Assembly: GCA_009192285.1 (NCBI GenBank)
Contig: CM018607.1
Coordinates: forward strand, 62,001-126,000
DNA from: Morchella semilibera
Lineage: Eukaryota > Ascomycota > Pezizomycetes > Pezizales > Morchellaceae
Direction of reading: 5' to 3'
Length of the DNA stretch: 64,000 nt
The position numbers and the translations under genes were made by a program. Below are positions 1-64,000 of this stretch, piece after piece. The first letter of the stretch is position 1, and each line of letters starts with the position of its first letter. The notes beneath the pieces were generated by a model. It ran no database searches and was not told the origin of the DNA. It worked only from the letters and a program-made list of their open reading frames with translations.

Positions 1-440
1 ACACAGAAACACTCAAACTCAAACACAAAACACACAAAAAAAAGAAAAAACACTTCGCCCCTCCTCCTAGTGCGCTCACTATCTCGAGACTCAATACTAG
101 GTATGTAGATTAGAGTACTATACCCGTATTTGTACGTGGTAAGTCTGAGCTAAGGCAAATTAGCGAATCGAGCTTCACGGATTCTTGCAGGTACTCTTCT
201 CACTTGGGATTAAGACATAGCGAAGCGGGGATAGTGGATTTCCCGATGTTGCATCCAGTACTAAATATTAGGCTGACTTCATTTCCCGGTAACCTGATTG
301 GTGTCGATCTCACCTCCCGCCAACCAGATAGAAGACTCGAACACTCACCAGGACACCCCCCTCACCCGGACAGTAAACATAGGAACACGACGACCTCAGC
401 AGCACCTCACTATAAGAAACGCCAAGGTTACGGCGGTTCT

Positions 441-567
441 TGTTTCTTATAGCAAAAATCTCCCTAAAATTTCTTATAGCAAGTAAGATTTTGGTGCGGG
501 GCCCTTAGCGTGTACCCTGTGTGTTGTTTCTTACAGCAAGGTTTTTTATAGTGAGGTTTCTTATATG
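441..567. repeat. short dispersed TTTCTTATAGCAA motif array
   Basis: The motif TTTCTTATAGCAA or a close variant occurs about five times in 130 bases (near 443, 470, 527, 544 and 557), with a reverse-strand echo (ATAAGAAAC) near 412. Spacing is irregular, so this is not a clean tandem repeat. No coding signal is seen in the first 570 bases. Confidence 0.5.
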
Positions 568-571
568 TACT

Positions 572-691
572 CGTACCTTCCTGACGTTTGGAAAAATGAC
601 CGCTATTGCATGCCATACAAATACGCGCCAAGTCCAAACTTTAGTATGGTATGCAATAGTGGTCCATTTTCCAAACGTCAGGAAAGTACTA
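572..691. repeat. 120-bp near-perfect inverted repeat (foldback element)
   Basis: The left arm (575-617) and right arm (646-689) are reverse complements over about 42 bases with a few mismatches. Shared cores include CCTGACGTTTGGAAAA and CTATTGCATGCCATAC (one base differs). The loop is about 28 bases. It looks like a MITE or foldback element. No target duplication could be fixed. Confidence 0.7.
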
Positions 692-733
692 GTAGCGAGG
701 TATGGCTGTAGGTTACACATTGTAACCAGCCCC

Positions 734-818
734 ATGTCCTGAGCGTACGTATGAGACAGTTCATAGACCGGACATGCATGAGAGAGATTTCGTGAACTGT
801 CTCATACGCCCAAGACAT
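734..818. repeat. 85-bp foldback element, family shared with 21392-21617
   Basis: The ends are ATGTCCTGAGCG and CGCCCAAGACAT. The arms (GTATGAGACAGTTCA and its complement) pair closely, and one arm continues with a CATGCATGAGAGAGATTT block. The same end sequence and block recur in both arms of the element at 21392-21617, so this is a repeat family in this genome. Confidence 0.65.
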
Positions 819-1427
819 ACCGCTTCTCGACCGGTCAGCTGATCCCCCGCATTCTTTGCGTGATGTCACTCGGCGACCAATTGTTTTGAACTGTGGCCTT
901 TGGCCCCCACAACATTAGCTAGTAGCTGAAAATGTCCTTCCCATTATCATGGACGATATTGATCTACATCTTCTCGCGGTACCAGCGTCCTCTGTAACGT
1001 TCCAGTAGCGAATCCAGCTCTAGGCCTCTCTTAGCCGTTTCTCTACCTCGTGCTCAGACCAATTACGATGGTGCCAAAGGAGTTTTTGGTTCATGTGCTA
1101 GTACAGATGAGCATTCAGCTCGAAATGTGGGGTTTTGTCGCTGGTTGCGGGCGTGATTTTCCCGCCGAGGTGTTTGCCCGCGTATCAGGATCAAACAAGG
1201 AGCAGTCTAGCTGAGGTGAGTTCAGCATTTGCTACTTGGCATTCTAATAGCACACATCTCTGATATTACAGTCATGTTCAGACCCTCGATCATTGAGAAA
1301 AGAGATTTATAAAATCCCCCCGTCTACCCTCTACATTGAAGATAAGTCTCAATCCTAACTCCTTCACAACTATCGCTTCTCTTAAGCTGAAAGGTCTAGA
1401 ACATCAAAGGGGGGCCGATTGAATAAC
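819..1427. promoter_or_regulatory. intergenic region; probable promoter of the CD39-like gene
   Basis: No gene is seen. A TATA-like TTTATAAAA lies at 1306-1314, about 115 bases before the proposed start codon at 1428, followed by a pyrimidine-rich stretch (1315-1340). This fits a core promoter plus 5' leader. Confidence 0.4.
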
Positions 1428-3938
1428 ATGGCGGAAGATCTTAAATGTATTGCCCAAACCCACTCTGCCTCACCCCTCTTGGCTTTATCTCCACCTCGGA
1501 TAGGAATAGGAACTAACGTTCAAAACCTTAGATGCCGTTCTTATTGACGCAGGGTCTAGCGGGTCCCGTGTATACGTCTACCAGTGGCGGGAGGAGTTGG
1601 ACGAAAATCAACACAAAACGAAAATTGAACTCGCCGACGGTTATGAGGGGAAAGAAAAGAACCCTGGTACGGGTTTCCGCATATCCCCACCTAATTATCA
1701 TTGCCCCTTGCCATCGCTCCACACATTCATCTACAAGTTCTTAGCAGGACTATGTGCCTTCGAAATCTCCCCTCGAAATCTTGATCATACTAACATCTCA
1801 AGTCTATCACAGGACTTGCAAAGCTTGCACCAGAAATTGCCCCAGCCAAGGATTACGACCCGGATGCCTCGGCGCACATTTCTGAGCAGCTTCTACAGTC
1901 AACTACTGCCACCATTACTGCCAAGACACGCAAGGACGTCGATGAATACCTCGCTCCACTCATCGACCACGCCCGTTTATTTATTCTACCCCACAAAGTT
2001 AGCGAGACGCCTCTATTTGTCCTGGCGACAGGAGGTATGCGCCGTCTCCAGACAACCAACGGCGAGGCGTATGAGATCCTTCGCAAGGCCGTAGAGGCCC
2101 ATGTCAAAAAGACTAAGTTCAAGGATCCAATGTTCGAAACGATCTCCGGTGAGGATGAGGGCCTCTACGGTTGGGTTGCCGCCAACCACAAAGACAAGTG
2201 CTTCGAGAACAAAGAGGTTCCCCATGGATTCATGGAGCTCGGTGGTGAAAGTGCACAGTTTGCGGTCTCCCTATCTCCAACTGAAATCGGCGAATACAAA
2301 GGTGTTCTTCGGATGGTCAAGATCTGGGAGCAGCAGTATGCTGTCTATGTCAGAACCTGGATGGGGATCGGCAATGATAGCGCATGGAAGCAGCACCTTG
2401 AGAATCTGCGCCAGGATGATAGTGCCATGCCCCAGGACCCATGTCTGCCGAAAGGATACTCCTTCCGACTTCCAGGGAGCGACAAGATCGTTCAGGGCAC
2501 CGGAGATTTTAAGGGATGCCTGAAAGAGGCACTTTCGCTCCTGGACTGCCCCAACACGGACTGCAAGAGTGGAAATCTCTGCGTGTATCACTGCGCAAAG
2601 GATGGGGTTAAGACAATCCCCGAGTCAGTGGGATGTCTCCTCCGCGACAAGACCACTGGAAACCCCCTAATTCGCTTTGATCAGAAGGCGTTCCGCGGTG
2701 CATCGGTGTATTGGCATGCAACTCATGGTATCTTCCGTGATAAAATGGCGCTCGGGGGGGGAGATAATTTAGAAGCGTTATGGAAAACTGTAGTGAAATG
2801 TGCAGACAAGGATTGGAAAACCTTGAAAGCCGAAAACCCTACGTTGCAAAAAGATAACTACAAATTCCTCAAGCGTTCGTTCTTTACGGCGGCATTGGCC
2901 ATGGCTACCTTGTTCCTGGGATTTGGCGTCCCGATGCCTAAAGCGGTCATTGAAATCACTCGTTCTTTCGCCGGGGAGAGAGCAAAAAATGCCCTGTTAG
3001 CCGCGCATATTGAAGTGCAGGATGCAATGAAGAAATGTGAAACAGCATTTGCCACTCTTCTGCTTAAATCGGCCGCTGTGGCAGAGGCCCAGCGAGGGGA
3101 GATGGGCGGGCATGAAGAGGAAGAAGAGGTCGAACCCCCGACAATGGAGCAACTCAAGGAGATAGTTGGGCCCAACTGGGAACGAGTTGGTGGGAGGGCG
3201 GAGGCGCTCTTGAATGCAGTGCCCGAGAGAGGGAGGGATATCCGCGCTGCGGCCCAAGAGGCGACCCAGAAGGCGCTGAAGGAGAGAAAGGAGGCGGGTG
3301 ATCTTGTAAAGCGGGCGAGTGCTGGGCTCCGTGATGCGTGCGAGAGAAAACGTAAAGTGCGGCTATCATTTGGGGCAGTTGACCTCGAAGCCGCGATCAA
3401 GGCTGAAGTCAAGGGCAACGTTATAGCCCAAGATACGGTCGGGGAAACGGTCGACATGGTGGTCGCCAGCGCGGTTATAGCCAGGCGCGACTTCCAGGAC
3501 CTGCACGGGCCCATAGCCGAGGACCCGGACGAGCGCTCGGCCGAGGACTTTAGCAGGGTTGAAAGGGCGATCGCAGTCGCGTTCAATGCCGGGCACGGGC
3601 TCAAGGGGCAGACGATCGCAAAAATCGCCGCCGCCGCAGCCGCCGCCCCCGAGGCCACGGATGAGGACACCGTCGAGGCCGCGGTCGAGGCTGCGACTAA
3701 GTGGGTGGTCAAGGTCGTGGGCGGCGAGGTCGGTGAGAAAGTGGATGCAGCGCTAGGGGAGAAGTTCAAGGGCCAAAACAAGTCCACCAAGTACCGCAGT
3801 CTCAATAAAGCGGATTGGACACTAGGGAGGATAGTATTGCATGTCACAGGTTGTGTTCCCGAGTTAAGGACGGTACTTGGGTGGGGAGAGGAGATGGTAG
3901 TTGAGGGTGAGGATGATGGTGATGAAGTGCATGAGTGA
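1428..3938 (+). CDS. GDA1/CD39-family nucleoside phosphatase, soluble, with helical C-terminal extension
   Basis: Three exons: 1428-1446, 1532-1666 and 1813-3938 (about 759 aa). Intron 1 is preceded at its end by AACTAAC; intron 2 has ATACTAACAT before its acceptor. Splicing joins all apyrase conserved regions: IDAGSSGSR at residues 11-19, ATGGMRRL at 123-130, GEDEGLYGW at 164-172, LGGESAQF at 194-201 and GASVYWHATHG near 347. Family members hydrolyse nucleoside di- and triphosphates. Known eukaryotic members usually sit in Golgi or plasma membrane, but here the first motif starts four residues after the sixth codon and no signal or membrane anchor is seen, so I infer a cytosolic protein. Residues from about 430 to 759 are Ala/Glu/Lys-rich, predicted helical, and unlike any domain I recognise. 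The single 2126-nt exon has no stop, supporting the extension as real. Confidence 0.85.
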
Positions 3939-4058
3939 AAAAGGAGGTGGAAGAGGTGACAGTGGCGAATCAGATGCGGGAATAGGGGCGGGAAGATGGT
4001 CAGGGTCAGTTTTACGAGCATCACGATTTACTGTATTTCGTTTCTATCTTGGAAAAGG

Positions 4059-4193
4059 TTTCTGCCTTTTTTGTTTTGTTTAACTGATGGGTGATTGATG
4101 TTTCCGGGTTTCTGTTTTGTTTAGCTTATGAATGATCAATGTTTCTGCGTTTCTGTTTTGTTTAAACTTGTGAATTAACAATGTTTCTGCACG
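4059..4193 (+). repeat. about three tandem copies of a roughly 52-bp unit
   Basis: Imperfect units carry TTTCTGTTTTGTTTA followed by TGAATGATCAATG-like sequence, repeated about three times just downstream of the CD39-like gene, probably in its 3' UTR or terminator region. Confidence 0.5.
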
Positions 4194-6993
4194 CGCCAAC
4201 CCGGAAATATTTTTCACGTCCGAGACTTAAACCCAGAGTATACCAAAAGTATATAATGCGAGAGCTTAAATGCTTGAATAGTGATGGGTAGAGACAGGGG
4301 TGCGTGTATGAACTGTCGACCAATCAAATCAATGAATAAATAGAGTCTCGGGACTTGGCTACTCCGAATGCTCTTGAACAAATTAGAGCATTGTAATTGT
4401 GTGGTGGGAAGAAAAGTCTCGAGACATCTATGACCAGTCTTGTTTTTGTCCAGAAACATTGTCTCGAGATAACCTGTCTCGTGCCCATCACTATATACCA
4501 TGCTGGTTGAATGATGTTATCTCACCGCCCTCAAGTTGATACTCCGCGCTCTCCACCATTATATATTTATAATAGTATAGGTACAAGGCACTAAGTTAAA
4601 GTGAGTGAACTAGATGGGGTGTTGGGCTAACGTGGCCATAGCCTGCATTCGGGAGAACATTGTTCTGTACCATCATGATTCCATGCTAGAAGATATCCCT
4701 CTGTCTCGTGCCCAGCCTTCTTCTGATTGGCCAATAGTCGGGTGTGCATTTCTAGATATCCCTTAAAGCTGCCAGTAGATGCTGGCCCCTTGGGGGACAG
4801 AAAATATTACTGGCACTTGTTAGCAGACCCTCACACGTACTTAATGATTGACGTACCCCCCATGCAAGCTTGGAATTTTTTACTATATATAGGGGGGTCA
4901 ACATCGACAGCTTAAGGGATAACCGGCTATATAATTATACGGTAAAAGACTACAATGCCCATCCTTCCTCCAACTTTTGCGTACTAGCAACCAACCCGTA
5001 GCACTTGAGCTTCAAATGCCAAGACCCGGCCTCACAACCTGGGGGGGATCTTGCCCCGGCATGCGACCCCAGACAGCATCCCCCGTAGTTGCGGGCACCA
5101 GCCTATCAGTTATCAGCTATATATAATCACGGAACTCATTCCATATTATAGGGTGTACCACACACATAAAGGCAGTGAACAGCGACATGATTTGCAGGTC
5201 CCCCCGTAGGGTTAGGTTTTTACCTTCCAAATCGACTTTCTCGACTCCTCAGGGCACAGGTGAGTCATTCCCGGGCAAGGGTATGAACCGCGCCTTAATC
5301 AAGGTTTCCTACCTATGACAATGCACTTATTCTAGCTCAATGTATACTTGTAAGTCGGATCTCAATATGCCACACCGCTTGCTGTTGTGCACGAAATCGG
5401 CCTGAACTTGAGTTTTCCCACCGCAAATTAGCTAGCTATATATAGCTATCCGGACTCCCTGAGCGAAAAAGCAGTTTATAGCCACTTGATGGCAGGAAAA
5501 TCAATAAATTCTATCTATTTGATTGGCCAATTGGTTCAAAAACACTCTGAGTGGCTAAACTTGAAATAGCGACATGTTACCTTTAAGAGAGGGCGCACCA
5601 CATGCAGACATTGTTTAGTGCGAAAATATGATGGCTATAAACAAGCTCAGATGTTACATGCTCCCTTGTCCAGACACTTACACAAGGTCAATTAATGCTT
5701 TCCAGCCCATTACTGCTTGTTTCTCTCCCAAACTCACATAACTGGGGCTAGTCCTCTGATTCTGGCGCTAATACATATTGTTACCGGAAAACCAAAAAAA
5801 GAATATGAAAGAGTGTCGTGGCCGACCGAGTGATAATCCCTGATTAGGCCTTAGATGTCGGGCGTCGTGACGTCTCGTATAGGAGGCTAGAGGACCCAGG
5901 AGCGAAATTATGACGGAGCCAGGATCCTATTTGTTGTATGAGTACGAATATAGCAAGAGTGGATAGGAGCAGAGAGCCGAGACCTTTGGAGTATAGGTAC
6001 TTAGGTTAGCTCTCGCCCTTCCAACTTGATTTCCTGAGTTTTCACAATTGTCAAGAAAGTAGTAGAGCCCTTAAAGGTTATTGGGTTCTAGCAATAGGGT
6101 CTTTAATCCGCAAACCTGACATTTCCGTCTTGTACGGCCGTCTCTATTCCTCTATCCTCTCGCGAGTAGATAGTCCTGTCTAAGAGAGACCCTTGTTAAA
6201 GCAATACTAAGTACGCGCTACGAGTCCGAATAGTTGATTGGGGTCATGGGTTGGCTTCTGGTAGGTTAGGGTTTCTCGAGTGATTTCTCATGACTGACCG
6301 GAGACAACGGACACCAAAGTTGAATTTTTGTTGTGGTTTGCAGGCGGAAGGGGCTTTAATATAATCAGTGCGCTACATATGCCCCATTCCTTTGCCAGTG
6401 ATGGTATCGAGCCCGGTTGTGAGCCCACTGGCTAGTGAGGAATCAGTTCCGATCGAGTTCGCAGAGTGGGGAGGGTGCCAAAACAGCGCTCATCCGCATA
6501 GGCCTTTGTCGGGTATATACTGATTGCAGACATCAACCATACATGAAGTCATGAATTATTGATCAATGGAAGTAGTCGAGGTAGTAGAGAGGTTTTCCAA
6601 TGAAGTTTTCCCTACTCTTTTGTACTATTTCCATGGTGACAACCTGGGTTCCAGGAGGGGAGCGACATTGGAAAGGAAGAAAAGTATGATGATAATGTGG
6701 ACTTCTTTCTGCATTAATTGAACGCAGGAGATGGTCTGCATTATAGAAAGAAAAAGAGCATCAAAAAAATGTAAACAAATACTCTGATTGGATAGTGTTG
6801 ACTCTAACTGGGTCGGGTCTGAAAATCTTGCGAGCCGGCCTGATCTAGAAAAAACCCATACACCCATCATGATAACTCCTCTGTCCGCTGTATACTTTTA
6901 GACAATTTTTTTCTCTGTTTCAATGGTGGGCCGATTCTACCCTATCAGATGCAATCCTTCTTTACCGAGCCCTTAGGAAAACAAGTTGTAGCC
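4194..6993. other. gene-poor intergenic region
   Basis: Short open frames only, none with recognisable homology or splice logic. The sequence has many TATATA tracts and scattered CTCGAGAC/GTCTCGAG words at 4345-4490 and 4695-4710. I see no RNA gene or complete element. Confidence 0.4.
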
Positions 6994-7368
6994 TAGTGTA
7001 GTCGACGATCAGACGAGTTAACTCGAGTCCTCGACTCGAGCCCAAAGCTCAAGCAGTGACGAACAGCTACCCTCACGAGTCGAGTTAGGTCGAGCTTTCC
7101 GCTACTCGACTTAAAAAGCTCGAGCTTCTTAGGCGTTATCTCTCTGAATATCCCCACCTAAATTATGAAATCTCGAAGGACTCAACCCTAACCCTAATAT
7201 TATCTATTTCCACGTGGAGAGCTAGAATGACTCCTGGGGCTCCTATATGGGGCCACTGAAAAGCCCGAGCTCAGCTCGAGCTACTCAAGCTTTTACAAGC
7301 CAAGACAAGTCGAGCAGCTGCTATTACGAGTCGAGTCAAGCTTTTCCTCCTGCTCGTCGACCACACTA
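6994..7368. mobile_element. 375-bp non-autonomous inverted-repeat element rich in CTCGAG
   Basis: The ends TAGTGTAGTCGACGATCA and the complement of TGCTCGTCGACCACACTA match at 16 of 18 positions. The interior is built of GAGTCGAG, GCTCGAGCTT and AGCTCGAGCT words in both orientations, so it can fold on itself extensively. It has no coding capacity. I could not assign a target duplication or superfamily. A related CTCGAG-rich stretch lies near 62525-62760. Confidence 0.6.
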
Positions 7369-8199
7369 ATTCACATAGCTAGTCGAACTAACTTCCAAGG
7401 TATTGCGGCATCAGACGGTCCATTACGTAGCCTTACTGGGCCTATGAAGGAAGGACAGGCGATTGGGGAATGTGGGTACGATCCGGTATTCAGGAGATTT
7501 TGATAGAGAAGGCTGTGAATATTAGAGGGGAGGAGGTTATTACCCACGGATATGGCGCATATGGTTTGCAGAGAGGTGTTATGGGAGCTTATAAGGCGCT
7601 TGCGGGTTCGGCTCTGGAAGAAGATCAACGGGTTTTTAATAGATAAATGTCTAGGCTTCGTATATGAGTTGAGTAGTCGTTTGGCAAGGTAACATGTACA
7701 CTACCTCATGCTAGAGTAGATTTGCTATTCTGTCTCTATGTACCCCGGGGTTCTTAAAGATGCAATGATCGAGCCCAACACTCTAATGTCGCGACCATCA
7801 AAGCTAGACCTAGTCAACCTTTTCAATTTTGTTTCCATGTACTATTTATTATATAGCTCTGCCTAATGCAATTCGATCTATATATATTATTACCTAGCTT
7901 TAGGCATGGTGGCCAGCAGCTGTAAAATTATTCTTTGTCTCTGTTGCATCACTTTGAGGACCCCCGGCCGCGCGGGGTACATAATTACTGTCTACACCCA
8001 ATTCTTTAACTATATCAAGGATCTAGTGCCTCCCCCACTCATTACATATTTGACGATCTTTCATCCCTCATCTCATCTTTTTATCCATAATGTCCAGCCT
8101 TTGACGGGGCTCATTGGTAGCAAGGGGGAGTTCGTTTGCAGGTTAGGAAAGCGGCGGAGTAATAGTATTTTGTTGATTGAATAAAGATGTAGGAATAGG
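7369..8199. other. intergenic, no supported gene
   Basis: An 85-codon reverse-strand frame (7371-7628) and a 92-codon forward frame (7906-8184) are open but match nothing I recognise and lack clear start or splice context. I see no other structure. Confidence 0.35.
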
Positions 8200-9255
8200 T
8201 GTAAACATCCGCTCCCAACGGTCCATCCTAGCCTTTTCATTCTCCATCCTTCGGCACTCTCTTTTCCTAACAAACTTATCAATCCCGCGTTACCCTTCCT
8301 GAACTCCTCGACTAATCCCCTAGCTAAATATCTCTTATCATGGTGTTTTCCTGTTTTAGAGTTATCTAGTCCTTGGTCATCCCAAAATCTCTTTTTGCTG
8401 GCCAAAGTATGTTTCATGCTCTCACGTGCAAGCTCGGCCCGTCTCTTCTCTTCTGCAGCGGTAGCTAAATCTCTTTCCCCGAGACACCTGCTATTTTTCT
8501 TGACCTAAAATCATCAATTGCAGATTCCATTCAAAGATCTAAAGCAAGCTCAAACCCGCCAAATGTCCTTGCTTCACCGCTTTTGACAACGTCTCCAAAA
8601 TTGTCTTTCCTCCTCTCCTCTTCCCATCGCTCCGTGTACGCTTTTATGTTTACATCCAGCCGTCCTCCTGCAGTGCTCCAGAACTTGATGCGCATTAAAC
8701 CAAAGTATTTTGTTTTTTACCCACTGCTTCCTGTCATTGAAGTTGGTGTCTGGGAATCGACGTAGGCAAGTATATTGGCAACGAGAGCTGGGGAGTTAAG
8801 ATCGTTCAAAGCCAAAACTTCTGCAGGAATCAAATCAGATGGCAGTATAGGATCTGAGTTGGTTTTCCCTGAAGCGCGACCAACCTTCCCAAGACCTATC
8901 AACCCCAAGCCCATCAACTAGTTGATCCAAAGCCTTTATCCCAACCTCCTTCAGCTCTTTCCGCAATTCTCTCGGCGGTCTCGGCATGCGCATTGGGGAC
9001 AGCATGGCTTTCAGGAACTAAAATTCGAAAGAGGTCTCGAGAAATCAAAACCAGCTCCAGAATTTGGCTCGGCAAAGGTCTCGGCAGGATTCTCTCTTGC
9101 ATTATTGATATATGGAGTGCTCCAATGAACGAAATTTGCTCTTTCTGTACCCTAAAAAAGAGGCTGGTAGAGTTGGTAGCTGTTCCTATGTATCTAGGAG
9201 ACTCACTGGACCCATCTGTGGCCGCACAGCTTGATTTGGATCTCCTATAGGCCAA
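8200..9255 (-). pseudogene. degraded unknown protein-coding gene
   Basis: On the reverse strand several consecutive frames have protein-like composition but are separated by stops and frame changes: 9255-8914, 8917-8717, about 8690-8535 (with IKAYTERWEEERR) and 8417-8200 (with ARGLVEEFRKGNAGLI and AEGWRMKR). The charged, coherent peptides suggest one old gene rather than chance frames. I do not recognise the family. It ends about 100 bases outside the DNA transposon that begins at 9368. Confidence 0.35.
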
Positions 9256-9361
9256 GGCGCAAGGGAGTTGATAGGTGGAAGAGTCTGTCGCGAGTGAAGT
9301 CAGAGTTCTAATCTTTTTTTTTAAGAAGCGAGCCAGGCACTAAGAGCGGGTCTGGCAGTGC

Positions 9362-9367
9362 GAGTAC
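9362..9367. repeat. target site duplication GAGTAC (left)
   Basis: GAGTAC here is repeated exactly at 18874-18879, immediately outside the two terminal inverted repeats of the 9.5-kb DNA transposon. Confidence 0.9.
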
Positions 9368-9470
9368 TACGGCAGCCTATACTTACAAAAGGGCAAATAC
9401 CTATTGTGTGTGTGCCGGTGCCGCGTCCGGGTACTAGTGTGTTGATTAGTCATAACTGGACAACTTAAGT

Positions 9471-9814
9471 GTGGGACCCTGCATCTTATCAACAATCAGC
9501 CATCATCACATCCGGAAGTCAGAGAAATCAAGACTATTGGGACAATGCCATGTTCGATATATTGACTATCTGATTTCTATTTTTCGCTGGAATATACACG
9601 TTAAGTCACGCGTCTCATTCACGGGGAAGCAGGTAAGATTGAATCCTACTACTTGGAATCCTGCTAGTCGTTACATGAATCTAATTTTTCATGATTCAGA
9701 AACACGCGTTAAGGGATATATCACGGTATTTTCTAGAACAACTTTACAAGAGGAATCTATTGCACCAATTCTCGAGTCAATCAGAAGAAAATTGGCAGCG
9801 CTAGAAGGAAAAAC
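9471..9814 (+). other. possible 5' exons of the dioxygenase gene
   Basis: An open frame starts at 9471. A good splice donor (CAG|GTAAGA) near 9631 and an acceptor (TTCATGATTCAG) near 9701 would join it to sequence homologous to the 161-bp repeat units that follow. In that spliced frame the exon reads through a repeated peptide of the type RNLLHQFSSQSEENW, then meets a TAG shared by the first three array copies. This may be the decayed N-terminal part of the dioxygenase gene. Confidence 0.3.
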
Positions 9815-10440
9815 AGGTAATTTCCGCTCCCCCATATCAATTTTATTTTTCGTTCCACTCATAGACATGCTAGGAAATCGTTGAGCACACGCCCTAGACC
9901 AGTTTAACGAGAGGAATCGATTACACCAACTCTCAAGTCAATCAGACGAAAATTGATTGCGCTAGAAGGGAAAACAGGTGATTTCCGCTCCCCTATATCA
10001 ATTTTATTTTTCGTTCTACTAATAGGAATGCTAGGAGATCGTTGAGCACACGTCCTAGACCAGTTTGACGAGAGGAATCGATTGCATCAACTCTCGAGTC
10101 AATCGGATGAGAATTGGTTGCGCTAGGAGGAAAAACAGGTGATTTCCGCTCCCCTATATCAATTTTATTTTTCGTTCCACTCATAGACATGCTAGGAAGT
10201 CGTTGAGCATACGGCCTACACCAGTTTAACGAGAGGAATCGATTGCATCAATTCTCGAGTCAATCGGATGAGAATTGGTTGCGCTAAAAGGAAAAACAGG
10301 TGATTTCCGCTCCTCTATATCAATTTTATGTTTCATTCCACTCATAGATGTGCTAGAGAATCGTTGAGGGAACGTCCTAGACCAGTTTGACGAGAGAAAT
10401 CGATTGCACCAACTCTCGAGTCAATTGGATAAAAATTGAA
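9746..10440 (+). repeat. 161-bp tandem array with exon/intron-like units
   Basis: At least four units with an exact 161-base period: the AACAGGT(A/G)ATTTCCGCTCC word recurs at about 9813, 9974, 10135 and 10296, and a fifth, diverged unit begins near 10391. Each unit has about 80 bases of open, protein-like sequence (RNRLHQLSSQSDEN type) ending in CAG|GT(A/G)ATT, followed by a T-rich stretch ending ATAG. So the period looks like one short exon plus one short intron. It lies directly upstream of the dioxygenase frame. Confidence 0.75.
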
Positions 10441-10616
10441 AGTACAGCGAGCAAAATTGGTATTTTATTCTTCCTATATCAACATGAAATTTTTGAAGTA
10501 CTGACATTTGTGCAGAAGATACCGGAATACTACGCCCCAAACTTATGCAACGAGAGGAATCTATTGTATCTATTCTTAAAACAATTAGATAAGAATTGAG
10601 GTCACAATATCGATAA

Positions 10617-11819
10617 ATGGAATTGCAGACTATTGCAGTTACGATTAAAGGATACACTGCGGACTTGGAGGACCAAGAATTAATTTCCGAAGTTGAAATA
10701 GAGAATGATACCGATTACCTAGAGTCTACAACTAGGCTTACTACCTATAACTTATCAGTACATGATAAGAGTAGTGCTCCAGTTCGGCCTGCGGGATGGT
10801 TATGTGATCCTGCGTATCATTTTGATACAATGTCATCGGTCGCATCCAGTGATTCCGATTCCATAACCTATACTCGCAAGTCTAAATCTAGTAGGAAGAG
10901 GGCAGCAAAGAAGAACAAACAAAAAGACACATCAAAAGAGAAGAAGCTCAAAGCTATAAAAGACGGAACTTCTAATATTATTGCTCCAAAGAATATCAGT
11001 CTCGCATCCTTAAATAAGCGAACTAGAAACAGTCAACCAAGCTATGTTTTGCAGCGACTTCCAGCAGAAATACAAAGAACACATAAAATCTATACAAAGG
11101 AGGAAGTTTGTCATGGTCTTCGGATTTTGGATAGTAAAGGTACAATGTTGGTACATTTATTTCCAGTGAATACTCTCCCCGGAGATATATTTGAACAATT
11201 TGTTCATTCCTGGAAAGTGTATGATAGTTCGGTATCATTTCCTAACTATGACTACATACATTCCCGGGGAGATTATTCTGCTATAGTCTTGGGTTGTTGG
11301 TTTAAATCTGGAAGATTTCTCAAACCGTATATGTCTGCACATTACCGAGGGCCTGGTTCAGGAAAGCATTATAAAAGGAAAGATAATCCTCATTATATTG
11401 CAGCAAAGAAATTCCAAAAAGCCAACCTCCGTCTTTTTGGTTTTATTGAAGGATTGATTTTAAATCATTACCCTATTATACATAAGTTGTATAAATCTAT
11501 CAAGGTTCCCGATAGTTGCCATAAATTTGCTGGCCTTTTCGATGCGGTAGTAATTAACAAGCTAGTTCAAACAAAAATTCACAAAGACCTCGGTGATATC
11601 AAGGGAGGGATTTGTGTTATTATATGTTGGGGTGATTTTCAAGGTGGTGAGTTGGTATTCTCTGAACTCCTATCTGTAATTCCCTTTGTTGCTGGCTCAA
11701 TTATTATATTTCGATCTGTTGTTCTTTCACATTATAACTTACCTGTAATTGGCGACCGATACTCAATGGTTTTTATGACTGATAAAAGTTTAAAACTTTG
11801 GTCAGACAAACAAAATTAA
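10617..11819 (+). CDS. TET/JBP-like 2-oxoglutarate/Fe(II) dioxygenase carried by the transposon
   Basis: One uninterrupted frame of 400 codons. Residues 1-130 are polar and lysine-rich (a basic KKNKQKDTSKEKK-type tract near 100-115). The C-terminal half has the double-stranded beta-helix signature: H322-K-D324 (HxD iron ligands), GGELVF about 20 residues later, distal H372 in LSHYNLPVIGDR, and R381 that would bind 2-oxoglutarate. The spacing and the G-x-R-x-S-x-V-F ending match the TET/JBP group found in fungi, which oxidises 5-methylcytosine or thymine in DNA. Fungal TET/JBP genes are known to travel with KDZ-type transposons; here the partner is a different transposase type. All key residues are present although the neighbouring transposase is broken. 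The start is the first ATG of the open frame; upstream exons may exist. Substrate is inferred, not shown. Confidence 0.75.
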   Translation: MELQTIAVTIKGYTADLEDQELISEVEIENDTDYLESTTRLTTYNLSVHDKSSAPVRPAGWLCDPAYHFDTMSSVASSDSDSITYTRKSKSSRKRAAKKNKQKDTSKEKKLKAIKDGTSNIIAPKNISLASLNKRTRNSQPSYVLQRLPAEIQRTHKIYTKEEVCHGLRILDSKGTMLVHLFPVNTLPGDIFEQFVHSWKVYDSSVSFPNYDYIHSRGDYSAIVLGCWFKSGRFLKPYMSAHYRGPGSGKHYKRKDNPHYIAAKKFQKANLRLFGFIEGLILNHYPIIHKLYKSIKVPDSCHKFAGLFDAVVINKLVQTKIHKDLGDIKGGICVIICWGDFQGGELVFSELLSVIPFVAGSIIIFRSVVLSHYNLPVIGDRYSMVFMTDKSLKLWSDKQN

Positions 11820-12222
11820 TTATCTATCAGTCCTAGTTAATAATCCTGTATTCATTAAATTTTATATATTATTTATTTTTTATCCAGGCCACGTCGCTTG
11901 TTTTAATAATTTTCTAACTCAAATTTTATAATAATCAATAATAAGTATTGACGTAAAACTGGTGCCAAAAATTTTAATTAAAGCGGTTGGAAACAGCTAT
12001 TATAATTTTAAAATTACTCTGAAATACAAATTTTCATGCTACTAGTTTTGAATTACAAATCAATATGGTTCGGAACTATCTTATTCCGACCCCGCTATAA
12101 CCTTTTGGTAACTAGTCTACAAAAATTTTATCAACTGAAAATTCCTACATGATAGCATTTACGAGTCAGTTCCTCACAACTTTAAACCAATATTTTCAAA
12201 TATTTCTTTCGAAAAAAATATA
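11820..12222. other. AT-rich spacer between dioxygenase and transposase genes
   Basis: About 400 bases with no open frame of note. It probably holds the terminator of the dioxygenase gene and the promoter of the transposase. No clear TATA box or polyadenylation signal could be singled out in such AT-rich sequence. Confidence 0.4.
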
Positions 12223-14102
12223 ATGGGTCGTCCAAAAAAATGCCTCGACAATTATAAAGATATTATCCAAGAGCTCTATATTGAACCGGATATGACAGCG
12301 AAGGATATTATTACTTATCTAGGAACCAAATTTGAATTTTTTGTTAGGTATTAAGAGTTTCCGTATGAACAATACTATATATACTAACAAGATTTAAATA
12401 GTGAACGATTATTAAAGTCAAATCTCAAAATATGGTCATTCAAGAAAAATACCTGAACAAATGACTCTGGAGAATTAAGGCTTCGGATAATTGTTTGTTT
12501 AACCCATATGGCTTTAAATGATGAAGAGATATTTCATGTTCTCCAAACTGAAGGTTGCTATATTTACCTTTCATATATATATTCTCGAAGCTTTTGATTT
12601 TATATATAGAACTTAAACTAACTATTTATTTTTACTTATATTTAACAGGATATACAATTGGGTTCCGCCGACTGCAAAGTATAAGAAAGGAATTGGGATT
12701 TCCACGATCGATTACCAATGCCGAAGTATTATCAACTGCCAATAATAATTTAAAGAATGCGATCATGGAGGAGTTAAAGAGTAGAGTCCCTGCACAATAT
12801 GGCCGAGAATATATGTATCGACACTTGAAAGCAAGAGGAATTCCTGTTGCAAGAGATAGAATGTTTGCTATCATGAAAGAATTAGATCCTGAAGGTATTG
12901 CATCTAGAAGTAAAGGTCAACGGAATTATAAAGGTATATACTCAACTGTGAAATCGTCAGGAATTAAAGTAATTTATAATTGTTTAGGCCATTATAGGGT
13001 TCCAGGACCCAACTGGGTATGGTTTATTGATGGTCACCTAAAATTCAAAAGCTACGGAATCGAAGTATATGCTGCAATTGATGCTTACTCATGATATATT
13101 GTTTGGATATATGTAGAGGTTTCCGCTACCACCGCGGTAGGAATTCTTTCACAATATCTTTCAACCCTTGAGTTGGGAGATATATGTCCTAAGTTCCTTA
13201 AGTCTGACCATGGGACGGAAACACCATTAGTAGCTAATGCACATTGGCAATTTGCTAAATTGGATGTGAAAAATAATGATTTACCATTTGGTAAAGCAAA
13301 TCTTTATGCATCAGCAAACTCAACTTATGACTGGAGTCTCCCAACAGTCTCCCAGGTCTCCTGAGACTCTCCTGAGCCTCCCAAATATTTTTTGAGTCTC
13401 CTGAAGTTCAGGAGATATCAGGAGACAAATGAAGTCTTGCTGATGTGGTACAAGTATGAGGAATCAACGTATCGAGGCATGGTGGGATATTATGACAAGA
13501 GGACAATCACAAATGTGGAAGGTTCGTAATCTATTATTTGAAATTAATATCAGTACTCAATAATAAATAAGTTCAATTAATACTAATTAAAAATGTTCAA
13601 CTTGAATAGTCTTTATTTTCGAGACTTAAGGGTGAGAATTGCTTAGACGTTGATAGCATTGCAGACAAAATAGCAGTAGCCTATATATATATTCCACTAT
13701 TGCGTGAGCATATTTATCATTTCACACATATATGGAACATTCATAAAATCAGGAAACAAAAAAACCGACCGTTTTTGGTATCCGGAAAACCAATTCTGAA
13801 TTATTATCACCCAGAGCTTAATACTCAAGCACAGTCGGTAAAGAATTACGGATCTATACCAGACCCAAAATTACTGAAAAATCTAAAAGATATAGTTAAA
13901 GATTATGGTATATTCTCATATTTGCTAGAATGTTAATATTTTGTAATAACACAAAAAAGATTCAGAAACAATCCTACCTATCGATACATTCAACTGGTGT
14001 ACTGAAATACTCGCACTCAATAATTACAATCTACCAATTGTACTTGAACAACGGGAAATTGACGGAACTAATACACACGTTAATGCATATTTGTTAGTAT
14101 AA
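12223..14102 (+). pseudogene. integrase-core DDE transposase, multi-exon, inactivated
   Basis: Exon 1 (12223-12347) starts MGRPKKCLDNY, a typical N-terminal helix-turn-helix for this class. Exon 2 is 12402-12553, exon 3 about 12649-13521 and exon 4 about 13610-13931, with a C-terminal piece to 14102 in another frame. Introns end in AG with CTAAC upstream (for example 12554-12648). The catalytic core is readable: D in WVWFIDGH, D in LKSDHGTET and E in NQRIEAWW. Two in-frame TGA stops occur at 12454-12456 and 13092-13094. The second falls where the family has Arg (IDAYS-R), so CGA to TGA is likely. A palindromic insert (13334-13426) also splits exon 3. The frame change near 13932 cannot be a normal intron (under 35 nt). 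Not functional as it stands. Confidence 0.8.
13334..13426. repeat. GTCTCC/GGAGAC palindromic insertion inside transposase exon 3
   Basis: About 93 bases made of GTCTCC and GGAGAC words in both orientations sit between the coding parts ending ANLYASANS and resuming TSMRNQRIEAWW. The frame is lost across it. It looks like a tiny foldback element or a palindromic minisatellite, not an intron. Confidence 0.5.
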
Positions 14103-14127
14103 TACAATTACTTTCAAATGTAGTTAT

Positions 14128-17100
14128 TCAGTGTACGAAGAAGGTTGGCAAGAGAAGGTCGTCAGACTCCTGCGACACATGCCTGAACCTGACATGCCCC
14201 TCGAGTCACACCCTTTCTGGGCACGAAATACGGGAAGCGAGACTCTCGCTAGTGCTATCCCAGAAGAGTTCCAAGACTACGCAGATGTGTTCTCCCCTGA
14301 AGGAGCAGGACGCCTGCCGGAACATAGTGAGTGGGATCATACGATTCCTCTCGTGGACGGAAGCCAACCTCCGTGGGGTCCCATTTATGCATTATCACCC
14401 CCGGAACAGAAAGCGTTGAGGAAATACCTGGACGAAATGTTAGCGGCAGGTAAAATTGTCCCATCTTCCAGCCCAGCAGCGGCACCCATCCTCTTCGTCC
14501 CTAAACAAGACGGGTCGCTACGGTTATGCGTCGACTACCGCGGCTTAAACTCCGTTACAGTCAAGAACCGGTACCCACTGCCTCTCATGACAGAGCTGGC
14601 AGACTCGACGAAGGGAGCTCTCTTCTTTACCAAAATAGATCTCAAGAACGGTTACAACCTAGTAAGGATCGCAGAGGGAGAAGAGTGGAAGACAGCCTTC
14701 CGGACCAAATACGGCTACTTCGAATATAGAGTAATGCCGTTCGGCTTGACCAACGCTCCGGCAACGTTCCAGGCAATGGTCAATACCATATTCAAAGACC
14801 TGTTAGATCAGGGTCTAGTGGTTTACTTGGATGATATCCTGATATATTCCAAGTCTAGAGAAGAGCATGTAGCTCTTGTGCGCAGGGTGCTGGAGCGGCT
14901 ACGGCAACACCATTTATACGGCAACCTGAAAAAGACAGTTTGGTTCCAAACGGAGGTAGAATTCCTAGGATTCAAGCTATCAGGTACGGGAACCCAGGTC
15001 TCACCCGAGAAGGTGAAGGCTATTACCGAGTGGATAGTACCCACAAAGGTAAAGGAGCTTCAATGCTTCCTGGGGTTCGCCAACTTCCTAAGGCGGTTCA
15101 TCTACGGGTATTCTGCGGTATGCAAGCCCATGACAGATCTCCTGAAGAAGAATGCCGTATGGAAATGGGGTCGGGAAGCGCAGGATGCTTTTGACGGGCT
15201 CAAGAAGCTATTTACCACCGCTCCTATCCTCCGACACTACGACGAACATCGCATGGCTGTCCTTGAAACAGATGCCAGCGACTGGGCAGAGGCTGCGGTC
15301 TTGTCACAAGTGTTCGAAGATGGCAAATTACATCCGGTGGCTTACCACTCTCGCAAGTTCAACGAGGCCGAAGTCAACTATGAGATCTACGATAAAGAGA
15401 TGCTCGCAATAGTTTCCGCCCTCTTGACTTGGAGACATTGGCTGGAAGGTACGGACATACCTATCCAGATCTATTCTGATCACCAAAACCTTCAGTACTT
15501 TACAACGACCAAGAAGCTGTCAAGAAGACAGGCCCGTTGGGCTGAGAAGATAGCACCTTTTCACTTCAAAATCCACTTTCGACCAGGCGACAAGAACGGG
15601 AAACCTGATGCATTAACCAGGCGCCCGGAGTACGCCATGGAAGGGGGAGTAGTTCGAGAGCAGCCAGTAAAAATGCTTCTCTCACCTGAACACTTCGCGG
15701 AAAGAAACCTCCTCCCCGAACATTTTGCAAGAAGGACACAAGCGGGAATAGAACCTCGTGAAGAAATCCTCTGCAATCCCCCATCGGAAGTGCGTTTAAT
15801 GGAACAGTGGGTACACATACCAGGAGTGGGAATGCCTGTGGCTCTGCAGAACTGGTATGAAGAAGAGGGTCGATGGACTCGTAGGATAGTTCCGGATGAA
15901 CTCCCTGAAAACGAAGATCCTGAGGACCTGTGGACCCGGCAGACCATCTTGCGGGAGGCTGCAACAGAGTGGGATCCCGATCAGAATACAGCGACTCATG
16001 AAGGACGCTGGGTACTGCCTGGGCATGCAGTCAAGCAGGTCATAGAAGACCATCACGACAGGCCCACGGCAGGGCATCTAGGCAGAGATAAAACCTTGGA
16101 ATTGATTGACAGGAACTACTGGTGGCCAGGAATGTCCACAGATGTAGCCAAATATGTCAGTACGTGCGACGTATGCCAAAGAGCCAAACAACGACGACGA
16201 CATATGTCTCTTCCACAGCCCCTAGAGTTAGCCACGACCCCTTGGTGCGACATCTCCATGGATTTTGTAGTAGAAATGCCCAAGGAGCGGTCAAGTTTCC
16301 GGAACGTCATGGTTGTAGTGGACCGCTTCAGTAAAATGGCGCACTTCATCCCAATGACAGGAATCAACGCAGAGCAAACTGCACAAGCATTCGTCAAAGA
16401 CATCTGGCGCTTTCACGGACTCCCGCGATCAATAGTATCGGACCGAGGAACACAGTTCGTGTCAGCCTTCTGGACAGCGATTACAGAACGACTAGGGATT
16501 CGAAGAAGACTCTCGACCTCGTTCCATCCGCAGACAGATGGTCAGACGGAAAGGACTAACCAGCATATGGAGTCCTACCTACGAGCGTTTACGGCCGGCA
16601 CAGGTAAGAAGTAGAGAGACCTACTTCCTATCTGCGAATATGCCTACAACAACGCCAAACACTCCTCTACCGGGCAGTCCCCTGTGACGGAGTAACCCGA
16701 CGCAAAGAAGAAGACGACAATGATGACGCAGAGGGACTCGAGGAGCACAGTGTACTCGACGAGGGAGCCGTTGAAGACAGGGACAACACCGGGCAGGCAC
16801 AAGCACAGGCACCGGCGAAGACAAAGGCAAGAGCGAGGGCACAAGAGCACAGAACAGAGAAGATGAGGATCGAATAGACCTCAACGAGAACGGGGAGGAA
16901 TACTATGGGTTTCCTCTTGTCAGAGGATCGAGTCTTTGGTACGAGGGACTATGGCTTTAGAAATAGGAGTAAATTCCTATGTATCGAAATAACAGGAAGA
17001 CGAGACAGAGAGAAAAGAAAGAAAGAACTAAGGAAAACATCTATCCCCGCTATTTAACATACCTCCTCCACCAGTCCGCCAAGACTACATATCGTCATCC

Positions 17101-17883
17101 ACAGAATTCCATAGAAACCCGTCGCTACCACACCTCGTAATCCTCCCCACCATCTCCGCTATTTACATTACCAATCCATCACGCCATCGAACCTCCTAGA
17201 AACCTATGACGACACCCTCCACCTCGCATTCCCTGCTCTCGCTTAACATTTCCCTAACAACCACAACCGGGCACTACCCACCGAACTGTCGGGACAGATG
17301 CCAAGACGCCGGGACATCCCGTTCTATTGCAACTACGGGTTTCACCCTCGCTCAGACTGGCCTACGGACGTGGAGATTGAGCAGCTGGATGCCGAAGGGA
17401 ATAACCACCTGGATGAAATCCTCGCCGCCCATTGAACTGGCCCGAGAAACCCTACAGCAGACGTACGATAAAATGGCGTCACGACCTGGTCCCGCAGCGC
17501 AGCAGTTCGAACTAGGGCAGAAGGTCCTACTAGATACAAGGAACCTCGGCGGATACAATAAATGGTCAGATAAGTTCACTGGACCCTTCGAAGTATTAGC
17601 CAAGATCGGTAATCGAGCGTACCGACTAGACCTACCAGCAGACTGGAAGGTTCATAACGTGTTCCATGAGATGCTCCTGCGACCCTATCGTGAAGATGCG
17701 GACCCCCACAGGAAGCAGAACACTCGCAAACGGCTGGCAACCCCAGAGCCTCAAGAGGCACTAATGGATGAAAATGCCAAACCGGTTATCAGCAACCGTC
17801 CTCGCACTCGGAGTCAAGACATAGTAGCCCCGGAGTCCGGAGCACGGCAGACTAAGAGGCAGCGACGGTTGACAGAGCAATAA
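14128..17883 (+). pseudogene. pol: gypsy pol (RT-RNaseH-integrase), interrupted by a solo LTR
   Basis: The 14131-16614 frame carries reverse transcriptase (TKIDLKNGYN, then YLDDILIYS near 14824-14850), RNase H (ETDASDWAEAAVL, then [12 protein letters not shown]) and integrase (H-H-C-C zinc region with AGHLGRDKT and CDVCQRAK; DFVVEMPK; VSDRGTQF; TDGQTERTNQ). A TAG at 16612-16614 replaces an expected Trp (G-to-A). The frame then resumes (LLPICEYAYNNAKHSSTGQSP) until the 634-bp solo LTR at 16683. It continues from 17322 (FYCNYGFHPRSDWPTD) to a stop at 17883, with the C-terminal FTGPFEVLAKIGNRAYRL region and no chromodomain. A DNA copy made defective by truncation, one nonsense change and one insertion. 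Confidence 0.9.
16683..17316 (-). mobile_element. solo LTR, 634 bp (family A), inverted copy
   Basis: On the reverse strand it starts TGTCCCGGCGTC and ends CCGTCACA, the TG..CA ends of an LTR. Flanking 5-bp duplications are TCCCC (16678-16682) and TCCCG (17317-17321), one mismatch. It is the same length as, and visibly homologous to, the copy at 25155-25788 but in opposite orientation. It splits the gypsy integrase. Confidence 0.85.
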
Positions 17884-17976
17884 TCCCGATACCTTCCCTC
17901 ATCATGGCTTTTCCCACAGGGTTTTTTCCATGGAAGGGTTTAACGGTCGAGGACGACGGCTTGGAAGGGGGAGTAG

Positions 17977-18313
17977 TGTTACAGGATTGCTTGGAAGTGC
18001 GGTACTGGTAGTACAATGGTATTGTCCCGGTATGACGGCGCGATGGAAGAGTGACGTACGCCCAGGAGCGGGGTTCGGTTATAACTCGGCAACCACTACC
18101 ACACCTTATGAACGGGCCCTTGGTTACCCCACCTCGTAGGAAGTCGGAGCAGTAGCGGAGGCATTGCGGTAGATTTGCCATTGGAGGAGTTAGCGGGTTT
18201 AAGGGAGGTCTTCATGTATAAATAGCTAGTAGGATTCCCGTCGTCTTAGGGGAATCATCATCCTCTCAAGCGAACGGAATCCGGTCTACAATATTACAAG
18301 TTTAAAAGCTACA
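17977..18313 (+). repeat. 3' LTR of the nested gypsy element
   Basis: Starts TGTTACAGGATTGC directly after the polypurine tract. A TATA-like TATAAATAG lies near 18218. The end is placed at a TTACA or CTACA near 18298 or 18313; without a 5' LTR to compare, the border is uncertain. Confidence 0.55.
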
Positions 18314-18340
18314 GAACTATCGCTTAGCATTAGCCATATC

Positions 18341-18700
18341 TTAGTGACTTCTGAGATATCCCTTTACATGACCAGAACGTTTGTTGATAGGAAAGTTTGC
18401 TGAACGTGCTTCTTCGACATCTGCTCTATTATCAAATAAAGACAGTCGGCTACTAGATGCTTTTCGGATCGTTGGTTTCATTGGTGTAGAAATCTCTTTC
18501 GATTTCTGCGGTGATAGTGGTGGATTGAATAAACTATCGTCATCTGAGTCAATGAGACTGATAATTGCTGGTCTAGTATCTGAAAGTTGTTTTTTCGGAG
18601 TTGACGCAGTATGCAATGTATTTCCACAGAAGGGGCAACCTTTAGATTTAAGGCTACTATGCTCTAATCCGGGTTTTTCGGAACAAAAACGCGTCGACAT
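18341..18700 (-). CDS. small cargo protein with CPFCG zinc-like motif and SUMO-interaction-like motif
   Basis: A reverse-strand frame of 119 codons inside the DNA transposon, starting MSTRFCSEKPG at 18700. It has a CPFCG knuckle with an earlier Cys and a later His, which could bind zinc. It also has AIISLIDSDDD, a hydrophobic core followed by acidic residues that is the textbook shape of a SUMO-interacting motif. The rest is Ser/Lys/Pro-rich and likely disordered. The stop at 18341 is about 30 bases from the 3' border of the nested gypsy, so the original C-terminus may have been removed. The longer open frame upstream of this Met (to 18838) runs toward the inverted repeat and is less likely coding. 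I do not recognise the family; it may be an accessory gene of the transposon. Confidence 0.5.
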   Translation of the reverse strand: MSTRFCSEKPGLEHSSLKSKGCPFCGNTLHTASTPKKQLSDTRPAIISLIDSDDDSLFNPPLSPQKSKEISTPMKPTIRKASSSRLSLFDNRADVEEARSANFPINKRSGHVKGYLRSH

Positions 18701-18873
18701 TTCGGGGAAAACAATGTTGAGAGAAAAAGATATGTAACATTTAGCGAGAATGAGGTGGGTATGAAGTAAAAAAATTTTCAGTTGATTAGTCATACTTGTA
18801 CTAGTGTGAAAAGAAAATCTTACCAAACCCCCTGTCAAACTTATTTGCCCTTTTGTAAGTATAGGCTGCCGTA

Positions 18874-18879
18874 GAGTAC
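18874..18879. repeat. target site duplication GAGTAC (right)
   Basis: Exact copy of 9362-9367, abutting the right terminal inverted repeat. Confidence 0.9.
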
Positions 18880-19026
18880 CTCTTCAAAGGGTTGGTGCCA
18901 AGACCGCACACCCAACCGCACTTTGATCTTTCTATCCCTTCTATCCCAGGGCAACACATGCAACAACCAACGTGGGGTAACGTGGGCAGGGACAGGGACA
19001 GGGTCACTCATGCCAGATCTCCAGAT

Positions 19027-19241
<215 letters not shown>

Positions 19242-19885
19242 TGGGTGTGCAAGGCTGAGAAAGAACCTATGCAGTAGCGCTTTCCCGATACAGATGGCGA
19301 GGCTAGAGAAAATGTGGGCGACTTCCCTAAAAGGATCTTTGTCTTCTGTAGAGTATTACTACTAACTCACTAATCGTTATCAACTATTCGATAACGCTCT
19401 AGATCTACCTATATGTATCCCTACACTCAGACCACTAACCATCGAACGAGTGAGATACCATAATATTTAATCTAATTCCCCAGTATCTGAAACTCAAGAC
19501 TCTGTCCATGACTCTTTTTCGGTGGGTTGCGTTGGACTGCGGCGGTCAACTCTGAAATCACAGTACTGTCATGAAGATGTAGCAGCCAAGCTCTTTCTCA
19601 TTGGCTTAAAATCAACGACAATAATAATAATCCCACCCTCAAGTTGGTCTCAAAAGTGTGGCTTTCTCTCACAGACCCCTTTATCTTTGTTATCAATCGT
19701 TTGACCTCTCATGCCACCAAAATCCGGCTCTATATCGTTGTAGTGCAGCCTTTGGTTGGACTGTACGTTAGGATATCATGTGCACGTTAGGGCTATTTAA
19801 AGGGCCATCTGCCCCACCCCTCACGAGTTTCCGATAACCTTTCGCACATATTGCAGTTCACACCACCGACCGCCCTGCTTCCACC
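19242..19885. promoter_or_regulatory. intergenic; TATA-like element before the small beta-sandwich gene
   Basis: No gene seen. CTATTTAAAGG at 19793-19803 lies about 85 bases before the ATG at 19886, consistent with a core promoter. Confidence 0.4.
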
Positions 19886-20344
19886 ATGTCCAAATCAGAC
19901 AACGAACACACTCCCCGCCTCGATCGTACATCTACTATCAAGATCATCAACGACCACCCCCTCGCGCTGACACTGGTTTCTGCGACCGCAAAACGAGGAG
20001 CATGGTCGGTTGGAAAACCGCCAGTAACCGTTATCGAGCCCGGCACGGACAGCGGGGATATGATTCTACTTGACAAGTTCGGTATTCACGGATCTGAGGG
20101 GTCGCTGGAGTATCGGCTAGGGTCCGGCGAGGAAACGATAAAGATAATCTTCTCCTGCCCCCTCATTGGGAAGAATACTGCCCAGTGGGGACTACCCGCG
20201 CCGGCGGGGGTGACACTACATCGTCCAACGTTTGAGAGCGCCGGGCCATTATCTGGTGCGTATCATATTCCTACATAATATTGTGTCATGCGCTGATATA
20301 GTTCAGCGGAATTTACGGTGTCTCATCCTGATACTGGTAGTTAA
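19886..20344 (+). CDS. small aegerolysin-like beta-sandwich protein (paralogue of 42444-43015)
   Basis: Two exons, 19886-20255 and 20307-20344, encode about 135 aa. The intron is 51 nt (GTGCGT..TTCAG). After splicing the protein ends AEFTVSHPDTGS instead of the intron-encoded tail. There is no signal peptide. Motifs are IKIINDHPLALTLVSATAKRGAW, shown here only as positions 19-41, then a Pro/Gly-rich loop, DKFGIHGSEGSLEYRL and FSCPLIGKN. This hydrophobic-strand, DKFG..G..G.v.Y and CP..G.N pattern is shared with the gene at 42444, including the phase-1 position of the last intron. It resembles fungal aegerolysins and related small crystal-protein folds, some of which bind membrane lipids. I cannot confirm the family from sequence alone, so the role is left open. 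Confidence 0.65.
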
Positions 20345-21391
20345 TCGGCGAACAACTACCGTGGAGACTGTGGGAGGGAAGGCATTGATTTTGGGTCGAT
20401 ACTTGGGTTAGGGATCAGCCTTTTCAACCATGCGCGAAGCCTGTGTATGCATGCCATTAGCTTGGAGCTCTTCACATATTTCTTTTTTCAATAGCTCCTA
20501 GCTCTTAATAAGGCCTATCCCATATCAATATCATGAGCAGAGCTCGGATTAAAACCAGTATTCTCGTACAATCCCGCAGGACTATGGTTGAGTAGAATAA
20601 GGTCTTGAAAGGCTATAACTCCCCTTTGGGTCCGCTGGCAGGTGTAGAGTGATTGATTGATTTATCCAGCGCATGGATCCGGAAGTAATCCAAAGCACGG
20701 GGAATACCATAATAAATAGATCTATTTTCGACAGCACGTCACCTCTTTCACTGTCGAAGTTAAATCATTTCCGGGATCGAGATAATGACATTTGGTCTCA
20801 TGTAGATAGCTAGACTCGATTGGCCATGCCCACATAGAGGCAAACTTCCGCCGGCATCCATCTACCAGAAGCTGTAATTTCTGACTGCCAAGATTAGCCG
20901 GTAGTCAGAGCCCAACTCACCGTTCGTGGGGACCTGATTTCTGCTTAGATAGAACACGTGTCGACTTTCGGGGCCGGGGAGATACCAGAGATACGGGAAA
21001 GAATGTAGAGCCTGGCTAGACGGAATAGAAATCGAGGAAGGCATGCGAGCTCGCCACATCCCTCGGCGGAGGCGGATGGGAGGTTCTGGGGATAAAATGT
21101 CAGGTACTGTCATAGCCGGAAGGCTGCATAAAATTAGTGAGTTAAATAAAAAAATCTCGTTGTGTTAAAATATTGAGAGGTAGGAGGTAGACCTGTAGGA
21201 CACTTGCTTGGCTTATCCCTTAAGCTGTCAATGCTGGCCTCCCTATAATAGAGGCCGGGTGAGAATTCATATGGGAGATCAAATATTTAATAAGAGAGAT
21301 AATAAGATCTACTATCAACTTTAGCATTTTCTGGGGGGCAGCATTTACTGACAACCTGAGGGATTGAACTACAGTACAATATAACGGTCTT
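20345..21391. other. intergenic, no supported gene
   Basis: An 83-codon reverse frame (20862-21113) contains SRHVFYLSRNQVPTNGELG-like peptide and could be a remnant exon, but I do not recognise it. Otherwise nothing is seen. Confidence 0.35.
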
Positions 21392-21617
21392 ATGTCCTGG
21401 GCGTATGAAATCCCTCTCATGCATAGCGTTGCCTTTGTAGGAAATGATTGACTAGAATAAAGCAGCATTCAGCGAAGTCTATGGTATTTTACAAGTAATT
21501 TCAAGACTGATAATGCAGCAAACAGCTTACCCGGACATATCTCAAGGCAGAAATTGGATATCACATGACTTCCATGCATGAGAGAGATTTCGTGAATGTC
21601 TCATACGCCCAGGACAT
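21392..21617. mobile_element. 226-bp MITE-like element, same family as 734-818
   Basis: The left end ATGTCCTGGGCGTATGA and the complement of the right end TCATACGCCCAGGACAT match exactly over 17 bases. The arms then continue AAATC(T/C)CTCTCATGCAT on both sides. The right arm has ten extra bases (GACATTCACG) that are missing on the left. There is no coding capacity. Confidence 0.7.
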
Positions 21618-22013
21618 CTAAATAGAATAGTCAGGTATCTCTGTCATCACGAAAGGTTTCAATTGGATGGGTAGCTGCCCCAGATTTCTGTGGTCTGGCA
21701 GGCTACAGCTGTCAGTAGACAAAGAATCGGGTGTGTTAAGGGAGACGGCATACACTGGCATATACATTGGCAAACCTCAATCACTATATAATAACCCTCT
21801 GGCCGAGATCAATATTTCTTCTCTTCCAAAACTACAACTTCACGCGAGCAAGGAGGGCCCAGCATGCCGCGCAGCGGCAGGTGGCCCCGACTGCGTGCGG
21901 AGATGTTTATCCCACATCATTGCATTGAATAGGATTGTAAGTTTTCTGGATCCTTCAGTGTTGGTGGTTTCTCGAACTGACGATTATACGTATGCGGCCG
22001 GAGGCCGCTCCTC
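21618..22013. other. intergenic, insertion target of gypsy element 2
   Basis: A forward open frame (21667-22101) runs into the LTR and is probably chance. The TCCTC target duplication of the gypsy element is at 22009-22013. Confidence 0.4.
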
Positions 22014-22417
22014 TTTCATGGATGCGCTAGGTTCGGGGGATTGGAACGATTGGCGGGGTTGGGATTATTGTAAGCTGAACGGTGGGGATGAGTCAGAATA
22101 GGTTCTATGGGTTTCTGTTATGCGAGAATGTGAGTCATGGTTGGGGTTATGCGAGGATATGAGTCAGGCTTGGCTCGGGAATAACGGGTGTATAGGGAGG
22201 CCACGACGCCTACTCCTGTACTTTCTTTCCTTTCTCTTTTCTCTTTACGCAACGTCTTTTGTATCTATCTACAATACATTATAGTCTCTATTTTTCTACT
22301 AGTGACTATCGCTGTTTCTTGTTACTTCTCGTTCATACTTCCCCCCTCTTGGGAAGTATCGCTGCTATTACCCCGCACCCTGCGGAACGAAGCTACATCC
22401 TTGACATCCCTTTGAGA
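22014..22417 (+). repeat. 5' LTR of gypsy element 2 (404 bp)
   Basis: Homologous along its whole length to 27385-27780. It has a G-rich first half and a T/C-rich second half ending TTGAGA. The TATA-like region near 22190 (GTGTATAGGGAGG) has an extra segment compared with the 3' LTR. Confidence 0.88.
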
Positions 22418-22451
22418 TTAGGTTGCGTCGTCATCCGCACCGTGCATCATC

Positions 22452-24362
22452 ATGTCTACTCCTGCTCCTCCACCCCCTCCCACAGCCCGTATCTTAGATG
22501 GGGTCACCATCGACGGCAGTTACCAAATCCCTCAAACCTTTGAGGAGTTTGACGCAGTCGAAGATAAACACTATCACTATGTACATCTCCTCGCTCTTGT
22601 GCGCGAGGGAGATCGATGGAAGGCAGAACGGGATGCTAGCCGGGCCCTACATCTTCAAACCAGACAAGAGTTGGCCGAAGCCAGGGACCAACTAATTGCT
22701 ACCAATAACCATACCGATGCCCTAGAAGCCCAGGTTTGCACCCTGGAATTCCAACTCGCCGCGGCTCGTGATGCACCACCACTACCCCCACCACCACCAC
22801 CACTCCCGCCACCACCACCAGCAGTTCCTCCCCCACCCTCTAATAACCCGCCCCCAGCTTTCCGTTCGGAAAAGTTCCCAGACCCGCCTAAGTTTAATGG
22901 GACTCGCAAGGAGCTACCTGGGTTCCTTAACCTCCTCCGCACCAAACTCAGGGTTAACCATGACAGGTTCCTGAATGAGGAGGCTAAGGTGTTCTATGCC
23001 GTCTCTCGGTTGGAAGGGAAGGCTTTAGATCAGGTCATCCCAATGGCTACCGGAGACGCCGCCCCATTTGTTTCTGTCGCTACCTTTGTCGCATTTCTGG
23101 AAGTGTTACGGGACGGGGTCGGGGTACTAGGGCGAGGGACTTATAACAGAAGCAGTGTCGGGCAGAGAGTCCACAGGGAGTCTCTGAGTTCAACGTATAC
23201 GCGGAGGCACCAGTAGATGACTCGGATCACGGTCATAGGCAAGGGCGAGAGGCGACAGGAGGCCAAGGGTTTAACCGAGGCAGACGGGATCAGAACACGG
23301 TGTTACCAAGGGGCACAACCGATAACGAGGACGAGACGAGGAGTATAGGACCAAGTATAATTCTACTATCAAACAGGATAAAGAACCAAGACGAGGACGA
23401 GAACGGAAACCTAAAGGAAAAGGTTGATAACAGGAGATTGCGTAGGGAAAGAAGAAAAGGAAAGACAAAGGAAATCCCAGCCATATATATAACCTTCCAA
23501 TTTCACCGATTACTAATCCGTACCACGGAAACCCATAGAAACCCAAAGAGAAACTCCCCGCACCACCTATCCGATCCATATACTAAAACCCGATCACTCA
23601 TCCCGAAGAAACCCGACACCCCTGCTTACTCAATTCCTACCATCCCCGATGTGCCGTGACAGGAAGCATCCTTTGGAGATCCATACCCCCAAGACACAGC
23701 CAGAAGGGAGCTTCAAGGCCTTCGCCAAGGCAAGGGAGACTTCGCGACCTACCTTACCCAATTCTTACGCATCATGGGCCAACTTGATTATAATGAGGAA
23801 GCCAAGAAGGACGCCCTGGAAACTGGGCTATCCGATGACCTCAAGGATGCCATGCTGAGGAAGGCTTTGACGCTTATGTCAGGAGGCTTATGACCATGGA
23901 TAATAGGATTAGGGCCAGGAAGGATGCCCATAAGACCAACAGGAATCCGATGGGACAATTTGCCTCCCAGCCCGCTTCTCCACACCCGTCGCATACGTCC
24001 GGAGGTCTGGCCCCTATGGATCTTTCTGCCCTTCAGGCTCGCTCTACTACACGTCCTCCACCAGAAGGAAGGTATACCTTCGCCAATGGACGCCGACATA
24101 CTACTATTGCGGAAAAGAAATGGAGGATGGAGAATGGCCGCTGTGCTTACTGTGCCGCCCCTGACCATGTTTTCGCCAACTGCCCCCAAGGCAATCGCCC
24201 GCGTGCTCCTCCCCCGGCTATGAGAGGTGCCGCCTTATCTGCTCCCCCTGCTGCCTCCATTGAGGCTTCCGCTCCTATTTCTTCTTCTACTACGGATATT
24301 GCGTTGTCTACCACTAGTTCAGGTTTTCAATCCTCGAGGAACATGAACAACATGTCGAGATA
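22452..24362 (+). pseudogene. gag: gypsy gag with zinc knuckle, split by a solo LTR
   Basis: Starts MSTPAPPPPPTARILDG at 22452. Residues 60-110 form a coiled-coil-like segment, followed by a polyproline stretch and the capsid-type region (FPDPPKFNGTRKELPGFLN). The frame breaks at 23104 where a 558-bp LTR is inserted, and resumes at 23667 (FGDPYPQDTARRELQGL). A one- or two-base deletion near 23866 shifts the frame again, and it then continues through FDAYVRRLMTMDNRIRA to the CCHC knuckle CAYCAAPDHVFANC (about 24139-24183). The frame ends at 24362 beyond the deletion junction with RT. Confidence 0.85.
23104..23661 (+). mobile_element. solo LTR, 558 bp (family B), inside gag
   Basis: Starts TGTTACGGGAC and ends GTGCCGTGACA, with exact 5-bp duplications GGAAG at 23099-23103 and 23662-23666. 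Removing it and one duplication restores the gag frame (FLEV then SFGDPYPQ). A TATATATAA run near 23484 may be its core promoter. It is not the same family as the 634-bp LTRs. Confidence 0.9.
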
Positions 24363-27300
24363 ATACTGGAAGTACTACAGAAGAACGGAATCCTGCTGAA
24401 ACCAGAGAAGTGCGAATTTCATACGCAAAGTACCACCTATTTTGGATTGATTATCGAACCCAATGGTATCCGTATGGACCCCCATAAAGTATCGGCGGTA
24501 CAAGAATGGACTACTCCTAAGTCAGTCAAGGATGTGCAGGCCTTCCCGGGCTTTGCCAATTTCTACCGTCGCTTTATTTTTGGGTTCTCTAAACTCGCAG
24601 CCCCTCTTACTAAACTTACTAAGAAGAATGTGATTTTTGTATGGACTTCGGAAGCCGAAGTGGCGTTTCAATCTTTGAAGGAAGCCTTTACTACTGCCCC
24701 TATTTTAATCCATTTCGATCCTGAAAAGCTGATTACCGTTGAAACAGATGCGTCGAACTATGTGGTCGGTGGTATACTCTCTCAATACGATGAACAAGGG
24801 AAATTACACCCTGTGGCATTCTTTTCTAAGAAACATACGCCTGCGGAATGTAATTACGAAATTTACGACAAAGAGCTATTGGCGATAATTAGATGTTTTG
24901 AGGAATGGAGGCCGGAGTTGGAAGGAGCTAAACATCCTATTGAGGTTATTTCCGATCACAAAAACCTCGAATACTTTATGTCGACCAAGCAACTCAACAG
25001 GAGACAAGTACGATGGGCCAAATATTTATCGCGTTTTAATTTTATTATTCAATATAGACCGGGAAAGCAAAGTGGGAAGCCGGATGTGTTGACTAGGAGA
25101 TCAGGAGATCTCCCTGAGGAAGGGGATGAAAGATTGTTGCATCAGAGTCAGACTGTCCCGGCGTCTTGGCAGTTGTTCCGACAGTCCGGTAGGCGATGCA
25201 CGATGGTGGTTGTTAAGGCAATGATAAGCGAGGGTGGGGAGTACGAGGTGGAGGCTGTCGTCATTAGGTTCTAGGAGGTTCGATGGCGTGATGGATTGGT
25301 AATGTAGAATAGCGGAGATGGTGGGGAGGATTACGAGGTGTGGTAGCGACGGGGTTCTATGAGGTTCTATGAGTAAGAGTGTGAGTCATAGCGGACTAGG
25401 GGAGGAGGTGTGTTAAATAGCGGGGATAGATGTTTTCCTTAGTTCTTTCTTTCTTTCTTCTCTGTCTCGTCTTCCTGTTATCTCGGTACATAGGAATCTA
25501 TTCCTATTTCTAAAAGCCATAGCCTCTCGTACCAAAGATTCGATCCTCTAACAAGGGGAAACTCATAGTATCCCTCATCGTTCTCGTTGAGATCCCTTCG
25601 GTCCTCATTCTCCCTGCTCTGTGCTCTTGTGCCCTTGCTCTTGCCTTTGCCTTCGCCGGTGTCTGTGCTTGTGCCTGCCCGGCGTTGTTCCTGTCTTCAT
25701 CGGCCCCCTCGTCGAGTACACTGTACTCCTCGAGTCCCTCTGCGTCATCATTGTCATCTTCTTCTTTGCGTCGGGTTACTCCGTCACACAGACAGTGTTG
25801 AAGAAGGAAAATTTGGATCCTAAGCTAAGTTTGTTAGCGGGTTCTTTGGCAAATGAACCCGCTGAAAAGAACGCCCTCCTACAGAAATTATTCGATGAAG
25901 GACATTTAGCTGACCCATTCCCCCAAAAGATTCTGGATCTACGGCAAACAGATATAAAACACTGCAAGGAGATATCACTAGCCGAATGCACCGAGGTGGA
26001 CGGCCGCTTGCTTTATCGCGAAAGCATCTATATTCCCGACTATGCACCACTGAGGCTGGAAATTCTGAAACAATATCACGATGCCCCCTCGACAGGACAC
26101 CCCGGCAGAGAAAAAACCTTCGAATTGGTTAGCAGGGATTACTATTGGCCAAATATGCGTGATTATATCGGTCAATATATTCGGAATTGCCATATTTGCC
26201 AGCGAAGTAAACCAACGACACATGGGAAGTTAGGAGTACTTCGACCGCTACCTATACCAGAACAACCCTGGAGAGAGATCTCTATGGACTTTGTCACGGG
26301 TTTACCGAAGAGTGAGGGGTATGATGCTATCCTGGTGGTTGTGGATCGGTTAACTAAGATGCGTCACCTTTTACCCTGTAATACTACGGTCAATGCGGAA
26401 GATCTGGCCAACCTATATTTGCAATACGTTTGGAAGCTGCACGGCCTGCCTACACATATTACGTCCGACAGGGGAACCCACTGGCAATTCACTGCGAAGT
26501 TCTGGAAATCTCTCTGTAAGCAATTGAAAATCGAAGCCAGAATGTCGACAGCCTTTCATCCAGAGACGGATGGCCAAACAGAGAGACTGAATGCAGTGAT
26601 GGAGCAATACCTCCGAGGGTATATGTCATATCAACAGGACGACTGGGTCAAGTGGCTGCCGATGGCGGAATTTGCAGCAAATAATCAGGTGTCAGCCTCC
26701 ACCAAAGCCACCCCGTTCTTTGCCAACTATGGCTACCACCCTCGATTTACAACGGATCTACGGAAATTGGAGAAGATTCCACCAAGTCTCGATGCCTACG
26801 ACTTTGCGGGTAAAATGAAGGAGCTACACGATTACCTACGGACCCAACTTAGGACCGCTCAAGATCAACAAGAGAAGTCAGTTAATACGAAACGTACTCC
26901 CGCCCCGCGCTATGAAGTCGGTGACATGGTGTTTGTTTCAGCAAAGAATATTCGGACTTCGCGGAATTCTAAGAAGCTCGATTGGAAAAGATTGGGGCCT
27001 TTTCCCGTTCAAGAGGTTGTTTCGCCCTATGCCTATCGATTAAATTTACCTGTTTCGATGAAGATGCATCCCGTTTTCCATGTTTCTCTGTTGGACCTTG
27101 CCGCTGTCGACCCTGTACCAGGGCAAATACAATTACCACCCCCACCTATTATTGTTGACCAGGAGGAGGAATATGAGGTCGAGGAAGTTTTGGATTCGAG
27201 ATATCATGGAAAGCAGGGACTTCAGTATTATGTGAAGTGGACAGGGTATGCTGATCCTACGTGGGAGCCCGCCGCCTATCACCAACAGACTGCTGCCGTT

Positions 27301-27444
27301 GAGAAATTTCATGAACGCTATCCTGCTAAACCAGGACCAGGGGAAGTCAAGGCTCGCAGGAGCTCGCGCTTGAAGGGGGGCTACTTTCATGGATGCGCTA
27401 GGTTCGGGGGATTGGAACGATTGGCGGGGTTGGGATTATTGTAA
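24330..27444 (+). pseudogene. pol: gypsy pol remnant: RT C-terminus, RNase H, integrase, chromodomain; split by a solo LTR
   Basis: Coding resumes in the RT thumb ([20 protein letters not shown] near 24345). It goes on through FFGFANF-type tether sequence (here [11 protein letters not shown]), RNase H ([26 protein letters not shown]) and [13 protein letters not shown]. The 634-bp LTR interrupts it at 25155; the frame resumes at 25794 (VLKKENLDPKLS). Integrase follows: GHPGREKTFELV with CHICQRSK, SMDFVTGLPK, TSDRGTHWQF and TDGQTERLN. The C-terminus has a chromodomain (EYEVEEVLDSRYHG, then YYVKWTGYADPTWEPA), which targets chromoviruses to heterochromatin. The frame runs about 20 codons into the 3' LTR. 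Confidence 0.9.
25155..25788 (+). mobile_element. solo LTR, 634 bp (family A), direct copy
   Basis: TGTCCCGGCGTC..CCGTCACA, with exact 5-bp duplications CAGAC at 25150-25154 and 25789-25793. Removing it restores pol (HQSQT then VLKKENL). It has the same length as the inverted copy at 16683-17316. The open frame that appears to start at 25621 begins in this LTR and is not a real start. Confidence 0.92.
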
Positions 27445-27780
27445 GCTGAACGGTGGGGATGAGTCAGAATAGGTTCTATGGGTTTCTGTTACGCGAGAAT
27501 GTGAGTCATGGTTGGGGTTACGCGAGGATATGAGTCAGGCTTGGTTCGGGAATAACGGGTATATAAGGGAAGCTACTCCTGTACTTTCTTTCCTTTCTCT
27601 TTTCTCTTTACGCAACGTCTTCTGTATCTATCTACAATACATTATAGTCTCTATTTTTCTACTAGTGACTATCGCTGTTTCTTGTTACTTCTCGTTCATA
27701 CTTCCCCCCTCTTGGGAAGTATCGCTGCTATTACCCCGCACCCTGCGGAACGAAGCTACATCCTTGACACCCCCTTGAGA
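27385..27780 (+). repeat. 3' LTR of gypsy element 2 (396 bp)
   Basis: Matches 22014-22417. It contains GGGTATATAAGGG near 27557 as the likely core promoter, and it is followed directly by the TCCTC duplication. Confidence 0.88.
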
Positions 27781-27783
27781 TCC

Positions 27784-27830
27784 TCACTAGTACCCATATA
27801 TACACGTCTTGGTATATGGATACTAGTAAC
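27784..27830. repeat. imperfect hairpin next to the gypsy 3' LTR
   Basis: ACTAGTACCCATATATAC pairs with GGTATATGGATACTAGT across a short spacer. It may be a pre-existing palindromic insertion site or a minor repeat. Confidence 0.4.
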
Positions 27831-28678
27831 TGGTATATGAGATTACCACCCCCTGAGTTACAGGATCACTGTCCCAGGCAATAACCTCCAAGGTTTGCAC
27901 ATCATAAATTCAACACGCTGCATCCTAGAATTTCGGGTGATCGCTTGTGACTTGAACTCTGTAATTTTTGCACCAACCAACCGTACTATCCGTATAAAGA
28001 CTCGTCAAACAGCCCAAGTATGGCAGCGCCAAGATACTCAGATATTGGCGAGAAACAGCAATCGTAACGTAACCCAATTATAGATTCATTCCGTAATGTG
28101 CTGATCAGCTTTGATGGTCGTGGAGGTGTAGGACTCGGGGGTGCTACATTTGAAGAAAGATCTTAAGAGCTATCAAAATTGAGGGAAAGCTCCCCATACA
28201 ATTGGGGATTACATTACAGTTCATCAGATTTGGGGGGGGGGGGGGCGGGGGGAAATCCTATCCTACCGTAAGTCACCATCACTAAATACCCCATGATACC
28301 TCTGCCGTAACTTAACGATGCTTACTGAGCCTGATCCCAACAACTATTCGGGCAACGGCATGATGTGTGTACCAAATTCGTTCGCCAGTCGCGCCTCCCG
28401 CAGGTATGAGAACGAATTCCATTTTGGAAAATTTACGGTTGATCGCTCATATTCTACAATGGGTGCAGGGTAGTGGCGCCTGTGGTCTCCCAATTGGATA
28501 CAGAGAAGGAAATCATATAAAAGATGCATGTGTTCTTAATGTATTTAGGGGAGGCATTGTTCACATCCCAAAGTAGGGATACAAGTATATGTTTATTTGT
28601 AAGACTTTAAAGAATTGTATATGAGGAAAGTCTCGCTCCGTCAACAGACTCTATCCGAGGACAGCAATACATAGTCTT
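27831..28678. other. intergenic, no supported gene
   Basis: Short frames only (27895-28083 and 28367-28576), none recognised. It includes a poly-G run near 28230-28251. Confidence 0.4.
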
Positions 28679-29400
28679 CTAAGAACTCTCTCCCTCATCC
28701 AATCGGGCATACATCTCCCCAGCCCAAATGTTCAACAGATCCTCCAATGACGGAATGTTCTGCTCCCCTAAGAATCCATTTACCTCCGTCAACACGCCCG
28801 CACTCAACCCAGCCATACTCTTTCCCCGCGGCTCGGTTTCCAAGACGTCGATAGCAGCATCCGTTTTAGCATCATCCGCATCCCGACCAGTGTCTCTGAT
28901 ACCCTTGAACAGAGCCTTGACAAAGTGCTGGCAGTTGTTCGTGAGCAGGTTGTAGTTTGGATGCTTCAGAACATAATCCTCGCCTGTAGCGTATTTACGT
29001 TAGCTCGGCCATTCCGCCATCACTGTCTGCTGGTGGCGTGAGAGGAGACTCTTACCGATAGCCCCGATTTCCGCATTATCAAGAGTTGTGTAAAGGCCCA
29101 GAGGGTCAAACTCCCAGAACGCGGTGAGCTTGCGGTCAAGGTCGGGACCTGCGGTGGTTACTCTCATCTTCATCTTCTGACCGAGCCACCCGGAGCTGAC
29201 GGCTAGAATCTCGAAGAGAGCATCGGGCTTATCCCCATAGTTCAACTGCATAATATATCTTAGTTACTTGGTAAAGCCAAGCTGGAAAAATAAATGAAGA
29301 GTGAGAAACTCACTGTAAGGCCCCAGTGGGCAACTAGAGGGCCGCCGCGGTCGTCACCGAGCTTACGGGCTAGAGTCTTGATCAAGCGTCTGGGACCCAT
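28679..29400 (-). CDS. papain-fold LRAT/NlpC-P60-like (HWGL..NNCQHF) protein
   Basis: Three exons on the reverse strand: 29400-29314, 29245-29056 and 28983-28679, joined at clean GTGAGT..TGCAG and GTAAGA..TACAG borders with CTAAC in intron 2. The product is about 193 aa. The His of VAHWGLT is residue 25 and the Cys of LLTNNCQHFVKALF is residue 110. This His-before-Cys order is that of circularly permuted papain-like folds (LRAT, PPPDE and similar NlpC/P60 relatives), which act as thiol peptidases or acyltransferases. There is no signal peptide or membrane segment. The C-terminal 60 residues are acidic. It is invisible as a single frame because each exon is short. The neighbour 2.1 kb away is a caspase-domain gene on the same strand. 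Catalytic activity is likely from the residues present; the substrate is unknown. Confidence 0.75.
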
Positions 29401-29542
29401 ATTACTTGGATGAGAGAGGGAATGCTTGGGTTGGAATGTGAGAAAAGATGAATGATTGAAAGATGTAGATGTATCGAATAGTGGGCTAAGAAGAACGTTT
29501 GTTGGTGGGGGAAAGAAATTTAGAGGAATACTTGGGGGGGGG

Positions 29543-29550
29543 ATTATATA
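29543..29550 (-). promoter_or_regulatory. TATA-like box of the LRAT-like gene
   Basis: TATATAA on the reverse strand, about 145 bases upstream of the proposed start codon at 29400. Confidence 0.4.
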
Positions 29551-30111
29551 CAAAATTGAGAGGAGTATGCCCTCTCAGAATCAGATCAGTATGTAGTTTC
29601 GTCAAGTCCTCAAGCTTTCCCAGAGAGCTCCCTCACAGCCCCAGGCGGGTCTAATCCATCCGGTCTGATAGCTCCTGCGACTGCCAAGGGGCCGGTGCGG
29701 GGGGGATCGCTTAGCGATCTCATAAAGTTCCCAGCTGAGGTAAGACATGCATCCCACTTTACTCTATTAGATAACCGAGACAAGTGCAGCGCAGGGAAGA
29801 TCTTCCTGTTGTGCTACCACCCCCGCCCGGCCCCACATTATATTAACGTTGCGAACGTTGAATTCTGCAGGTGTCGCCCTAGGCGGGGGACCTCAATTGG
29901 AAAATGTTACAGGCCCAGGGATAGAAACACATTGCATGCCCTCAAGTTGCCGTACCATTGGCGGCGGTGGCGGCGGCGGCCCAACTTCGCCAACAGTCCA
30001 GTCCCTGGACACTGGACGGGATCGGGACTGATCATTGAAGTCTGGACTTAGTTAGGCCAATGACTGCATTATAAATTAAAGGGACCTCAGGACCGTTCTA
30101 GAGTGTCGCTT
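29551..30111. other. intergenic, no supported gene
   Basis: A forward frame of 118 codons at 29695-30051 is open but not protein-like. GGGATCGCTTAGCGATCTC near 29703 is a small palindrome. Confidence 0.35.
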
Positions 30112-30297
30112 TATCCCCTGGGCTGGTGAGACTCGCGGAATCCAGGACTTCCTGTTCGGGCTGTGGCAAAGTCACTGAGCCCGTCACTTTCTGTGGGTGT
30201 TTGCCAGAGATTGTTGGCGTTTGTTAGCAAAAAGTGGGACAATTATTACTAAAATAGGAAGTCCTGGATTCTGCAAGTCTCAACAGACCAGGGGATA
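30112..30297. mobile_element. 186-bp MITE-like element with about 43-bp inverted repeats
   Basis: The arms begin TATCCCCTGG. They share GAGACT(C/T)GC(G/A)GAATCC and AGGACTTCCT, about 38 of 43 positions overall. The central 100 bases have no coding capacity. No clear target duplication was found, so the superfamily is open. Confidence 0.7.
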
Positions 30298-31521
30298 GGC
30301 CGCTGTCTTACAAGGCTAAGGTAGCTTCATAGACAATATGTATTACTACTGTTAAATAAAACCGGAATAATATTGAAAAGGTCTTGTCATATACTCTTTG
30401 AGCTACTGAAGGGTTGAGGTTGATCCAATTATCATAAACATCATAATAAACAATTGATTTTAGTTTGACATTCATGCAGTCCGCGGTCCTCAGTCCATCA
30501 GTCCATGCAGTCCGTCAAATTTTTGGGACTGCGTGTCTTGGCGCGATCGACTGCAGTGGACTGCAGTCGGACTGAACCACTGGCGGTATAATAATAATAC
30601 TCTAATAATAATTGCCTATGTGCCTGTGCCGATGGATGGTCTAGCCCATATGGCCATCTCGAAGATTACGCGCCCAACCCTTAACCAGGTCAGCCACTGA
30701 GCTGGAATCGGAATTAATGGGCGCAGAACCCAGCTCTAATTTCTCGCAATTCCTTATCATGCAAAAACCCCAGGCGTTATCTATTCAGCCCTAGGTTTTT
30801 CTCATACCCGCCTTTAAGCCTAGGCCTTACTAGTTTATGTAGGCTCAGCTGAACGGAGGATGGTTCGCAACGGACTGCTACATGCTCGCAAACTTGGAAA
30901 TATCTTGCTAGTGCCATCTCAAGTCATGCGTACAGTTCTGACGAAAAAATATTTGAACCTCAGAAATATGGACAATACACTAGATAGGATATTTTGGGAC
31001 CCACTAGGGGTCTTGAACATCACCAAGGCCTAACCCAACAGTGGATTGATTAAACTTGTCAATTTTTAGACAGCTTAGGTTTCAATGGGGCGTTAGTTAT
31101 AGATATGGAAAACGGAGGAATAATTCAATCATTATTGTATATGGCGCTCGGTAATTCACAAGCACTGATCTTTACATGAACTCTAATGGACGAGATTTTA
31201 TCGTATATATATATATATATATTTCAAAGACTCAATAAGTAGACATGTAAGAGAAATCCTAACTAATGAGAAGCTTGCTTGTACTTGATATAAGAAATGT
31301 TTCCTAAAGCACTACTGGTTACGAATACCGGTGAATGCCCATTCAGTATTTCCGGAAAAAACTCTTACAGGGTTCCTTTCGCCCCCGTTATTCTGTGTTC
31401 AAAATCTTAGTTAGCAGCATGTTCTCTAAGAGCGCACGTGCCCTCACTACTTGCAAGACTCTGCCTGCCATAACAGAAGTAAATTGTTCCGCTCACTTAC
31501 TGGGAAAGCATTATCCGAAGC
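30298..31521. repeat. intergenic with AGTCC/GGACT word cluster (30475-30590)
   Basis: Between about 30475 and 30590, CAGTCC and GGACTG words recur in both orientations around a GCGCGATCGACTGCAG core, so this is another foldback-like stretch. A (TA)n run lies at 31204-31222. No gene is seen. Confidence 0.4.
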
Positions 31522-33582
31522 TCAGGTAATGACAAGGTCATAAGTGTCCCACAAGTCAAACTGCGGAGGTTCCTCAATCTTATCTGGGGGGGGTATATCA
31601 GGAATCGCGCTATCGCTGGTAGGAGTTGCGACCCAGAGCCCAGGAGCAGCATCTGCTTCTTCCGTACCAATTTCAGGCATCTCCAACGTCCGGTATGAAG
31701 TGGATCCATATGTGATGAAAGCCCTCAGTAAGTTTGTGTCATGGGGGACACCGGACACTGGCCTAGTTCTGGTAAAAGAGAATGTTCGGAAATCGTTTTC
31801 ATCGATAGTATCGAGGTCGGTTTGGACCGGAAATACCTGCCTGATGCCCCAGTGGGGTGTAAAGTGCATAATTACGATGTTGACGGTGTAGCTAGAGTTG
31901 TTTCTGAATTCGAATTGAAGCTCCTCTTCAGTGTCGTTAAGTATCTCTGAAATGAAGCAATGTTATCAGTACTTTACGAATAATAAGAGCGACCGCTTGA
32001 TATTGAGAGGTTATATACTTGACTCAGACTGCGTGAAGTCGAAGGGCTCTTCTGGGTCCGGGCCCACATCACTTTGTCTCTTCAGAGTCCGTAAGGTAGA
32101 GTAGCGTGCAACCTGGACTAGCCTCTTGAATGCCAGTTCCGCGCTCTGTGATACCGGGATATTGGGAATCTTGGTGCCATTACTGTATAGGATCTCGTAC
32201 GCGGAGTCTCCGGTAGTGGCGATCTGATAGTCGGGAGACTCATTGCCTGCTTGAATCAGGGGCACGATGGCGCTGCGATATTTGTCCCAGTCAAGGCCAG
32301 AGATGGGATGGACGAGTTTGACCTGCTTGTACACCTTGGAATAGTCCTGTCTCAACAGAACTGCCTGGCACCCGGAAGGCCAGCTCTGGACATCTCCGCC
32401 GACAATGGAAGCAGTAGAGAGCATATCAGCGGCCTCTATCACTATGACCCTCTTATACGCCTTCCCAGGATCGGTGGTGTCATGGTCGTTCCATTTGTAG
32501 ACTGCGTACTCTGAGCCAACAGTCACGCCGTGTGCTTTCCCTGCCATCAACATTACGGCACTTTTGGATTGATATATTTCCCTGACTGGGATTGTAGGTG
32601 TATTCTTAATCCTCCCCGTCCCTAGGAAGACACGCTCGCCATCGCCGACGAAGACTGGAGTCTGCTGCCATTTTCCGTCGTAGACATCGCTATAGACCTT
32701 CCGGAACAGCATCTGGTGACTCACTTCTTGCGTGCCATCATCCGTCTTGATAGCGTTCAAGGTTTCCAAAAGCCAATGTGTTAGGATTCCATTCCTAATG
32801 CCTGCGCGGCACATTTCTGCTCCAAAGCAGGTTTCCCGGGCCGTCTCATTTGCCCGCGCAGCGGCAATGAACTCATATCCGAATGGCTCCAACAATGACG
32901 TGGGCCGAGACCGAGAGGCCCGTTCCTTCTGGAGTTCCCAGTTTTTCCGCATGTCTTCAACCGGAAACCTCGTCACATCGGTGGGTAGTAAAGATTTGTC
33001 TACCTTTCCTGGGCTTCGAGGTGTAGGCAGCGTAGGGTCACGAACGGCGCCGCCGGAATGACAACTGTCGAGAACGACAGTGAGGACTAATCCCTTCTTT
33101 ACCATTAGATTGAGTAAATAAGCTAGCTCGAAATCTCGGACGTAGCGTCCGCCCTCGTTGATATCTGTGGGAGCAAGTCCCTCATCCAATTGGTTGGTTT
33201 TGAGGTCGGGAAACATGGCTTGCATTCGTCCCCCGTGTCCAGAATAGTGGAAGTACACAAGGTCACCCGCTTCTGCCTCATTTGTGACATCTATCAAAGC
33301 TTGGGTGATTGTCTCATACGTTGGCCATTGCGCTTTCGGCTCTGTCGGTAACTCTTGATCCGCCGTTCCACTGGCGATGTATTTTTTGATACGGTCTGGA
33401 TGAACCTTTTGAACTTTGAGAAGGTATTGCTCGGTATTCTCGATGTCGGGAACGCAGCCCCTCAGATCGCCGTACACGATGGAGCGAGCGTCTTTGGTGT
33501 TCTTTGGATCGACTCTGATGTAGTAGTTTATGCCTATCAGGACTGCCCATTTGTTGGGTGTGCTCCCTTTGGTCGAGGTCAT
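31522..33582 (-). CDS. caspase-domain (peptidase C14) protein with C-terminal beta domain
   Basis: Two exons, 33582-32019 and 31946-31522, joined over a 72-nt intron (GTATAT..TTTCAG, branch CTGATAAC); product about 662 aa. The caspase-hemoglobinase domain spans residues 10-300: KWAVLIGINYY at 11-21, the catalytic His 116 in YFHYSGHGGR and the catalytic Cys 174 in VLDSCHSG. The type is that of fungal metacaspase-like C14 proteins, which cut after basic residues in family members studied. The region 300-520 is a mixed beta segment. Exon 2 supplies FEFRNNSSYTVNIVIM and PHWGIRQVFP, a domain often seen behind fungal caspase domains where it may sense or bind. There is no prodomain, signal or membrane segment. 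The start is the first Met of the frame, immediately before the domain. It diverges from the TPR-CHAT gene across 1.5 kb. Confidence 0.88.
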
Positions 33583-35089
33583 TTTTGGGATGTAATGGAT
33601 CGAATTACTGTAGTGAAGAGTGTTAGATTGAGCTCTAGCTTAATGTCGGGGGTGGAAGTCTCACGAATCGTTAAAAGTTGTGGGTAATAAGTAGATATTG
33701 CGAGACCTTGGATGGAGGTGCGGTTATCCGTTGGATTTGGTGGTTTGTCAAACTTGGAGTGGATCTAGGCTAGGAAGAGGGGAAAGAGGCCTCTTTTTTT
33801 TAAAAAAAAAAATGAGGAGATTTGTGGTGGTCAATGAATGGCACGTAGGTTCAAGGATGATTGTATGCGGAGATTGTAAGTTGTTGAAGAGAAATGATAG
33901 CTTATCATGAGTGTGAGACTTTAAGTGATGCCGTCTATACCTAGAAGATGATCTCTTTACACTGTCTAAGAAGCCCTAAGACGCAAGCATACCGAGAATT
34001 GCCTCTTCTTCAAAGGCATGCATGTCCATACGTGTCCTATGGTCATGAAGCATAATCATGATACCCCTCACTTCCTTCAGCTTTCACAGAAGTACTCGCC
34101 CTTTTTTTTCTTTTTCTTTCTCTTTTGGGGGAGGGGGTGGTGGTGTTGTGCTACCAGAAAATTTCTTGTCTGTATTCCTATCGATAACCGAAGGATGTTC
34201 TCCGTCGTTTCCAGCCCTCACGAAGGGGGTTAGCATTGAACTGACCATGGATATATTCAGCTTAAAGGTACTTGTTTCAAGCTTGATCCTTAGAAAACCT
34301 AAGGCAATGCCTCCAAGTAGGATAGGATAGCCACATGCGTGTCATGTGGGTACGCCACATTACCCTACCCTGGGGGGAAACCCCTAACCCACTCCCAGCC
34401 GAGCTGCCTTCTAGACCAAACGCATCGGGCCTATTATCCCCCCGTATTTCGAATGTCTCATACCCCACAATTAATTGACCCGCGCTTCCAAACCTGCATG
34501 GCCTTGGCTTTACCGACCAGTCTGAATTATTACATGCACCTCTCACCCGTTAAGGTATTGTACGAGATACTCACGCGGGCCTCAGCTAGATCACATAACG
34601 CTTCGAATTTACAGACAGACAGCTTCCGTCAAGATCATCCCTCATTACTTTGGTATCACGAAGCAGGCATTGACCCCGTATAAAAGGAACATCCACTGAG
34701 AATACCACTAAGAAACTAAAAACCAGAGTGCCTCATGTATGAAGTATAGGTAAATAAATAAACAAACTAGAGTGCCTTCTGCTCCTAATGCTAGATCATA
34801 ATCCGAATATAAGGTGGACGTGCGAAATAACTGCATTTCCCGGAAGCTACCGCTACAAAATGCACTTTCTGGTTCGCCAATTAAACAAAGCGCAGAATGG
34901 TTTCCTTCCCACACCCTCTTGGAATTTAGTCCCAGCGCAGCTGGTATGTATTTAAAACACGCGTTTTTATCTACGTGACGGTCAATCCCCATCGCTCTAA
35001 GCCTCCTCAAACTCTCAACCATGTAACTTTCTCTCTCAATATCTAAGCTTGACACACATAGCTAATGCGTAGTATAGAACTCACCCGCA
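33583..35089. promoter_or_regulatory. divergent intergenic region between caspase and TPR-CHAT genes
   Basis: No supported gene. TATAAAAG at 34679-34686 on the forward strand is a plausible core promoter for the TPR-CHAT gene, though it is about 400 bases from its ATG, which would imply a long leader or a 5'-UTR intron. A C/T-rich to G-rich switch lies at 34100-34145. Confidence 0.4.
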
Positions 35090-38000
35090 ATGGGCGACAA
35101 CCAAGATAGCACTCCCAAGCCATTTCCCTCCAACGTAATCCAAGCGCCGCGGGTTCTGAAATCTCCCCCGAATACCGACGCTCTAATCGAGGCGCTACGA
35201 CAGAAAATTGCACAAGTCCCCGAAGGGGAAGCACCCCCTCTTGAAGACCTCCATACTCTGGGCGATCTGCTCCAGGACAGGTTCGCAGCTACCAAAAACG
35301 AGGATGACATGAAAGAGAGCATCGATATGAATATGCGCGCACTGGCAGCCATCGGTAATCAGCATCCATACTTCTTCAGTATTGTGTATGAAACGAGTCG
35401 CAAGTGGAGAGCGCTGTACGAGAAGAGCAAGGTTATCGAACACCTCCGTAACGCAATCAAGTTCTCAAAGGAAGCAATCGACACTTCGCCCGACGGCCTC
35501 ACCAAGCCCGTGCCTTTGAACGAGCTTAGTGACCATTACTGGACCCTCTGGGGGAGAGAACATAACATTGAAGACCTCGATAATGCTATTATACGGGACG
35601 AGCAGACTCTCAAAGCGCTCGATCCTCTCCGCCGCCCTCGATCCTTCCGAGCTCGGTACGAATACGGCCTGGCCCAGATGTTATGGACCCGATATAACCA
35701 AAAGAAGTCCAACAGTGATCTTGACAGGTCAATAGAGTTACTGGAGAGTGTAGTGGATGGAGACCCTGGTAGGAAGGACATATGCGACGTATTTGCTATG
35801 CTCAGCAGTGCCCTCATGGAGAGATACAAGCGTGGATACCAGAGGGACAGGTCTACAGATTTAGATAAGGCAATCCAACGAGCCAAGCAGGGCGTGGAAG
35901 CAAGTCCTCCGGATCATCCCGAACTTGTGATTCGCCTTTCATACCTGGGGAACATGCTACAGCTCCGGTATGACAGATCCGGAGAGGACCAAGATATCGT
36001 CGACGCCATGATGTGGACGAGAAAGGGACTCAACCCGAACAGTCCAGATTACGCCATGATTCTGGATGCCCTTGCACTCCAATACATCTCCAGATACCAT
36101 CAGACGGCGGATCCTGAGGACCTTAGAAACGCCATCGAGAATGACGAGGCTGCAGTCGAATTGAAACACCGGAACCTAAAGAGCCATCAATCAAATCTTT
36201 CCAGTATGCTCAGCGAGAGATACAAGGTAGGAGGGGACCCACGTGATATTGAACGTGCCATGAAGCTGGCGGATGAAGCGCTCTTGGAGGTCTCGGAGGA
36301 CGGCAGTGTTAGTGATGATCGAGCGAGTGCGTTGATGATACTAGCCTCTCTCAAATCTGCAAGATATGCAAAAGATGGCGACGTGAATGACCTCAACTCA
36401 GCTACCACGCTTATCAAGCGGGCGTGGGAAGCCACACCGGCAGGCTCCGGTATGGGAGCGAGGATTCAGCACAATCTGGGTACTTATCTGATGGACCACT
36501 TCCGAATTACAGGAGGGCTGAATGATCTGCAAGCTGCCATGGATGCATCGTTGAAGGCAGATGAACTCATGGAGGTTGGCCATGCGGATCGTGCAGTAGT
36601 CCAGTCGGGGCTGGCGGCCATGTTTGAACATCGATCCAGGCGTACTGGAAGTCTGGACGACCTCCACGATGCCATCAAGTATTTCAGAAAGGCATCCGAA
36701 TCGGTACCGGCCCACAATCCATCAAAGGCGGCCTACCTGGGCTACTGGGCACGATGCTTGGGATACCTGTATGAGCGGACAAAATGCGAAAAGGACCTAC
36801 TCGAGTCTGTTGACCGAGCGAGGGAAGGCCTGGCTGTCTTAGGGCAGCGCGAACCCAGAAGAAGAGCAGTATGCTTGCTCGCCCTGAGCGGCAGACTTGG
36901 GGCGCTATACGACCTCAAAAAGGAGCCTGAGACTCTCAAGGAGGCAATTGACCTAGCGGTTCAAGCAGAAAAGATACCCGGCCTTCATGGGTCCAGTCGT
37001 GCAATCGTGTTGAATGACCTTAGTGCTCGATATGGCCAATCCTCTGACCCCGTCCTTCAAAATCTGAGCACCGATTACGCCAAGAAAGCAGTCGAGGAGT
37101 ACCCGGAGAAGGATCTTGATCGAGGGGCTCTATTATTCAACCTCGGGCGCCGCCTGTCTATAAAGTTCGTAGAGTCGCTCAAGGGGGAGGATGCGGATCA
37201 GGCCTTGCACTATCTGGAGAAATCATTCCGGACAATCAACTCACCGCCAAATCATCGTCTTAAAGCAGCCAGCTTAATGGCTGAAATTCTAGAATCATAC
37301 AAACAGTGGAAATGGCTTAGCAAACTCACCGACGAGGCAGTCCTGCTTCTTCCCCGTATAAGCCCAAGGTCTTTATCTCAGGAGGATCAACAGGATGCCC
37401 TCAAGAGCATATCTGGCCTCGCCTCTCTTGCTGCTGCTGCTACCCTTCAGGCCGGGGGAATGCCGGGTCAAACTTTGAAGCCGGGTCGAGCTTTGAAGCT
37501 TCTGGAGCTCGGACGGGGTATCATCAATGGCCATCGATTCGAGCTGAGGACCGATCTTGCGGAGCTTAAGCAGGCGGATAAAGGACTGGCGGAAGAGTTT
37601 GAGCAACTACGAGAGGAGCTGGACCCCGTGCTTGGCGAACCGACGATATCGGTGACTTCAATGCCCGATCCCCTATCACCCTACTCGCGGCGGGAGAAAG
37701 CCAATCAGAAAATGGAGATTCTACTCGCAAAGATTAGGAAATTGAAGGGGATGTCACGCTTCCTTTGCCCACCTAGTGTGAAGTCGCTGAAGGCGGCGGC
37801 TGGTTCGGCAATGATCATCATTATCAACGTCTCATCCATCCGTTGCGACGCAATATTCGTTTCGAAAGATTCGATCACAACGCGGGAGCTAACAGAGCTC
37901 AAGCATCAAGATGTCACATCACGATCTCTCAAATCCCCCACTGAGCGCAACGGTATGATAAATCAGCTCGCGTGGCTCTGGAAGTCTGTAGCTATCCCAG

Positions 38001-38908
38001 TCTTGGACACGATGAAGCTTACCGTTGACAGCACTGGTCCAACAGCGGAGTGGCCGCGGGTGTGGTGGGTTCTGACTGGGCCAATGTGCTCCTTTCCAAT
38101 ACATGCAGCAGGACAGAAAGAGAAAATGACTTGGGTCACGATGCTTAACCGCGTCGTTTCATCCTATATCCCATCTATCAAGGCTCTCATATACACTCGC
38201 GGTAATCATAATCACTCACCAGCACCTGACAAGTCGATACTTGCGTGGGTGGACACCACTGAGGCAGATAAGAGTCTCCCAGATCTTGTTAATGCCAGGA
38301 ATGAGGTAATGAAAATAGCGGATTTGAACCCTACGCGCAACGAACCATTGATGCTTGAACGGCCCTCAAAACAAGCCATCTTATCTCATCTAACTCATAA
38401 ATCCGGCGCCGCAGGCTGCAAGATCTTCCACTTTTGTGGTCATGGCTTCTCCGACGACTCCGACCCATCCATGAGCTACCTGCAACTCTCAGATGCCCGC
38501 CTGACCGTGCAGGAATTGGTCAATGTCAGAGTTCATGAGAATCCGCCAATGCTTGCGTATCTTTCCTCCTGTTGGTCAGCAAAAACTAAGGAGGTCTTTG
38601 ATGAGGGTATACACCTTGTGGGTGCATTCCAGCTTAGCGGTTTTCGTCATGTGATCGGGAGTCTATGGACGTTGGTGGATGGCTTTGCCGGGACGGTGGC
38701 GGAAGAGGTTTATCGACGAATGATAGAGGGAGATATGAACGATGAGCGTGTGGCTTTGTGCTTGCATGATTCTATTCGCAAGCTAAGAGAGGATCCTATG
38801 GTATGCATAAACTTGCCAGCAGAAATCGCGATTTTCACTCACTAACCACTCTTTCAGGACCCGCCAAATCCTTTTGAATGGGCGGCCTTCATTCATGTGG
38901 GTGTCTGA
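35090..38908 (+). CDS. TPR-CHAT protein (caspase-like protease fused to tetratricopeptide repeats)
   Basis: Exon 1 is 35090-38800 and exon 2 is 38858-38908; the 57-nt intron is GTATGC..TTTCAG with CTAAC. The product is about 1253 aa and ends PPNPFEWAAFIHVGV, the usual end of a CHAT domain, which confirms the splice. Residues about 60-800 are degenerate TPR-like helical repeats, with signatures such as YLGNMLQLRYDRSG and LNDLSARYG recurring every 40-50 residues. The CHAT domain covers about 900-1253, with catalytic His 1118 in HFCGHGFSDD and Cys 1161 in YLSSCWSAK. CHAT is a caspase/separase-clan cysteine protease; bacterial and fungal TPR-CHAT proteins act in regulated proteolysis and cell-death-type defence. 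The TPR part probably senses or binds a partner. The N-terminus is polar, without a signal peptide. Confidence 0.9.
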
Positions 38909-41900
38909 GATGGTGAGAAATACGACTTGGCTGATAGACATGATCGCCAGGATAGCATATATAGGCAAGTCACCGGGTGTATATATGTAGCTAGTTACGT
39001 TTGGTACCTGGGCGATATATATATACACTATGAGGTGGCACTGAGTGGAAATGTTTTCTTTTGTGATTTTCTTTGAGTGTAATGAAAGATAACTATACCA
39101 TGTTTTGAGACTGTATGCTCGATCTTCTCTGACGATAAAAGAATTAACCCCCCTATATATGTACCATCCACCCAGTGCTAAAACAACCTACCTGCGACAC
39201 TACAGTGTTGAAGGCGGTATATATTCCAGTAATACTATTTATCTAAAGGTCTTTAGTAAACATTTAATGTCCTTACGTCTTGGAGCTAGTATCACCCAGA
39301 TTCGTTAATTGTCCAATCGGAATGCAAGGATTTCAACGTGGAGCTTGGCAGCGCTTCAAGACCCAACAGTCGCCATAGTTTTCGAAAATGCGAGTGATAA
39401 TCTATGGCCTGAGCTTTATTATTTTCACCAAAACCTAGGGCTGAACCTGTCCGGTGTCGTTATGTATGAAGTACAAATAATAAATAAATGTTCAATGTTG
39501 TTTAATGAATAACCCTGACCCTACCGATCCCACAATTTACCTCAAGTCTCGAGACTTTACACACTACGCAGCTCAAGCATTGGCAATAGACCTCGCTCTG
39601 TACCTCATAGAAGAAGAAAAAACATCCCCAAATATCCTCTCGTTCTGTATCCTGCCCACCACTAACGAAGAGGCATAAACACTTGTCCGCTACTCGCAAA
39701 TCCATCATTGCACGCCGCACAAAAATTATCCTTGGTAGGGTTTCCTGAGTATGCAATAGCAGTTGTGTCCGGAAACGCTATGAGACTACGAGTACTGACT
39801 ATTTTCGTCCGTTTACCTACACCTTGTGTAATACTAAAAGCTACTGATTGCAGAATATGACCTCGTTTAGTCAAGCCAAACCAACGAATCGAGTTCCCTC
39901 GATTCTAATCGAATCATGGTACACATTGGTACACGTAATTAAACTAATAGTGTCTACGGAGCACCAAAGTACTTAGGTGTCTTGCCTGTATGCAGACCTG
40001 GCCGTCTCTAGGAACGACATGAGTATGCGAGTACAGGTAATGGCTAAGCATGTTTCCAAAGAGCTCCTCCAGGCTCATCACGGCATAGCTAATCAGGAGA
40101 GTGATGTCTTCTGTGGATAATCGGGTATCCAACCGCCCTAGCCTCTGAGCACGATACTCCGGCGAGCTCACACTATGCTTCAACGGTGGCAATTATGATA
40201 CTGTCGCCCACAGTAGCTCGATGAAGAGGATAGATATATTACATCGCCCCCATGTGATGTACCGGTGAGCTGAACTCGTGGGTATCATCGCCTAGGCTTT
40301 AGATGGTATATCTATGCCTATTCCTATTCAACTATAGACATCCTGCAGTGGCACACATGGGATCAGGGATTGTCTACAGTATAATTGAGCACGGCACCTC
40401 AAAAGAGCCCTACTATCAGTTCCCAATCCCACTAATCTTCGAGTGATACGCATACGTCTCCAATTACAGAAAAAAAAACGCCGCCATTTGCCTGCTAGCT
40501 ACGTGTTCATATTCCCGATCCCGGTCTTGCGGTGATGGGCAGGATTCAGAACAAGACGATATATGCTTGTGCTGTCGATCTCGGCTATGCCCTGTGCAAA
40601 GTTGGGAGATCTAGACCTCTCCCATGCATGGCCTCGTTTCTTCGGACGGGGGCTTTCCGAGAGCCTGATCGAGTAACTCACCCAATATGCCTTTCCCCCT
40701 CATAATAATAATAATAAAAAAAAAAAAAAAAAGAGGCGTCCACAGCCACATTGAACTATGCAAACACCAACCCTGTACGAGCGACCTCTAAGCGAGAACC
40801 CGTTTAGCCAAACACGATAAATCCAGCTGAGAGGCCAGGATTATTTATTGTATGTATGCAGGCCTAGGGGCTACAAGCAGCAGGTGTGGCTTGTCGCCAT
40901 GTGTAGTGTCCACCAGTTGCCTTGCCTAGGGCAATGATAATTTATTTGTGTGGAGCGGCGGCGGCTTGCCACCGCCAACAACATATATCCACCCCGCATT
41001 CTCGGAAGAGAATAAGCGATCCAATTCATCAGATCAGACAGCATATATACCTAGGTATTGCATGGCACTCCTTTTCTTTTTAGCCGCCTTCTATGCATCC
41101 CCTGGCCACGTGGGATGTGTTCCGCCCTGTCAAAGTTCAGCTGAACGGCGTGTCCGTAGATTGTTGCGAGCACTGAGACATGCAGCGAGATCTACGACCA
41201 GGATGTCATCTACTACAGACCTCGGTACAAACATGCATGCATAGTACTGTATACTCTAAACCAACAACAGCCAAGTCAGCTCAGGTACACTGTGAATGAA
41301 TGAATGCCATACACAACAACAAACCTTCGTTGAGCAAAACGAAGAGAGAGCCGGGTCGAAACCCCCGCTTGTAGATGCATGAATCAAAACACCTCACACA
41401 AAATTAAACAGCCAAAGTCAGATCAGATGAGCCACCACTTACGCTCGACGCTAGTATGTACCTACCTAATATTCCATACTCTAAGTTTTCAGATACTTAC
41501 CTCTCTGCACATGAGGCCACCCAGCTGAGAATCACCCCCAAAAAGGTACCTCGTTTAGAGTAGGTAGCTACTCTGCATTGATTATGCCCTCAAACGCCCA
41601 TACTTGTACATAGTGCCCACGGATGTCTCACCCGTGACCAGCCACGCTGAGCGCAGATGTATCATATGTACATGTATGTACTTCTTACTCTACAGTTCCG
41701 ACATACCGGGCGCCAAGTGCGTTAACCCTAACCCATCTGTGAGAGAGCTGTTACCAACGTTAGCTTGCGAAATGGGTGAGAACCTCGTTATGTTTGTGTA
41801 TCTTTAATTGGTAACTCTGTTTTGGAAAGGTTTTTTGTGTGTTTTTTTGTGTTGTTTGATGTAACTATAGCATATAATCAATCAATCAGTCAACCTGATA

Positions 41901-42443
41901 ACATGGAAACACGGCGTTAATAAACCCCCAGAACCTATTCCAAAGGCGCCCTTAATAGCTGTCTAGCTAGAATAACACTCCTCTGTTTTTAACCCGTGTG
42001 CTCAAAGGTCTTGGGGCCGCTATCACAGTTTCATACCAGAGCAGAGACTCGGGAGTTTTAATAACCGGCTATTGAGTGCTAATTAATCGATTCCAACATA
42101 TCGGATGTCGGAAATATCTCGCTATCAAGAGTATGGATGAGGTTAAACTTGGTTCATGGGTAGCTTGATCATTGGATCGCTGATGTACCGCTGCGCCTGG
42201 ATAGCCAAAGATAGCAATATTTTTTCGAGCCCCACCAAAAATGAAATAATCTGGCTCCCATATAGGCTAGATGAAGTGAATCACGACTTCTAGCCCGACT
42301 CCACCTCACAAAATCTCTATAAAGAGGGCCCGTCCCTTCCTACTCTCCCCTATCTCAATCCCTCTTCACTCCCCACCACACACACACACACACACACAAA
42401 CACAAACACACACAAACAACTACTTCTTACCTTCAAAATCAAA
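38909..42443. other. long intergenic region; promoter and CA repeat at its right end
   Basis: No supported gene in about 3.5 kb. A (TAA)n-poly(A) run lies at 40702-40732. At the right end CTATAAAGAGG (42317-42327) is a TATA-like element, and a CA-rich simple repeat (42376-42418) forms the probable 5' leader of the gene at 42444. Confidence 0.45.
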
Positions 42444-43015
42444 ATGTCGGCCTACAACTCCCTCGCAGACATTCCCGTCACCACCACCAACGCCACTGCT
42501 GGCCAGGACGAGCCCGATGCCGATTTCTCCAGCTACTTCACCATCCAGAACAACTTTGACAAGCCATTGTTTGTCAAGGACTGGAACGCCGATGTTGGCC
42601 GCTGGATCGGGGAGCCCCCGCAATCCATCAAGGCCGGGCAATCATCCCCCGTCATGCAGATCAAGGACAAATTTGGTATGCTTTCCCCCACCCGAAGTGC
42701 TGGGGCGGTAGGCCAAACACCAAACTAACCTATGGAATGGATTAGGACCCCAAGGATCCAGCGGATACGTCCGCTATCAGCTCACCACTGGTGATGGTAT
42801 CGTTACATTTACCGCTACAATTGCGTGCCCGTTCGCGGACGATAACAATGCCACGTTCAAGACCGACAGACCCGCGACTACCTCGACGAGTGTTAGTGCA
42901 TACAATAGCTCTGGACACCCATTGACTGGTTTGCGCCCCCTTGCAAGAAGTACTCGACGTGAGCAGTCTGCTAACGTACCATAATATAGTCACCTTCACC
43001 TGCGGACCCCAGTAG
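42444..43015 (+). CDS. small aegerolysin-like beta-sandwich protein (paralogue of 19886-20344)
   Basis: Three exons: 42444-42675, 42746-42928 and 42990-43015; product about 146 aa. Both introns have consensus borders and CTAAC branch sites (ACTAAC near 42724; CTAAC near 42970). The protein has a 30-residue Asp/Thr-rich N-terminus, then YFTIQNNFDKPLFVKDW, a loop, IKDKFGPQGSSGYVRYQL, FTATIACPFADDNN, and the spliced end HPLTVTFTCGPQ. The DKFG..G..G.v.Y-L and CP blocks match the gene at 19886, and the last intron is at the same place and phase. No secretion signal. It is probably a small lipid- or cell-surface-binding protein of the aegerolysin type, but family membership is a judgement from pattern only. 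Confidence 0.72.
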
Positions 43016-44322
43016 TTTAGGACCTCCCAGTAGTTTAGCACCGGCCCCTGGCCCCGATCACTGTTGTCTTGAACAGACTTTTTGTTTTGTTTTTTTTGTG
43101 TTGCGGAGGAGGAGACCGGAACGTTGTCAATGTTTTACATTATTTGGTTCGTTTGTATGAGCAATTAGCACATCAGCAATTAAGAAAATCTTTGCGCATA
43201 TATATATATATCTACAAAACTGTCGTCGCGGTGGTGATTGTGAAGCAATGCTGGTGTTTCTGAATACAGACAGTCCTTGGGCGGTGCCGGTCTGCAGGTT
43301 AAGCTTAATTAATCGGAGATTATGAATCGTCTTCTCCCAAGACACGCACCACACATCTCTTGACATCTCAGCTAGCCTACCGTCCCACAGGCCCATTGCT
43401 ACAAATATCGCACATTGCTGCACTGCTCAGGTTTGTACGGTATACCACGCACGACCTTGTGATGTCTAATTAAGACCACATTACACTTAAGCCATCGACC
43501 AACCGTGCATATGAGAAGCTTCTTAGTCCCCGATCTTGGTATCGGCAGACCTGCTTTGAATATGTAGTCCATATCCCTCCTGCACCCCCGCTACATAATT
43601 AAACCAGAGCCCTAGCCACAGCACGCCCCACCCACGCCCATCCCCCGCAACCGGGTTCTCCTTGCCACTAGCTGCTCCGGGCCGCCGGGGCCGAGATATA
43701 TCACAATCTGAGATATCCCCACGTATGTATGTAGTAGCGCCGGGATAACGCGCCACGGGGGACACCTCAGCTGAAGGGACACCAGATACAGCATATCCAA
43801 ACCCCCGCCGCAGCCACCACACCACCAAGCTAGCCCCGAATCGACACTCATGCGCCCTGATAACCCGTGCGGGGGACAAAGACTCTCCATCTGCATGCAT
43901 GCGACCGCGACGGGACCGGGTGGGTCAGTCTGCTGAGCTAGCTGGCTAGGCCGGTTGGGGACTCTGGTGCCACCTCGGCGAAGCGCTGAATGGGTGCCGG
44001 CTGAATGTCAGGATGGAGAGGAGTAGGGCTCTACTGCCTTGATGTGTTTTGGCCGCGCACGCACGCAGAGCTGCGCAAGAGTACAGCTGAGAGTGCATGC
44101 GTGTGGCTTCTCTGAATTGCTTGCTCGAAATAGTCCCCAAGGCGGCGCCTCTTGGAACATTAGCGTGCTTCTCTCCATTAATACATGAGGCAATTCCGTG
44201 TAATCATACACAACCAGATAGCAAGTTATATACATAATTATATTTCCCCTCCACCCCCGAGAACCTCCTATAAACCCCCCTTTAGTATCCCCTCTCCACA
44301 AACACCCCCCCCCCCTCACAAG
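43016..44322. other. intergenic, no supported gene
   Basis: Frames at 43523-43900 on the reverse strand are open but not protein-like. CCTATAAACC near 44268 is a TATA-like box about 50 bases before the subtilase pseudogene start. A short (TA)n run lies at 43198-43210. Confidence 0.4.
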
Positions 44323-45683
44323 ATGGATCCCTACCCCCGACATTGGCGCCATTATCCCCAACTCCTACATCGTGACGGCTCAACCCCAAGCTGAGCGAGG
44401 CCCAATACAACAAACACTGCGCCTGGGCCGCCGGCATCCAGACGCGCTCCCGGCGCCCGCCTTGGCTACGGCGACGGAAACGGCGACAGGGGTCCGCAGG
44501 AGGTCGAGCACGCCTTCAACTACAAGGACCTCAAAGGCTTCTGCGGAACGTTCGACGACAAGGCCCACGCGCAGCTCAAGGAGCAGGACGACGTCCTGTT
44601 TATCGAGCCCAACCGGATCTGCCGGCCCGCTGGAGGCGTCGCCGCGAACCCGGCGGGTAAGATTGTAAGCTACCTCTTTCTCCTCCTTCCCCCCCCCCCC
44701 CCACAACCCCGCACTGCTAACGCCTGACGCGACAGGATGCAAATTCGGCACCGCTGTGGGGGCTCCCGGCGATCTCGACGCGCGGGGTCCCGAACGCGGA
44801 TGACGTGTATGTGTATGACGAGTCCGCCGGGGAAGACGTCGACATCTTTGTCCTCGACAGCGGGGCGTGCGGGTGACGCACCAGCAGCTGGAGGGACGTG
44901 CGTTCCACGGGCACAACGCTGTCCCCGACTCCGATGACGAGGACGGGTTTGGGGCATGGGAACGCATATCGCCGGGACCATCATTTGGCAACACGTTTGG
45001 CGTTGCGAGGAAGGCGCGGGTCGTATCCGTCAAGGTGTTTGACAGCAATGGGTACGGCGAGACGGCGAGAAACCATTGCCCGCGCTGGATTGGGTCGTGC
45101 ACAATGCCACCAAGATGAGTGGTGTGTCTCTCCTTTCGCCGTGACATTGAAGGGTGTGATACACGTCGGGAACATGGCTGATTAGATCGGATTTAGTGAT
45201 AAATATGAGCCTGGAGTCCGTATACAGCAAGACCTACAACCAGGCCGTGGACAACGCTGTGCGGCTCGGCCATGTCTGCGTCGTCTCGGCGGGGAACAAG
45301 TACAAAGACTCCCGGTTCATCTCCCCCGCCTCCGCCGACGAAGCCATCTGCGTCGGTGCGGTCGACGACAAGCTCAAACGGTCTATGCTCAGCTGCTTCG
45401 GGCCCGCACTAAACTTCTTTGCGCCAGGGCAGTGGATCGTGTCGTGCGGTAACAAGAGCGACACCGACAAGCAACTCATGACCGGGACGTCGATGGCTTG
45501 TGCCCACACGCGTCCGGCGTGGCGGCGTATCTCATCGTCAAGGAGGGACTGAAGGATCCGGCGGCGGTGAGGAATCGGATGATGAAGCTGGCCACGGAAG
45601 GAGTGGTGACGGATGCGGGAGAGGACAGCCCGAACCTGTTTCTGTACAATGGCGGTGCTACCCCCATTCCAGCCAAGGCTTGA
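44323..45683 (+). pseudogene. subtilisin-like (S8, proteinase-K type) protease, multiply frameshifted
   Basis: Reading across frames gives a propeptide (IIPNSYIV, LSEAQYNKHCAWAAG, FNYKDLKGFCGTF, FIEPNR), then DANSAPLWGLPAIS after an intron near 44655-44734. The catalytic parts follow: IFVLDSGA (Asp), HG(T)HIAGTII (His), VSAGNKYKDS and GTSMAC..H (Ser), ending at 45681-45683. Single-base changes break the frame near 44380, 44455, 44872, 44960, 44988, 45071, 45087 and 45512. A second intron (about 45119-45196) is intact. In-frame codons between the breaks look well preserved and GC-rich, so inactivation seems recent, or the consensus sequence has indel errors here. The intact enzyme would be a vacuolar or secreted serine protease; no clear signal peptide is readable. 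Confidence 0.8.
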
Positions 45684-45933
45684 ACAGCGATCTGTGTATT
45701 TAGATTGAATATAACTGAGTTCTGCGTTGATCGAGTGATATCCCATGACTGGCAGGTTCGGTTGTGTGTGTGTCTCACCCCACGTACGCGACGCGCTGGA
45801 ACTCTCCCGCCGTTGGTCCTTCCTGCATGGGTCCAAGATCTAGATTAAAAGAGAGATCAGCGGCGAGATCTGCAGCCTTATCGAGTGCCCTTTTTCATGC
45901 ATGTCTCACCTCAGCTGGGGGAGGGTGAGGAGT

Positions 45934-46232
45934 AGGGCCCCGTCAAATAGGACAATTAGGGTAAGATACTGGGAGTAAGAAACACGGTTATAAACCGGTT
46001 ATAAACTCAGGTCTAGTTGAGAGGGAGTAAGATACTGTAGCAGGGTTAGGGTTATTAAACAGGAAGAGGCAGAAAACAAGTCCGTCCCCCCCTCCCTAAA
46101 GGCATATACAAAAGACACACCGAATTTTTTTTGCTTATATCCGGAGTATCATGCCGTTATAAACATCAGTTTCCGACAGCTTAAGTATTTTGCCCTGTTT
46201 TAAACACAGTCTCCAGTATCTCACGGGGCCCT
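45934..46232. mobile_element. 299-bp MITE-like element with AGGGCCCCGT ends
   Basis: The ends AGGGCCCCGT and ACGGGGCCCT are perfect inverted repeats. GAGATACTGGAG-like sequence next to the right end pairs with AAGATACTGGGAG near the left. AGT on both sides may be a 3-bp target duplication. The interior has GTTATAAACCGGTTATAAAC, a palindrome. Confidence 0.6.
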
Positions 46233-49200
46233 AGTGAGGAGGGTGAGGGGAGGGGGGGGGTGAGGGGAAGGAGGGTGAGGAGAGCGAGGCCCGGGGTAAT
46301 CATAAATAGCAATCAGACAAATCGCCTACTGCCAAGCACAGGTGGACTAATGGATTGATGGTATACACATAGTTTGAACCTTGACCTTACCTATTAGATT
46401 GATGGCTGACGGTAAAGGTGCTTGAGTATTTAAATGTATTTCTCTAACCTACGTTTATGCATGTATGAGGTATAATTAAATAAAATAATTACCTCGTCAC
46501 CGGACTCGGACCGGAGATCCCAGCTGGGTATCGATGGGATGTTTGCAGTACTAGCGCTTTTGCATGCAGAGTCTATCGATCACCGTAATAGACCTTTTAA
46601 CCCACCGTCGTTTGCAGAAAAAAAAGATCGGCGAAAAAAAAAAGATAATCCTCTACTAGCCATACTAGGTTGGTATGATCAGGTAAACGCAGTTAATCAC
46701 CGTGCTCGCACGGTTGTACTTTGATACCAGGATAGTGGCCTCTGTGAGTGCTATAGAAGATACCTACTAGTATACCTCTGGCTGGTAGATGCTGATCTTT
46801 TTTATTTGCCGATCCCCTCCCCCTGCTGGCTTAAAAGGTCTAATATGTGATTCAAGCATTCTAGCACGGGCTCCGTTCTGAATCAATTGATTCATTTAGC
46901 GTGGACGCTACCTTTTGATTCATTTCCAGGTTTTTGGTGCGCGCGCGGGGGCTCGTCAACAGCACATATAATCGATAAGGGCTATGACAGTAAAGTAACA
47001 AATAGCGGAGGTCTAACTCTGGCTTCCTCCTTTCTTGTTTTGAGACTTACGAAATTTGTAAACCTAAGCGATAAAGTGAACTTGGACCCGTTCACCAATT
47101 CATCAATCCCACCAAGCTCCCTATGGTGTAAGGATTTTGGCGTAGATAGTAAAGTCACATGACTTCTGGCAAGAGGATAAGTTACCTAGATAACAGGCTG
47201 TAGGAGGATACCCGGAAAATCAATAACCATCCTTCCCGTCAATGGGATTGTTAAGAGTTGGGAGATACACTTGTTCAAAGAAGAACACGCACACAAGTCC
47301 GGCAATTTAGCATTTAATTGAGCTATTATCCACTTACAGCTATATACCTGCATTTATAGAATATTGATGATCCTAGGTAGGCTGTGGACCTGGAGGTTTC
47401 TCAGTAGACTCTTAACTCGCCTTGTCTAACGATAGGCTGGATATAGTACTCCGGGGCAATGGTACCGCTTGAAAAATCCCTTGTGTCTTCTTTGCTGATA
47501 AAATAGCGATGCCATCCATATCGTCACATTGCATTTGAATCCTTGTATTGGTACCTTACAGACGCCAAGGCTTTGGACACTTCCCACAGATGGGAGCTTT
47601 TTTTCGCTAGAGCATTTTGGGCGGGCAGTTCAGTTGCTGCGTGGGCGTTTCGGTCACACGGGTCTTCAATCTCTAGTCATCCGCCTGGTTATGGAACAAG
47701 ACTCATTGTAATGTGTATCAATTCTATATCAATTCAGATAAGCGGGCTAATCCTATATGGGCGCGCATCACTCGGGCCACTCCGAGTGATGGTGTCGAAT
47801 TGGAACAGGCGCGGGTCGGCGGGTGGATAGTGCATGCATGCTGTCATCGAAATTCAGTGGTGGTTGTATTCGAATTACTCGTGGTAGGGTCGCACCGGGG
47901 CTTATTTCTCTGGCACGGATCTGCTTCACTCGGAAAGATCCATACTCAATCACAGTTAGTCCCATGCATTCTTGGTTGGGCATTTGTTTTTGGGTAGGAA
48001 AACAGGATAGGGTTAAGGGTTATGTATCGTTTGATATATCTAGTTGGTGACCCCACCAATCAAATTATTTTCCTCCCTTACTTTTTTTCCTTTCGCCTGC
48101 CTAAAACATGTGTCATGGCGAAGCTCTCTTAAGTGGTTTCCTTGAGGGGACAGGGTATCAAGTAAAACAACATACACGTAGGGTTGTGGAAAGCGGTACC
48201 TTCCGAAAAGTTCTTGCTAGGGAATCTTGCCAAGAAGAGTTTAAACTTGTGGATCATTTTAAGCATTGAACGGACATCCATGAGAACCCTTTGGTAAGGC
48301 TGAGGCACCCGGGGAAAATTGGCCTGAGATGTGATTTCATCGGTCTTACCCTCGGCCCCTTCGTGTATGATATTGAGGTTTAGTGTATTAATTTTCCGAT
48401 ACTTTGGGTAATTTAAGAGATGACCACTCTCTTTTATGTACTTTTCCCATGGGCGTGTCATGATCGGTATTATTATGTGGGCTACGGGTGCTGACGGGTG
48501 TTAGGGTTGAAAAATCACTTGTCGTTATATTGGTGGGTATCATCTAACTTTTAATCAACTAACAAAAGTCTGGCTAGAGAATGCGCGGTGGTGATTGCAC
48601 GTGTGAGGGAGGCTAGCGGGGTCTGGCCGAGTGAGGTGGAAGCGGGCGGTGGGATTAGGGGCCCGGGTGAGGTTAGGTGTGTGGGCTCCGCTGGTTGCAT
48701 GGCCTCGTGCGTGTGGAGGTTTTGCTTTAAGATGTGTAATTCACTCGGTATCATATATAGTATGGGAGGACATCAACTTGTTAGAAACTTTAATGATCTT
48801 CTTTCTGGGTCTCTATTTATGTTGAAGGGATTGCTGATGTGGAGGTATTATACTAAGATGGGCGCGATGGGGGGTATGTTCCTCCTTTTTGATTGTTTCC
48901 ATCTTTTATTTTTTTATTACCTCTTTTTTGGCAAATGGAACCCACGCCATTCTATCAGGAATACAGCCTGCCTCAACTGCGCTGTCTCATCACCACTCTC
49001 CTGTCAGTCCACCTCTTTCGTCGACATCACAAGGCGACGGCATGAGATTCAGTGGAGACATCGTTCCCATATACCGGGGCGTCACGTCTTGTTCTCGATT
49101 TGCCGGCATTAACCTGGAGCGATTCAGTATTTTTTAAGCGTGGCGGAGCCTAGCGTTTTTGGCTATATCGGAATGGTCTTACTGGAGTCTTCGGATTCGA

Positions 49201-51783
49201 GGTGCGGTGGGCGGAAGGATTGAGCTGTCGATATGGTGTGACAGTAACCCAACTAAGGGCCCTATACGAGAGTGTTTTGGGATGTGAGGCCGTGAATGAG
49301 AGCTACGCCTGCTAATTGAACCTCTCGTGAAGACCCGGATTGATTGATTCGTTCCTTCTGTCAGGGACATGGGCAGCCTTTCCTGATATGTGTTTAAAAT
49401 GGGGAGAGGGGTACAGACATGTTTAGCTGGATGGCTTAGGATGTATTATCCTAAGGTTTATGATATAGCTCCCTGTTTCATCTGAATCGTTAGTAGAGAC
49501 TGAGAGAGGCACTAACGGTGGCCTGATTATATATCTAATGCCATGGACTGCTAGAGGTCTGGCATCAATGAGAACACTTTATGTCCTCATCTCAGAGTCT
49601 CACCCATAAATAGGATATCAACCAGGTCGAATATACATGGGTTCTGTAGGGACACGATCATTCCCCCATTACCTGCCACACAGTAACAGCAGGGACATCA
49701 TGCCAGTACCTTTGTGTCGTATCTCCATACGAATAACTCCCCCATATGCGGATGCCTGGATGACCTAACTGATCATACGTCAGTATCACACGGCTTAGCA
49801 TTTGTTGCTCGGTATATGCTCCTTCTTTCTGCGTCAGGACCACCTCCATCTGCCTTCTTGCGCCATTCTCACCTTCCTCCCCCTTCCCCCATCCCCTCCC
49901 AACCTGCCGTCGCTCTAAATACCGGGTTTTCTGGTCCAGCTCCAGCCAATGAACCCACTCTCCATTCCGGAGGGGCCCTCCCTGCCAACATGCAATCTAC
50001 GGTAGCTCGGTAATTGTCTACTGTACCAGACACACCCCCGGCCCGTGCCCCGCTCCCCCTCGCTTCGTGCCTCCTCCTCCACAGCGACGTGTAGAGCTCA
50101 AAACACTCCCAACGTCGTTCCTCTTCTCGACGTAAACCCCCCTGTGCCCAGCAGGCATCGCCGCCGGTCGGCGGAATCGCCTAGGAGATTGTTGTCCGGT
50201 TCTGTTGCAGTTATGGGTTTGGATTGTGGTAGAGGTATACTTGGCGGGTAGCTAGAGCTAAGGTCGGAGCGGGTGACTGGGGCTAACTCGGGCTTGTGTG
50301 TGTCGTGGGAATAGGTGAGCTTTCCTAGGGGTCTAAGATGTGACGGGTGGGCTCCTTGAGGACTGGATATCTAATAAGGGCAGATACCGTCGATTCTAAG
50401 GCCGGCGGCCTTCACCGGTTTCAAAATATGCCACAGTGTGCGGAGGCCAAACACCTCGGACACAATGGTATACAGAGTTGGAGCTAAGGGGACTACTCTC
50501 TCTTTCAAGAGGAATAAAAGTCAGGACTTACATTTCTTCTCTTAAAATCCTTCATATTCTCCGTTCCCCAATTTGACATCGGTTATGAAAAGTCGAATTG
50601 GATCCAATACTATTAAGCAACCCTATCTTGTATTCTTCATGCCAGCGACACCTCACGGGTTTACGATGTAGAATGTAGCATTTTTAAACCAATAACCCCA
50701 GGCGCCGGGTAATTAGTCATCCCGGGATGTACTCTGAGACCACTGTCTGTCAGGTTTGGGGCGCCGACGCACCTACATGTATGTAGGCGGGAGAAATTTT
50801 TGGGTTGAGTCTCGGTCGTGAAGAGACTTGCAATGATTCAATTGAGATCGTATTGAATAATTGATGGATGAGTTTGATGTCTAATGTGCGGTATTAGGTG
50901 TTATCGCAAAGATTATAAAAGAAGATACTAGTAGAAGTAATAATACAAAACACCAAGTAAGAAAAAAGCAAAATTGGCTCGGCGGTTACCAGCACCTATG
51001 AGAAAATATTAGAAATACAAATAGGGTGCGCAATTATTAATATAGATTTAACTTTAAGAACCATGACAGTGTCCCGTTTTGTAAGTAACAAGGAGGCTCA
51101 ATATGGGGAGGGTGGGTATTTCCCTCGCCCTTGTTATTTGTACTTCAGACATCGAGTTTAACCCCGGTTTTATGTAGCGAGATGGCGTTTTCGAGATGCA
51201 GTTTTCCTAAAACAAATTGTTCTGCTAACAGAACCTAGCTCTCCATGCGACTCCTCACGCCTCACAAGGCGCTTGGTGAGGAGATGTTATCATGGAGTGG
51301 GTGACTTTATTGGGCGGTCCCACAGATTGATATGAGCGAAGAGATTTCTCTATGAATTCTCCATAGGTATTCCAAATAGGGGGTTGGAGTATCTGTGTGT
51401 GATTGGGTAGTGGGATCACAAGTGGGAGCCTAAAGGGCCATACTTCTTTTTGGGATATATCCTTAGGAATAGCCTATTTTATTTCTGGGGGGTGGCTCAG
51501 GTGGCACCTATGAGACACGCCTGGTGATTGCCGTGGAGAGTTGCGCACAATCGCTTCATAGGCTCTGCACTCTATATGTCCTCCCTTGGGTAGCACGATA
51601 CCTAGGTTTTGATAAAATGGGGGTTCAAAGCTGTGCTGGATAAGTAGTATTACTTTATAAACATATTCTATTTTGGCCCTTAGTAAGATATAGTGAAGTA
51701 GTTCAGAGATTTATTTTCTATATATACACAAATAGATCTATTAATGAGTTAATACAATACTATAGTTAGGTCCCTCTACCACA
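46233..51783. other. long gene-poor region
   Basis: No gene could be supported in 5.5 kb. The best open frame is a 110-codon reverse-strand one (48129-48461, with PYQRVLMDVRSMLKMIHKF), unrecognised and possibly a remnant. A local hairpin ATCACTCGG..CCGAGTGAT lies near 47768-47793. Other frames are low-complexity. Confidence 0.4.
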
Positions 51784-52320
51784 CCGTGGAGCCGGAAGAA
51801 TCAACCCATTTGGGACCTTATCTTGTCCTGTTAATATCCCCCGAAATCATGATCGAGGTTCTCACTCTTAAAAGAAGGTAATAGACACTCTTCTTTATCT
51901 ACTTCATCGATAGCACGATAAACCCAGCAGGTTCCGCCATGGAACCCTACTTCAAATCGAGACTCATCAGTCCAAATCACCTCGCCCCATTCCTCCATAG
52001 TCCAATGCTTTCTCTCTTTACAAGCTCTTCAATAACATAACGCTTCCAGTTGTAAGAAGACTTCGTCAGGGAACAAATGAGCTTCCGTAGTTATGCTTCC
52101 TTCGCCTTGTGTAACACCGGCTTGCTTTTACTGTTTGTATTGGCCGTGCTTTGGTTTCTTTTCTCTGAGACTTTGTTTTGGTGTCCGTGATTTGAATAAT
52201 CATACCCTTTAGGGTCCAGATGATGCTCCCCGAGACGTATTCTATTTGCGGCCTGTGCATTATCGCTTAAATGAGCGTAGAGGAGGGATACCAATGTATA
52301 TCTCTTTTTCTCCACAGCCT
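51784..52320 (-). pseudogene. Tc1/mariner-type transposase relic
   Basis: On the reverse strand, 52003-51830 reads KHWTMEEWGEVIWTDESRFE, then WVYRAIDEVDKEECLLPSFKSEN. This is the region around the first catalytic Asp (WTDESRF) of Tc1-like transposases, with the conserved W-V-x-R and C-x-x-P-x-F-K-S blocks. Upstream (52315-52066) is open but shifted. Stops and frame changes follow on both sides and the second and third catalytic residues are not readable. Inverted ends were not found. Confidence 0.65.
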
Positions 52321-55300
52321 GTTGAGACTTTCATGGCCAACCGGATCATGGTGCACAATTTTAGCTGCTCACTCACTCCGGATTAGATAAGAGGGCTTTC
52401 CGGATTTCTCTAGTCTATGTCATATCCCTCTTTGTGACTCGATATTCCAACAGGTACTTCGCAAGTTATCCTCTTTAATCACGCCCGGGTAGGTTGTCTT
52501 CACGCTTTCCTATACCTCATTGTCAGGGCTGGACTAGGTAATGAGCCAGACCGGGACTATTCCAAGATGGGAGGAGGGTGGATAGAGACTTTTGCGTCGG
52601 CAATTCATTTGTTGCTCTCATAGGTAGTGTTCATACCCTTGTTGTTCTCATATACTTTATCAAGCGGGAGAAGGTGGTACAATCTGTCGTACTTCTGCTG
52701 AACCAGAAAACAAAGACGTGATAGGCATTCCTTTGGGATCAAAGGAGCTAGCGGGCGCGACCATCATGGCTAGTGAGGACAGTCAACTTCTGGATATGTT
52801 GTAATAATGTAAGGGCTTTAGACTCTCTATTGTTCGGTTGACTGATAATGGTTTGAGTGAAACGACTTAGCCCCCTCCCCAGGCACCAACCTGAAAGTGG
52901 ACACAGCATTTATATATTTGTAATGGGGCGGTGTTTAGACATTAGAATTATTCCCAATTGAACTGTAATTATCCGCGGGCCCGCTGTAATAACGACTCCT
53001 ACAGGGGAATTCACAGGATCCAATCACTAGGCTAAGAATTATTAATGAGGAAGACTGATTCCACATTTTGTTAGATATCATAGTATCACCAAGAAGCTCA
53101 TTTTTGTATATGTACGTTATGTCCGTGGTTAATTGTTATGCTACTCAAAAGCGCACCGTATATTTTAATTGGACACATGAACGCTAAAGCTGTCGCCAGA
53201 AAACTGATCGGATTGGCGAGCTTCTACGTGTAATATATGGAATAGGGATTCGGCCCGTGAGAGAGGTATCCGTAAAAGAGAGAATCTACACCTCCGTCGT
53301 CTTATCAATAGCGGGCCCCACACTTTATGGCACCACTCTGGTATCTCATAGTCCAGTTACTGTCGTCCATCACGAGCTGAGTATTAGTCTTTTTTTTATT
53401 ATATCTTTGCTTTTTTTTGGCACCGGGCTCACCCGGAACTTAGTCTTATAAGCTCGCCTGAGAGGTCTCTTAATGGGAGTTTTACAATCTCATATTAAGC
53501 GAAAATCAGCTCACGAAGAGAAGAAAGATGACAAGATCCATTCGGGCCACTACATACGGACCACTCGCACCTACCCACCAGACCTACAAGCGGGCGGCAG
53601 GTGGCGTGAGTGAGGCACACCCTAGCTCCTCACTGGGTCGCACAGGAACCTAAACAAATTGCACCATCCTTTGCCTTGTGTGAGTCTGGGCTGAGTGAAT
53701 CGCTGTGATTAACTGTACGAATTTTGGGCGGTATGATGAGGCGTCATAGGTTGCATCGAGGGCTAGGGGCCGGGATCTATGGCCTGAGTGATGTATGGAT
53801 ACTGGTAGGCAGGAATTATTGGCGGGATTATGAATTCGTTTTAGTTAGTTGAACATGGCTTATCAATCGGTAACTCTATGACATAGAAAGATACATGCTA
53901 TCGCGAATATCAATCCCAACATAGGGATTTGAAAACTAGGATGACTTTAAACCCCATTTCCCATCGATTTAATTTGCTCGCAGTTTCCAAGGAATAGAGG
54001 AGCGATATATATATGTACCGCAAAAACTCGAAAAATTGGCTACCTCCGGCCAGCTAGGAATTAGCTCCTTAACAATTGGTTGAAGAGTGTAGATCAGGTC
54101 TGTCAATAGTAATTTTGATCTCATATGCATGCAGTGCACAGCCAGTTTTTCTAAAGTCATAGTCATTTTTTCACTCGATAGTAATATCCAGTGTTCTCAT
54201 TATCATATTCTTTGTGGTGGTTTAATGTGCTTAAGGAAATGGTGAGCCAGAGGACAATACTTCATTTCACCGCAAGTAAAAAAGTCTTGGGACAACCGGT
54301 TGCGAAGTTGCTACGGGGGCTTGTCCCGAGATTTTCGACAAGGAGGTATACATATAGCTACACGTAGGCCGGCCGCAGTGTGCTTTATATTGGGCTTGGA
54401 CGAATAATCTTCATAAATTAATAACTAGCCACGATTTTGGTACGTTGTGGAATGAGGCTCAATGATAACTAACACGCAGATAACTCAGTTCATGAAATTG
54501 CTTATTTCTCTGATGTTTTCAATAGCACATAAACATTTCCACAGATGTTTTGAATACCAAAATAACTAGGTGTGGTCTTATTTGGACGTCTTTACATAAT
54601 TGAACCGAGTAACTTTATAGAATCTCAGCAGTTGATTATAATATAGACGCGGATCCCTTGTGGCTGTCCAATGTAGTAATGAAATTTTGAGTGTTAGGGT
54701 CTTTCTGCCACTAAAAATTGATTTAGATTTTACCAATGATTGAGCGCCATCTGCAAATCGGAACGTAGTTACTACATATAACCTCAGATGCCAAAGAGGT
54801 AGACTCAAGGCTAAAAATATCTTGGGTAGAGAGGGTTAGGGTTTGTAGGATACGGCTGAATGGCTTAAGCGAGTGCCTTGGCCAATATATGCTTAACTCA
54901 ACTTCCGTCACACCATGTTAATTGGCGATGTTTGCTCCACGAGTACCGCGTGCTGTTTGCTTCATGCAGTCGTACCTCGCCATGCCGGACGTTAAGAGCC
55001 AGATAATTACCACACGATATAGCGGATATTCGTGAGAAACCCGGGATAGGAGCTAGGTTGGTTTTACACTAGGGATTAAAGTCCTAGGGGGTCAGGGGTG
55101 GTGGGGTCGCGGCATAGCTGGAGCTGCAAGGGAGTCTGAGGTAGGGAATTTCTATCAGGAGTGCCGATGCTTAGGAAGAGAGAGATGCTGAATTGAGAAG
55201 AGGGGCCCGCGGCGGCGACATTCTGTCTACCGTCTAGCTAGCACAGTACCCCCATCTCCTCCCTTCTCTCCCAACTCCCCAACGATCCCGCCAAAAACCT

Positions 55301-55329
55301 CGACGACTCCAATCGGCGACATGCGACCA
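52321..55329. other. gene-poor region
   Basis: No gene, RNA or complete repeat could be supported. Frames are short and AT-biased. Confidence 0.4.
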
Positions 55330-55570
55330 TCTACGAATACCAAGAGCTACTAACCCCCCTCATCGGTGCTGGCGCACACCTCTCGATCGAGACGGACAGA
55401 CACCACTCCATTGTGCCGTGGGCACAGGGCAGGATGGTACGGTGTCGGCATTGGTCGAGCGGGGCGCTGACATAGATGTTGTGGATCAGATAGGATATAC
55501 GCCGCTGCAGTTACCACTGCGAGCTGCGATGGCATCAGGCGCTTGTTGCTGGATCAGGGTGGTTGATGCG
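55330..55570 (+). pseudogene. ankyrin-repeat fragment
   Basis: About two ankyrin repeats can be read: LLTPLIGAGAHLSIET, a frame change, then TPLHCAVGTGQDGTVSALVE with RGADIDVVDQIGYTPLQ. The L-x-x-G-A-(D/H)-x-x-x-x-x and TPLHxA signatures are clear. No start, stop or flanking domain is recognisable, so this is the relic of a larger gene. Confidence 0.65.
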
Positions 55571-57151
55571 GTTGGACGTGGGGGTTGACGCTGGGATTGG
55601 TGAGGCTGTTGGGAGTAGCCCCCGGCCTGCTAGTGGGAGGTTTGTGGAGCTGGTAGGCACAGTTTGGCGGGGCTGTCAATTGCAAGTTGGTGGAGCTTGT
55701 TGAGGTGGTTTCGTGATGAAAGACTTGATTGATAAAAGTACAGTAATGATCCTTGGCATGGGAAGAAAAGAAGACAGTGTGTGTGGGTACAGGTAAGCAA
55801 TGGTCACAAAGACCCCCCTTTGATACTTCCTTTACTGGACGCTGATCACCGTGACTCTAATAGAGCCCGTGGGCGTAGGTTGGCGGGCTGTTAAGCACGA
55901 GTTGGTGATGGAGCTGGTTGGCGTAGTTTAGTGCTATGGTGCTTGGTGCAGATTGGTGGTTTAGCTGGTGGACGCAAGTGGAAGAGTTGGGCGGAAAGCG
56001 GAAGGTTGGTCTAGTGCAGCTGTGATTGTGGTAAAACTCAAGCTGGTGGTGCCGCTGTTCTGGAAGAGAGGTACACACGTTGTATGTGAGCAATATGCCT
56101 CATAGTTAGCTTCGAACTGCGCGTGGGGCTGCGCATAATCTGAGGTGAGTGGAATAATCTGATATTATCACCATGAAGGCTTCTCTACTCTACCCCAATG
56201 GCCATCTCCCAACTCGGCACTACCCAGTTCGCATGTGCGTAACCGCTCCAGTGTCCAAGGATGCGCTGCAAATCTAGGCTTCTGGTTCAAATACCAACTG
56301 CCTTTAGGTCTGAAACAGTGCGCCAATCATGCAGACGCCATGAGTTCCCGGGAGTGTCGCGTATTGGCTGAAGATCCGAGTAAGTTAGGAATATTAATCA
56401 TTGCCTCCGGCTTTTATTGAAAACTGCAAGGTTGATCCTGAGAAGCTGCGCATTTTCATAAACTAATGCAAGCGCAGGCGGAATCAAGATCGCGGCTACC
56501 AATCACGGTTGGGTTGATTGTTCGAGTTTGCCACGCAAATGCAAGGCTCCATTCGTAGCACCTGTGATTCTGGCGCTGAATTTGACGCGGTTTGGTGGCG
56601 GGGGATGTTTCACCGAGATATTGTGATAAATAAACTCTTCGTGTACCGCAAAATCTCAGGGAGTAACGAATCGAACTAGACTAGAATATTAGGCTTTGGG
56701 ATAGTCAAATACCCATTTAGGCTTAATTTGATAGAGCTAAAGTCTAACTCTTAGTCGTCTTAACCAATAGGTAAGTGGTATTCCAGCCCAGTCCGATTTA
56801 TTATTCCTGAGATTCTGCGGTAGATGCTAGGAAAGGCTGCGGCTAAGGACATACTTATCCTTGGGTAAGTATATGGAGGTTTCCGGCGCTCATGGCTCTG
56901 GTAGAGCCTACCAGAACCTCAAAGTCAACTCCTGTATCAAGCGTTTCTCATTTCGTTCCCACACAGATACCACATCGCTGGATTTTAGATACCCTTAGTA
57001 CCGACCCGACAGCCTTTCGTAGCCATTTTCTCTGCGTATTCTTTGGAGCTAAGGATTGAGCTTGACCCATCAGGGCAGGAAACCAAACCCCTCTGCCAGG
57101 TATACCTAGCCCTACAATCCAAATGGCCGATATACGCAATTAACTTGAACC
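55571..57151. other. intergenic, GTTGGTGG-type low-complexity stretch
   Basis: 55620-56050 is built of TTGGTGGAG/CTGGTGG-type words, a decayed minisatellite. No gene is supported up to 57151. Confidence 0.4.
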
Positions 57152-58895
57152 TTGTCAGAATCACCAGTAAATTCTTATTCTATGGGTAGCCGGTATACAG
57201 TCTCCGCAATATGCATCCTAGCGCTCGCATACCAGTCCATGGGGCAAACTACAGGCATTCAGGATATTACCTACGCCGATAAGAATCTCACAGTTGTGGG
57301 TCTTAAAGTCAGATTTCGCTCCGAGCCAAAGGGCCGTGGGACTGTGGGTATTATGCTTAGTTGTGTTGCGACCTTCCTCTTCTGCATCTGGGGGACTGTC
57401 CACCCCAACATCATCGTCGGGGCGAAGTCCTTCTACCGAATCTTCTACAAAGCAGTACTCATGCTTATCGCAATCGTTGTCCCGGAAGGTCTCATACTAT
57501 GTGCCTTTGCGCAGTACCGGGAAGCAAGGGAGCTTCACAATCTGTGGTTGAAAAAGTACCCACTCGAGAAAGAGCCATGGTATAGCTTTTTGAAGTTCTG
57601 GGAGGACTCCCCGAGTACCTTCGGCATGGAAGGGGCGTTTTTTGTGGTGATGGGTGGGTTTGTGGTGAGGTTGCCGAGCGGCCCTGTTGATGATCAGGGC
57701 CAAGATATTGGGAAACAAATTATCCCCGCTGATCAGGGGAAAAACGGAGAAATTACTACCCTCACCTCCAAACTCGGTGGGGACAAACAGATTATCCTCA
57801 CCGCCGCGGGTTTCAAACACTGTCTGGAACACCTCATCCACCAGAACACTATGCGCGTTCACAGGCAATCTATCCTCGATAAGGGGAAATCAAGTAATAT
57901 GGCCAAACTTCTCGCCGCTCTCCAGGCGTTGTGGTTGACCGTGCAGTGTATTGCTAGATTAATAGCACGCTTACCTATATCGTTGCTTGAGATTCATGTA
58001 GCGATACAGGTTGTCTGCACAATGGCCATCTTCTTCTGCTGGTGGAGCAAACCATTGGACGTCAACCACCACCTCGAGATAACCCTACAACCAGAACACG
58101 GAAGTGCCTCTCCAAACACATCGGGCCAAGCCGATCCGGAACGGGAGAGAGCGTATGCTGAACAGCTACAGGCTGAAAGGACTTGAGAGCGGATTTGGAA
58201 CGTCTCAAGTCTGAAGAGGATAAGCTTAAGGAAAACCGAACGAATAACATCGCTGTTAACCCGAGAGGTCAAAGGTTCATCCTCAAACAGACGCCACCAG
58301 ATCTGACCGGCATAACAGCCAAGGCTTTCTACGATATCTGTAGTTGCCTCGCCAGCTCGGATGGCGGGTCGCACTGGAAGACGATGGGGGCTGAGGCGAC
58401 GTTAATATTTTAATTGGCGCCCTACATGCCACTGCATGGAACTTTCCCTTTCCAGTTCAGCTAGCAAGGGTCATGTGGCGAGCAGGATCCATAGGCATGT
58501 GCGTTTTGCCCACCCTCGCCGTGCTTATAGCGAGTATTACAGCCTACCAGGTGGATCTAGCAACCATAGTCTGGGAAATACATCTCGGGCACCACGAAAA
58601 TAAAAAGAAACGACATCTCTGGGGCGCGATAGCGGCGGTCGGTGACCAGTTATTGAGAATGGCTAGGCGGCACGGCCATCTGATCGATGAGGAAGGTAGA
58701 AGAAGAAGGGAGCAACCTCGGGGGACTGTCATGACGTTTTTGCATTATTTGTTGATATGGGCTGTCCTATGGTTGCTTGTGGCGTATGCGACCTCTATCA
58801 TCTCAATCACGAACATAGCGTTTGTCAGTATGCGGAGTCTACCTGTGGGATCATTTAACACACCGAGATGGAACGACTATTGGCCACATTTCTAG
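57152..58895 (+). pseudogene. fungal multi-pass integral membrane protein with two frameshifts
   Basis: Three consecutive forward frames make one protein: 57152 to about 58181, about 58183-58411 and about 58415-58895. Joined, it has membrane segments at VGIMLSCVATFLFCIWGTVH, AVLMLIAIVVPEGLILCAF, LPISLLEIHVAIQVVCTMAIF, then SIGMCVLPTLAVLIASITAY and FLHYLLIWAVLWLLVAYA. The RGT(V)GI..SC....C.WG..HPN and WW.KPLDV blocks are typical of a fungus-specific membrane family of unknown role that is often expanded. The frame changes are near 58181 (after AEQLQAER) and near 58413 (before GALHATAWNFPFPVQLARV). Without them the protein would be about 580 aa. A single intron in place of the first break was considered but no GT..AG pair fits. 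Confidence 0.7.
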
Positions 58896-59948
58896 AGAGG
58901 GGCAGAGGGTTTTTTCTGTAGTCTTTCGGATAGGTTATAGGTTGCATTGCGGGGTTCTTTTTATTCTTTAAATCTTGATTTACAGTAGTTTTAAGCTTCT
59001 AGTTTCTAGCTGTTTTCATTTAATGTTTGATGTGATTTCCGCGGCCGGTGAAGCTATATGTCGCCATTTGTGAGTGATGTGCTTTGGCTATTCCAATCGG
59101 TTTCACGCCATTTACCAATCATTTGAGTATACTTAGTTAGGCTAAAGAGTACCCCCTGAATCCGTCTAGCACCTCAGATATACCAAATATATCCTGGCAC
59201 AATGCCCGACGGTATCGACCCGTATATACACAACCGGGTCACCTGCTATGTCCCGCTCCCTACAATGTGTCCTTGGTACCCCGGGCTCCTTGATCCTATG
59301 TGGTCTCAGTACCCTGTGCGCTCGCCTATCTACTTTCATCCTTGCTTTGGGACGCCCAGATAAGCGGATTCATACACGCACCTTTCAATGTGAGGATAGA
59401 TGTGCATGGCTTGGCATCCCTCGTCCCACAAGACCTCACCAGAATGCCGCCCCTACCACTTGTACCCTCAACCTCTCTTTCCCCTCCGCCCCAATCTATC
59501 CGACTCATCATCCCTCAGCATCCCCTCCGCCCCTGACCTCTCCTCCTCTTCTCCTTTATCACCCACCAGCACCCATCCAGTTGGAACTCTCCACTTCCCC
59601 TCTTGGTGTCATCTCGCCTCTAAAATGGTACAATTGTTGTCCTTCACTTAAGAACCCCAATCCCGCTGCATGGCAGGCGGATTGGCCATTCTCCGGTGCT
59701 AATGTCACCGCCTCCTGAGCGTAGCCGATCGCTTCATCCATAAGAATCTCGTTGTGTGCACTAGGATGTATTGAGCTTGTATTGAAATGCCTCCTTGCTA
59801 GATAGGTGGAAAGGTTTGAAAGGATGGCGCTCCGGAGAGGTTCTGTCTCCCCTGTAAGCGCTAATTTGGGTTGTTGATGTCTACATCGAGATCTGCCGGC
59901 TGATCGAGGCGATTATATCGCGTAAAATAAGTAGAACTCCGGAGTGTG
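58896..59948. other. intergenic, no supported gene
   Basis: A C/T-rich forward frame (59248-59718) is low-complexity and not protein-like. Nothing else is seen. Confidence 0.4.
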
Positions 59949-60327
59949 TCAGGTGGGATCCATCAATGCCGGAGGCGGGTTTCTGGATCCCGGATATTGT
60001 CGGAGTTCATGGTGTAAGTCCGAGGATGTTTGGGGTATGGTACGTACGTTGTGAGAAGAAGCATCAGGCCCCGGAAGTGTGTTATCTCTTGGGTTTCTAT
60101 TGTATTCTATGAGTTTCTTAGGTATTTCCCTTATATTAATCAATATACCCCCCCTCGCGGTCTTGTACTTTCTCTCTCTTTCTTCATGCAGCGTCCTCTC
60201 CCTACATGTATTTCGAATATTACCTGTTTCTCCCTCTTTGTCTTGCTCGCGTCTCGTCCCCGTCCCAGTCTCAAGTATTAGTTCTTACCTACATGTATCT
60301 CTAAATAAACTGTTCTATCCCACCTGA
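59949..60327. mobile_element. 379-bp element with TCAGGTGGGAT inverted ends (LTR- or MITE-like)
   Basis: TCAGGTGGGAT at 59949-59959 is perfectly complementary to ATCCCACCTGA at 60317-60327. The second half is C/T-rich with AATAAA at 60304, like an LTR. No target duplication or partner copy was found in the window. Confidence 0.4.
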
Positions 60328-62097
60328 TTTTGCGGCTGTGTTGTGGGTTCGTGAGTTTATGACTCGCACCGTTGCACCATTTTAGGGACCTCCGGGGTAC
60401 ATGACTTATACCAACGAATGTCCTACCCCAGTTCACTATCCGGCTCTTTCTTTATTCACCATGGAGAACAGACCAACCTACAGCGGATGGTTATTGTGCC
60501 GCTGGATCTAAGTAGGTCTGTACGCCGTCGATCGATCCCTATCCAACTACCCTATTCCGAAGCCGTCTTGGCGGTAAGCGAGGCGGTGGGGGCTCAGCCG
60601 TGATAGTAACCTCTTCTTAGATTCGAGCTCTGCGAGAACTCCGGCGCGCCCGGCACGCCCGGGATTGGTTGGGTAGAGGTGGTGGAAGCGGGCAAGGAAC
60701 ATTGCTGGCATTCTCAGCATTCCCACGTTGGGGTATTCTAGCCCTTCCACTTGATCAGGTACTGGAGACGAAGCTGGAGTCAAGGATATCATCTACTTCC
60801 CATTTCCGCTAACATCAACAACAATCGGAGGTACGGGCGGGGGACATGGCTGGGAAGGGTCAGTAGCGCAGGGCTCTAGCCTGGAGAGGTGAAAGACCCC
60901 AAATCAATCATTCTTTGTTGGGGTGGTTATTGCGAATCAGGGAAAATCATAATTATTACAAGATCTAAACCACTATTATAACACATCACTACTTTTTGCG
61001 AAGGCAAACATTATTACAAAAGGGCAGCTAGACTCCACTATATTAGAAGAAGACATGACGGGGATTACATCTGCTGACAGACTCAATATTCCGAACAGCA
61101 CATATCCTGACCGCGTGCCCCCGAACCAGAGACAGCAGAAAAGAAGGTGCCAGACCATACAACGACTGAACAGCTGCTATGGGCGGAGAAAAGAATCGGG
61201 AAAGCGCTGGAAATCAGGAAGCAGTGGACAGGGTACGGATGACTAGTTGGTTGAGATAAACGCCGCACTGCACTAGCACTCCCCAGGAGCTGGCGCACAG
61301 TTGGAATTCTCCGATGCATCACTAACGATAACACTACTTACCATTCCCCGAGCGTGGCTGGACCGGATAGAGGGGGGCCAGATCGCTCCTTATATAACCC
61401 CACATACAGTGACCCAGACGTACTATTCTGAACCAAACGTTGGGGAAGGAATTTATAAATTGTAATGTTCGGCCATTGGGAGTCTACATATACAGGGGAC
61501 CCTGTACCCATCCATCAAGGTTCTCAGAGCTAATGCAGGTACGGCTACAGGGGTCATGGAGCTTTCCGCACTATGATGACATCAGAGCAATAGATGATGT
61601 TGCGTTTAAACTCCTCCCTTTCTCCTCATATCTCTCGCGACTCTCTCGACCTGACATTGTGGACTACTCTTCCCTGTGCAGAACCTCTCAAGCTAAGGCT
61701 CCTCATCAAACTCTCCGCTCAGCTGAAGTTAGGCCTCACGCCGTATCCGTGATTGCAAAGCACTGCATATAGGGAGAAAAGTGCCTCCGTTGATGGAATG
61801 AATCCAAGTGGCGTCTCCACTCAAATTCTTCCCCATAACCGAACGAAAAACATGTGGCTTATCGCGGGGATCTTATCGGATGCTCTTAGGCGCCTGCCAA
61901 GCCTCGCCCCTCTCATCGACCCCGCTTTTCCTCTCTCAACCCCCACCCCTCACTCCCCCGCTCCATGTCAACGCTACATTCACCCCCTCCGGTTTCTCCT
62001 AGACGCTGCTTCGCCATCCATCACCGACGCCTCCACTCAGACTATGCCACCGCTACCACCCCCCCCCCCCCCCCCCAAAGCACCAATGGGTTGACAT
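60328..62097. other. gene-poor region
   Basis: No supported gene. Short frames near 60418-60600 and 61440-61772 are unrecognised. A poly-C run occurs at 62061-62078. Confidence 0.4.
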
Positions 62098-62268
62098 CTA
62101 CCTCTCCTCCACGCCGTCAACTCCTGGGACGTCCTCGACTATCTCCGCCGCTTTCGCGACGCGGGCCTGTTGACAAGCTCACCCACTCTCCGACGAAGGC
62201 TCTTCCTGCGCCCGCAAAACCCGGACGGTGGCGTGACCAACGAGGAGGGAAAGGCTACAGAGCTGTAG
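62098..62268 (+). pseudogene. coding remnant of unknown gene
   Basis: About 55 codons with protein-like composition (AVNSWDVLDYLRRFRDAGLL, then LRRRLFLRPQNPDG) up to a TAG at 62266. There is no acceptable start and the frame upstream is different. I do not recognise it. Together with 62884-62994 it may belong to one decayed gene. Confidence 0.3.
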
Positions 62269-62524
62269 AGTGACGATCTACTGACCCCACAGGGTCCCAA
62301 AGTGCCCGCGCCCGCGGGTGGTACGGTTCCGCCTCCTGCTCCACCCCGGTGTTGACCATCACCTCCAACGCCACCTGTTCCATAAACTTCACGCACCACC
62401 CACAAACGTCGCTCTATCCCCACCACGCGCAAAAAACAAACAAAACGAAAAGGACTGCTGCCTAGTGTTGGGCAGGAGCCTCGAATTCTTCTCACAATTC
62501 CAAGCCATCTCGGGCAGGTAGCGG

Positions 62525-62760
62525 AAAAGCTCGAGCTAGATCTCGAGCTTTTTGGACTATTAGCAGCGGGATAATGCCGATGGCAGGATAGGAGAGCATA
62601 GTGGGTTTGAATCGTCTGAGTTCCCCCTGAGAAAGGTAATATATACAGTGATAACTATTTCAAGCTATATCCATGAGCTCGGGCCTAGGCTCGAGCCGAG
62701 CTCGAACATTCTAAGCCTTCCCCCTCCAGGCCAACTCGAGCTCTAGGTCGGACTCGTCTC
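62525..62760. repeat. CTCGAG-rich palindromic stretch, similar to 6994-7368
   Basis: AAAAGCTCGAGCTAGATCTC is followed by GAGCTTTTT, a near-perfect palindrome, and later GGCTCGAGCCGAGCTCGA. The same GCTCGAGCTT words fill the element at 6994-7368, so this may be a degraded relative. Confidence 0.4.
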
Positions 62761-62883
62761 GAACAGGCTCGTGCCCAACCCCATCACTGCCCCGCACGCA
62801 CCTAGCCTCCTCAATGACTCCATAGCCTCCTATGTCTCGCTCCACAATCTGCAAAAATAGCGCCTCCGAGCGGGAAGAACTAC

Positions 62884-62994
62884 AACGACATCCTCCACGC
62901 GCACTTCTACAACAAGCAGACAGAGTGCCCAGCACACTCGGGGGTGGCAGACCCCCGCGTCAGATTCCTGCTTGACGATGCGGACTGTGACTAA
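62884..62994 (+). pseudogene. possible C-terminal exon fragment of unknown protein
   Basis: About 36 codons (NYNDILHAHFYNKQTECPAH, then DPRVRFLLDDADCD) end at a TAA at 62992-62994. The composition is protein-like with Cys and His, but there is no start or recognisable family. Confidence 0.25.
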
Positions 62995-64000
62995 ATCGAC
63001 CTCTTGGCTAATGAATGAGAACAGAAGTGACTCCTATAGGCTACCTGCAGAGAGAAACAATCGTGCAGAAGAGACTCCTACCCGTGTTAATTAATTGGTG
63101 CGAAGCCTAAAACTGCAAAGTTAGTTTGAACGTGAGAATACATTACTGAAGCCGGTAACTGCTGCTAGATAGTATAGGGATGTAATGTTCCTCTATATCG
63201 ATTGAGGTATTGAATGACATACGTTATATATTTAACTCATTGTCCTACTACGTGCACTTATACCATCATTTTCATATCGCCTGAAGTTTGATACTGCGCC
63301 TAAAGCAAAAAAAGCCTTGCCCCGCAGCCTTACCCCCCGGGTTAAATGATTCTTGGCAATACATGTAGGCAGGCGGCTCTTGGCACTTCTAGCGACTTTT
63401 CTTGCAGTAACATCTGCGATAGTACCCTTTAAAATCTAGTATTTCAATAAAACAGAACTACATACGTCTTTAAGGTATTAAATTCAAGCCTCTGTCGTTT
63501 CGAGCGTTACCTCCGAGAACAGCCCGAGCGCCCCCCCCCCCCCCCACAACTGCACTCGGCGAACATACCCCTAGATTTTACCCCTTAGGCTGGCAAAAGA
63601 TTCCGACCCCATTGATATTTATGTGGCTTTACTACATGTACTTATTAAATAATAGATCTCCTACGCAACTCTGATTATTACCGCTCACAGTGTGTGGCGA
63701 ATTCAACATTGGTCTCAACCCCGTTGGCCAGAACCCCGTACTCGCCAAGACGTTGTGAACGGCTGTAGTTAATGTATTATAGTAAGTCTCCACCGATTAG
63801 AGGTAAGCACTATCGTAACTACCTAATACGGTATTAACGCTGTGTACGATGCTTACACAGGCGGTGGTGACCCCCCGCCACCAGAATGATCACGAGATAT
63901 CACTCGACTTTGAGATCTATGGCTCGAGATTTTTTTTTTTGTTTACTTCATTAAATCTATGGCTCGAGAAGCTATGAAGGGTAGGTGTGTAATCGGCGTT
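62995..64000. other. intergenic to window end
   Basis: No gene, RNA or repeat supported, apart from a poly-C run at 63531-63545 and short poly-T and poly-A runs. TATGGCTCGAGA occurs twice near 63919 and 63960. Confidence 0.4.

Follow-up and report, generated by a model that had tools for sequence, protein, structure and literature searches.

The region between positions 9368 and 18873 of the window, which is the whole 64,000-nucleotide stretch analysed, is a single IS3EU-type DNA transposon of Morchella semilibera, whose genes include one for a TET/JBP-family dioxygenase and one for an IS3EU-type transposase; a second insertion with the same genes is present elsewhere in the genome. TET enzymes help strip DNA methylation. 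The explanation that we favour, with moderate confidence, is that of a fungal IS3EU cut-and-paste transposon bearing the dioxygenase as a standing anti-silencing cargo that relieves methylation.

The 32-bp ends of the element are perfectly inverted and flanked on both sides by the same 6-bp duplication, as claimed in a first-pass annotation made from the sequence alone (Table 1). The ends are not due to chance, because the 14 further inverted pairs listed for these 9.9 kb are weaker (73–90% matched, 20–33 nt) and the same 32 bp bound a second element, at C9; a genome search with the 32-bp end, allowing up to three mismatches, found it elsewhere only at C9 and C10. IS3EU elements have terminal inverted repeats longer than 30 bp ending with TAYGG..CCRTA and target duplications usually of 6 bp (Kojima 2025, PMC12730594), with which the present ends, 32 bp long with TACGG..CCGTA, agree; 6-bp duplications were found also at C1 (GGTAAG), C5:1847 (CACGAC), and C15 (ACCAAC), and one of 7 bp (GGACGTA) at C9. 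The genes are arranged in the order dioxygenase, transposase, ORF3, the last in the opposed orientation. The first-pass annotation overlooked three components, i.e., the tandem repeats, the third gene fragment, and a retroelement insert, which we take to be Ty3/gypsy-like by its reverse-transcriptase, RNase H, and integrase motifs.

Table 1. Features of the IS3EU-type element and its borders (window positions)
Feature	Position	Strand	Remarks
Target site duplication, left	9362..9367		GAGTAC
Terminal inverted repeat, left, 32 bp	9368..9399	+	TACGG...
Six tandem repeats, ~161 bp each	9727..10598	+	before the dioxygenase gene; core weakly retained in the units
TET/JBP-family 2OG/Fe(II) dioxygenase, 400 aa, intact	10617..11819	+	H322, D324, H372, R381
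IS3EU-type (PF24764) DDE transposase gene, in pieces	12227..14090	+	stop and insert
Repeat of ~136 bp inside the transposase gene	~13310..13445		part of the C17 locus is 85% similar
Ty3/gypsy-like retroelement insert, 5'-truncated, ~4.2 kb	14131..18299	+	borders approximate
ORF3, third conserved gene of these elements, first part only	18341..18838	-	interrupted by the Ty3/gypsy-like insert
Terminal inverted repeat, right, 32 bp	18842..18873	-	perfect inverse of the left end
Target site duplication, right	18874..18879		GAGTAC

The dioxygenase gene, described as intact at first pass, is indeed one open frame of 400 codons with zero internal stops, and all the Fe/2OG residues of the HxD...H...R type are present in its product. 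The PF12851 profile gives the window protein itself 18 bits (E 0.0017), below the curated cut-off of 34.9, and is matched by 16/16 members of its alignment at E ≤ 0.01; when six family members are taken singly, P0011 (41.7) and P0013 (35.5) lie above the cut-off, and P0001 (32), C17 (28.2), C6 (24.9), and C9 (24.2) below it. Among solved structures the modelled fold is nearest to CcTet, TET2, NgTET1, and CMD1, the neighbours being taken from a second look at Foldseek's ranking and not from a separate search. The proposed TET/JBP identity is borne out by the alignment matches and the model; another 2OG family, which the annotation had named as the outcome that would contradict it, was rejected on the PF12851 matches, the alignments, and the fold neighbours. 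A PDB sequence search for the window dioxygenase family gave nothing useful, and no relative was found in 145 pattern stretches of viral contigs. The motif is HKD (HxD) and not HxE, so the PE type was rejected; among 11 TET-like sequences from this genome ten have HxD, none HxE, and one lacks the H, a tally that leaves out three further PF12851 matches (C11:1610864, C14:28406, and C22:915175). Nor is the protein of the AG type represented by CcTet, whose G331 and D337 at H+5 and H+11 correspond here to D327 and C333, a placement derived from two alignments, gap-free there and linked through the C7 family.

These two replacements could be taken to indicate a hypermodifier or an enzyme of other bases or products (6mA, thymine, or 5mC converted to another product), protecting the element without demethylation, and CMD1, the maker of a different product, is among the neighbours of the modelled fold. 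Such an activity seems unlikely, as no glycosyltransferase or second modifier was found among the Pfam-scanned frames (six of the window and three of C9), and the predicted fold is no farther from the 5mC oxidases.

The transposase gene fared less well than the first-pass annotation had it. A DDE integrase-core transposase of the IS3EU type is present, with 45 bits against PF24764 (rva_4, integrase core; cut-off 26) when read across a stop, but the gene is broken by this stop, a TGA at 13092–13094 within the integrase core, and by an insert. The piece before the stop alone scores 21.5 bits and the C9 transposase 65 bits. The acidic residues of the DDE triad lie in separate pieces of the broken window frame (FIDGH, SDHGTE, and RIEAWW), and in C9 the first D is replaced by N. 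The transposase tree is poorly resolved, with one of six branches starred and a clade of the three TET elements having 0% support in 200 bootstrap replicates. ORF3 has a Cys/His cluster and a stretch presumably resembling a SUMO-interaction motif; its pieces match zero Pfam families above cut-off, and a PDB sequence search with part of it gave nothing useful. Since the transposase and the third gene are broken and the dioxygenase is the sole intact gene, the window copy is probably no longer mobile by itself.

The genome search with the 32-bp ends, proposed in the annotation as a check, led to a second place, C9, where the element has the window's ends and the same gene set, both the transposase and the dioxygenase gene included. 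C10 was rejected as a separate insertion, since it differs from C9 at 0/7501 bases. The dioxygenase cargo thus belongs to the transposon family, as judged by the gene set of C9, and copies devoid of it, which would have spoken against the annotation, were not seen within the window family. The sole intact gene of the window copy might suggest a dioxygenase taken over by the host with the rest of the element decaying; this is most improbable, as the C9 insertion, at a different genomic place and with different flanks, retains the frame as well.

The dioxygenase shows pN/pS well below 1, and it underwent purifying selection in the past. A neutral passenger, captured by chance and playing no role for the element, would be expected to show otherwise, and the open frame has been retained in both of the family's insertions as well as in one distant family; moreover, the association recurs in many lineages according to the part of Kojima 2025 available to us (PMC12730594). 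In favour of a passenger are the four of seven related IS3EU loci that lack the dioxygenase and the broken Helitron copies at C6 and C17, and on balance we regard it as very unlikely.

The seven IS3EU loci carry a TET/JBP-like gene in three cases, a JmjC gene in one, and an Fpg/Nei (NEIL1-like) gene in two, and in one no cargo was seen. The recurrent recruitment put forward at first pass is upheld by two Helitrons with relatives of the dioxygenase, but such a cargo is not universal. It is worth mentioning that in the related elements the alternative eraser-type enzymes occupy a place like that of the dioxygenase. Five further PF24764 loci (C1:1867196, C1:2367740, C3:2143213, C2:2765798, and C2:2818913) were rejected as members of the same group and excluded from the seven; a 566-aa frame occurs in three of the five, and in one, read over 7 kb, TACGG ends were absent and the longer frames contained no cargo. 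The JmjC gene of C15 is above the PF02373 cut-off in both halves and has the H-x-E...H motif (HVE and YHSG). The Fpg/Nei genes are the cargo at C5:1847 and C21. The profile of their family finds NEIL1 (E 4.5e-6, over ~80 positions), and of its 17 members seven match H2TH (best 0.0015) and four Fapy_DNA_glyco (best 0.0024) at E ≤ 1; the C5:1847 protein alone matches neither, its best Pfam hit being PV_NSP1 with 19.9 bits (cut-off 25). MPE at the N terminus is found in 11/11 alignment rows that extend this far (preceded in P0032 by an N-terminal extension) and GK in 10/11, and MPE with the GK lysine are, we assume, the N-terminal features to be expected of Fpg/Nei. An Fpg/Nei-like gene at C16, outside that alignment, reads REG at the GK/MPE place.

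The Helitron-borne dioxygenases at C6 and C17 group with that of the window (support 100/99). The C6 locus is a Helitron by PF14214 (Rep/HUH-type N domain, 2.3e-24) and PF05970 (PIF1 helicase, 1.9e-17), at C17 only part of PIF1 is seen, and inspection by eye found no Helitron termini at either. A core common to the arrays at C9 and C6, ACGCCCTAGACC, is weakly retained in the window array. The 19-base core of one C9 unit has 12 sites with up to two mismatches, ten in C9/C10 and two in the C6 Helitron array, and zero genome-wide beyond these arrays (reversed control, two sites); among the matches listed none fell in the C17 or the window array. The sharing of words with the C6 array is strong for the C9 array (0/300 shuffles) and not significant for the window array at C5 (24/300). 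A looser word, ACGYYCTAGACCTAYT, has 11/11 exact sites in the C6, C9, and C10 arrays, from which it was derived, while of its 24 one-mismatch sites seven are in arrays and 17 elsewhere, the reversed control giving 17 in total; these counts weigh against the array reading, and the C9-unit core is the fairer word.

The arrays could also be subterminal transposase-binding repeats or plain promoters unrelated to dioxygenase targeting, which we rate at somewhat below an even chance. In C5, C9, and C6 the last core precedes the start codon by ~80–120 bp, a promoter-like distance, and arrays of different sequence are found near the ends of C1 and C15 as well. Against this stands the core common to the Helitron-borne copy; to our knowledge Helitrons do not use the IS3EU transposase, so the shared core argues against transposase binding but leaves the promoter alternative untouched.

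In the favoured anti-silencing explanation, the dioxygenase would have been expressed, while the element was active, from a promoter region holding the tandem array; by oxidising methylated bases of the transposon, or of DNA in a wider range, it would have eased the methylation imposed on the element by its host. The array itself may double as an address drawing the enzyme or a partner, by analogy with the VANC motif arrays in plant VANDAL elements. The best reading of the cargo, with activity and targeting predicted from sequence, is an anti-silencing function exchangeable between erasers. A wider and rather doubtful version is that a slot near one end receives a TET/JBP-like, JmjC, or Fpg/Nei eraser depending on the family, that TET and an address array move jointly between IS3EU and Helitron, and that the element erases its own marks. 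If so, the three enzymes would represent three different steps in the removal of silencing marks, and escape from silencing would be a modular, exchangeable transposon function rather than the fate of one enzyme family. Cargo swapping would offer evidence from nature on the host marks by which transposons are silenced, the element-borne TET, JmjC, and NEIL-like enzymes would be testable tools within one genome, and a motif array common to transposon classes would recast self-finding by a demethylase as a question for binding assays.

The available part of Kojima 2025 (PMC12730594) describes 11 transposon lineages with TET/JBP genes, including IS3EU and Helitron, so the association cannot be regarded as new, and the pickup by another transposase class inferred at first pass is already in print for IS3EU and ten other lineages. 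The present element resembles those TET+ IS3EU in the type of ends, the 6-bp duplications, and the transposase and TET/JBP gene within the same ends. In Kojima's elements (PMC12730594), however, the TET/JBP gene lies between the transposase gene and an opposed alpha-kinase gene, while the window ORF3 pieces match no Pfam family above cut-off; PF02816 (alpha-kinase) found no match in this genome, and neither did the controls. Related elements here also differ in carrying JmjC or Fpg/Nei genes, and varying cargo among IS3EU loci was not encountered in the available part of that paper (PMC12730594). The truffle family IS3EU-1_TuIn has a TET with a large N-terminal deletion and the Pezizomycetes PE type has HxE (PMC12730594), whereas the window dioxygenase is full length with HxD. 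HxD without CcTet's G331 and D337, residues whose roles are described by Kojima 2025, was not encountered for an IS3EU dioxygenase in the same part (PMC12730594), the comparison covering the PE (HxE) and AG (CcTet) types. The Helitrons at C6 and C17 carry a dioxygenase like TET+ Helitron1 of Pezizomycetes, but with HxD and a tandem array in front of the gene, the core word of which is, at C6, common to the C9 IS3EU array; in the available part such a common word was not encountered, and the pairs compared there are reported to show no signature where transferred segments end (Kojima 2025, PMC12730594). The KDZ (Kyakuja-Dileera-Zisupton) TET/JBP elements, with CcTet of Coprinopsis, have a different transposase class, and G331 and D337 are not conserved here. 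Finally, VANDAL elements also combine an element-borne anti-silencing factor, VANC, with motif arrays in non-coding tandem repeats, and may work alike; VANC, unlike the cargo here, is not described as a dioxygenase in the part of Hosaka 2017 available to us (PMC5735166).

The element in the window has exactly the boundaries assigned to it in the first-pass annotation, with perfect inverted 32-bp ends and GAGTAC on either side (see the table). In the genome searched (56.8 Mb in 23 contigs, the window being bases 62001-126000 of contig C5) the 32-bp end, with up to three mismatches, occurs at six sites, two each in the window, C9, and C10. C9 and C10 are identical across 7501 bases and were therefore counted as one. 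The contig pairs C9/C10 and C21/C22 gave the same word matches at near-equal positions, which suggests that both haplotypes are represented in parts of the assembly. The C9 element, detected in the proposed search for further copies having both genes, shows the same gene set and order (end, repeats, dioxygenase, transposase, opposed-strand third gene, end), with an array of six units of ~175 bp each and an intact dioxygenase of 413 aa, 67% identical to that of the window. Since the window transposase is broken and the first catalytic D of the C9 transposase is replaced by N, a working transposase seems, judging from the sequences, to be absent from both copies, though each keeps an open dioxygenase. 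The short repeat of ~136 bp within the window transposase (13310-13445) has a relative near the C17 Helitron (L024). The third gene, ORF3, common to these IS3EU elements, comprises a Cys/His cluster, a conserved C-terminal part (KEGPHYLEV...GAGRIFIIVEE), and a stretch that we take to resemble a SUMO-interaction motif; Pfam gives nothing above cut-off for it, and PDB, searched with part of it, gives nothing. Compared with the longer C1 and C15 frames, the C9 copy seems to be truncated early by a stop.

Features of the window element and of related IS3EU loci (C, contig; L, genome stretch)
Feature	Position	Strand	Description
Window element	9368-18873		duplication GAGTAC; cargo TET/JBP-like dioxygenase
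Terminal inverted repeats, 32 bp, perfect	9368-9399 and 18842-18873		flanked by GAGTAC
Tandem repeats, six, ~161 bp each	9727-10598		after left end, before dioxygenase
Dioxygenase	10617-11819		400 aa, intact
Transposase in pieces	12227-14090		stop 13092-13094, insert ~136 bp
Ty3/gypsy-like insert, 5'-truncated	up to about 18300		between transposase and third gene
ORF3, first part	18341-18838	minus	precedes right end
C9 element	C9:31405-37811		7-bp duplication GGACGTA; cargo TET/JBP-like dioxygenase
C1 element	C1:5438958-5445281		duplication GGTAAG; cargo TET/JBP-like dioxygenase
C5:1847 element	C5:1842521-1849019 (L042:22-6520)		duplication CACGAC; cargo 444-aa Fpg/Nei-like protein at C5:1847195
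C15 element	C15:887298-894633 (L043:2999 to L068:484)		perfect 32-bp ends, duplication ACCAAC; cargo JmjC
C21 locus	C21:2991126		stretch examined begins inside left end; cargo 444-aa protein, frame broken in two
Other ORF3 copies	L040 4270-5963; L042 2259-3334; L043 5766-7045

Seven IS3EU loci were found by searching with the C9 transposase and PF24764 (C9/C10 taken once, five PF24764 loci of another group excluded), and five of them have both ends and target duplications; at C1:5212987, a wreck, no ends were found and no cargo was seen. The TET/JBP-like dioxygenase is the cargo at three of the seven (window, C9, and C1), that of C1 being a protein of 409 aa with ~26% identity across some 90 residues and a Tet_JBP match of E 0.0079. 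The C15 element, in whose transposase core the DDE residues are visible, carries a JmjC protein of 446 aa encoded by four open exons (splicing by eye), with the triad HVE..H and PF02373 above cut-off in each half; the closest protein listed (best of two matches) is from Trebouxia, 34% over half the length. Because C1 and C15 share 78% identity in their transposase cores, yet one element carries TET and the other JmjC, the cargo has, on sequence comparison, been exchanged within the IS3EU group. After the cargo, C1, C15, and C5:1847 have the opposed third gene and then the transposase; in the window and C9 the transposase comes before the opposed third gene. Across 200 bootstrap replicates of the transposase tree, which is otherwise poorly resolved, a clade of all three TET elements appears in 0%. 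The other PF24764 group (L069, C1:1863400-1870400, plus four loci) has a 566-aa frame in three of five loci, two translations compared being near-identical; in the sole locus examined in full, C1:1863400-1870400, neither TACGG ends nor cargo are present.

The dioxygenases next-nearest to those of the window and C9 adjoin Helitron genes: Helitron_like_N (2.3e-24) and PIF1 (1.9e-17) at C6:396200 (53% identity) and a PIF1 fragment at C17:253323 (59% identity). Both are broken, the former by a frame change near the C-terminus and the latter by a stop. In the dioxygenase tree, the window and C9 form one group (100/99) joined by both Helitron copies (100/99), and these four separate from 17 database homologs of unassigned carrier; the gene has thus moved either from IS3EU to Helitron or the reverse. 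At C5:385737-388976 (L021) a TET-like dioxygenase fragment adjoins another frame, which resembles a hAT transposase in its C-terminal portion.

The dioxygenase is immediately preceded, in the window, C9, C6, and C17, by a tandem array with four to six units, each 161-175 bp long and mostly unlike between IS3EU and Helitron. An 18-base stretch, ATATACGCCCTAGACCTA, is identical in the C9 and C6 units (ungapped score 18 vs. a maximum of 14 across 300 dinucleotide shuffles). When up to two mismatches are allowed, a 19-base C9-derived word matches the genome at 12 listed sites, of which the C9/C10 array accounts for 10 and the C6 Helitron array for the remaining two, the reversed control giving two; the window array contains only a shorter form and did not pass the shuffle test (24/300). 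The word is a putative conserved promoter or binding site.

The 444-aa protein of C5:1847195 and C21:2991126 (97-98% identical) is, by these sequence tests, a member of the Fpg/Nei DNA glycosylase family. A profile of 17 relatives matched NEIL1 (E 4.5e-6) and Fpg (E 1.1e-4) over ~80-105 positions, and the best 26 of 57 rows were all Fpg/Nei. H2TH was found in seven of the 17 members and Fapy_DNA_glyco in four (E <= 1; best 0.0015 and 0.0024), the 444-aa protein on its own matching neither in Pfam. MPE is present in 11/11 alignment rows reaching the place and the GK lysine in 10/11; we take these to be functional residues of Fpg/Nei proteins. In the Tuber indicum gene model P0029 (38% identity) an Fpg/Nei-like protein is fused to an IS3EU-type transposase, thus the link extends beyond the M. 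semilibera genome; the closest named proteins of one cargo gene are from Choiromyces, Maublancomyces, and Tuber, and also a Sclerophora. The genome search gave no adjoining IS3EU-type transposase match at the Fpg/Nei-like loci C1:5075868 and C16:923906, so this gene, too, is not tied to IS3EU. About 2 kb separate a weak Fpg/Nei-like locus (C2:2821808, E 0.001) from a PF24764 locus of the other group (group B). The C16 gene (L070:2505-7020) is flanked by a pair of direct repeats of ~120 bp each, with a spacing of 4.4 kb; it is perhaps in another kind of carrier.

The main interpretation of the first-pass annotation, a TET/JBP cargo on IS3EU, is right and the observation sound, but the association itself has already been published by Kojima 2025 (PMC12730594), the available parts of which describe TET/JBP genes in eleven transposon lineages, TET/JBP IS3EU in rusts and one truffle (TAYGG..CCRTA, 6-bp duplications), and TET/JBP Helitron1 in Pezizomycetes. 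In that text, as far as available, "JmjC" and "minisatellite" are absent and "tandem" occurs in a reference alone; it contains neither the HxD type of dioxygenase in Pezizomycete-like IS3EU, to which the window enzyme belongs, nor an array word common to IS3EU and Helitron. The open-licence literature yielded no report of IS3EU with JmjC, of Fpg/Nei with transposons, or of TET, JmjC, and Fpg/Nei gene exchange within one transposon group, and no JmjC-bearing transposon among the matches listed, by title and abstract start; for IS3EU with glycosylase it yielded Kojima 2025 alone, whose available text means the host thymine DNA glycosylase. Kojima 2025 proposes an escape from methylation silencing. 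NEIL1 reportedly excises 5-carboxylcytosine and assists TDG (PMC5566547, in the part available), which would place the glycosylase cargo downstream of TET. The array might serve as a self-targeting address for the element, in the manner described for VANC motif arrays in the available part of PMC5735166.
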